Source: a virus
Direction: 5' to 3' (one strand)
Virus record (IMG/VR): IMGVR_UViG_3300033153_004893
Coordinates: 1 to 36,021 of that record
Length of the DNA stretch: 36,021 bases
Positions 1 to 36,021 of the stretch are shown here, one piece after another. Position 1 is the stretch's first letter, and each line of letters begins with the position of its first letter. The position numbers were made by a program, and so were the translations under genes. The notes beneath the pieces were generated by a model. The model had not been told where the DNA came from. It did no database searches and saw only the letters and a list, made by a program, of their open reading frames with translations.

Positions 1-114
1 CCTAGAGCATCTTCTATTATCCTCTCTCTTCCATCTTTTCCATATGTCGCAAAGCAGCTTGATTCGAAGTTTAGTACATAATTACCCTCATACTGTGGGG
101 CATCGTATACGGTA
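1..114. repeat. Left copy of exact 114-bp terminal direct repeat
   Basis: Bases 1-114 are identical to 35908-36021. The repeat lies inside a coding sequence that reads in frame across the join, so the window is one full turn of a circular or terminally redundant genome with a unit length of 35,907 bp. A true short terminal repeat and an assembly overlap of a circular contig cannot be told apart from sequence alone. Confidence 0.97.
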
Positions 115-188
115 AATACATCACTTTGCTGCGCTCCTTGGCTGCATGAGACTAGGGACAGGATTGCTAGTGCGGCTAATATTTTCAT
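1..188 (-). CDS. Metzincin-type lipoprotein, N-terminal part (continues at the right end of the window)
   Basis: This is the 5' part of the protease gene that continues at 35907 down to 34968 once the ends are joined, giving 375 residues in all. The start ATG at 188-186 has a good ribosome-binding site (GAAAGGAAC, about 4 bases away). The first residues, MKILAALAILSLVSC, form a lipoprotein signal peptide with a lipobox (LVSC) and Cys15 as the expected lipid-attachment residue. The mature chain would therefore be anchored in a membrane outside the cytoplasm. A region around residues 41-70, with a Cys and an amphipathic segment, precedes the catalytic part on the other side of the junction. Confidence 0.9.
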   Translation of the reverse strand, partial: MKILAALAILSLVSCSQGAQQSDVFTVYDAPQYEGNYVLNFESSCFATYGKDGRERIIEDAL

Positions 189-282
189 GATAGTTCCTTT
201 CTTGGTTGGTTGGTTTATGGATTGCAAGGAACATGCTAGAGCTAAGTGCTTGATTTTTGTATGGGTGCGGTGACTAATGATT

Positions 283-615
283 TTACATATGTATTTTCTC
301 AAACCATGTTTCAGCATCGTACTCAGGGGCATGGTTGTATTTTCTGAAGTTACCAAAATGGCCGATGAGCAGATGGCAGTTAATACCATACTTTTTTCTT
401 GTACATAGGGTCATTAGGTTTGTTTCTAATAGTTCAAGGCTTGGCTCTACATGAAATGGGACTATGTGATGTACTTGAAGCTTCTTATCTCCTCCGCAGC
501 ATTCACAGGTTGGGTATTGCTCTAAATATTCATTTCTTACTCTTGACCACTCTTTTGAGCGTTTCTTTTTGAATGTTGTTTTGCCTTGGTATACGTCAAC
601 TAGGTGGTTTAACAT
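283..615 (-). CDS. HNH endonuclease
   Basis: This 110-residue protein has the layout of small phage HNH nucleases. A CxCC knuckle at residues 37-40 is followed by the HH pair at 49-50 (VHHIVPF), an Asn near 66, a second Cys at 71 and a CH pair at 80-81, then GHFGN. The paired Cys residues suggest a structural zinc around a beta-beta-alpha metal active site that nicks or cuts DNA. Such nucleases often sit next to terminase genes and assist packaging. Here the small terminase is about 3 kb away and in the opposite arm, so a packaging role is only a possibility. The start has a GAGAGG site and overlaps the end of the upstream gene by 20 bases, which implies co-translation in the leftward operon. 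Confidence 0.88.
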   Translation of the reverse strand: MLNHLVDVYQGKTTFKKKRSKEWSRVRNEYLEQYPTCECCGGDKKLQVHHIVPFHVEPSLELLETNLMTLCTRKKYGINCHLLIGHFGNFRKYNHAPEYDAETWFEKIHM

Positions 616-790
616 CTTTTGCCTCTCTTAGAGCTTTTTTGGCTACGTGCCATGATCCATAATCTTTACGGTTTGTTATTTCGGTTAGTGCGGTTTCGTA
701 TATGTCAACCTTTGTTAGTAGCTTAACAATCACCTTTGTTAGCTGCTTAACCTTTAGAGCTATGGCCATTCTGCCGCCTATATCATCCAT
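596..790 (-). CDS. Hypothetical small helical protein
   Basis: A 64-residue product with no recognised fold. The C-terminal half (YETALTEI ... AKKALREA) has the YxxALxxI...A..ALxxA spacing also seen in the products of 1335-1583 and 1576-1896, so the three may share a short helical-hairpin module. The start overlaps the end of the upstream gene by 8 bases, with an AAGGG site about 8 bases upstream. A second Met at residue 8 is an alternative start. It belongs to the run of tightly overlapping small genes of the leftward arm. Function unknown. Confidence 0.6.
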   Translation of the reverse strand: MDDIGGRMAIALKVKQLTKVIVKLLTKVDIYETALTEITNRKDYGSWHVAKKALREAKDVKPPS

Positions 791-965
791 CCTTTTTACC
801 CTTGGTTGTTTTGAATGGGATAAACTTTTCTAATCCTGACCCGCATTTTGTGCATATGCCATACACTGAACCATCCTCAGCCCTATAGCCGGTGATATGG
901 AACTTCGGGCATTTCTTTTCATGTCTAGTTCTTGGCTCTAGTTCTTTATGGATGTGGTTGGTCAT
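783..965 (-). CDS. Hypothetical small Cys-containing protein
   Basis: A 60-residue basic protein. A CPKFH segment at residues 19-23 and CTKCG at 38-42 could together form a small zinc-ribbon site (C..H..CxxC). The ribosome-binding site GAGGAAAAAT directly precedes the ATG and lies inside the end of the upstream gene, which overlaps by 20 bases. It is one of at least four neighbouring genes with paired cysteines. Function unknown; nucleic-acid binding would be a guess. Confidence 0.65.
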   Translation of the reverse strand: MTNHIHKELEPRTRHEKKCPKFHITGYRAEDGSVYGICTKCGSGLEKFIPFKTTKGKKDG

Positions 966-1137
966 ATTTTTCCTCTAGTTCATCTTCTATAATATCCTTG
1001 GATTCCTGTCTTGCTCTGCCTTTTCTGTTTTTAAGCTCATCACCTTCACAGCAATCACAAGTTAAGTATGTAGTTCTTTTCTTTCTAGCTCCGTATGGCA
1101 AATGCCTCCTATTTCTATTTGTCGGACATTTTGGCAT
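946..1137 (-). CDS. Hypothetical small Cys-containing protein
   Basis: A 63-residue product with a basic N-terminal half containing CDCC and an acidic C-terminus (IIEDELEEKYD). The start has a clear site (GAGGTAAGC then A-ATG) and overlaps the preceding gene by 23 bases. The longer opposite-strand reading frames through this stretch have no ribosome-binding site and run against the operon, so this frame is preferred. Function unknown. Confidence 0.6.
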   Translation of the reverse strand: MPKCPTNRNRRHLPYGARKKRTTYLTCDCCEGDELKNRKGRARQESKDIIEDELEEKYDQPHP

Positions 1138-1342
1138 TGCTTACCTCAAATTTACCGCAATAATTATAATCATATTTTCCCTCAGGGCTCTTATTATCTA
1201 AATGGCAATATCCTATGTTTTCACCGTATGGGAAATATGATTTACACCCACTACAAACATTCATTTTCTTCTTTCCCCAATCAATGTTGTTGTATCCATT
1301 TGCATAGTCTTTGTTGTTTACTTGCGGGAGTGGTTTATTCAT
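1115..1342 (-). CDS. Hypothetical Cys-rich zinc-binding-like protein
   Basis: A 75-residue product. CSGC at residues 30-33, a Cys in IGYC and a Cys in YNYC give a CxxC...C...C pattern fitting one zinc site. The first ATG overlaps the stop of the upstream gene by 8 bases. An internal Met at residue 27 (MNVCSGC) has GGGGAAAGAAG upstream and would keep the whole Cys region, so a 49-residue form is a real alternative. Function unknown. Confidence 0.62.
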   Translation of the reverse strand: MNKPLPQVNNKDYANGYNNIDWGKKKMNVCSGCKSYFPYGENIGYCHLDNKSPEGKYDYNYCGKFEVSNAKMSDK

Positions 1343-1583
1343 CTTCTAAAGCCCTTCTGGCAATTCTCAACGCTAATTTTACCTGATCATACTGAGGTGT
1401 GTTTGCAAGATTTTCAACAATAGCCTCCAAAGCCTTGCGGTATTTTTGTTCTCTAGCTATCTTCCCATTGCGAGGAATGAAGTCTTCGCAACGTGCTGGG
1501 TTTATGTTTCTTTGGTGATCGCACGATAAATTCCCGTACAAATTAACATACCTGAGGCAGTGCTTTTGACAAACCTTACCCAT
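1335..1583 (-). CDS. Hypothetical protein: Cys-rich head plus KYRKALE helical tail
   Basis: An 82-residue product. Residues 1-40 carry four Cys (VCQKHC, LSCDH, ARCEDF) and a His, suggesting a metal site. Residues 44-82 (REQKYRKALEAI ... ALRIARRALEDE) form a predicted helical hairpin. This tail matches the first residues of the next gene upstream (1576-1896) at protein level, and over 35 bases of DNA with one mismatch (1418-1452 against 1854-1888), so part of one gene was copied into the other. It overlaps the upstream gene by 8 bases. Function unknown. Confidence 0.68.
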   Translation of the reverse strand: MGKVCQKHCLRYVNLYGNLSCDHQRNINPARCEDFIPRNGKIAREQKYRKALEAIVENLANTPQYDQVKLALRIARRALEDE

Positions 1584-1896
1584 TTAAGCACTCCGATCGA
1601 TCAGCTATCTTCTCTTTATAGCTCATAAACTGCTTTAATAGTGTTGCGTAGCTAGATGACATATTACAAATAACCTCAGAGTATGTTTGACCCACATCAC
1701 AACCAATCATTTCTTCCAATACAGTCTCAGCATCTAGCGTTATCTTTATGTCTATCAAAGAGTCATCTTTCCTAGGCTGTAAAACCAGTTCTAAAATAGA
1801 ATATATTGAGTCGATCTTTTCATTTGAGGATATATCTCGAAACATTTTATCTTCAATAGTCTCCAAAGCCTTGCGGTATTTTTGTTCTTTAGTCAT
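1576..1896 (-). CDS. Hypothetical protein, KYRKALE-type N-terminus
   Basis: A 106-residue, mostly helical, acidic protein beginning with MTKEQKYRKALETIEDK, the module shared with the 1335-1583 product. The rest shows no motif I recognise. The ATG overlaps the stop of the 26-residue membrane peptide upstream (ATGA), which indicates coupled translation, and GGGGTAGAAG serves as ribosome-binding site. Function unknown. Confidence 0.7.
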   Translation of the reverse strand: MTKEQKYRKALETIEDKMFRDISSNEKIDSIYSILELVLQPRKDDSLIDIKITLDAETVLEEMIGCDVGQTYSEVICNMSSSYATLLKQFMSYKEKIADRSECLNG

Positions 1897-1973
1897 CTTC
1901 TACCCCACCATGTTAAAAATATATGCAATAAGGAAAACAGAATTATACAGATACTGTAGAAATAATTATTCAT
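1893..1973 (-). CDS. 26-residue single-pass membrane peptide
   Basis: A very short frame reading MNNYFYSICIILF followed by a further hydrophobic run and a WWGRR end. It has one membrane span of about 18 residues with a positively charged C-terminus, predicting N-out/C-in or a simple membrane-inserted peptide. Support for a real gene comes from a strong site (AAGGGGAG, 3-4 bases before ATG), an exact ATGA overlap with the next gene, and the same GGGGAGAAGATG start context as the upstream DUF3850 gene. Its role is unknown; small phage membrane peptides can act in lysis timing, superinfection exclusion or as toxins. Confidence 0.62.
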   Translation of the reverse strand: MNNYFYSICIILFSLLHIFLTWWGRR

Positions 1974-1999
1974 CTTCTCCCCTTTATAGACTGGTTTAT

Positions 2000-2230
2000 T
2001 TACTCAATTGACATAACTACATACCCATCTTTTTGTGCATAGTCTGTTATGTATGTAACGGTCCTTTTACAAACCTCTTCTTTGGTATAGTCTCCATCAA
2101 CATACTCATGAAGAAAAAGAACATCGCCCACTTTAAATTCTCGGTCGTTATTTCTTATCTCAAACGTCTTCACTCTATTAACTACATCCATAAAATATTT
2201 AGGCGCTATTTTTAAGTCGTGTCTTTTCAT
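2000..2230 (-). CDS. DUF3850 / ASCH-like protein
   Basis: A 76-residue protein starting MKRHDLKIAPKYF, with KTFEIRNNDREFKVGD, a conserved LHEYVDG segment and a YVVMSIE end. This is the pattern of the DUF3850 family, a small beta-barrel related to ASCH/PUA RNA-binding domains. The family often occurs in phage early regions and its exact substrate is not established. A start eight codons upstream is possible, but the site AGGGGGAGAAG sits directly before this ATG and decides the call. Its stop lies 26 bases before the start of the 26-residue membrane peptide. Confidence 0.85.
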   Translation of the reverse strand: MKRHDLKIAPKYFMDVVNRVKTFEIRNNDREFKVGDVLFLHEYVDGDYTKEEVCKRTVTYITDYAQKDGYVVMSIE

Positions 2231-2250
2231 CTTCTCCCCCTTTATAAACC

Positions 2251-2286
2251 GCACTAACTTCTAGTAACCTAATGCACTAACTTCTA
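2251..2286. repeat. Two direct copies of GCACTAACTTCTA, 23 bp apart
   Basis: The 13-mer occurs at 2251-2263 and 2274-2286, in the short non-coding gap upstream of the DUF3850 gene. A period of 23 bp puts the copies about two helical turns apart, as expected for tandem protein-binding sites or a local duplication. No clear promoter hexamers were found with it. Confidence 0.6.
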
Positions 2287-2327
2287 ATAAACTGGCTTAT
2301 TCAGACCTAGCCAAAGCCACCAGAATG

Positions 2328-2516
2328 TTATATCCCAAATTTCTTTTTGCACTTTGAACATGTGTATTCATAAAAATGACTCGGGTACCCGTCACCGCCT
2401 TTTTTAATACTGTAATCGTGAACATTAAAAAATTTAACACTAAACCAACAAATACTACCATCATACACAGACCCAAAACCAAAGAAGCACTTAATAAACC
2501 ATGCGACATATTTCAT
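2328..2516 (-). CDS. Hypothetical small protein with C-terminal zinc-knuckle-like motif
   Basis: A 62-residue product. The C-terminal part (FNVHDYSIKKGGDGYPSHF, then TCSKCKKKFGI) resembles small phage proteins with a His-aromatic core and a CxxC end. The ATG at 2516 overlaps the stop of the upstream 57-residue gene. A GTG at 2555 would extend it by 13 residues, but that region is the coding end of the upstream gene. The ribosome-binding site GGAGG is 15 bases upstream, longer than normal, so the start is uncertain. A second frame on the same strand (2297-2509) overlaps but has no such motif. Confidence 0.6.
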   Translation of the reverse strand: MKYVAWFIKCFFGFGSVYDGSICWFSVKFFNVHDYSIKKGGDGYPSHFYEYTCSKCKKKFGI

Positions 2517-2517
2517 T

Positions 2518-2691
2518 CTATCTACTAAACACCTCCATATGCTTCCTAACCGCACGTTCCAAGGCCATGATACACATCACATGATCCTCACCCTTACTAT
2601 AAGCCTTAATCGCAAGCCTAGAAATGTTATCCAAGCTTGTTTGTTTATCGTTGTAGGTGTCTTTCGGTTCCTCAATCATTCTTTCAGCCAT
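2518..2691 (-). CDS. Hypothetical 57-residue protein
   Basis: A short frame starting MAERMIEEPKDTY and ending ERAVRKHMEVFSR. It is charged and helical with no recognised domain. An AAGGA site lies 7 bases before the ATG. The stop TAG is just upstream of the next gene's ATG, and the gene fills what would otherwise be a 170-base gap in a tightly packed operon. Function unknown. Confidence 0.65.
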   Translation of the reverse strand: MAERMIEEPKDTYNDKQTSLDNISRLAIKAYSKGEDHVMCIMALERAVRKHMEVFSR

Positions 2692-2710
2692 ATTAATTTC
2701 CTTGCTTATT

Positions 2711-2743
2711 ATTGCACCAATAAAGACCGGTGCAATATTTTTT
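2711..2743 (+). terminator. Hairpin with T-run, rightward orientation
   Basis: ATTGCACC (2711-2718) and GGTGCAAT (2729-2736) form a perfect 8-bp stem with a 10-base loop, followed by six T at 2738-2743. The T-run is on the plus strand, so it would stop rightward transcripts entering the leftward operon. In the leftward direction it is a hairpin without a T-run, between the repeat-protein gene and the next small gene, and could tune expression there. Confidence 0.5.
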
Positions 2744-2756
2744 AGATATGAATTAT

Positions 2757-3073
<317 letters not shown>

Positions 3074-3086
<13 letters not shown>

Positions 3087-3448
3087 GATTTAACCCCTTC
3101 AATAGAATCTTGAGCTTCTTTAGTGCAGGGAATAATTTCTATCCACGGTAAAGTATTTGATTCGACTGGTACTGCAAATTTGCAATTACTTGGTTCCTTG
3201 GTTCCATTAACAGCGAGCTGAGATAAACTAGCAGCACCATCCCAATACCAAATCCTAATAGCATCAGATATGGTGCATTCACCGCCATTTTTCGATATTA
3301 AAGTACCATAATGAACGCCTGCCCTATCTGTTCTGATGATTACTTTTTTGCCAATGTTTGGGTTTTTCTCTGCGATAGTTGCTTTCGGCTCCCCCATAAT
3401 CCCTTGAAGTTGTTTAATTTGACCTAATGTTAGTTCATCAATGTTCAC
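3074..3448 (-). CDS. DUF6948-like protein
   Basis: A 124-residue protein. The segments KVIIRTDRAGVHYGTL, RIWYWDGAASLSQLA and SNCKFAVPV, with an IEIIPCT ... AQDSIEGV end, match the pattern of the DUF6948 family of small phage and bacterial proteins as I recall it. It is probably a small beta-rich fold; no enzymatic motif is visible. It is the first gene of the leftward arm, with a GGAG site 9 bases before ATG, and its end overlaps the start of the repeat-protein gene. Role unknown. Confidence 0.78.
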
Positions 3449-3463
3449 TTTTTCTCCAATACG

Positions 3464-3492
3464 TTGATAAATATTTATTAATACTATATAAT
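3464..3492 (+). promoter_or_regulatory. Strong sigma70-type promoter for the rightward structural operon
   Basis: TTGATA at 3464-3469, a 17-bp spacer and a perfect TATAAT at 3487-3492. Transcription would begin near 3499, leaving a leader of about 70 bases before the small terminase gene. The same hexamer pair with the same spacing occurs at 27712-27684 on the other strand. Confidence 0.75.
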
Positions 3493-3517
3493 TTAATTAA
3501 TAGATTAATACATAATC

Positions 3518-3547
3518 TTAATAAGTAAATAAAGCTTTTTCTGTAAA
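3518..3547 (-). promoter_or_regulatory. Possible leftward promoter
   Basis: On the minus strand, TTTACA (3547-3542), an 18-bp spacer and TATTAA (3523-3518). This would drive the leftward small-gene operon from the same divergent region as the rightward promoter. The match is moderate and the region is very AT-rich, so chance hexamers are likely. Confidence 0.35.
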
Positions 3548-3570
3548 AGACTATAAACAGGAGGTTTTTA

Positions 3571-3981
3571 ATGGCTAAGACAATTAAGAAAAAAGCTAAG
3601 ACTAAAAAGAAGATGGGCCGCCCTATCAAAACTATCAACTGGAAGCAAGTTGATCAGTGTTGCAAAGTACAATGTACCCAAGATGAAATTGCAGCAATCC
3701 TAGGCGTTGGGATCGACACCCTCACCCAAAAATGCAAAGAAGACCACGGAATCACATTTCAGGAGTATTCCAAACATAAGTCGGCTGGCGGCAAAATGTC
3801 TATCCGCCGCAAGCAATTCGCTCGCGCAAATAAAGGCTCCGATACTATGCTTATTTGGCTTGGAAAACAATACCTAGGGCAAAAAGATAAAGTTGAGCAC
3901 GGTAATGATACCGATAAACCATTCAATCTTGTTTATATGACAGACAAGAAATTAGTAAAAAGGGATTTAGACAATGACTGA
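3571..3981 (+). CDS. Terminase small subunit / DNA-packaging HTH protein
   Basis: A 136-residue protein. After a Lys-rich head comes GRPIKTINWKQ, then CTQDEIAAILGVGIDTL (a helix-turn-helix), SAGGKMSIRRKQF and MLIWLGKQYLGQ. This order is typical of small terminase subunits that recognise phage DNA and recruit the large subunit to start packaging. It directly begins the structural operon, with a consensus AGGAGG site 6 bases before ATG. It overlaps the next gene by 8 bases. Confidence 0.85.
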   Translation: MAKTIKKKAKTKKKMGRPIKTINWKQVDQCCKVQCTQDEIAAILGVGIDTLTQKCKEDHGITFQEYSKHKSAGGKMSIRRKQFARANKGSDTMLIWLGKQYLGQKDKVEHGNDTDKPFNLVYMTDKKLVKRDLDND

Positions 3982-4522
3982 AGAGACAGGGAAAAAAGAG
4001 AATCAAAAACCAAAGGCAAAGAAAAAAATTAAGCCTAAAATTGTTATGCGTGGAACGTCTAAATTTTGGGCTCACCATTTCAAGGCATCATTAAGTAACA
4101 TGCTTAAAAATAGAAGCTATCAATATGGAGTGTTAAAGATTGAAAAGTTAGAACACGTTCATATGTTTCATTCAAAGAACAGCCAAGGAAAGGCGATGCC
4201 CTACACAGCTCCCGTTGGTGGTCACTTTCATGAGGTCACAATTTCAAAAGATGATGAGGGAAATATCATAGCTGAATGCGGCCCAGCCCTTCAGTATGTC
4301 CATAAAAAATTACCTAATGGTAGAATGAAAAAATCTATTCAAAAGCTAGCTTGGTACGATGCTGAGAAAGATGAGAAGGTATACGATGATCATAAACATG
4401 AGATGGAATATCTTGACTCTGAGCATTTAAGCCCTGCTAAGATTAAGGCAGATAGAGAAGCCAACGCGAAGCATATGAAGGAGTTCATGGGTAATCAAGA
4501 GGATGAAGATTACGGTATTTAA
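3974..4522 (+). CDS. Hypothetical His-rich phage protein
   Basis: A 182-residue protein with a very basic head (about 25 residues of Lys) and clusters of His: WAHHF, HVHMFH, GGHFHEV and DDHKHEMEYL. The last motif, with the downstream LSPAKIKADREANAKHM, recurs in phage packaging/head regions in my recollection, but no function is known. The spaced His and Asp/Glu residues could bind metal. It lies between small terminase and the large terminase leader genes, so a packaging or head-assembly role is plausible. Function not established. Confidence 0.7.
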   Translation: MTEETGKKENQKPKAKKKIKPKIVMRGTSKFWAHHFKASLSNMLKNRSYQYGVLKIEKLEHVHMFHSKNSQGKAMPYTAPVGGHFHEVTISKDDEGNIIAECGPALQYVHKKLPNGRMKKSIQKLAWYDAEKDEKVYDDHKHEMEYLDSEHLSPAKIKADREANAKHMKEFMGNQEDEDYGI

Positions 4523-4567
4523 TCTATAAAGAGAGAATTATTTTAACTAACAATAGGAATCAAAGTA

Positions 4568-4843
4568 ATGAGTGAACAACCAACAGAGAACGAAGAGAAT
4601 CAAACGAGTGGTGTTATGCCAGCTGAACAACCAACAGGCCCAGCGCCCACGGATGATGAAGATATTGAGGTGAATTTTGAGATAAGAAACCCAGAATTCG
4701 AATACGATATCGTAGCTCAAACATCCGTCAAAAACATGCGCACCTTAATGAGTGAAAAAATCAACTCAGGCTGGGAGCCAATGGGTGGGTGCTCATTCGA
4801 TGGGACAACATATGTTCACGCTGTAGCAAGGCAAAAGGGATGA
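4568..4843 (+). CDS. DUF1737-like small protein
   Basis: A 91-residue protein with an acidic, Pro-rich unstructured head (residues 1-40). A compact C-terminal part of about 45 residues reads YDIVAQTSV ... LMSEKINSGWEPMGGCSFDGTTYVHAV. The segment 'x-x-INxGWEPxGG' is characteristic of DUF1737-type domains, which are small alpha-beta units of unknown role. The site AGGAATC is 7 bases from ATG. It ends in an ATGA overlap with the next gene. Confidence 0.75.
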   Translation: MSEQPTENEENQTSGVMPAEQPTGPAPTDDEDIEVNFEIRNPEFEYDIVAQTSVKNMRTLMSEKINSGWEPMGGCSFDGTTYVHAVARQKG

Positions 4844-5217
4844 AAAAAGCAGTCGAGAAAATCTTCTTAGAGAGAATTAAATCTAAGTTTGGTCATATCG
4901 AAAGCATCCATAAGCTCCTCTCAACCCATGAGAGGTTGTCGTTGGTTTTGGATAATGCTTGTGCTCAAATTGAAATAGCAGAGCGCAAAGCTTACTCCAT
5001 CAAATGGGATGTTGAGAAATACCGAACACTAATACATCAGGTTGTCGATTTATTTGCTGGTGCTGTCCTTAAACACTCAGAGGAAAGCGTTATTTCAGGC
5101 ATCAAAAAACAAACCATGATTGATGAAAGCAACAGAATTAAAAACCTCGAAGAAAAATTTGAAGCCGATCAAAAGGAAGCTCTATCAGATAAGATCATTA
5201 GTTATCCGAGTGTTTAA
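4840..5217 (+). CDS. Hypothetical helical protein before large terminase
   Basis: A 125-residue product starting MKKAVEKIF, almost entirely helical with likely coiled-coil segments. The start at 4840 is chosen because it gives an ATGA overlap with the previous stop; an upstream alternative at 4789 would lie inside the preceding gene. The stop TAA shares its last base with the large terminase ATG. It could be a packaging accessory by position only. Confidence 0.72.
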   Translation: MKKAVEKIFLERIKSKFGHIESIHKLLSTHERLSLVLDNACAQIEIAERKAYSIKWDVEKYRTLIHQVVDLFAGAVLKHSEESVISGIKKQTMIDESNRIKNLEEKFEADQKEALSDKIISYPSV

Positions 5218-6596
5218 TGGAAAGCGGCACCCCTGCATTTGATGAGTTTGATCCTACATGGATCACATCACAAGTTGAGGTTCTCAATGATGTGTATCAT
5301 GAGTATGATTACAGCCTTGGGGTTCATGAGGTCTTATTATCGGGCAGCATAGGAAGTGGAAAATCGTTGCTTTGCGCACATTTGATAGTGCGCCACTGCC
5401 TTGAGAACAACAACGCTAGATTCCTTCTAGGCAGAAAATCCCTACCCGATCTAAGAGAAACAATCTACACAACTATAGTCGAACACCTTGAAGGTACTTT
5501 TATTGAGGGTGTTGATTATTGGAAATACGATATCCCATGCCGAATTAGATTTAGGAATGGGTCGCGCATCATTTCTCGTACATGGTCTGATCGAAAATAC
5601 AAAAAAACTAGATCATTGAATATTTCAGGTGCATTCATTGAGGAGCTGACAGAAGGTGATGAGCAAGATCAAGCGGCTTATCATGAGTTCAAAATGAGGA
5701 TAGGCCGCATCCCGCACATCAAGAATTGTCTAATGATTTCAGCTACTAATCCAGGATCTCCATCAGGGTGGGCATACGAATATTTTATGTTAAGCGAAAG
5801 ACCAACAAGACATGTTTATTATTCACTGACAAAAGACAATAATTTTTTACCCGACTGGTATCTGTCCCAGCTCCAAGCTGACTTAGATCCCAAACAAGCT
5901 TTGAGAATGCTAGAAGGGCAATGGATAGAGATTTCTTCAGAGGCTGTCTATCATGCGTATTCAACTGAAAATAATTTTGTAAAAGCTAAACATATTGTTA
6001 ATGAAGAATACCCGATCCATCTTGCTTGGGATTTCAACATTGGACTAGGGAAGCCTCTCAGTATGGTTTGCTTTCAAGTTATTGGTGGGATATTTCATTT
6101 CTTTGATGAAGTAATTATTGAGGGCGCTTCCACTCTTCAATCGTGCCAAGCGGTAGCTGATAAAAAATTACTTGATCACGAAACACATTATTTTATTCAC
6201 ATGGATGCAACTGGAAAGGCACGCTCAACAAAGTCTTTAAAATCAGACTATGATATAATTGAGAAGTTTATGGGCGGATATAGAACAAGAGAAAGCTTCT
6301 CCCTGTCTCACGAAATGGCGGTTCCTAGGTCCAATCCTCCTATTCGAACAAGGCAAAACATTGTGAACTCCGTGTGTAGGAACAGCTTGGGTCAAATAAG
6401 ATTAAAAGTATATTCTGATTGTAAAATATTAGACAAGGGTTTTAGATTGACTCAATTCAAAAAAGGAAGCAATTTTTTAGAAAATGATAATAATGAATAT
6501 CAGCATTGTACTACAGCGGCTGGCTATGGGATTATGTGGGTACATACCGAAAACAAGAGCAGCAAAAACACAACTAGATCGGAGCGCATTAGATGA
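5217..6596 (+). CDS. terL: Terminase large subunit (packaging ATPase/nuclease)
   Basis: A 459-residue packaging motor protein that cuts concatemeric DNA and pumps it into the prohead using ATP. The Walker A motif is GSIGSGKS at residues 43-50. The Walker B-like strand is SGAFIEEL with the catalytic Glu pair near 143-144, and ISATNPG follows as the coupling motif. The C-terminal RNase H-like nuclease begins with LAWDFNIG and continues with an HMDATG strand carrying another acidic residue. Length fits the family (420-600). No good ribosome-binding site precedes the ATG, which overlaps the upstream stop (TAATG), so translation is probably coupled. Confidence 0.96.
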   Translation: MESGTPAFDEFDPTWITSQVEVLNDVYHEYDYSLGVHEVLLSGSIGSGKSLLCAHLIVRHCLENNNARFLLGRKSLPDLRETIYTTIVEHLEGTFIEGVDYWKYDIPCRIRFRNGSRIISRTWSDRKYKKTRSLNISGAFIEELTEGDEQDQAAYHEFKMRIGRIPHIKNCLMISATNPGSPSGWAYEYFMLSERPTRHVYYSLTKDNNFLPDWYLSQLQADLDPKQALRMLEGQWIEISSEAVYHAYSTENNFVKAKHIVNEEYPIHLAWDFNIGLGKPLSMVCFQVIGGIFHFFDEVIIEGASTLQSCQAVADKKLLDHETHYFIHMDATGKARSTKSLKSDYDIIEKFMGGYRTRESFSLSHEMAVPRSNPPIRTRQNIVNSVCRNSLGQIRLKVYSDCKILDKGFRLTQFKKGSNFLENDNNEYQHCTTAAGYGIMWVHTENKSSKNTTRSERIR

Positions 6597-8182
6597 AATT
6601 ATTTACAGAAGATCAGATATTGGACCAAGGCTTTAGGGCTCAGGTTATTGCTGAAATTATGGCCCCAGAAAACGTGGCTAGAAAGAGAGAGGCTAAGAAA
6701 AGGTATGACCTATATAAAGATAAGACAAAAAAATATGTCCTTGAAAACTTAAAAAAGGAAGGGTTATTCGATGAAACAATAGCCCAAATGGAAAACAGAG
6801 CCTCAAATATCAGCATTCTAAAGAAGGTGGTTGACAAAAGAGCTAGGGCCTATGTTGGTGGTGTGACAAGAGAGACAGAATCAGAGACTAAAGACATCCA
6901 AATAGCTGCCCTCACTGATTACCTAGACTATGATTCCAAGATGAAAAAATCTGATAGGTTCAGAGATTTATATAAAAATTGTGCAATTTATTTTGTTCCC
7001 GAGAATGAAGAAATGGAAAATGGAAAGCTTGGGCTAAAAATGATGGTCCTTTCTCCTTGGCAATATGATGCTATTGAAGACGCGACAGACAGAGAGAAGG
7101 CTAGGGTTATTGTCCTTTCTGATTTCTCAGAGACAGCGAATTTTATTCATTCTCCAAGGACTGAAAGCGATGCAAAGCTACACGATGGACCGATAGCCTC
7201 AAGCTCTGATGGGATAGACAATGTTATAGCCGACCATCACACCGATGCTGGTGCCGATGATTGTATGACCTTTACTTGGTGGTCTGATAACTATCATTTT
7301 GTTACTGGTGAGTCAGGGGCTATCAATGGAAAGATGACACCAAGAGAAGATCGCGCAAACCCTATTGAGATTCTTCCCTTCACAACAATAGCAGAAGATC
7401 AAGACGGTGAGTTCTGGGCTGAGGGTGGTGAGGATCTAGTAGAGGGATCGATTTTAGTAAATACTATCATTACTGATATGTTCTACATCGCAAGGCTACA
7501 AGGCTATGGCCAAACTGTCATCACTGGCAAAAACTTACCAGCAACATTAGCAATCGGGCCGAATAACGCCTTGATAATGGAGTATGACCCAGCCAAGGAA
7601 GACCCTAAGCCTGAGTTTGAGATAGTTAGTGCCACACCTCCGATCGATCAATGGCTAAAATCTATTGAGCAATATATAGCTTTACTACTCACAACCAACA
7701 ACCTAAGTACATCCTCTGTGAAAATGTCCCTTGATGGCCAATCATTCCCATCGGGGATAGCTATGGTTATTGATATGGCTGAGGTTTCAAGTGATATATC
7801 TGACAACAGGGAACAATTTAGTGATGTTGAAAAGAGAAATATATTTATTGTCACTAGATGGATTAATTACCTGAATGATCAAAGTTTCGGCACCAAAGCT
7901 ATGTCCGATATTGGGACGATTGACCCAGACATACCAGTCACAACTAGGTTCCACGAATTAAAGGCAACAATCACAGAAGCCGAGAAGCTGGAAAACCTCA
8001 AAAAGAGAAAAGAACTTGGTATTAATGAGATGGTCGATTTAATTATGATCGATAATCCTGACATGACTCCTGAGCAAGCAACAAAAAAACTAGCGAACAT
8101 CATGAGGGAGAAGGTTGAGCAGATTAGTTCAGCCATGATCGGCAATATTAAAACAGAGGATAAGGATATTGAAGATGAGTAA
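6593..8182 (+). CDS. Portal protein
   Basis: A 529-residue protein of the SPP1 gp6-like portal type. It would form the ring at the capsid vertex through which DNA enters and leaves. Evidence is size, position straight after large terminase (ATGA overlap), the acidic mixed alpha-beta body, the LSPWQYDAIED and PIEILPFTTIAEDQDGEFW segments typical of the wing, and a long helical clip/stem end with an acidic Glu/Asp tail. No protease or MuF-type fusion is seen. Confidence 0.88.
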   Translation: MKLFTEDQILDQGFRAQVIAEIMAPENVARKREAKKRYDLYKDKTKKYVLENLKKEGLFDETIAQMENRASNISILKKVVDKRARAYVGGVTRETESETKDIQIAALTDYLDYDSKMKKSDRFRDLYKNCAIYFVPENEEMENGKLGLKMMVLSPWQYDAIEDATDREKARVIVLSDFSETANFIHSPRTESDAKLHDGPIASSSDGIDNVIADHHTDAGADDCMTFTWWSDNYHFVTGESGAINGKMTPREDRANPIEILPFTTIAEDQDGEFWAEGGEDLVEGSILVNTIITDMFYIARLQGYGQTVITGKNLPATLAIGPNNALIMEYDPAKEDPKPEFEIVSATPPIDQWLKSIEQYIALLLTTNNLSTSSVKMSLDGQSFPSGIAMVIDMAEVSSDISDNREQFSDVEKRNIFIVTRWINYLNDQSFGTKAMSDIGTIDPDIPVTTRFHELKATITEAEKLENLKKRKELGINEMVDLIMIDNPDMTPEQATKKLANIMREKVEQISSAMIGNIKTEDKDIEDE

Positions 8183-8372
8183 TGTAATTTACGTGGATTT
8201 CAAAAAGAAAGAAGTGATAAACAACAGGCCCCAAGAGTTGGCTGATATGACAAAGCGTGGTGAGCCCATACCTCCATTGTACAAAGCTAGTGATACTTGG
8301 TTCCAGCCTAGGCCAGTGATAAAAAAAGACAAGGAAGCCATAAGGAAATTGTATGACGATCAAGGGAAATGA
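8175..8372 (+). CDS. Hypothetical small protein after portal
   Basis: A 65-residue basic product, MSNVIYVDFKKKEV onward, without recognised domain. The ATG at 8175 overlaps the portal stop by 8 bases; a TTG six bases earlier is possible but less likely. Its end overlaps the next start by 20 bases. By position it could be a head-assembly accessory; function unknown. Confidence 0.68.
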   Translation: MSNVIYVDFKKKEVINNRPQELADMTKRGEPIPPLYKASDTWFQPRPVIKKDKEAIRKLYDDQGK

Positions 8373-8820
8373 AATATTCTTTGAGTTTGATCCTTGGGAG
8401 CTAACAAAAAAGAAAAGACCAAGGACAGGATTCAAAGCCGCTGAGGCTGAAATTGCTGACTTTGTGCTAGAGGCTGTCCTTGATCATGTTGGTGGCGGAA
8501 AGAGCCCTGTTGCTGGTGGTAAGTGGAAGCGCGGCCTGTCACCCAAGTATAAAAAACTGAAGGCAGAAGATAGCAGCTCATTGTTTGCCAACATGGAGTT
8601 ATCGGGAGACATGCTCGATAGCCTTGAGGTTGTTAATGTTGGCTCAAAGTTGAGATTGAGAATCAAGGGTGATGATGCAGCTAAAGCCGATGGTCATAAT
8701 AATCATTCAGGCAAATCAAGCCTACCAGCTAGAGAATTTATCCCAAAAGAAGGACAGTCATTCAAAAGGCAAATCGTCAAAGACATCAGGGCAATAATCG
8801 AGGAGTTCGATGATGGCTAG
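8353..8820 (+). CDS. Virion morphogenesis / gp10-like head-tail completion protein
   Basis: A 155-residue protein. KSPVAGGKWKRGLSPKYKKLK, then NMELSGDMLDSLEV, and a REFIPKEGQSFKRQI end give the arrangement seen in phage virion-morphogenesis and tail-completion proteins of the HK97 gp10 kind. These act at the head-tail interface. It has an AAGGAAATTGT site before ATG. The next gene codes for a distant paralogue (shared KGQSP/SGD-F-L/REF-like ends), so the pair probably arose by duplication. Confidence 0.72.
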   Translation: MTIKGNEIFFEFDPWELTKKKRPRTGFKAAEAEIADFVLEAVLDHVGGGKSPVAGGKWKRGLSPKYKKLKAEDSSSLFANMELSGDMLDSLEVVNVGSKLRLRIKGDDAAKADGHNNHSGKSSLPAREFIPKEGQSFKRQIVKDIRAIIEEFDDG

Positions 8821-9286
8821 TAGAACAAAGGATATTCAAAAAGTTTTAGAAAAAGAGCTTAAAAAGAAAATTAGCCTCAAGAAAATGAATAAAGCACAAC
8901 TCCAATTTGTTGGTGATTTAGTTGTTGAGGAGGTGAAAATAAGAGTAGCAAAGGGACAAAGCCCAATCGAGAAGGGAAAAAGATTCCCAGCTTATAAAGA
9001 TCCAAAAGTATATCCAGCCAAGCAAAAAAGAAAAAGACCTGTGAACTTATTTCTCTCAGGAGATTTTTTAAATCACTTGAAAGCTAGGGTACGCACTGGT
9101 TTCAGACCTAGAATAACAATCGGGTTCTTTGATAAAAAAAGCATACTCAAGGAGAAGGGACACAGAGAGGGAGCGGGTGGCCAACCCAAGCGGCCTATTA
9201 TCCCGCTTAAAAATGAGTCATTCAGTAGACAGGTTAAAAGAAATTTTCTAATATCAATCCAAAAGGTACTTAACAAGATATTTTGA
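8810..9286 (+). CDS. Second gp10-like virion morphogenesis paralogue
   Basis: A 158-residue very basic protein. GQSPIEKGKRFPAYKDP, the LFLSGDFLNHLK segment and the KRPIIPLKNESFSRQV end parallel the previous gene's KSPVAGGKW, NMELSGDML and REFIPKEGQSF elements in the same order. GAGGAG precedes two adjacent Met codons (8810 and 8813), either of which could be the start. A role in neck or tail completion is inferred. Confidence 0.68.
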   Translation: MMASRTKDIQKVLEKELKKKISLKKMNKAQLQFVGDLVVEEVKIRVAKGQSPIEKGKRFPAYKDPKVYPAKQKRKRPVNLFLSGDFLNHLKARVRTGFRPRITIGFFDKKSILKEKGHREGAGGQPKRPIIPLKNESFSRQVKRNFLISIQKVLNKIF

Positions 9287-9316
9287 TTTTTTTAACCAAA
9301 TGAGGGATAATTACGT

Positions 9317-9967
9317 ATGTCCACCGAAAACACAATCATCAGTGATGATAAACCACCCGTCAGTGACGACCCAAAAGTAATCAATCAAGCCGATCATGAG
9401 AGAGCTGTCAAAGACATGCTCAAGTACAAAGGCCAAGTCAGTGACTTAACTTCCAGAATGGAATCCTTAGTAAATCAGGTTGAGGAGATGAAAGCTAACA
9501 AACTCAAGGACAAGGAAGACTATAAGTCTCTTTATGAGCAAGAGGTAGCCAACCACAATGAGACAAAGCAAAGGTTAACAGGTGTTTCAAAGAATGTTGT
9601 TTTTGCTGAAAAGCATAGAGCAGTATTCCCAGCCCTGAAAAAAGCCGGTTTTGTTGATGATGCTGAAAAGCTTCTGACTAGTGCGGCCCTTGATTCACTT
9701 GAGTTTGAAACAACAAGCGATGGACGTTTTCTTATTGAGGGTGTTGACACGTTTGTCGATAATTTTAAAAGAGAGTATTCTTTTGCGTTTAAGGATGCAC
9801 AACCACCGAGATTTAATGCAGGGGTTGGGAATACAAGCCATACAGTAGACAAGATCACACCGGCTATGATTAACGACCTTGAGGATAAGGTTAAGGCCGG
9901 TAAAGCTACTCAGGCGGAATATCATGAGTTAATTAAAAAATACAACGAACAACAACAAAGGGGTTAA
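9317..9967 (+). CDS. Scaffolding protein
   Basis: A 216-residue protein immediately before the major capsid gene. It has an acidic, Ser/Asp-rich head and a long coiled coil (about residues 35-90, DLTSRMESLVNQVEEMK onward). The C-terminus is charged and helical, ending in a Gln-rich tail. Size, order and coiled-coil content fit an internal scaffold that templates prohead assembly and is later expelled. No protease motif is visible. The site is GAGGGATAA before ATG. Confidence 0.82.
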   Translation: MSTENTIISDDKPPVSDDPKVINQADHERAVKDMLKYKGQVSDLTSRMESLVNQVEEMKANKLKDKEDYKSLYEQEVANHNETKQRLTGVSKNVVFAEKHRAVFPALKKAGFVDDAEKLLTSAALDSLEFETTSDGRFLIEGVDTFVDNFKREYSFAFKDAQPPRFNAGVGNTSHTVDKITPAMINDLEDKVKAGKATQAEYHELIKKYNEQQQRG

Positions 9968-9970
9968 AAA

Positions 9971-10804
9971 ATGGCTGATCAAATAATGACTTCCGATAAC
10001 CAATTGGCTGGAATCAAGCCTGAGTTATGGAGCGCAAAATTTTTTCCAACGCTACTTGAAAGATTACCTTTCAACGCATCGGTAGCGCGTGATTACGAAA
10101 ATGAAATCCAAGCTCTTGGTGACATCGTTAACATCAATGAATTTCCTCAGTTTGATAATGCTGAAGAGATCCTTGAGAACCAACGTGTTGATGCTGATGG
10201 TGTTACAGCTAGCAAGACTCAACTTGTCATCAATAAGCAGGTTGTTAAGGATTACATCCTTACCAAAAAAGCTAAGATTCAAACAATCGAAGCTGGTAAC
10301 GAATTACGTGATCTTGCAATGCATGCAATCATGAAGAAAATGCAGCAAATCATCATAGCTGAAATTGTACCTCAAGCGAGTGGACAAATCGGTTATGACT
10401 CAGGCACAACTCTTGCGCTTGCCGATATCTTGGAAGCGAAAGAATTGTTGGATGGGGATGATGTGGAAGAGAATGGCCGAGAGATGATTGTAGGATCAGC
10501 TCAAAGTAATGACCTTTTCAATATCACCGGATTTACTAGCCGCGATTATATCCCAGCTGGTAGCCCACTTACTCAGGGAGCTATCACAACTCCTATTATG
10601 GGATTCAATTTTAAGTGGACCACTGAAGTTGGTAATGTCTCTCATTTCTTCCATCCTGTTTATATGCAAATGGCAGTACAGCAAAACCCTGATGTTAAGG
10701 TTTATGACCTTGGTGTTGATGGTAAGCGTGCCGAGCGTGTCAACATGGACGTTCTTTTCGGTGTTAAGCAAATATCGAACAAGAGAGTTGTTACAGCTTC
10801 CTAA
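9971..10804 (+). CDS. Major capsid protein
   Basis: A 277-residue shell protein of the P22-coat-like HK97 fold by overall pattern. The N-arm reads LWSAKFFPTLLERLPF, followed by DIVNINEFP and an E-loop-like QRVDADGVTASKTQLVINKQV region. The A-domain contains LADILEAKELLDGDDVEENGREMIVGS, with a C-terminal AVQQNPDVKVYDLGVDGKRAERVNMDVLFGVKQI strand pair. It follows the scaffold by 3 bases, has a strong AAGGGG site, and is followed by a terminator-like hairpin, as is common for this highly expressed gene. Confidence 0.9.
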   Translation: MADQIMTSDNQLAGIKPELWSAKFFPTLLERLPFNASVARDYENEIQALGDIVNINEFPQFDNAEEILENQRVDADGVTASKTQLVINKQVVKDYILTKKAKIQTIEAGNELRDLAMHAIMKKMQQIIIAEIVPQASGQIGYDSGTTLALADILEAKELLDGDDVEENGREMIVGSAQSNDLFNITGFTSRDYIPAGSPLTQGAITTPIMGFNFKWTTEVGNVSHFFHPVYMQMAVQQNPDVKVYDLGVDGKRAERVNMDVLFGVKQISNKRVVTAS

Positions 10805-10823
10805 AGCGTATAAAATATTGATT

Positions 10824-10843
10824 GCCCAGTAATGGGCTTTCTT
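10824..10843 (+). terminator. Terminator-like hairpin after the capsid gene
   Basis: GCCCA (10824-10828), a four-base loop and TGGGC (10833-10837), then TTTCTT. The short GC stem plus T-rich tail suggests partial termination, which would set capsid mRNA above downstream tail mRNA. Confidence 0.55.
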
Positions 10844-10866
10844 ACCTCTTTATTAAAGGAATTAAG

Positions 10867-11256
10867 ATGAAAAAATTTGATGGATTTGCGGGTGAAAAAG
10901 GCCACGCAGTTTTAACATATGATTTTTCTGAAGATGGTGGTGTGATCGGTAACATCGATCTAGCGGAAGTTGGAAAGAAAATGCTTCTTTCTCTCTCTCA
11001 AATCAAGGTAGATACTCTCTGTGAATCGGGCGGCTCTGCTGTTGTGACAATCGGAGCTTCTAGTGCTGATCCTGATGCTTTCTTGGCAGCTGCAAGAGGT
11101 GCGGTCGCGTCTTTGGTTGCTGATTATGTTGTTTCAGAAGCGGCAGCGCCTGATTTAATCGTCCCAGCTGGTGAGTTCATTCGTTTGAACATTGCAACAG
11201 CTGCTTTAACTGCTGGAAAGATTAAGATTTATCTTGATTATGTATTGGTTGACTAA
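10867..11256 (+). CDS. Putative capsid decoration or head accessory protein
   Basis: A 129-residue protein (MKKFDGFAGEKGHAVLTYDF onward), beta-rich and Ala/Gly-rich, without catalytic motifs. The ATG at 10867 has AAAGGAATTAAG before it; longer upstream readings begin with TTG in the terminator and are rejected. Its place directly after the major capsid gene suggests a head decoration protein, but I cannot assign a family. Confidence 0.7.
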   Translation: MKKFDGFAGEKGHAVLTYDFSEDGGVIGNIDLAEVGKKMLLSLSQIKVDTLCESGGSAVVTIGASSADPDAFLAAARGAVASLVADYVVSEAAAPDLIVPAGEFIRLNIATAALTAGKIKIYLDYVLVD

Positions 11257-11441
11257 TGACTGAGATTGCCTCAACTAGACTACGGTATATATCAGCCGAG
11301 GCAGCTTTGGATCTTTCCATTGCTGTCTCGGGTTTGCCGTCTAAAGTTGAGCTGAAAAACATTGTTTTTGACAATAAGCGTTGGTACGCTTGGTTTGTTA
11401 TTCCAGACAACGTGAAAGATTTTATTAGTCAGGATTTATAA
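11256..11441 (+). CDS. Hypothetical 61-residue protein
   Basis: A short protein with no recognised motif. Both ends are TAATG overlaps, with the previous stop and the next start sharing bases, so it is translated as part of the operon. Probably a virion accessory by position only. Confidence 0.65.
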   Translation: MTEIASTRLRYISAEAALDLSIAVSGLPSKVELKNIVFDNKRWYAWFVIPDNVKDFISQDL

Positions 11442-11815
11442 TGCCACTGGTTGATGATAATGATGTGATGATCCTAAGAAAATCAGTCATAGTCATTGAT
11501 AAAAATACGTATAAACTTAGGGTTTCTTCTGACGCAACTGCATCAGACACCACAACCACAATTTATAATGTAGCATCACCAACAGCAAACTCAGAGGAAA
11601 GCCAAGCTCTACCATCGGGCTGTAAAGGGTTTATTATTAGATCTAGGTTGTATGGTAATATGAAAATATCATACACATCAGGTGAGTCAGGCACGGTATA
11701 CATCAATATTCCAGCTGGCTCAAGCTATGAAGATAATCACACATACAATTCCCAAACATTATATTTCCAATCGGATAAATCAAACGATATAATAGAGGTA
11801 ATAACTTTCCATTAA
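11441..11815 (+). CDS. Hypothetical beta-rich virion protein
   Basis: A 124-residue protein rich in Ser, Thr and beta-branched residues. Its C-terminal part (YGNMKISYTSGESGTVYINIPAG) resembles a small jelly-roll strand pattern seen in phage fibre and decoration proteins. No catalytic residues. It lies in the run of accessory structural genes between capsid and connector. Function inferred from context. Confidence 0.65.
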   Translation: MPLVDDNDVMILRKSVIVIDKNTYKLRVSSDATASDTTTTIYNVASPTANSEESQALPSGCKGFIIRSRLYGNMKISYTSGESGTVYINIPAGSSYEDNHTYNSQTLYFQSDKSNDIIEVITFH

Positions 11816-11835
11816 TTTTATTATAGGGGCTTAAC

Positions 11836-12411
11836 ATGGCTATTACATTAGACACATTGAATGCGAGTTTGCATTCTGTAAAAATTTCAGATGGCACAAA
11901 TGATCTATTGATTGATGGCTCTGGCCATTTGTCAATCAATGATGGTGGTAACTCACTAACTGTTGATAGTGCTGATCTTGCAACAATCGCTGGTGCGGTT
12001 TCAGGCACAGAAATGCAGGTTGATATCGTTTCTCAGCCAGCACTAGTACACACAACTGACTCAATAAAGCTTGGTGATGGTACAGACTTCCTAGCCATCA
12101 ATGGGGATGGTAGCATCAACGTGCTAACGGCTCCTGTTGGGCTTGACTCTTGGAAGACATCAACTGTATCTGCCACATCAACAGTCGGAGAAATTGCAGC
12201 TACGCCACTGGCCAATAGAGTTAAAATGATTATTCAAAATGTTGGCAACCAAGATGTTTTCCTCGGGGAAGATAACACAGTGACAACATCAACTGGCATG
12301 TCATTATCAAAAGGCTCATCTATCGAAATGGAGTATGGTGCCACTGCTAATATTTGGGCTATAACAGCATCAGGTACAGCAGATTTAAGGGTTGCAGAGT
12401 ATGCAGATTAA
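11836..12411 (+). CDS. Head-fibre-like or decoration protein
   Basis: A 191-residue repetitive beta protein. DGTNDLLIDGSGHLSIND and DGTDFLAINGDGSINV are imperfect internal copies (about residues 18-37 and 78-95). The C-terminal part (MIIQNVGNQDVFLGEDN ... EMEYGATANIWAITASGTADLRVAEYA) is a small fold recurring in phage virion proteins, often as an attached capsid or fibre domain. There are no enzyme motifs. AGGGGC lies upstream of ATG. A virion-surface role is inferred. Confidence 0.72.
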   Translation: MAITLDTLNASLHSVKISDGTNDLLIDGSGHLSINDGGNSLTVDSADLATIAGAVSGTEMQVDIVSQPALVHTTDSIKLGDGTDFLAINGDGSINVLTAPVGLDSWKTSTVSATSTVGEIAATPLANRVKMIIQNVGNQDVFLGEDNTVTTSTGMSLSKGSSIEMEYGATANIWAITASGTADLRVAEYAD

Positions 12412-12610
12412 TGAAGTTGATTTGAATAAATACAGAGCATTCAAAAGTATAATTGATGGCTCAGTAGTTGAACTAAAGGGTGATGCGGTTATTTTAGCCG
12501 CATCGCTCCGAGTTTGGTTTGATGGTTTAGAGGCTAGATTTGAAGAGTCTTTAAAACCTAAGAGTAGGCCAAAACCTAAGCCATTAAAGCAACCAATCAA
12601 AAAGGTTTAA
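12401..12610 (+). CDS. Hypothetical small protein, Lys/Pro-rich end
   Basis: A 69-residue product starting MQINEVDLNKY. It has a helical middle and a C-terminus of alternating Lys and Pro (KPKSRPKPKPLKQ). The ATG at 12401 overlaps the previous gene's end, with AAGGG about 9 bases before it; a TTG nine bases earlier is less likely. Function unknown. Confidence 0.62.
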   Translation: MQINEVDLNKYRAFKSIIDGSVVELKGDAVILAASLRVWFDGLEARFEESLKPKSRPKPKPLKQPIKKV

Positions 12611-12611
12611 G

Positions 12612-13955
12612 ATGCCAATTAACACATCAGAAGGCGACGACATTGTTGTAAAAGGTATTAGGGGCGGGTCGCCTAAAGAAATATCGTCTGTCGATGATGA
12701 TGGTGTAGAACGCCTTGCTGTTGATGCTAAAATGGATCATGGCCAAGGCAACCCAGCCGTGGTTGATATGAGCGAGTTAAGATATGATGCATTTGGTAGG
12801 TTAAGAATATCAGGCCCAAACACAATACTTGAGCTAGACGCTAATGGTACTATGGACACTGTTAGGTATTTGGCCACTAAAAATGTTGGTGGTGGGACTA
12901 GCGGAATAGCAGCTAATGAGCCATCATTTAAATTATCTGTGGGTATGGCATCAGGTGACAAGGCCGTAATAGCTACTAGGCGAAAGATTCATTATTTCAA
13001 AAGCAATTCACAGCATATTTATATAACTGGCAGGTTTTCAGCTGGAAAAACAGGCTTGAGGCAGCGATATGGTTATTTTACCGACACCGATGGTTTATTT
13101 TTTCAGATGGACGGCACTACCTTTAGCGTTGTTAAAAGATCTTCTGTTGGTGGTTCTGTAGTTGATACTGTAGTTAATCAATCATCTTGGAATAAAGACA
13201 AGTTGGATGGGACAGGCCCAAGCGGGCTAACGGCCAACCTAACAAAACAATTTGTTTTTACAATGGATTTTGGTTGGCTTGGCTCATTGGGCGTAAGGTA
13301 TTATATGCACATTGGAATGAGAAAAATTCTTATTCATCAGATGGATTTTTCCGGCCTAGAATCCCAACCATATATGTATTCTGGCTTTTCTTCGATAAGA
13401 TGTGAAATAGAAAATACAGCAATTACAGCAAGCGCATCTGATATGTTCATGACATGTGCAGGTGTTCAATCAGAAGGAAATATCTTGCACCACGGTGTAG
13501 TGAGAAGCATGGACACAGGTTTTTCCCCTATCCCCATAACCGCCACCGAAAAAGTAGTAGCGGGCATGAAAATAAAATCTAGCTTTGTTAACTTTTCATC
13601 TGTTAAAGCTATTAGTTTTTCATTAAATCCTACATCCGGCAATAACCAAATATATTATAAATTAATATATAACCCTACACTTGTAGGCGCTACATGGGCA
13701 TCAGCAGCAGAGGGCGTTGTTGATCTTTTGTCAAATACACCTACTTCTTTCTCTGGGGGCTCAATATTAGCCTCTGGCTTTGTTGATGTCGTAAAGGCCG
13801 GCAGTGGTAACCTTGAGTTTGATGTTACTTCCACTGGTGATGTGTGGCTAGGGGCTGATTTAGATTCTATAGCCGATTCTATCATAATTGTAGTTAGGTC
13901 GATTTCAGGCGCTGCAAATTTAATGTTTAGTGGGCTATATAGGGAGTATTTGTAA
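12612..13955 (+). CDS. Large virion fibre-like protein
   Basis: A 447-residue beta-rich protein. An N-terminal stretch (residues 1-70, with LRYDAFGRLRIS) looks like an attachment region. It is followed by a large domain with GLRQRYGYFTDTDGLFFQMDG, WNKDKLDGTGPSGL, MDFGWLGSLGVRYYMHIG and a C-terminal jelly-roll-like part. This order matches a family of phage structural/fibre proteins coded in capsid-tail spacer regions in my recollection. No enzymatic motifs. It may decorate the head or neck, since the real tail-fibre genes lie after the tape measure. Confidence 0.7.
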   Translation: MPINTSEGDDIVVKGIRGGSPKEISSVDDDGVERLAVDAKMDHGQGNPAVVDMSELRYDAFGRLRISGPNTILELDANGTMDTVRYLATKNVGGGTSGIAANEPSFKLSVGMASGDKAVIATRRKIHYFKSNSQHIYITGRFSAGKTGLRQRYGYFTDTDGLFFQMDGTTFSVVKRSSVGGSVVDTVVNQSSWNKDKLDGTGPSGLTANLTKQFVFTMDFGWLGSLGVRYYMHIGMRKILIHQMDFSGLESQPYMYSGFSSIRCEIENTAITASASDMFMTCAGVQSEGNILHHGVVRSMDTGFSPIPITATEKVVAGMKIKSSFVNFSSVKAISFSLNPTSGNNQIYYKLIYNPTLVGATWASAAEGVVDLLSNTPTSFSGGSILASGFVDVVKAGSGNLEFDVTSTGDVWLGADLDSIADSIIIVVRSISGAANLMFSGLYREYL

Positions 13956-14374
13956 TGACTATGAATTTCACTAACCCAGCATTAGACCCGACATTAGAGG
14001 GTGGCGGGATATTTATCGCTCCTGCTAATGCTACATCAGACCATCATTTTAATATACCTAGGGCCATGCTTTTCAATGGAATATCATTTTATAGTGATCA
14101 AGCAGACGTTGGGGATAAGATAGGTTTTATTATAGAGTATTGGGCAGGCACAGCATGGCTTAGGTTCAAAAAATTTGGTAAAAATTGGGGGGTTTCTCCA
14201 AAAACAAGAGAAGAAATTATATTATTTCCTGCGCATCCGGTTGTTGGCATGCGCTTTAGGTTTAAATATGAAAATGCAAGTGCAGTCGATGTTAAATTTT
14301 TAATTAATGTATTTAACTATGTTGATATTGTTGATGTTGACCCATTAAAGGGTGAGCAGGGGGAAGATTGGTAA
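13955..14374 (+). CDS. Hypothetical beta-rich structural protein
   Basis: A 139-residue protein with alternating hydrophobic strands and no recognised catalytic motif. The Pro-rich head (FTNPALDPTLEGGGIF) and TAATG overlaps at both ends place it in the virion-accessory block with the preceding large fibre-like protein. Function unknown. Confidence 0.65.
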   Translation: MTMNFTNPALDPTLEGGGIFIAPANATSDHHFNIPRAMLFNGISFYSDQADVGDKIGFIIEYWAGTAWLRFKKFGKNWGVSPKTREEIILFPAHPVVGMRFRFKYENASAVDVKFLINVFNYVDIVDVDPLKGEQGEDW

Positions 14375-15216
14375 TGATTACTAGGCAAAGAATATTTCAT
14401 GGTGACAACACTACCATGAAAGACATGACAAGCGTTGTGAATCGATACAACTCAGAATCTTCCACGGTTGATCTCGTTGCGACTGAAGATTATTTATACA
14501 TAGGGTCGGATCTGCCATTTAACAGTAGATATTTTGAACTTGATACTGTGAACACCCAAGCATCTACGATAGATAAGATCCAAATCTGGGGCGGTAACTC
14601 TTGGAATGATGCTGTTGATGTCATGGATTTAACTGAGGCTAGTGGCAAATCATTTGCACGTTCTGGGTACATTAGATGGACGTTAGACCGCAATGAATCA
14701 TGGGGTATTGAATCAACAACCGAGGATATAGCAGCACTATCATCATTGAAGATCTATGATTTTTATTGGGCTAGGATTTCATTTACTGGTGATTTCCTGC
14801 CAACCACAAGTGTTAAATATGTCGGTCAAAAATTCTCAAGAGATGATGATTTACAAGGTCGGTACAACGATTTACTTAATCCTGATATTATAGATGCATA
14901 TCAAACCGGCAAAACTGGTTGGGATGAGCAGCACATAGCCGCGGCAGAAGATATTTTTATGGAGCTTAGGCGTAAAAAACAATTATGGCACCCAAATCAG
15001 GCCCTAGACCATGAGGCTTTTGCGTTAGCATCTACACATAAAACAGCATCCATCATATACAATGTAATGGGCGATGATTACGAAAACGAACTAAAGAAGG
15101 CAGAGGGTTCATTTTTCAAGGCCCTTAATCTTTCATTTTCTCCAATCGATAGAAGTGAAGACGGGCGTGTCGATGATTGTGAGAGAAGGCCAACTATAAC
15201 GCTGGTGAGAAGATGA
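14374..15216 (+). CDS. Head-tail connector / completion protein
   Basis: A 280-residue protein. An N-terminal beta domain (YLYIGSDLPFNSRYFEL, IWGGNSWNDAVDVMD, SGYIRWTLD) is followed by a helical part (LLNPDIIDAYQTGKTGWDEQHIAAAEDIFMEL onward) resembling gp6/gp15-type connector domains. This arrangement recurs just before tail-terminator genes in siphoviruses. It ends in an ATGA overlap with the tail-terminator candidate. The ATG at 14374 overlaps the upstream stop; a TTG two codons earlier is an alternative. Confidence 0.7.
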   Translation: MITRQRIFHGDNTTMKDMTSVVNRYNSESSTVDLVATEDYLYIGSDLPFNSRYFELDTVNTQASTIDKIQIWGGNSWNDAVDVMDLTEASGKSFARSGYIRWTLDRNESWGIESTTEDIAALSSLKIYDFYWARISFTGDFLPTTSVKYVGQKFSRDDDLQGRYNDLLNPDIIDAYQTGKTGWDEQHIAAAEDIFMELRRKKQLWHPNQALDHEAFALASTHKTASIIYNVMGDDYENELKKAEGSFFKALNLSFSPIDRSEDGRVDDCERRPTITLVRR

Positions 15217-15671
15217 GTAAAATTACTGAGGCATTTAATGCCATGCACTCTAGGATAGAGATATTACATCCAAATCACAAAAGATTATCGGACCCATATG
15301 ACCTAGAGAAGAATACAGAATTATTTTTAAGAAAAGGCTACGGGATAGCATTACTTTCAGGTGATCCTGTTAATGAGGGGATACTAGCAAAAGGCTGCAA
15401 CAGAACAACTACAAGAGATTTTGATATTCATATAACGCGGCAATTTTTCGCAAAAGAAAACGATGGGCCAAAAAAAGACGTTGTGGCATTACAAATATTG
15501 GAGGATTTAGCTATAATAACATCAGATTTCCTCCTAGAAGAAACATTAAACGATGGTACTATTGATACTGATTTCAACGGCGATACCGGTATTTTCAAGG
15601 TGGTTAATGACAAGGATAATTTCATAGCAGCAACAGCAACAATAACAGTCAGGTACAGAGACACTCTATAA
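15213..15671 (+). CDS. Putative tail terminator / tail completion protein
   Basis: A 152-residue alpha-beta protein between connector and tail tube, the usual place of the gpU-like tail terminator that caps the tube and joins it to the head. The TTTRDFDIHITRQF strand and the FIAATATITVRYRDTL end fit the beta-rich core. No strong sequence motif exists for this class, so the call rests on size and order. Confidence 0.65.
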   Translation: MSKITEAFNAMHSRIEILHPNHKRLSDPYDLEKNTELFLRKGYGIALLSGDPVNEGILAKGCNRTTTRDFDIHITRQFFAKENDGPKKDVVALQILEDLAIITSDFLLEETLNDGTIDTDFNGDTGIFKVVNDKDNFIAATATITVRYRDTL

Positions 15672-15681
15672 AGGATTCGAT

Positions 15682-17184
15682 ATGACAAACATAGCAACAA
15701 GATCAAGCGCACTGGCTATAATGGAAGAAACCACAGAAGGTACCCCCGTAGTACCAACAGCATCGACTGATTACATAAAACTACAAGACGATTTCACCAT
15801 GGACCCAGCTGTAGAAAGCTTAGAAAATGCTGAGGCAGCAAGTTCTATTGGGGCATCAAAACCAATAGCAGGAGCCGAAAGCCCAACCGCTGGATTCTCT
15901 CACTACGTTAGGGGCTCCGCTGTTGAGGGACAAGCACCAAACTACAACCTTTTACCTAAGGCTATGTTTGGCTCTGAGCATATTAGAGGAACAGAGCGCG
16001 ATACTGTAGCAGGATCAACAACATCCGTATTGAATGTTGATGCCTCAGAAGGTTTAGAATTTGCTCGCGGTCATATGGTCCTTCTGAAAGACCCAACAAA
16101 TGGATATTCAGCAAGATTTATTGAGTCAGTCTCAACCGATGCCTTAACTATGGGCTTCGATGTAGCTAATCCGCCTGCGGCTTTAGTTAACTTGGGGCTT
16201 GGTGTCACGTATTTGCCAGTTAACGAGAATCACCCGACCCTAGCGATTTGGCACTACATCGGGGACCAAGGCGCTATTCAAATGATGAGTGGCTCAAGGG
16301 TTGTTAGCGCATCATTTGATATATCAGCAGGGCAATTAATTAATGCAAGCTATAGTCTTGAAGGATTATCTTATTACTTTGATCCGATCACAATTACAGC
16401 GACAAATAAATACATCGATTTTAATGACGGTGGCGTTCAGGTTGCTAGTATAGCTGAGAAGACATACAAAGATATCCATGCTCTAGCTGAGGCTGTCGCG
16501 GCTGCTTGTGATGGGCAATCAACTGACACAATTACCCTTGGATATGATGATGCTACTGGAAAATTCACCTTTACAAGTGATGGTGGAACTTTCAGCCTTC
16601 TTTGGAGCACTGGCGCGAATGCAGTAAATTCAATCGGATCAACAATTGGCTTCTTAGTAGCTGCCGATGACACAGGAGCAACATCATACACATCCGACAA
16701 CGCGCAAGATTATTCAAGCCCACAAGACGCAACATTTGATGATGCTGAGCCTCTAGCCGCTAAAGGCCATGAAGTTATGTTAGGTGATGCTAGCGACACA
16801 ACATGCTTTAGCCCATCAACCATAACTATCTCGTATGACAACACCAAGGCAAGCCAACAAGATATTTGTGCTGAGTCAGGTGTTTCGGGCTCACTATTTA
16901 ATGCTAGGGGTATCACAATATCAATGAGTTCATTACTTCAAAAGTATGATGCTGATAAAATGAGAAGATTTAGGAAGAATGATAATATCAAATATCAATC
17001 TACTCATGGCCTTAAGGTCGGTGGTAACTGGGTCGCTGGTAAAACAGTAGGATTCTTTAGCCCGACAATGACCATATCAAGTATTAAGATTGATAATCTT
17101 GATGGACAAGCTCAACTTACCCTAGAGTTAAAGCCCTATGTTGACTCAAATGGACAAGGTGAGTTTTATTACGGACAAGTTTAA
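15682..17184 (+). CDS. Major tail tube protein with an inserted domain
   Basis: A 500-residue protein between tail terminator and tail chaperones. The start (MEETTEGTPVVPTASTDYIKLQDDF) and the FDISAGQLINASYSLEG segment match large siphovirus tube proteins. Residues about 232-346 form an insert, ITATNKYIDFNDGGVQVAS ... FLVAADDTGATSYTSDNAQDY, which resembles residues 50-142 of the 20214-21329 product. The insert probably projects from the tube surface. The C-terminal part returns to tube-like strands (QLTLELKPYVD). It is the likely main tail component. Confidence 0.82.
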   Translation: MTNIATRSSALAIMEETTEGTPVVPTASTDYIKLQDDFTMDPAVESLENAEAASSIGASKPIAGAESPTAGFSHYVRGSAVEGQAPNYNLLPKAMFGSEHIRGTERDTVAGSTTSVLNVDASEGLEFARGHMVLLKDPTNGYSARFIESVSTDALTMGFDVANPPAALVNLGLGVTYLPVNENHPTLAIWHYIGDQGAIQMMSGSRVVSASFDISAGQLINASYSLEGLSYYFDPITITATNKYIDFNDGGVQVASIAEKTYKDIHALAEAVAAACDGQSTDTITLGYDDATGKFTFTSDGGTFSLLWSTGANAVNSIGSTIGFLVAADDTGATSYTSDNAQDYSSPQDATFDDAEPLAAKGHEVMLGDASDTTCFSPSTITISYDNTKASQQDICAESGVSGSLFNARGITISMSSLLQKYDADKMRRFRKNDNIKYQSTHGLKVGGNWVAGKTVGFFSPTMTISSIKIDNLDGQAQLTLELKPYVDSNGQGEFYYGQV

Positions 17185-17205
17185 CATTTAGCAGGAGAGA
17201 GAAAA

Positions 17206-17571
17206 ATGGAATCAAATGAGAAAATTTTAAACACGCACAATTATAGTCCAGAACTAAAGGATAAGGATGGGAATCTTTATTTTGACGGGGCTATAGTTGT
17301 GACTTTGCCACATTGGAAAGAAAGACAAGCTATAAGAAATAAGGTTGTCGACCTTAAGGGTGACGATGCAGAAAATTACATGATGGAACTAGCTGATGGA
17401 TGTTGTGAATCCGTTGATTTAAAGGTTGTCAAATTTGACAAGCATATAAAATCATTTAGCGAACTAATGAACTACCAAGAGGGTGTAAAGGTTGCTATGG
17501 AAATGGCAAAATTTCAAATTGGTGGTGTTACGTTGGGAAACGGTTTAGAGCAGCCCTTGGACAACAAGTAA
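17206..17571 (+). CDS. Tail assembly chaperone, short form (G-like)
   Basis: A 121-residue acidic protein between tube and tape measure, where lambda G-type chaperones lie. It would hold the tape measure during tube polymerisation. It contains the slippery site near its end (17535-17541), so only a fraction of ribosomes end at this stop. GCAGGAGAG precedes ATG. Confidence 0.85.
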   Translation: MESNEKILNTHNYSPELKDKDGNLYFDGAIVVTLPHWKERQAIRNKVVDLKGDDAENYMMELADGCCESVDLKVVKFDKHIKSFSELMNYQEGVKVAMEMAKFQIGGVTLGNGLEQPLDNK

Positions 17572-17765
17572 GGTCTGCTTTTGGTGGCCATGCGTATCAA
17601 AATGAAACATGGTCATATCTACACCAATACAATGTAAGGAAGACGCTTTGCAAATTAGGTTTTCATGATGATATAAATAATCTTGACGCAGATACGGCAG
17701 AAGCTTTTTTTATGATTGATCAAGAAATTATAAAATTAGAAAATCGCAAGAAGCAAAAAGGGTGA
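17206..17765 (+). CDS. Tail assembly chaperone, frameshifted long form (GT-like)
   Basis: A -1 slip on GGGAAAC joins the G frame to an otherwise start-less frame that runs FRAALGQQVRSAFGGHAY onward to a TGA at 17763-17765, giving 186 residues. The extension has no early start codon or ribosome-binding site of its own, and its stop lies 4 bases before the tape-measure ATG. Both points are classic for G/GT pairs. The T part is expected to recruit tube subunits to the tape measure. Confidence 0.88.
17535..17541 (+). promoter_or_regulatory. Programmed -1 ribosomal frameshift site GGGAAAC
   Basis: In the zero frame the codons are TTG-GGA-AAC, so G GGA AAC fits the X XXY YYZ rule. After slipping, the ribosome reads GGG-AAA and continues CGG-TTT-AGA in the open -1 frame. 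The equivalent lambda site is GGGAAAG. Confidence 0.9.
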
Positions 17766-17769
17766 GAAG

Positions 17770-20214
17770 ATGGCTGTAATTGATGTTGGTCTAAATCTAG
17801 AAGTTAAAGCCGCTGCTAAGGCAATGAAGACATTTGCCAAATCAACCCAAAATCAAATCAAAGCAATATCGAGTAATTTTAGTTTAATGGGTACGGCAGC
17901 TGTTGCAGCTGTTGGTGCCTTTGCTACTGGTAAATTACTGAGTGGTATACAAGATGTCACAGCCGCGGCAGCAATCCAAGAGGATGCTATCAAGGCGATG
18001 AATACGGCCCTAGCTCTTTCTGGTGAGTTTTCAGAAGAGGCTAGTAAGGATATGCAAGACTATGCAGCATCATTGCAGGCTGTAACAACAACAGGCGATG
18101 AGGCCATACTTGAGCAAATTGCTCTAGCTAAATCATTCGGAGCTAGTAACGATCAAGCTAAAGAATTGGTTAAGGCTGCATTGGATTTATCAGCAGCAAC
18201 AGGGCAAACCCTAGAAACATCAGTTAGAAATTTAGGTGGTACATTATCGGGCGTAACCGGTCTTTTATCAAAACAAGTACCTGCCTTAAAAAATCTTACT
18301 GCTGAACAACTCAAATCAGGTGACGCTATTGCCATCATTTCTAAGCAATTTGGGGGCGCAGCAGAATCAATTACTCAAACATTCTCGGGCGCTCTTATCC
18401 AAAGCCAAAACTTAGTTGGTGATTTTCAAGAGGAGCTTGGCTTTCTTGTTACAAAAAATTCTCTAGTAACGCAAAGTATTGGCCTATTTTCAAAGGCAAT
18501 GACAAAGGTTATTTCTGTTATTAGTGACAACAGAGAAGCGATAATATCATTTATCAATAAGGGTATTAGAGCACTAATTTCATCCATTCCGACATTACTC
18601 AAAGGCTTCAAATTTATATTAAGCGGCTTTGAGGGTATCGCGCTAGCATCATCTACCGTAAAGCTTGCTATAGCTGAATTAATCCTAGGAATCCTTGAAT
18701 TTTCAGCAGCAGAGACAGCAATAAATGGGATAACTGATGTCTTCAGGGCTCTTGGCTCAACAGTATTGGCCGTTGTCAGTGGCATAATTGAAGGCCTGCA
18801 AGAGATTCCTTTTGCCTCTGAAGCATTTAAGGCAATGGGTTTTGATGTAGAATCTGTTGAAACAAAGCTAGATAGTCTTGGCGCTAGTCTTGTTGGGTCG
18901 ATAGGTAAAAATAAAACAGAAGAGCTAAAAGAAGGGATGCGATCCTTTAGAGACGCGGCCCTTGAATCAGGTACCTCGATTGAGGAATCTTTTGCTGGTG
19001 TCAACACTGGGCTTGATTTTGTTATAGAGACAACCCAACAGTTAACGGATGATATATTAAAGGTTGGTGATACTCAGGTTGAGTCATCAAATAAAGCGAT
19101 AGAGGCATTAAACAAACAAGCGGCTGCTCAAAAAGCATTGTCAGGTGAGGCGGCTCTTGGTCCTCAAATATCGGCTGATCTTTTAAAAGAGAGATTAGTT
19201 AAAATAAAGCTCGAGGAAGAAGATCAAAAGAAGGCTCTAGTTATTGAGCAAAAGGCGGCTGCTGAGTTTGGTAAAACCGTAACATCGGCTGCAACAGCAT
19301 TTACAACAGGAGCAAAGGGAGCTAATGACCTTATTAAACAAGGTGCGGTCGCTGCCGCAACAGCTGCATTCGGCCCTGCTGGTGCTGCTGCCGGTCCGAT
19401 ATTCGATTTGCTTGCCCAAGGCCCAGAACAAACAAGAAAGATGATTGAGGAGTTCATTGATGCGATCCCAGTGGTAATTGATACCTTGGTTGAATCGGCT
19501 CCCGTTCTTATCGATGCGCTTGCTGAGAATATAGATAAGATTATTATTCCACTGTCAGACCCTTCCTTATGGACAAGGGTAGCTATATCTGTCGGTAGAT
19601 CATTAGTTACCAATGCGATCCCTGCCTTCGCTCAATCCATGGTAGAGGCTTTCAACGGGATACTGAGTAATTTTAAAACAAATATGGGATTGGCATCTAT
19701 TGATATTAAGAATTCTATGGGCGTTGGGGCCGATTACTTTTCTGAAAAAATAAAGGCCATAGGCAATGAATTTAAGATCTTCTTTAATTTATTACTAGAG
19801 CCATTCCAAGGTATTATTGATGGGTTCAATAAGGTTATAGACAAAATAAATGATACCTTGGATATAGAAACCGCTGTGTCAAAAGGCGGTGGGAAAATCG
19901 TCGAGGCTGGAAAAGATTTTATCTCTGCTTTCGGGGCTGCCGATGGGATGGATGTCCCTCAAGGTTTTCCTAACGATACATTCCCAGCAAGGTTAACTAG
20001 TGGTGAGGCGGTAATAACAACAAGTACAACCGATAAACTCAATTCATTTATAGATCAGCAAAATTCTCAAGGAGGAGCAGCAGAAAATCTATTGCTCCAA
20101 ATACTCAATGCTCTACAAGGCGGGCAGGTAGTCAATGCTTCCATTGAAATGGATGGGCAGGTTCTAGCTGATGCAATCCTTAACCTAAATCGACAAAATG
20201 CGAGGCTCGCGTAA
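17770..20214 (+). CDS. Tape measure protein
   Basis: An 814-residue protein that sets tail length and is ejected with DNA. It is Ala-rich and helical, with hydrophobic stretches at about 37-60, 265-310 and 520-548 that may insert into the host membrane. The C-terminus has FPARLTSGEAVI, as in other tape measures. At about 1.5 angstrom per residue a tail near 120 nm is expected. It follows the GT stop by 4 bases and overlaps the next start (TAATG). Confidence 0.92.
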   Translation: MAVIDVGLNLEVKAAAKAMKTFAKSTQNQIKAISSNFSLMGTAAVAAVGAFATGKLLSGIQDVTAAAAIQEDAIKAMNTALALSGEFSEEASKDMQDYAASLQAVTTTGDEAILEQIALAKSFGASNDQAKELVKAALDLSAATGQTLETSVRNLGGTLSGVTGLLSKQVPALKNLTAEQLKSGDAIAIISKQFGGAAESITQTFSGALIQSQNLVGDFQEELGFLVTKNSLVTQSIGLFSKAMTKVISVISDNREAIISFINKGIRALISSIPTLLKGFKFILSGFEGIALASSTVKLAIAELILGILEFSAAETAINGITDVFRALGSTVLAVVSGIIEGLQEIPFASEAFKAMGFDVESVETKLDSLGASLVGSIGKNKTEELKEGMRSFRDAALESGTSIEESFAGVNTGLDFVIETTQQLTDDILKVGDTQVESSNKAIEALNKQAAAQKALSGEAALGPQISADLLKERLVKIKLEEEDQKKALVIEQKAAAEFGKTVTSAATAFTTGAKGANDLIKQGAVAAATAAFGPAGAAAGPIFDLLAQGPEQTRKMIEEFIDAIPVVIDTLVESAPVLIDALAENIDKIIIPLSDPSLWTRVAISVGRSLVTNAIPAFAQSMVEAFNGILSNFKTNMGLASIDIKNSMGVGADYFSEKIKAIGNEFKIFFNLLLEPFQGIIDGFNKVIDKINDTLDIETAVSKGGGKIVEAGKDFISAFGAADGMDVPQGFPNDTFPARLTSGEAVITTSTTDKLNSFIDQQNSQGGAAENLLLQILNALQGGQVVNASIEMDGQVLADAILNLNRQNARLA

Positions 20215-21329
20215 TGGCTGAGGCTAATCACAGAATAAGATTCATGATAAACAATAGGGCTGAGGATACGCTTGGCTCGTTTTCATCTGAAGATACATTA
20301 TATCCATTTACAAATACCCAAAGCAAAATCAGACAGACATATTGGTTACAAACTGGGTATTTCAATGTGACAGCATCAAATCAAGTTATATATTTCAATG
20401 ATGGGGCTGATAAATCTGTAAATATACCAATAGCCGAGTACACAGACAGAACAGTATTTGTTGCAGCTATTATGACTGCTCTTAATTCAGTGTCATCAAA
20501 TTGGATGTCTTCATATGTATCATATTCTGGCTACATAAAAATAGAGAGATCATCGGGCACTGGGATATTGAGGGTGTCTCAAACAATAAACTCAATATGG
20601 AATTTAATAGGATTCACAGGATCAACAGATATAACAGCAGGCAAAGCAGATGCAAAAAGATGGCATGAAAAAGAATTTGTTAAATGGGATTTTGGTACTT
20701 CTGTTAGCTGCACCTTTTTTGCTGGTATTTATAAAGCTGGTAAAGATTTCCCACTCACCCAATCGGGAACCTATCGATTACAAGCCAATAATATTGATGA
20801 TTTTACATCACCGCCCTTAGATGAATTAATGACCACAACAGAGGATGGCTTATTTCATGTTATGGATGCTGAGGATACAAATTATAGGTTCTGGCTGTTC
20901 ACTCTCATTGACAATGAAAACCCATTGAATGAGACAGGATTGCCCATAAGTCATATTTATCTAGGTGACCATAGGACTATGAGCACCACAAACGTACAGC
21001 GTGGCTTTTCAAAATCAATAGTTGATCCAACAAAAAGACAAACATCCATAGGCGGCCAAGAGTATTTTGATCTAAAAACAAAATATTTTACCTACTCAAA
21101 TATGTCTGTAATACAATTAACAGAGACAGAACGCCTAGAAATAGAAACAATATTCGATAGGGTTGGAATATCAGAACCATTCTATTTGTCGGTTGATCCA
21201 AAATTATGCATAACATCAAGGTTAAATGACATGACAAGGCTTGTAAGATGGGATGGGAAAGCCCCGACCTTTCAACAGCTATTCCTTACAAGATTCAATG
21301 TTAGCTTTGCAGTTAAAGAGGTGCTTTAA
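20214..21329 (+). CDS. Distal tail / tail-tip protein with tube-like insert
   Basis: A 371-residue protein straight after the tape measure, where distal tail (Dit-like) proteins lie. Residues 50-142 (FNVTASNQVIYFNDG, IAEYTDRTVFVAAIMTAL, WNLIGFTGSTD) look like the inserted domain of the tail tube protein, a rare repeat across two tail genes. The remainder has mixed beta segments with no enzyme motif. It probably starts the baseplate hub. Confidence 0.7.
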   Translation: MAEANHRIRFMINNRAEDTLGSFSSEDTLYPFTNTQSKIRQTYWLQTGYFNVTASNQVIYFNDGADKSVNIPIAEYTDRTVFVAAIMTALNSVSSNWMSSYVSYSGYIKIERSSGTGILRVSQTINSIWNLIGFTGSTDITAGKADAKRWHEKEFVKWDFGTSVSCTFFAGIYKAGKDFPLTQSGTYRLQANNIDDFTSPPLDELMTTTEDGLFHVMDAEDTNYRFWLFTLIDNENPLNETGLPISHIYLGDHRTMSTTNVQRGFSKSIVDPTKRQTSIGGQEYFDLKTKYFTYSNMSVIQLTETERLEIETIFDRVGISEPFYLSVDPKLCITSRLNDMTRLVRWDGKAPTFQQLFLTRFNVSFAVKEVL

Positions 21330-21784
21330 TGTCGTTTGAGCAATTTGCTGATATTCAAGATTTTATAGTCATAGAGACGGGCGTAAAGCAAGCACTAGGG
21401 GCCTTTAGTTTGGCCAATAGTATGCAGCTATCTAATATAAAACTAACCTTAAATAATACAGGTACCCCAGCAGGAAATGAAAAAATTAGGATTAACCTTT
21501 ATTCGACAGATAGATATGAATCTAGTTTTGCTAGTAGTGATTGGGCTTCTATATCTAATATCGACGGATTGACAACAGATTGGATAGGCTGGGTTAAGCT
21601 TGATTTTAATAGGGTCGGCATTGATAGCAATGAGGCTGTATATGCAGAGATCGAAACACTCAATTACACAAGAGATGCTCTAAATTTCTACCTAGGGCTT
21701 GGGCTCGATTGGCCTGTTAGCTTTAATTCATTCAACACAACTGGTGGCGCTCCTGTGGCAATGCAAATATTTGGATATAAATAA
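21329..21784 (+). CDS. Small tail-tip accessory protein
   Basis: A 151-residue beta-rich protein. It has a jelly-roll-like strand pattern (MQLSNIKLTLNNTGTPAG, IRINLYSTDRYESS, AVYAEIETL) reminiscent of carbohydrate-binding modules. It overlaps both neighbours by single bases and sits between distal tail and tip proteins. A sugar- or virion-binding role is possible but unproven. Confidence 0.62.
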   Translation: MSFEQFADIQDFIVIETGVKQALGAFSLANSMQLSNIKLTLNNTGTPAGNEKIRINLYSTDRYESSFASSDWASISNIDGLTTDWIGWVKLDFNRVGIDSNEAVYAEIETLNYTRDALNFYLGLGLDWPVSFNSFNTTGGAPVAMQIFGYK

Positions 21785-23910
21785 TGACCTATTCTGATGA
21801 AATCGCAAAACCATCATCCGAGAGAAATTATCTTGTAAGAATAGATAATAGTACCGATTTAAGCCTTACGGCTGATGTTGTTGGCATTATAGCTGGTGGC
21901 GTTAAGTGCAGGGTACCTAATGATTATATTTATGTAGCTTCTATTGTTAGGCATGGAAATACGTTAACCTACTCAGCTACAGCAACAGACACTATAGATT
22001 ATTGGTATTATGACGCTGGTTTTGTTTATTTAAATTCACCGACGATACCAAATGTAAGCACAAATATAATTATTCTCAATCATGGCCTATTCTACACAAA
22101 TGGTATCCAAGATTATTATTACCCTGATCCGACCGCACCATCAGGGACCAAGGTTTTATTTAAATCATACATGCTAAATGATCCTAAAATAAGAGAATCT
22201 ATAAAGAACGTATTCCATGGCCAATTGTCATTATCATCTATATCCATAAAATTATCGGACCATGAAGACGAGCTGCTTAATCTGTGTAAAATAAATGATT
22301 CATTTAATAGGCAGCCAGTATTTGTATGGTCTGAAGTTAACGGTGAGATAAATCTAAAATATTCAGGTAATATTGTTGGGCTTAGTATCGGAGAAAACAC
22401 TGTAGATTTTTCAGTAAATAGTAAGTTCGAGTCATTGTTTGAGCCTGCGTACATGAGAGATGATACTGATAGGGCTTTTTTCAATAAGACATGGTTGGCT
22501 GATTTGTATCCTGATGATGATGGTAGGCCGTTGCCTTATATATTCAATAATTCTCCTTTTGGTTTTGTTGAATCAAAAACACTACAATACAACAACAGCG
22601 TAGGCAGCTACCTAAAGGGCAGAACACACACAATTGATGAAAGTAAATGCTTTAGATCTGCATGTTTTGACTATTCTTTCGGTCCAGCCAGTAGGAATGA
22701 TTATTGGATGTTATGCAGAACGTCTTCACTTGGGTATAAAACTCTTGATTTTGGAACAATGACCACGGCTTATGTCAATGATAGCGGCGGGTCACCAGAA
22801 CGCATTGAAGGCAATGGATTAAGTACATCACCAATTTTTGTAGCGACAACAGGTCATAATATCAAAGTTGGTGATAGCTTTAGAGTCACAAGATCAGCCA
22901 CGGATTATTATGTTTTGGTTATGACTTCTGATGCTAGTGGTTTCATGGGTATGATCACTAGAAATAATGGTAATAATTATGCTTCTGGGACAAATGATAA
23001 TTTTATTGGTGCAACATTCCACACAAACAAAGGGCCTGCATTAGTAATTACAGACAATCAAGGCAATAGATATTTTCCAAATTACTACAGAGATTTTGAA
23101 GTATTCTTTTCCACTATGACAAGTGGTAATGAGATAATGTACGTTAGGCTCGACGTTGGTATTGCTGGCTCATTAAACATGACCACTGCCGTTGATCCAT
23201 CGCTTCATAGCATTTCATTCAGAGCCACAGAGAATGAATCGGCTGACTCAAGTGATACAAATGTGGTGAAAACGATTGTCGAACTCGCTACCGGCGTAAC
23301 AACAACTACGGGTTCAACTACGTCCGATGTGTCTTTTAGTATTCCATCATTGGAAGAAACGGATTACAGAAATTACTCTAGTTATATCGAAAAAATATTC
23401 GAGTCAACTTTTGGATATCTTGCATTAACCCAAAACTCAAGTAATTTTATCTACGACAAAATATCCGTACAATCATCAACAGATGAAAGAGATAGCATCA
23501 ACATAATTGGTTCGTTTAGCATAAAGATAGAATACAAAGATATCGTTAGTGAAATAAGATTTAAGAATAAATACTATGATGTTGCTGGTGCTGTAGCTGA
23601 TTCGACCGTCACTGTCTCATCTAATAGAGCTAGGTATTTGCATAACGTCAGTAAATCAAAGGATTTTGAGCATGTTTTAACTGATATGACATCTAGGTCT
23701 AGTGATATACTAAAAATACTATCGACTAGATTTGCAGAATACACTTTTGATACAAGCTCAATTGACCTTGATTTAATAGTAGGGCAACCTAGGAACATGA
23801 CTTTTGAGAGATCTTTACCAAAAACAACAGGCAACAATATTTTTGTAACTTCTATATCATCGAGTAATAAGAAAACTACGGTAAGCGGAAATGATTTAGG
23901 CGAACTATAA
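21784..23910 (+). CDS. Tail tip / baseplate hub protein
   Basis: A 708-residue protein in the tail-tip position. The first part (YLVRIDNSTDLSLTADVVGI, then about residues 140-230 with SISIKLSDHEDELLNL and NIVGLSIGENTVDFSV) resembles hub proteins with gp27/gpJ-type domains. A central Ser/Thr-rich section follows, and the C-terminal part (about residues 515-700) again looks hub-like. No peptidase or lyase motif is seen. It probably links the tail tip to the fibres coded downstream. Confidence 0.7.
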   Translation: MTYSDEIAKPSSERNYLVRIDNSTDLSLTADVVGIIAGGVKCRVPNDYIYVASIVRHGNTLTYSATATDTIDYWYYDAGFVYLNSPTIPNVSTNIIILNHGLFYTNGIQDYYYPDPTAPSGTKVLFKSYMLNDPKIRESIKNVFHGQLSLSSISIKLSDHEDELLNLCKINDSFNRQPVFVWSEVNGEINLKYSGNIVGLSIGENTVDFSVNSKFESLFEPAYMRDDTDRAFFNKTWLADLYPDDDGRPLPYIFNNSPFGFVESKTLQYNNSVGSYLKGRTHTIDESKCFRSACFDYSFGPASRNDYWMLCRTSSLGYKTLDFGTMTTAYVNDSGGSPERIEGNGLSTSPIFVATTGHNIKVGDSFRVTRSATDYYVLVMTSDASGFMGMITRNNGNNYASGTNDNFIGATFHTNKGPALVITDNQGNRYFPNYYRDFEVFFSTMTSGNEIMYVRLDVGIAGSLNMTTAVDPSLHSISFRATENESADSSDTNVVKTIVELATGVTTTTGSTTSDVSFSIPSLEETDYRNYSSYIEKIFESTFGYLALTQNSSNFIYDKISVQSSTDERDSINIIGSFSIKIEYKDIVSEIRFKNKYYDVAGAVADSTVTVSSNRARYLHNVSKSKDFEHVLTDMTSRSSDILKILSTRFAEYTFDTSSIDLDLIVGQPRNMTFERSLPKTTGNNIFVTSISSSNKKTTVSGNDLGEL

Positions 23911-23920
23911 GGGGCTCCAA

Positions 23921-24481
23921 ATGGGCGAGGTAATTACAAAACAATTTGCTGAGGGTGTAAGTGTTGTACCACCATCTACACTGGCAAAAATAGCTAATAA
24001 ATTTGCAAATTATGCTAACGATGGTGCTTTTGTTACTGCAAATGGTACCGCCGTTGCTGGCAATGCCTACTGGAATACAACAGAGAAGGCACTAAGGGTT
24101 TATAATGGTGCAGCGTGGGAGTGGTATTACGGCACCAACAAATTAAAAGTATCTTGCCTCAATGCTCAAACTGATACCGATATATCGGGGTTTATATTTG
24201 CAAAAGCATCAATTCATCAGGTTATAATTGATGTGTCAGTCTTTAGGCGCACCGATACTCAGTCGTTTAGCCAAAATATTAGGGTTGTTTTGATAAATGA
24301 TCTTGAGGGTGATGTTTGGCTAGGCCCAATTACTCAAGGCGCTGGTGATATTTCAGGGGTAACATTTTCTATTCATGCCACAACTGGGCAGGTAGCTTAT
24401 AGCTCAACAAATCTTACAGGTGGAAATTATAGCGGTGACATAAGAATAACTAACATTAGATTGATAAAGGTAGCTGCATAA
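23921..24481 (+). CDS. Tail fibre or fibre-attachment protein
   Basis: A 186-residue protein. The N-terminal part is helical. It is followed by GNAYWNTTEKALRVYNGAAWEW, a segment common in phage fibre proteins, and a beta-rich C-terminal half. A strong AAGGGG site precedes ATG, and TAATG couples it to the large fibre gene. It probably joins the tip to the receptor-binding fibre. Confidence 0.68.
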   Translation: MGEVITKQFAEGVSVVPPSTLAKIANKFANYANDGAFVTANGTAVAGNAYWNTTEKALRVYNGAAWEWYYGTNKLKVSCLNAQTDTDISGFIFAKASIHQVIIDVSVFRRTDTQSFSQNIRVVLINDLEGDVWLGPITQGAGDISGVTFSIHATTGQVAYSSTNLTGGNYSGDIRITNIRLIKVAA

Positions 24482-26646
24482 TGAAAAAATTTACAAATGT
24501 ATTATTCGGATTCTCTATATTTTTCTTGCTAGCAGCCTATGCTGTTAACGAGAATATATTTGTTTTAGGCGATGGAACGTCTACAGATAAATCATTTGAA
24601 TTTAACCAAGGGTTGCCCGATAACCCAAGCTTAAAATATGACTCAGCAACAAGTAAAATAAAAGGCTCCCATGATGGAACTAACTTTTTCGAGTTAGGGT
24701 CTGGGTCTGGTGCGGGTGAGATAAATTATATCTTAAACCCTGACGGTGAGACAAATATAGATGGCTGGGCTGTTTATGCAGAGGCCCCAGCATCAACCCC
24801 TACCGCTGGCACTGGTGGTAGTCCAATCTCAGAATTAACTACGCAAGCAATAACCGTTTTGCGTGGTGAGAAATCTTTTAAATTTGCAAAAGCTGGTGGG
24901 AATAATCAAGGAGAAGGTTTTAGTTATGATTATACGATAGATAAGGCCGATGCGATAAAGCTCTTAAAGGTTGAGTTTGATTACAATACCGATGGAACTT
25001 ATGCTGCTGCTGATTTAACGGTATATATTTACGATGTAGATACATCTACTCTGATAACTCCAAATGTAAAAGAAGTGACTGGGTACGACAAAGATAATGC
25101 AGGGTCCATACCTTTTAGGGCAACGTATTCTCCTGCTGATATTTCTTCTTTAAATTATCGTTTGATAGTTCACGTTTCGACTACATCGGCAGCGGCTTAT
25201 GATTTGTATTTTGATAATGTTGTTATTGGCCCTAATCATGTTGCTACTGGTGCGGTTGTTAGCCCTATAGACTTAACTCCTGTTTGGAGTAATGATACTG
25301 GCTTAACGATAACCCCAGCTTTAACCTACCAGAGGGTTGGAGAATATTTAGTTATAAATGGTAAGGTAGATTATGTTGGTACCGGAACTGACGCAAGTGC
25401 TCTAACACTATCGTTTACTGAAGATGTGTCGCCTGTCCATAATCAAATAAGTCATGTAAGAGCCCAGCCAGTATCGGGAATAACCTACACCTATGCAATT
25501 TACTCAAACTCTGGGAACCTTCAATTTTACCCAGAAAATGTTGCTGGTACCGCTGCTATTTTGGGTACTGCATTTGGTAGTGTAACGTCTTCGGATTTTA
25601 AAACAACTTGGTTTACAAACGTAGCTTTTAAAGTAACCGAATGGATAGGCACTGGCACAACAAATCTAATCAATGATAGCGTTGTTTATGCTAATGCTAG
25701 GTTTATTTCTGATGGCCTAATAGCAAACAAGAGCATACCTAGCGGGGGCGGTATTACTGAAATCGATAATTGGAATGCAGCGTCTATATCAGGAGGAGGG
25801 TCTTTTGATGGTGAGTTTTATACCATTCCAGCAAATGGGTGGTATGAGTTTACGGCTAGGGGGCTATGGAATGATACAGCATTCACTACAAGTAATGGAG
25901 CAAGAATATTTCTGTATAAGAACGATGTAACATTATTGATTTATGAGGGCGATGATTTTGATACTGCATTTCAACCAACCCAGTCCGTGTCTTATCTGGG
26001 CGAGTTTGTGAAGGGCGACACAGTCTCAGTCAAGTTTAGGCACTATGAGTCTGTAGCTACTGATATATTTAATGGTGCGGGGTCAACCCAATTCTCAGGC
26101 AAGAGGGTATCAGACTACTCAGCAGGCGAGGCTGTAGGCTTCGGCCTTGCTACTGCTGATAATGCTGGGTTGGTTAAATCGGATACTTCTTTGGATATAC
26201 GAGTATCATCAAATACAGCACAATCGTTTCCTGCTGGTTATGTGTTTACCCCTATAGTAATGGAAGATAGCGGTGGAGTAAACGAACAAGCAGGTGCAGC
26301 TTATAATGGTGCAACTGGTAGATTCACTGCTCCTAGAGATGGAATTTATATGTTTACCTTTCGAGGGACTTTTGCATCTCAATTATATGGGGTAGGAAGT
26401 TCTTTTTCTGCAGAAGCCAGAATCAATTCAACTAGTATTGGAAATACTAGGATTCTAGGATCACATACAGCTAATTCAGCTACAACGTATATAGCAGATA
26501 TAGATGGAGTAGGTGTCTTTAAACTAAATACTAATGATTATATAGAATTTGGCATTAGAGGTAATAAAGCAGTTACTTTTTCTGGAGATAATAGATCTGT
26601 ATTCATGACAATAACTGAATTAACTACTAAAGTAACACTCCCTTAA
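24481..26646 (+). CDS. Receptor-binding tail fibre with signal-peptide-like N-terminus and C1q-like domains
   Basis: A 721-residue fibre. Residues 1-21 (MKKFTNVLFG, then a hydrophobic run ending AYA) look like a Sec signal with a signal-peptidase-I-type AYA site, which is unusual for a virion protein. Next is a short FVLGDGTSTDK link and a carbohydrate-binding-module-like region (about 80-250, starting ILNPDGETNIDGW). Two C-terminal domains at about 425-545 and 590-721 have the strand order and GWYEF / GIYMF turns of C1q/TNF-like trimeric heads. These are likely receptor-binding parts. It follows the tip and precedes the lysis block. Confidence 0.8.
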   Translation: MKKFTNVLFGFSIFFLLAAYAVNENIFVLGDGTSTDKSFEFNQGLPDNPSLKYDSATSKIKGSHDGTNFFELGSGSGAGEINYILNPDGETNIDGWAVYAEAPASTPTAGTGGSPISELTTQAITVLRGEKSFKFAKAGGNNQGEGFSYDYTIDKADAIKLLKVEFDYNTDGTYAAADLTVYIYDVDTSTLITPNVKEVTGYDKDNAGSIPFRATYSPADISSLNYRLIVHVSTTSAAAYDLYFDNVVIGPNHVATGAVVSPIDLTPVWSNDTGLTITPALTYQRVGEYLVINGKVDYVGTGTDASALTLSFTEDVSPVHNQISHVRAQPVSGITYTYAIYSNSGNLQFYPENVAGTAAILGTAFGSVTSSDFKTTWFTNVAFKVTEWIGTGTTNLINDSVVYANARFISDGLIANKSIPSGGGITEIDNWNAASISGGGSFDGEFYTIPANGWYEFTARGLWNDTAFTTSNGARIFLYKNDVTLLIYEGDDFDTAFQPTQSVSYLGEFVKGDTVSVKFRHYESVATDIFNGAGSTQFSGKRVSDYSAGEAVGFGLATADNAGLVKSDTSLDIRVSSNTAQSFPAGYVFTPIVMEDSGGVNEQAGAAYNGATGRFTAPRDGIYMFTFRGTFASQLYGVGSSFSAEARINSTSIGNTRILGSHTANSATTYIADIDGVGVFKLNTNDYIEFGIRGNKAVTFSGDNRSVFMTITELTTKVTLP

Positions 26647-26654
26647 GGAGCCTT

Positions 26655-27470
26655 ATGAGCTGGCTAAAAAAACTAAAATCAGAACTAAAAAGAGATGTGA
26701 AGAAAAGGAAATCTTTTCACCATCCGTCTTTAGCCAAAGAGTTAAAAAGAATCAGGATATTTCTCGATGAAAAAAGAGATATCAACGGTTGGATTTTAGA
26801 TGATTGTGATGCCATGCTCTATCAGGGCTTGTATGGAGCTATTACAAAAGAAAAGGCCACAATTTTCGCGGCTCAAGTTAAGGGCATAAAAGGTAGATTC
26901 AACAGGAGACCTAAGAATGATTGCCTATCAACAAATGAGTCAAAATCAACTTGGTCTAGGGATATGGGTCTAGGCTTAATGTGGTGGTGTTATCGAGCTA
27001 AAAACCATAAGGCTTTGAATGAGCATTTTTCTTATTGCCAAAAGCATAAAGGCAGAATGGGCGATGGTGTTTATAGCCGAATTTTTTACACACCACAATT
27101 TGCTAGCCTATTAGATCAAGTTAGATTTGCGGCAAAAAACAGAGATTATCCTTGGTACAAAAGGGTGAGGTATATCTACACCGAGGGATTAGACGGCTAT
27201 CAAGCGCATTTGATGGTGCTAGTAATCGCATTATATGGAGAGATGTATGGTAAAATTCCTTATAGAGCTTTTGAGAGACTTAAAGAACATAGTGATAGAA
27301 AGCCTCATAACCCTCTATATGCTGCTGTATATGCAAGATTCGGTGGGAGTGTTAAAAGGGCATTTGATGCATGTTTAGCGCCTGATATCGATGACTATGC
27401 GGGCGGTAAGCACAAGGACATCATGCAGGCATCGGACAGATTATTTGCTATAGATTATCTTACCAGATGA
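26655..27470 (+). CDS. Hypothetical helical protein between fibre and lysis genes
   Basis: A 271-residue basic, mainly helical protein. SKSTWSRDMGLGLMWWCY, the SRIFYTPQFASLLDQV segment and YTEGLDGYQAHLMVLVIALYGEMYG give repeated amphipathic helix pairs, as in helical-toroid enzymes or helical virion proteins. No catalytic motif is clear. A strong AAGGAG site precedes ATG. Its last 30 bases overlap the antisense holin-like gene. A fibre-linked depolymerase or tail accessory cannot be excluded. Confidence 0.65.
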   Translation: MSWLKKLKSELKRDVKKRKSFHHPSLAKELKRIRIFLDEKRDINGWILDDCDAMLYQGLYGAITKEKATIFAAQVKGIKGRFNRRPKNDCLSTNESKSTWSRDMGLGLMWWCYRAKNHKALNEHFSYCQKHKGRMGDGVYSRIFYTPQFASLLDQVRFAAKNRDYPWYKRVRYIYTEGLDGYQAHLMVLVIALYGEMYGKIPYRAFERLKEHSDRKPHNPLYAAVYARFGGSVKRAFDACLAPDIDDYAGGKHKDIMQASDRLFAIDYLTR

Positions 27471-27677
27471 TTCAAGGGTATCGAGCCTACGCTCATTACG
27501 ACGTTGGTTCATGTCTACCTCTTGTTTGTAGAGCAATTGATTTTGTCCCAAATCTCTGAGGTCTTTTTGAATACTATCCAAAGATCCAGACATTTGCATA
27601 ATGAAGTAAGTGATCACAGCAACAAGGGTTGTGCCGATGTGTTTTTCTTTGAAGATTTCACTTATGATTTTTTCCAT
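27441..27677 (-). CDS. Holin-like membrane protein, antisense gene, possibly leaderless
   Basis: A 78-residue protein. A short head (MEKIISEIFKEKHI) is followed by one membrane span (about 15-32) and a coiled-coil/charged tail (SLDSIQKDLRDLGQ onward) that should lie in the cytoplasm. This shape fits small holins or XhlA-like lysis proteins. It lies opposite the structural arm and convergent with the 26655 gene, just before the endolysin. A perfect promoter (27712-27684) would start RNA at or next to the A of the ATG, and no ribosome-binding site is seen. The mRNA may therefore be leaderless. Alternatively it is an anti-holin expressed early. Confidence 0.66.
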   Translation of the reverse strand: MEKIISEIFKEKHIGTTLVAVITYFIMQMSGSLDSIQKDLRDLGQNQLLYKQEVDMNQRRNERRLDTLESSGKIIYSK

Positions 27678-27683
27678 GGAATG

Positions 27684-27712
27684 ATTATAACCAATTTTAA
27701 AGAGGGTATCAA
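27684..27712 (-). promoter_or_regulatory. Sigma70-type promoter for the holin-like gene
   Basis: On the minus strand, TTGATA (27712-27707), a 17-bp spacer and TATAAT (27689-27684). The predicted start lies near 27677, the first base of the start codon. The hexamers and spacing equal those of the promoter at 3464-3492. It overlaps the ribosome-binding region of the endolysin gene on the other strand. Confidence 0.7.
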
Positions 27713-28234
27713 ATGAGTTTATCTAGTTGGTTCAAGGGTTTGTTTAATAAAAAAAGAAAGAAGGAAAGAGCCCCAACGGTTCCGATAGAAATCCCAGCAG
27801 ATGAGACAAAGCCAATGTGGTTTGAATTAGCTAGGGATGAGATCGGAGTAAAGGAGGCTATCGGTCCACTCAACAACCCAAGGATAGTTGAGTACCACAG
27901 GGCTACAAGCTTACATGCAACAAAAGACTCGGTGCCATGGTGCGCATCGTTTGTAAGCTCCATGCTAGAATCGTGTAAAATCAATAGCACAAGATCAGCT
28001 AGAGCTAGAAGCTATGAGCATTGGGGGGTTGAATTAGATGAGCCTAGGCTTGGCTGCATAGTTGTGTTTTATCGCGGCTCAAAAAGATCAGGCAAAGGCC
28101 ACGTTGGATTTTACGCAGGAGAAAGAGGCGGCAAAATATTGGTTCTTGGTGGTAATCAGGGCGATGCTGTCAATGTCTCACCATATTCAAAAAAGCGCCT
28201 GCTATCATACCGATGGCCAAATATGATAAAATAA
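27713..28234 (+). CDS. Endolysin, NlpC/P60-like peptidase
   Basis: A 173-residue cell-wall hydrolase. A basic, hydrophobic head (SSWFKGLFNKKRKKER) is followed by a cysteine peptidase domain. The nucleophile is Cys77 in VPWCASF, the His is in GKGHVGFYAG (His120) and an Asn lies in LGGNQGD (Asn138). The spacing fits the TIGR02594-type phage family that cuts peptidoglycan cross-links. There is no signal peptide, so release would need a holin, for which 27441-27677 is a candidate. AGAGGG precedes ATG. Confidence 0.9.
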   Translation: MSLSSWFKGLFNKKRKKERAPTVPIEIPADETKPMWFELARDEIGVKEAIGPLNNPRIVEYHRATSLHATKDSVPWCASFVSSMLESCKINSTRSARARSYEHWGVELDEPRLGCIVVFYRGSKRSGKGHVGFYAGERGGKILVLGGNQGDAVNVSPYSKKRLLSYRWPNMIK

Positions 28235-28257
28235 AGCGATTCTCATTTTCTCTCTTT

Positions 28258-28287
28258 GTGCTACCTCATAATTGCTTGGGGTAGCAC
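28258..28287. other. Hairpin between endolysin and DUF1353 genes
   Basis: GTGCTACC (28258-28265) and GGTAGCAC (28280-28287) form a perfect 8-bp stem with a 14-base loop. No T-run follows, so it is more likely an mRNA-stability or processing element than a terminator. Confidence 0.55.
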
Positions 28288-28304
28288 TATCTTAAGGGGC
28301 AGCT

Positions 28305-28718
28305 ATGAAAACAATTGAGTACAAAGGTGGGTATAAATACCAACTACATGGATCATATTTTGTGATGATAGATCTCAAGCAACCTAAAAACATTGTTACA
28401 GACTATATACATCTAAACCCAAGCGGCCTGCTTGAAATAAAAAGGGGATACTGCTGGGATGGACCAAGTGGCCCAACGATTGACACAAAGAACTTTATGC
28501 GTGGGTCATTGGTGCATGATGTTCTTTACCAATTAATGAGATACGATCATTTAAATCGTGGGAAATTTAGGGCTGTAGCTGATAAAATACTCAGAGAACA
28601 TTGTATTGAAGATGGCATGGGTAGATTTAGAGCTTGGATAGTTTATCATGGTGTTCAATTTGGTGGTGAAAAAGCATCAAAGGCATCAAGTAGAAAAAAA
28701 GTAATAACGGCACCATAG
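28305..28718 (+). CDS. DUF1353 family protein
   Basis: A 137-residue protein. GYCWDGPSGPTIDTKNFM, then RGSLVHDVLYQLMR, is the hallmark of DUF1353, and the His/Asp of VHD plus the upstream Asp could form a metal-bound site. The family is common in phage lysis regions, and its biochemical role is not established. AAGGGG precedes ATG. Confidence 0.85.
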   Translation: MKTIEYKGGYKYQLHGSYFVMIDLKQPKNIVTDYIHLNPSGLLEIKRGYCWDGPSGPTIDTKNFMRGSLVHDVLYQLMRYDHLNRGKFRAVADKILREHCIEDGMGRFRAWIVYHGVQFGGEKASKASSRKKVITAP

Positions 28719-28728
28719 GAGGATGAGA

Positions 28729-29289
28729 ATGAGAAGGGATTTTATAGTATACAATGATATTCATGTAGGCGCTTTGTACGAGATGAGTATGGAGCTTGAA
28801 AGAGGGGCTATCTACAATGGAGATATTTTTGATATTTCTGGTGCCTTAAGAAAAGAATTGCCTCTCATTAAGAAGAGACAACAAGATTTAGAGAATTTTG
28901 CTGGTGATAGATACAATCACGGGAATCATGAATGCTCAAAAAGATCACTGATAGATTATCATATCGACCAAAATGTTTTATTCATGCATGGACATGTTCA
29001 AATGTGGGCAATGGCAAAGAATATTAAGTGGGCAAACAAGCGCCACGGTTCTGGTAAATGGAAAAGAAGAGCCAGCATGTGGTTTAATAAAGCTAGGTTA
29101 GTAAAGCCTGTCACCCTAAAGATGGAGACATTGGATAGGTGTTGGGAACTAGCTAAGGCTAAGGGTTGTGATGTGGTTATCTTAGGCCACTCTCACCCAA
29201 CTAGAGTTGTTGATGAAACGTACACAAGGCTAGGGAAAACTGTCAGGGTTATGATTTTACCTAGAGGTAGAAATCAAATAACTGTATAG
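28729..29289 (+). CDS. Calcineurin-like metallophosphoesterase
   Basis: A 186-residue phosphoesterase. It has DIH (Asp10, His12), GDIFD (Asp32), GNHE (Asn66, His67) and a C-terminal LGHSHP, the ordered metal-binding motifs of the calcineurin-like superfamily. The substrate may be a phosphoprotein, nucleotide or nucleic acid. The Met at 28729 is preferred over 28723 because AGGAGG lies 6 bases before it. It lies between the DUF1353 gene and a terminator. Substrate unknown. Confidence 0.9.
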   Translation: MRRDFIVYNDIHVGALYEMSMELERGAIYNGDIFDISGALRKELPLIKKRQQDLENFAGDRYNHGNHECSKRSLIDYHIDQNVLFMHGHVQMWAMAKNIKWANKRHGSGKWKRRASMWFNKARLVKPVTLKMETLDRCWELAKAKGCDVVILGHSHPTRVVDETYTRLGKTVRVMILPRGRNQITV

Positions 29290-29306
29290 TATAACCCCAG
29301 TTCATT

Positions 29307-29340
29307 TAGCATCCTGAATTAATTTTTAGGGTGCTATTTT
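29307..29340 (+). terminator. Terminator after the phosphoesterase gene
   Basis: TAGCATCCT (29307-29315) pairs with AGGGTGCTA (29328-29336), 9 bp with one G-T pair, and TTTT follows at 29337-29340. It ends or attenuates the main rightward transcript before the last two small genes. Confidence 0.65.
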
Positions 29341-29356
29341 ACATTTGAGGCAAACT

Positions 29357-29713
29357 ATGAAAAAATTGACATATAGAAATAAGAAATACCTCGAATACAT
29401 CAGAAGCCTCACATGTTGTGCTACGGGCGATGATTGGAATGTTGTTGCTCATCATGTGAGGATTGGTCAAGGCGGGGGCATGGGATTAAAGCCTAGTGAT
29501 TATAGGTGTATCCCATTAACAGCTGATCAACATGGAGCACTACACCAAATGGGCGAAAGAACATACTACAACAATTTTCAGGTCGATCCTGATGTTGAAA
29601 TGTCAGATAATTTACAAAGTTATTTAATCAGAACACTAGAAGACATGGAGCCAAGCGAGAAGGTTGTGCTGCTAGAAAAATTGATCGAACTAGCAGAAGA
29701 TGAGAACGCATAA
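29357..29713 (+). CDS. HNH-like nuclease (DUF968/recombination-nuclease type)
   Basis: A 118-residue protein starting MKKLTYRNKKY. Cys20-Cys21, the His pair in VVAHHVR, GGGMGLKPSDY, a Cys in RCIPL and DQHGALH give the pattern of small phage nucleases of the DUF968/Ref-like sort. The C-terminal helix (PSEKVVLLEKLIELAEDE) is copied in the next small gene. TTGAGG lies 6 bases before ATG; an upstream TTG start is less likely. A DNA-processing role is inferred. Confidence 0.72.
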   Translation: MKKLTYRNKKYLEYIRSLTCCATGDDWNVVAHHVRIGQGGGMGLKPSDYRCIPLTADQHGALHQMGERTYYNNFQVDPDVEMSDNLQSYLIRTLEDMEPSEKVVLLEKLIELAEDENA

Positions 29714-29727
29714 ATCTAGAGGTCATC

Positions 29728-29886
29728 ATGTCTGAAGATTTAGAGAAATATCGCTTTGATCCAAAAATTGAAGATGTGGTGAGCCTGTTGAGTCATTTGA
29801 GGTCACTGCTTAGGAAAATAAAGCATGAGGAAAAAATTGCTCTGCTAGAAAAATGCATTGCCCTAGCAGAGCGTGAGATTAATTAA
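29728..29886 (+). CDS. 52-residue helical protein related to the HNH tail
   Basis: A short frame starting MSEDLEKYRF. Its end (HEEKIALLEKCIALAEREIN) resembles the last helix of the upstream nuclease (SEKVVLLEKLIELAED). It may therefore be a stand-alone copy of that tail, for example a partner or dominant regulator. AGAGGT lies 4 bases before ATG. Its stop overlaps the SSB stop on the other strand, marking the junction of the two genome arms. Confidence 0.66.
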   Translation: MSEDLEKYRFDPKIEDVVSLLSHLRSLLRKIKHEEKIALLEKCIALAEREIN

Positions 29887-30290
29887 AAAGGTACATCGTC
29901 CACGCTAGGCTCTTGATATCCATCTTGTTGGTAATTATACCCATCAGATTGATTATTATCACTTTGGGTATTTCTACTCAAAAATGTAACATTATGCGCT
30001 ATAAGCTCCGTATTGTATCTTTTCGCACCTTGTTGATCTTCCCAAGTTCTAGTTTTCATTTTCCCCTCAACTAAAACCTGCGCTCCTTTTTGAAGATACT
30101 TAGCACAATTCTCGGCCTGAGCTTTCCAAGCGACAACCTCGAACCATTCTGTTGATTCGATCATCTCACCCTGAGCGTTTTTATGCTTCTCACCTACCGC
30201 CACACTAAATGATGTCACCGGTGTTTGGCTTTGGGTGTATCTTAGCTCTGGATCTTTGCCTAAGTGGCCCATTATTATCGTTAAATTCAT
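29883..30290 (-). CDS. ssb: Single-stranded DNA-binding protein
   Basis: A 135-residue OB-fold SSB. NLTIIMGHLGKDPELRYT begins the fold. STEWFEVVAWKAQAENCAKYL and GAQVLVEGKMKTRTWEDQ continue it. A Gln/Asn/Tyr-rich linker then leads to the acidic tip (DDVPF) that docks partner proteins in bacterial SSBs. The Met at 30290 is chosen because GGAGAAACT lies directly before it and the ATG overlaps the upstream stop. It is the last gene of the leftward replication block. Confidence 0.95.
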   Translation of the reverse strand: MNLTIIMGHLGKDPELRYTQSQTPVTSFSVAVGEKHKNAQGEMIESTEWFEVVAWKAQAENCAKYLQKGAQVLVEGKMKTRTWEDQQGAKRYNTELIAHNVTFLSRNTQSDNNQSDGYNYQQDGYQEPSVDDVPF

Positions 30291-30315
30291 AGTTTCTCCA
30301 ATTTGTTTAAAGCTT
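30286..30315. repeat. 30-bp repeat copy A at a gene junction
   Basis: Nearly identical (one mismatch) to 30555-30584. On the minus strand each copy codes the EALNKLEKL-type end of one gene, then the GGAGAAA site and the ATG of the next gene, so a whole translation junction was duplicated with the coding end. Confidence 0.9.
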
Positions 30316-30559
30316 CCGTGCATATGTTAATATTTGCGTGAAATGCTGGCTGATTTCTACTGTCTAAAATATTTATTGAGGCCTCAATAACCTCAATCAT
30401 TGCAAGCACATCACTATGGGTAAGGTTTTTGAGAAATTCAACCCTAGTATTCCACCAAGTGCAAGCAGCTGCATGGGGGTAAAATTCACAGTTACAAAGT
30501 TGTTGGTTATCCGCATCCATGAAGTCATTTGCTGCTTTTTTTATTTTCCCAAGGTTCAT
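30287..30559 (-). CDS. Hypothetical protein, ALNKLEKL-type paralogue 1
   Basis: A 90-residue product starting MNLGKIKKAANDFM. A Cys cluster (LCNCEF, then AACTWW) precedes a helical half with LAMIEVIEASINI and the EALNKLEKL end. The ATG overlaps the upstream stop (ATGA) and GGAGAAATT precedes it. Residues about 45 onward resemble the next upstream product. Function unknown; it lies between the initiator and SSB. Confidence 0.7.
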   Translation of the reverse strand: MNLGKIKKAANDFMDADNQQLCNCEFYPHAAACTWWNTRVEFLKNLTHSDVLAMIEVIEASINILDSRNQPAFHANINICTEALNKLEKL

Positions 30560-30584
30560 AATTTCTCCAATTTGTTTAAAGCTT
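30555..30584. repeat. 30-bp repeat copy B at a gene junction
   Basis: Copy of 30286-30315 with one mismatch (A at 30561 for G at 30292). It spans the end of the 30556-30834 gene and the start signals of the 30287-30559 gene. Confidence 0.9.
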
Positions 30585-30834
30585 TTCCAATATCTTCCAT
30601 AGCCCATCTAGCTTGGTAATCTGTCTGTCTTTCAAAGGTGCTCTTGGTTGCCTCCACAACATCAAGCATCGCTAGGATTATTAAAGATAGGCTGTTATTG
30701 CCTCTATAGCACTTATCGCACGCGCAACCATCTCTAAGAGTGTGGTCATATAAAGGCTCAATGTAATATGGGCTTCTTTTGTCGTATACGCATAGGTTTG
30801 CTAGTGCGGTTTGGTGTATTACTTCAATTTCCAT
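30556..30834 (-). CDS. Hypothetical protein, ALNKLEKL-type paralogue 2
   Basis: A 92-residue product starting MEIEVIHQTALANL. CACDKC marks a likely zinc site, followed by LIILAMLDVVEATKSTF and the GKALNKLEKL end shared with paralogue 1. GGGGGTAAAT precedes the ATG at 30834; a TTG four codons earlier is less likely. Function unknown. Confidence 0.7.
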   Translation of the reverse strand: MEIEVIHQTALANLCVYDKRSPYYIEPLYDHTLRDGCACDKCYRGNNSLSLIILAMLDVVEATKSTFERQTDYQARWAMEDIGKALNKLEKL

Positions 30835-30836
30835 AT

Positions 30837-31007
30837 TTACCCCCAAACCCTATAGGCCACAAAAAGCAGCATAATAAACGGGACGTAAAACAAAAATTTA
30901 GGATCAACTTCCATTCTTGGGTCAAGAACTACACCAACAAACGCAATTAACATCAAAGCAGCCCAAGGCACCGAAATACATAATAATACCCAGTCAAATA
31001 TTGTCAT
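30837..31007 (-). CDS. 56-residue protein with two membrane spans
   Basis: A short frame starting MTIFDWVLLC. One span covers about residues 6-28, a short Asp/Lys loop follows, and a second span (FYVPFIMLLFV) covers 38-53. A consensus GGAGG lies about 9 bases before the ATG, and the stop is 2 bases before the next gene's ATG. It fills a gap in the replication block. Function unknown; membrane tethering of replication or superinfection effects are guesses. Confidence 0.66.
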   Translation of the reverse strand: MTIFDWVLLCISVPWAALMLIAFVGVVLDPRMEVDPKFLFYVPFIMLLFVAYRVWG

Positions 31008-31074
31008 TTCTCATTTCCTCCAAAACCGCACGTACACGGCTTAAATTAATAAATCAATACCCACACACCTAAAA

Positions 31075-31953
31075 TCAATCCAACCCCCCACCGATCGGCT
31101 CTGTGTCAACCTCACAAGGTATATCGTGATCAAACTCCCTCACGTATTCCAATTCTTTATCCTTTCTCCTCTTTTGCTTCCTTTCGTACCCTTCAGAATA
31201 ATAATTTCCTGTCTCGGCCATTGAATGCTTAAACCAGCCAACATTGGATTTGATTTTCAAGTGATCTAAAGCCCCTACTTTCAAATCATGTAAAAAATGG
31301 AGACAAGAAATAAACAAAACCCGCCCGTCAATTTCTCTGTCAACAGCCCAAAGCAGATCCTTTTCTGACAACATGAAATCTTGGGCTCTCATCTCATCAA
31401 AAAATTCTGGTGTAAACCTATCCGAAAAAGTAGGAGGGACTGGTGGGTGGTTTCTTTCTTTCTTACCTTCTTCCCTTCTTTCTTTCTTAGGGGCTTGTAA
31501 GTTGTTAGAAATCATTGACGTATTCGGAAGCTCGTGTTCGCGTCGTGTTCGCGCAATGTTGGTCCGTGTTCGCGTCGTGTTCGCGCATTGTTCGTCGTGT
31601 GTGTTTCTCATGTTCGTAGTATTAGCATTGCCTTGATATATTTCCCAATTACATACACTTACAACAATACCTCGTGTTTGTTTCGTGATCTTTATACGTT
31701 CGGTTTCTTCTAAATATTTCAGTAAATTTTTTAATTTTGTTCGCTTAATTTTTATACAATCTGACAGTTCAGTGACTACATAATAGGCATCTCCAGACTG
31801 AAGTTGTACTTGTTTCAATCCAATTTTTATCTTTCTTGGCTTCCATTTCGCTTCAACTAAGATCTTGCACCACAACCCAAGCAACAATAGATCATCGCCT
31901 ATATCGCTTTCAATCATCGACCTGTAAACTTTAACCCAAGAATTATCTGACAT
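31075..31953 (-). CDS. O-like phage replication initiator
   Basis: A 292-residue protein. The N-terminal domain (NSWVKVYRSMIESDIGDDLLL ... VVSVCNWEIYQ, about 1-108) is a winged helix of the phage replisome-organiser type. A polar linker (110-175) follows, then a C-terminal helical domain (TPEFFDEMRAQDFMLSEKDLLW) with a basic tail. It would bind an origin and load the host helicase. The DNA of the linker holds four 11-bp iterons (31532-31585) and a pyrimidine-rich tract (31451-31488), as in lambda O. ATGAGGT upstream of ATG is the ribosome-binding site and part of a folding switch. Confidence 0.85.
   Translation of the reverse strand: MSDNSWVKVYRSMIESDIGDDLLLLGLWCKILVEAKWKPRKIKIGLKQVQLQSGDAYYVVTELSDCIKIKRTKLKNLLKYLEETERIKITKQTRGIVVSVCNWEIYQGNANTTNMRNTHDEQCANTTRTRTNIARTRREHELPNTSMISNNLQAPKKERREEGKKERNHPPVPPTFSDRFTPEFFDEMRAQDFMLSEKDLLWAVDREIDGRVLFISCLHFLHDLKVGALDHLKIKSNVGWFKHSMAETGNYYSEGYERKQKRRKDKELEYVREFDHDIPCEVDTEPIGGGLD
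31451..31488. other. Strand-asymmetric pyrimidine tract beside the iterons
   Basis: Thirty-eight bases of plus-strand T/C with a single A (31465), so the initiator-coding strand is almost pure purine. Such tracts sit next to the iterons in lambda-type origins and ease unwinding. It codes the KKERREEGKKER-type part of the initiator linker. Confidence 0.6.
31532..31585. repeat. Four 11-bp iterons, candidate replication origin
   Basis: TCGTGTTCGCG occurs at 31532-31542, 31543-31553 and 31575-31585, and once with C for the first T at 31564-31574. They form two pairs 32 bp apart, inside a longer 28-bp repeat (31533-31560 and 31565-31592, one mismatch). The block is GC-rich in an AT-rich genome and lies in the linker-coding part of the O-like gene. 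Confidence 0.75.
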
Positions 31954-31960
31954 GCATTTA

Positions 31961-32017
31961 CCTCATAAGTTAATTGACAGCTGAACAGCAATGAGGCATA
32001 AAAAGAAGGCCTCATAA
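31961..32017 (-). promoter_or_regulatory. Competing-pair switch at the initiator ribosome-binding site
   Basis: Read on the minus strand, the leader contains ATGAGGC (32015-32009), then GCCTCAT (31997-31991), then ATGAGG (31966-31961), which is the ribosome-binding site. The middle GCCTCAT can pair with the upstream copy (7 bp, leaving the site free) or with the site itself (6 bp, hiding it). An RNA binding the upstream copy would switch the initiator off. Confidence 0.55.
31974..32002 (+). promoter_or_regulatory. Promoter for the antisense small RNA
   Basis: TTGACA (31974-31979), a 17-bp spacer and CATAAA (31997-32002). The -35 is perfect and the -10 matches four of six. RNA would begin near 32009. 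The -10 sits inside the ATGAGGC/GCCTCAT inverted repeat. Confidence 0.55.
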
Positions 32018-32090
32018 TCGGGTTTAAACTCCAAGGTTCTTACTCGTGGCTAAAACCCGAACAAAGCTGCCAACGCTGTTCGGGTTTTTT
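32009..32090 (+). ncRNA. Predicted ~80-nt antisense RNA opposite the initiator leader
   Basis: Between the promoter at 31974-32002 and the terminator ending at 32090 lies no plausible coding frame. The RNA would begin GGCCTCATAATCGGG and end in a 12-bp terminator. It is complementary to the predicted initiator mRNA leader from about 32081 to 32009, including its ATGAGGC segment, and its CCTCATAA also matches the initiator ribosome-binding site TTATGAGG at 31968-31961. Position and direction correspond to lambda OOP RNA, and the logic resembles plasmid copy-control RNAs. Not experimentally known; the call rests on promoter, terminator and complementarity. Confidence 0.5.
32052..32090 (+). terminator. 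Strong rho-independent terminator of the small RNA
   Basis: AAAACCCGAACA (32052-32063) pairs with TGTTCGGGTTTT (32077-32088) as a 12-bp stem, and the T-run continues to 32090. The segment TCGGGTTT at 32018-32025 can also pair with the first arm, giving an alternative fold. Read leftward it is a hairpin followed by TTTT. Confidence 0.82.
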
Positions 32091-32116
32091 ATATCTTAAT
32101 AAAAAATTTATTGCAA
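32088..32116 (-). promoter_or_regulatory. Candidate promoter for the replication initiator
   Basis: On the minus strand, TTGCAA (32116-32111), a 17-bp spacer and TATAAA (32093-32088). RNA would begin near 32081, inside the stem of the small-RNA terminator, giving a leader of about 130 bases before the initiator ATG. The surrounding DNA is AT-rich, so this is a moderate call. Confidence 0.4.
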
Positions 32117-32144
32117 TCACCGCACAATTAAATTATTAAAGAGT

Positions 32145-32172
32145 CTAATACTTCTCCCGAAAGTAGTATTAG
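32145..32172. other. Hairpin in the ERF-initiator gap
   Basis: CTAATACT (32145-32152) and AGTATTAG (32165-32172) form a perfect 8-bp stem with a 12-base loop. No T-run in either direction. It lies just past the terminator of the annealing-protein gene and could be a protein site or RNA-stability element. Confidence 0.5.
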
Positions 32173-32175
32173 CTC

Positions 32176-32230
32176 AAAAACTAGGTGCCATGTAATACGT
32201 CTTGTTGTAGCTCTGTCGTAGTACATGGCA
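32176..32230 (-). terminator. Terminator after the ERF annealing-protein gene
   Basis: A 13-bp stem with one mismatch (32218-32230 with 32186-32198, loop of 19) begins 5 bases after the stop. On the minus strand it is followed by CCTAGTTTTT. TTTT also flanks it in the rightward sense. This suggests the initiator is transcribed from its own promoter rather than only from the upstream genes. Confidence 0.6.
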
Positions 32231-32235
32231 TTTTG

Positions 32236-32949
32236 TTATTCTGGTGGTTTCACAACCATCGCCTTGGCTTCTTGGTAGTATTTCCTTAAGGCTGATATGT
32301 CACTGGCTTCCAACTTTTCCAAAGGCTTTTGCAAGAACGCCTGCAAATCTCCCTTTGTTATCCCAAGTGTGTCAAATGCCGCTATCGTCCCGTTCAGATC
32401 AAATGGTTTCACTTGCTGCTTTTGTTGATTCTGCTTGGGTTTTTGCTGTTGATTTCCATTATTTTGGTTGTAATTACCTTGTCTTTGGTTGTTGACAGGC
32501 TGTTGATTTCCTTTTCCACTGGCCGCGTTGCCATCATCATCGCCATCAGTAGCAATACCAACCATAGCACTAAGGGCATATCTCTTGAGGTAAGAAATCG
32601 CACTACCAACGCTTTGAGGGTCTTGCTTTTTCGTTTCAACAGCGAAAGAGCTAGCAATAAACTCATTAGAACTATGAGTAAGAATAGTAACAAGCCCGAT
32701 GGTTGGGGGCTTTCCTGTAGGTAACTGGGTGATTGCGAGTTCATTATCTGCTAGCTCCTTTCGACAAGCTCTCCATACTGATGCGAGATCAGCATATTTT
32801 GATTTATAAAATGGGTTGCTGGAATCCCTAGACGCGGCTTCCATTAGAGCTTGGGCCTTTGAAAGAGCTAGAGACAACTTCCCTATTGTTGGAGACATCT
32901 CGTACCCAAGTGGTGATTTTATGACTAATTCATTTTTGACAGTATCCAT
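32236..32949 (-). CDS. ERF-superfamily single-strand annealing protein
   Basis: A 237-residue recombinase that anneals complementary strands during phage recombination. NPFYKSKYADLASVWRACR, LVTILTHSSNEFI and VGSAISYLKRYALSAMVGI, then ATDGDDDGN, are the core ERF motifs (about residues 45-145). A Gln/Asn-rich linker and a small C-terminal helical domain follow. AAGGAGGTTGAGGA precedes ATG, and it overlaps the HTH gene by 25 bases. No partner exonuclease is seen in the window. Confidence 0.92.
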   Translation of the reverse strand: MDTVKNELVIKSPLGYEMSPTIGKLSLALSKAQALMEAASRDSSNPFYKSKYADLASVWRACRKELADNELAITQLPTGKPPTIGLVTILTHSSNEFIASSFAVETKKQDPQSVGSAISYLKRYALSAMVGIATDGDDDGNAASGKGNQQPVNNQRQGNYNQNNGNQQQKPKQNQQKQQVKPFDLNGTIAAFDTLGITKGDLQAFLQKPLEKLEASDISALRKYYQEAKAMVVKPPE

Positions 32950-33122
32950 TCCTCAACCTCCTTCCTTGGCCATAAGTTCCGACCATTGGCTACCTTAATT
33001 GGTTCTACTAGATAGCCATCTTTGACCCACCTATAAATACTCCGCTTTGTAACCTTCAATAATCTGGCTAGCTCATCCGTTGTGAGAAACCCCTTTTCAG
33101 GCATCACTTCCTCTTTTATCAT
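32925..33122 (-). CDS. Helix-turn-helix DNA-binding protein (excisionase/AlpA-like)
   Basis: A 65-residue protein. FLTTDELARLLKVTKRSIYRWVKDGYL and RNLWPRKEVEEWI form the MerR-like winged helix of excisionase/AlpA family proteins. With no integrase present it is more likely a regulator than a recombination factor. AGGAG lies 5 bases before the ATG at 33122; Met7 with GAGGAAGTG is an alternative. It is the first gene of the replication block. Confidence 0.85.
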   Translation of the reverse strand: MIKEEVMPEKGFLTTDELARLLKVTKRSIYRWVKDGYLVEPIKVANGRNLWPRKEVEEWILSKMN

Positions 33123-33274
33123 ACTATCTCCTGTGATATTTGATGCTAAACTATGTCAACACATGAAATATAAAGAAACGTTTTCATCAATTCAAGTATT
33201 ATTTTATTAATTAAATTGTATATGCTATAAGGTACTAAGAGCTTTGAATAATTATTAAGAAAATAGGTTGGGAT
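33123..33274. promoter_or_regulatory. Divergent control region between HTH and ribbon-helix-helix genes
   Basis: A leftward TTGACA lies at 33159-33154 with a poor -10 (TATCAC, spacer 15). Rightward, an extended -10 TGCTATAAG lies at 33223-33231 with a weak -35. The short inverted repeat ATGT..ACAT (33153-33164) overlaps the leftward -35, and the palindrome AAACGTTT lies at 33176-33183. These are plausible operators for one or both regulators; none is proven. Confidence 0.45.
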
Positions 33275-33463
33275 ATGGCAAAAGTTGGTAGAAGAGAAAA
33301 GAAAATTGAGGATAAAGTAGAGGTTTTAAGCATCGGAGTTTTACCAGAACAAAAGGTACAACTAAAGATATTGGCTAAGAACCAAAAAAAATCCCTAAGT
33401 AAATTACTCAGAGATTATATAGATAATATCTTGCTTGTTAATAGCGTGGAAGATGCTAGCTAG
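33275..33463 (+). CDS. Ribbon-helix-helix transcriptional regulator
   Basis: A 62-residue protein. A basic head is followed by VEVLSIGVLPEQKVQLKIL, KNQKKSLSKLLRDYIDNIL, i.e. one beta-strand and two helices of the Arc/CopG fold. It would bind DNA as a dimer, the strand in the major groove. It is the only clear protein gene facing rightward in the leftward arm and is divergent from the HTH gene, as expected for a switch or auto-repressor. The ribosome-binding site is weak (AGGTTGGGAT). It converges with the next gene with an 8-base overlap. Confidence 0.75.
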   Translation: MAKVGRREKKIEDKVEVLSIGVLPEQKVQLKILAKNQKKSLSKLLRDYIDNILLVNSVEDAS

Positions 33464-33683
33464 GTGTGTTTTGAATGGTGATATCATCATCTCTGTATAA
33501 TATCTTGCTACCATCGTAGAATAATATCGTGGCTATATCGCTTTCACTGTCTTGCTTTAGTACAAAATCATCTATGTTCTTTTGGATATAATCAAAAATT
33601 TGATTTATCACGGTTATAAAATCAAATTTCCCATCTAATGACCGCACGAAATCAATTGCTTGATTTGCTTGAAAACCGTTCAC
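33456..33683 (-). CDS. Hypothetical acidic protein
   Basis: A 75-residue acidic protein, MNGFQANQAIDFV onward, with helical N-terminal and beta-rich C-terminal parts and no recognised domain. The start is GTG with a consensus GGAGGTGCGCG just before it. It lies between the PP-loop gene and the ribbon-helix-helix regulator. Small acidic phage proteins can be DNA mimics; this is only a possibility. Confidence 0.68.
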   Translation of the reverse strand: MNGFQANQAIDFVRSLDGKFDFITVINQIFDYIQKNIDDFVLKQDSESDIATILFYDGSKILYRDDDITIQNTPS

Positions 33684-33778
33684 CGCGCACCTCCTTATTA
33701 ATATGGATCTTAGCTGTCCACTTATATTAATACTCGGATGATGTGCGGTGAAACTTTAGGTTATTTTGTAAGGTGCGG
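33684..33778. promoter_or_regulatory. Intergenic region with inverted repeat and GTGCGGT copies
   Basis: TTAATAT (33698-33704) and ATATTAA (33724-33730) face each other across 19 bases. GTGCGGT occurs twice on the plus strand near 33742 and 33772, with a related GCGCGGT on the minus strand near the start of the 33456-33683 gene. These could be operator sites for the gene at 33456-33683. No convincing promoter pair was found. Confidence 0.4.
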
Positions 33779-34537
33779 TTAATCCAAGTCTTGTAATTCT
33801 ATTTGGCACAATAAACCACAATCTATATTTGGCTCTTCTTTGTAATTTCCAAAATCAGATGGCATTTCATCAAGAAACAGCCGTTTTCTTTTTCCATCAC
33901 CTGCGTAAGTTTTATTTATTGATACGTCTAGTTTTCTTTCCAGCTCTGCCATCTTCTTGAAGATATCGGGGAAATCGATTCTTATCTTGTTCCAATACCC
34001 TCCTCCACCCTTCACGCAACCGATGCAATTATTGTTCTTGTATCCAAGCGAATACATAAATGGTTTTTTTATTCCGGCCATTTTTAGCAGCGCATGACAA
34101 TCGCCCTTGGTCATTTGCTTGTCGAATAATGGGGTTTCTAGCGTTATTTCTGGATTGTTATTTCTAAATCTTTCAATTCTATTGGCTTCACTAGCGTCAT
34201 ACCCAAAAACCTGAATATCATCAACACGCTGGAAATCATGCCTTAGTTTTTTCTTTAGTTCCGTTGTACACATGGCCCCATGAACACCGACCAACCAACC
34301 CTTGTTAAAGACGTCCCACATGTCTTTGTATTTTTCTGAGTGTAAAATAGTAATTTCATGATCGAACCAAGCTTCACAATCCTTAAGGAATCTAACATTA
34401 TCCTGATGTTCGCTAGAGGTATCTGTATAAATAATATGAATAGGGTTTTTCCCCTTATATTTCTTGATTGCTATCTTAGTTGCAACAGCAGAAGTTATGC
34501 CGCACGAAAACCAACAAACAACACGTCTATCTCCCAC
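33779..34537 (-). CDS. PP-loop / PAPS-reductase-like protein
   Basis: A 252-residue protein of the adenine-nucleotide alpha-hydrolase fold. The PP-loop variant is FSCGITSAVA (residues 10-19, SxGxxS), followed by HIIYTDTSSEH, CTTELKKKLRHDF and NNNCIGCVKGGGGYW, with Cys pairs as in PAPS reductase and DndC-type proteins. Such phage proteins may activate a substrate with ATP, for example in sulfur or nucleotide chemistry, or counter host defence; the reaction here is unknown. Start is GTG with AGGGGG nearby. It lies next to the two lipoprotein genes. Confidence 0.85.
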   Translation of the reverse strand: MGDRRVVCWFSCGITSAVATKIAIKKYKGKNPIHIIYTDTSSEHQDNVRFLKDCEAWFDHEITILHSEKYKDMWDVFNKGWLVGVHGAMCTTELKKKLRHDFQRVDDIQVFGYDASEANRIERFRNNNPEITLETPLFDKQMTKGDCHALLKMAGIKKPFMYSLGYKNNNCIGCVKGGGGYWNKIRIDFPDIFKKMAELERKLDVSINKTYAGDGKRKRLFLDEMPSDFGNYKEEPNIDCGLLCQIELQDLD

Positions 34538-34549
34538 ATTACCCCCTAG

Positions 34550-34915
34550 TTAAAACTTAAGTATTAATCTATCACCAATAAACGGCCAATCATCCAAATA
34601 ATATCCATAGTGCAAAACAACCTCAGAAGCATAAGGTAGGTTGTCTCTGTGAATGTAAATAGCCTCATCACTCTCTAGGGTGACATTGATACCTATATAG
34701 CTGTCATTCTCCTCAAATGGCAGCCAAGCCTCGTTGCTGTAGATATACTGCTGATCCTCAACCTCAGCTAAGACAATCAAAATAGCATCACGGCCAACAT
34801 GCTCCCTATTAACTTCTATTTGAAGATTAACCCCCTCGATGGTTTTAACTTCCGATTCAATGGGAATCATCTTACACCCAACAATTATCATTATTGCTAT
34901 CAGTAAATATTTCAT
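34550..34915 (-). CDS. Small lipoprotein sharing the protease C-terminal domain
   Basis: A 121-residue protein. Residues 1-14 (MKYLLIAIMIIVGC) are a lipoprotein signal with Cys14. The remainder, about 90 residues (EVNREHVGRDAILIVLAEVEDQQ, IHRDNLPYASEVVLHYGYY), matches in order the last 90 residues of the adjacent metzincin (VAPEHVGKEAIKLVAAHLEDQ, FKDNYPYGGEIKLLWGYM). It is thus a catalytic-domain-free partner or paralogue. AAGGAGG precedes ATG. Confidence 0.9.
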   Translation of the reverse strand: MKYLLIAIMIIVGCKMIPIESEVKTIEGVNLQIEVNREHVGRDAILIVLAEVEDQQYIYSNEAWLPFEENDSYIGINVTLESDEAIYIHRDNLPYASEVVLHYGYYLDDWPFIGDRLILKF

Positions 34916-34967
34916 ACATCACCTCCTTATAGGTAGTTATCGGCCGTTAACTTCCAAAAAGTTAGAA

Positions 34968-36021
34968 TTAATTCAAAAAAGTTGTAACTCTGTCATTAAA
35001 ATAGATCTTACCACCGATCATATAGCCCCAAAGAAGCTTAATCTCGCCACCGTATGGGTAATTATCCTTAAAAATTACTGTCGATTCTGTCGTCGTTAGA
35101 ACCTTTTTGCTCCCAATGAGTAAATCACCATCATCAAACTCGGACCAACTACCATCAGAATACAAAAACCACTGATCTTCTAGGTGAGCAGCGACTAACT
35201 TTATTGCTTCCTTGCCAACATGCTCAGGAGCAACCTTCATCTTTAGTTCAATTTTGGTAAAAACATCTACATCAAGCTCAAGTCTTCCATTTTCACCACT
35301 TACATACTTACCCCCATTGTACACAACGGCCTCAAAGCTAACTCTTTCATGCTGAGATGAAACACCAGACCAATTGCCTTTAACGATCCTTTGGTGTTCC
35401 TTTAAATCAACATCAGATAGCCCCAGAGCCTCGCGTAAATTAAGGTGATACATCAATGGGTAATCTTCCCCATCATCACCATCAAGATGCCTAATGCCAA
35501 TTACATGGCCTAATTCGTGAGCAAGTAGATTTGTCATAGCTAACTCATCAAATATGAAATTATACTCACTCTCAATTGCTTGGTTGCCATTGAATAAACT
35601 TTCATTTATCAGGACATTGAAAAAATCGTATACACCTCTTTTTGGAGATCCGGCAGCGCCCATAATTGTTGAGCTGTAACGTGCCCCATATAAAGCATCT
35701 ATAATATCCCCTGTCGCGTCACAGATCACAGGATTATACTTTCTTGTTTTCTTAGGATTGCTGTTAAAAAATGGGATAGATGTGTAACCTGATGGCATTG
35801 AGCTAGCATCCCAAGTGTGATCCTTGTAGTTATCAATATCTATTTCAAAACCTATGTCATCGCCTCTTACAAAACGCCTTGGAGTTCCTTCTATCTTGTT
35901 CCATATGCCTAGAGCATCTTCTATTATCCTCTCTCTTCCATCTTTTCCATATGTCGCAAAGCAGCTTGATTCGAAGTTTAGTACATAATTACCCTCATAC
36001 TGTGGGGCATCGTATACGGTA
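34968..36021 (-). CDS. Metzincin-type metalloprotease lipoprotein (C-terminal and central part)
   Basis: This frame stays open to the window end and continues in frame into 188-115 on the circular map; the right copy lacks only the first 74 bases. The complete chain is 375 residues. HELGHVIGIRH (His193, Glu194, His197, His203) is the HExxHxxGxxH zinc motif of metzincins, and YPLMYH (Met215) fits the Met-turn. The last ~90 residues are a beta domain shared with the neighbouring small lipoprotein. With its lipobox Cys15 it would act as a membrane-anchored protease outside the cytoplasm. Targets are unknown: host surface protein, competitor or predator factors are possibilities. Such a protease is uncommon in phages. 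Confidence 0.92.
   Translation of the reverse strand, partial: TVYDAPQYEGNYVLNFESSCFATYGKDGRERIIEDALGIWNKIEGTPRRFVRGDDIGFEIDIDNYKDHTWDASSMPSGYTSIPFFNSNPKKTRKYNPVICDATGDIIDALYGARYSSTIMGAAGSPKRGVYDFFNVLINESLFNGNQAIESEYNFIFDELAMTNLLAHELGHVIGIRHLDGDDGEDYPLMYHLNLREALGLSDVDLKEHQRIVKGNWSGVSSQHERVSFEAVVYNGGKYVSGENGRLELDVDVFTKIELKMKVAPEHVGKEAIKLVAAHLEDQWFLYSDGSWSEFDDGDLLIGSKKVLTTTESTVIFKDNYPYGGEIKLLWGYMIGGKIYFNDRVTTFLN
35908..36021. repeat. Right copy of exact 114-bp terminal direct repeat
   Basis: Identical to 1-114. It codes the same part of the protease as the left copy and joins seamlessly to it. Confidence 0.97.

Follow-up and report, generated by a model that had tools for sequence, protein, structure and literature searches.

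In our best reading of this phage locus, which we hold with about even confidence, a countertranscribed RNA would free an anti-Shine-Dalgarno element in the leader of a replication initiator gene and thereby shut initiator translation. The locus belongs to an IMG/VR virus record, 36,021 bases long, that was analysed in full and is referred to here as the window; in it, the 282 bases that separate the leftward erf gene from the likewise leftward initiator gene harbour the candidate antisense unit. The predicted RNA of about 80 nt (+, 32009-32090) would start just upstream of the initiator gene, stop at its own terminator, base-pair with the 5' portion of the leftward leader over about 73 nt and limit synthesis of the DnaD/O-like initiator. 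The initial annotation had proposed an antisense limit on the initiator, and this proposal is strengthened by a set of Shine-Dalgarno (SD) elements in the leader, by antisense units in two of three relatives and by iterons in the initiator gene, while the effect on initiator synthesis is still one that we infer.

The two promoter-like elements and the strong terminator described earlier for this gap, TTGACA-17-CATAAA on the plus strand and TTGCAA-17-TATAAA on the opposite strand, are all present at the positions claimed (Table 1). The start of the small RNA at 32009 was placed about 7 nt after the -10 element. The terminator stem is a perfect inverted repeat (32052-32063 and 32077-32088), and its T-run reaches 32090. 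With a score of 16, this terminator is the best in the 36-kb window, compared with 14 for the runner-up and 14 for the best score in ten dinucleotide-shuffled versions of the entire window; a terminator scan with a loop limit of 8 misses the hairpin (32052-32088). The predicted RNA folds more stably than its shuffles (z -3.3 and -3.1), mostly owing to the terminator. The rightward promoter is of ordinary strength, with 51 sites on both strands (72 kb) scoring at least as high under an approximate sigma-70 matrix, and its CATAAA is without the conserved last T of the -10 element. The region 28000-36021 contains 16 promoter-like sites, fewer than the 24.8 expected from shuffles. The Rfam 15 covariance models gave no match above the gathering score in the window and nothing relevant at E values up to 10, and the exact terminator pattern was not found in IMG/VR. 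A coding reading of a short GTG frame from 32046 within the small RNA was dropped; the frame runs through the terminator.

Table 1. Features of the initiator locus and its candidate antisense unit (window positions).
Feature	Position	Strand	Evidence or remark
Initiator gene, DnaD-like helicase loader, 292 aa	31075..31953	-	phrog_2514, E 9.4e-25
Four iterons GCGAACAC in the initiator gene linker	31534..31584	-	probable origin
Putative initiator mRNA leader	31954..32081	-	requires use of the candidate leader promoter
Initiator Shine-Dalgarno (SD) TTATGAGG	31961..31968	-	identical 8-mer at 32010-32017 (-)
Candidate small-RNA promoter TTGACA-17-CATAAA	31974..32002	+	sequence match
Anti-SD TGCCTCAT	31991..31998	-	outside the small RNA; overlaps the -10 region of its promoter
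Anti-anti-SD ATGAGGC	32009..32015	-	exactly at the 5' end of the small RNA
Predicted small RNA (countertranscribed RNA), ~80 nt	32009..32090	+	fold z about -3
Intrinsic terminator, 12-bp perfect stem then six T	32052..32090	+	best in window
Candidate leader promoter TTGCAA-17-TATAAA	32088..32116	-	weak evidence
Erf-like ssDNA annealing protein gene	32236..32949	-	PF04404, E 1.3e-24; phrog_2324; upstream of initiator

On the opposite strand, the promoter proposed for the initiator mRNA is also unremarkable in strength, with 102 sites scoring at least as high (approximate sigma-70 matrix, both strands, 72 kb). Its -10 element occupies the same positions as the T-run of the plus-strand terminator, and both the rightward promoter and that terminator fall in the initiator leader. 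Read-through from erf is an alternative source of the leader transcript. The complementarity between the small RNA and the leader, previously estimated at about 70 bases, amounts to 73 nt (32009-32081), provided that both presumed starts hold. Both RNAs are presumably made, and over this stretch they would be expected to pair in vivo.

A feature that goes beyond the anatomy described earlier, and which is reported here as new, is the ordered set of anti-anti-SD, anti-SD and SD in the leader, of which the anti-SD, as the middle element, is able to pair with either neighbour. In the leader alone, the anti-anti-SD would pair with the anti-SD (AUGAGGC:GCCUCAU), and the SD would stay free. With the RNA start near 32009, the first bases of the small RNA cover the anti-anti-SD exactly and leave the anti-SD free. 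Occupation of the anti-anti-SD by the RNA 5' end would thus release the anti-SD (GCCUCAU), which would close on the SD (AUGAGGU), and initiator translation would be expected to fall as initiator templates multiply. In folding predictions, the 69-nt free 3' end of the leader folds as anti-SD:SD at -9.0 kcal/mol, and with several of the mRNA 3' ends modelled, blocking 32009-32081 makes the SD less open (from 0.60 to 0.21, from 0.56 to 0.20 and from 0.60 to 0.32). The same blocking barely alters SD openness for mRNA ends 20-40 nt into the gene, and for two mRNA ends 70-90 nt into the gene the effect is reversed and the SD opens. A triplet score devised for the three elements reaches 17.5, the top value among 40 window genes (next, 14.5), and only one of 2,000 leaders shuffled upstream of the SD scores as high; because the score was designed after the pattern had been noticed, this statistic is supportive and does not constitute a clean test. 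An SD switch was not found in the leader of a more distant relative, L268.

The initiator also matches, more weakly, phrog_345, annotated as 'replication initiation O-like' (E 1.2e-4). The GCGAACAC copies in its gene form two 11-bp-phased pairs located after the N-terminal domain. In L251, the nearest relative, the initiator gene has three copies of the iteron core, compared with 12 per 1.88 Mb in other fetched sequence; another relative, L315, likewise has the GCGAACAC iterons, and phased repeats of a comparable kind occupy the corresponding gene region in most of the DnaD-like phage initiators examined. These phased iterons and their recurrence in relatives suggest that the replication origin probably lies inside the initiator gene, as in lambda O, and the presence of in-gene iterons confirms the locus as a replicon. 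Between 29883 and 35798 the likely genes are oriented leftward, with a small ribbon-helix-helix-like frame at 33275-33463 (+) as the sole exception, and none of the surrounding genes could be identified as a rightward coding gene served by the terminator at 32090. Because the small RNA would stop at 32090, 146 bases short of the erf end at 32236, and because the surrounding genes are leftward, the initiator leader is its sole evident local target.

The parallel with lambda OOP RNA drawn in the initial annotation stands for place and direction: in both cases the initiator gene contains iterons, and a short self-terminating RNA, predicted here, starts immediately upstream of the gene and heads away from it, against the direction in which the gene is transcribed. 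The parallel does not extend to the target. OOP, an RNA of 77 nt, overlaps cII and acts on it (PMC3985674, PMC3349717), whereas the RNA described here would end 146 bases before erf, outside the upstream gene, and the leader carries a candidate SD switch. Judged by overlap with the upstream gene alone, the small RNA is not an OOP homolog. The same comparison gives rise to the main rival to an antisense RNA, namely that convergent transcription from the rightward promoter, by the in-gene origin, tunes transcription of the initiator and the origin through interference or transcriptional activation, in the manner of lambda pO, and that the RNA is a by-product. We consider this unlikely. With respect to an iteron-containing initiator gene, the rightward promoter has the place and direction of pO, and interference is expected because the two candidate promoters face each other; in lambda, pO lowers pR transcription, loss of pO impairs replication, and OOP is reported not to change O-P mRNA stability (PMC3985674). 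Convergent transcription, however, leaves unexplained the SD/anti-SD/anti-anti-SD set and its register with the RNA start.

Phage DNA similar to the window was not found, and the initiator used as a single-sequence query retrieved no relatives from IMG/VR and GTDB genomes. Alignment searches led to the nearest relative, a contig of a Burkholderiales MAG (L251; initiator 34%, E 9e-24), in which erf is followed by two small genes and the initiator leader. This leader carries a strong antisense terminator, whose hairpin is without any sense-side T-run, together with an antisense promoter-like TTCACA-18-TATCAT (10/12). Separately, positions 2810-2951 of L251, in the initiator leader, contain a 32-nt inverted repeat with alternative partners, and an RNA from the antisense strand across this interval would be about 160 nt long and highly structured. 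The L251 initiator, searched against 399 Burkholderiales genomes, returned only itself. Scanning for the iteron pattern yielded L315, an ortholog of both L251 (phmmer 1.7e-55) and the window initiator (7.6e-16); the other seven of the eight hits were unrelated or uninformative, leaving L315 as the sole ortholog. Its antisense unit combines TTGACT-17-GACAAT with a terminator, weaker than that of L251, at -110 to -89. Directly upstream of the L315 initiator leader (reverse strand) are an integrase-like gene and then, from a reading of the sequence, a tRNA-like 3' end, possibly an attachment site.

In the initiator tree, the window, L251, L315 and G031 form one clade (support 0.955). The promoter-terminator pair that the initial annotation suggested seeking in related phages recurs over the leader in two of the three other clade members, L251 and L315; in G031, which keeps the initiator and the iterons, an antisense terminator over the leader was not found. 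G031 was the sole initiator carrier among 38 terminase-relative records tested, and none of the erf relatives tested had a homologous initiator. The more distant L268 carries a promoter-like site and a terminator on the antisense strand, from which an RNA of about 75 nt with two hairpins would be expected (fold z -4.5); most other initiator-family loci examined were without an antisense terminator. With the window left out and L315 taken at its correct start, an antisense unit lies ahead of 5 of the 64 initiators, compared with 13 of 708 other genes (Fisher p 0.012). The p value is 0.045 without L315 and 0.008 when only genes with an upstream gap are considered, or 0.09 when L251 and L315 are also left out. 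The promoter-terminator unit is modestly enriched before initiators, and terminators alone upstream of initiators showed no enrichment relative to the sense orientation. No sequence homolog of the small RNA was found among the fetched loci. The hairpin upstream of another O-like initiator (L004) was dropped owing to its poor T-run.

These comparisons also bear on the possibility, improbable in our view, that the hairpin is a mere bidirectional terminator between erf and the initiator gene or a roadblock to antisense read-through, and that the rightward promoter is a chance match. The stem is flanked by AAAA and TTTT, which provides a weak leftward U-run (TTTTAG), and equally good promoter-like sites are common in the window. 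Nevertheless, the T-run is better rightward, yet no rightward gene ends there, and the hairpin lies 146 nt beyond the erf stop. The T-run is better on the antisense side in four phages (the window, L251, L268 and L315), the L251 hairpin having none on the sense side, and a bidirectional terminator leaves the L251 and L315 units and the candidate SD switch unexplained. In a further reading, which seems quite improbable, the repeat ATGAGGC-N11-GCCTCAT at the -10/+1 region of the rightward promoter serves as a DNA operator, and the SD-switch reading is wrong even if the RNA exists. In favour of an operator, this perfect 7-bp dyad across the promoter is unique in the window, and small HTH and ribbon-helix-helix-like genes lie 1 kb away; against it, a second dyad copy is absent from the window, and the SD is itself a copy of the half-site. 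The operator and SD-switch readings can, moreover, hold together.

For a countertranscribed RNA acting on a putative SD switch, the plasmids R1 and pT181, cited in the initial annotation, would be functionally closer parallels than OOP. As in pT181 RNAI, R1 CopA, pIP501 RNAIII and pMV158 RNAII, an antisense RNA would lie over the initiator leader with its last hairpin as the terminator, and initiator synthesis is proposed to drop with rising template number. Among these systems, pT181 and pIP501 use transcription attenuation, and R1 uses a leader-peptide block. The present case differs in being a phage with a DnaD/O-like initiator and a proposed SD switch, whereas pMV158 relies on steric hindrance, with RNAII bound immediately ahead of the ribosome site and translation of repB inhibited (PMC4485353). 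In B. subtilis, the antisense RNA ArrA overlaps the dnaA 5' UTR and lowers dnaA mRNA and protein (PMC12112137), which is similar in that an antisense RNA covers the 5' UTR of a replication initiator; it differs in that the gene is chromosomal and the initiator another one, and an SD switch does not appear in the abstract of that report.

Antisense control of initiator dosage is classic in plasmids, and we found little in the literature for phage initiators; the lambda RNA in the corresponding place acts on cII. A new phage variant of plasmid-type antisense control is plausible at this locus. If true, it would be a compact and testable instance of a phage controlling its replication as plasmids do, would make a specific prediction about the SD switch, and would be a reason to scan other phage initiator leaders for sequence-divergent antisense units. 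More tentatively, and with some doubt, we suggest that throughout the clade with DnaD-like initiators and GCGAACAC iterons a plasmid-type countertranscribed RNA may flip an SD switch and control initiator dosage, with the RNA sequences diverging completely and the architecture being kept. In that event, the diverged RNAs could let each phage set its own copy-control specificity.

Several further elements were observed in the surrounding DNA. The early leftward region includes a phosphoadenosine phosphosulfate reductase-like gene at window positions 33779-34537 (phrog_424, E 1.1e-56). Just past the erf stop, a long imperfect inverted repeat (32176-32240; 24 nt, 79%) stands beside a second inverted repeat at 32145-32172. 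At the other end of the gap, a four-codon frame, ATG CAT GTC AGA TAA (31943-31957, -), overlaps the initiator start codon.
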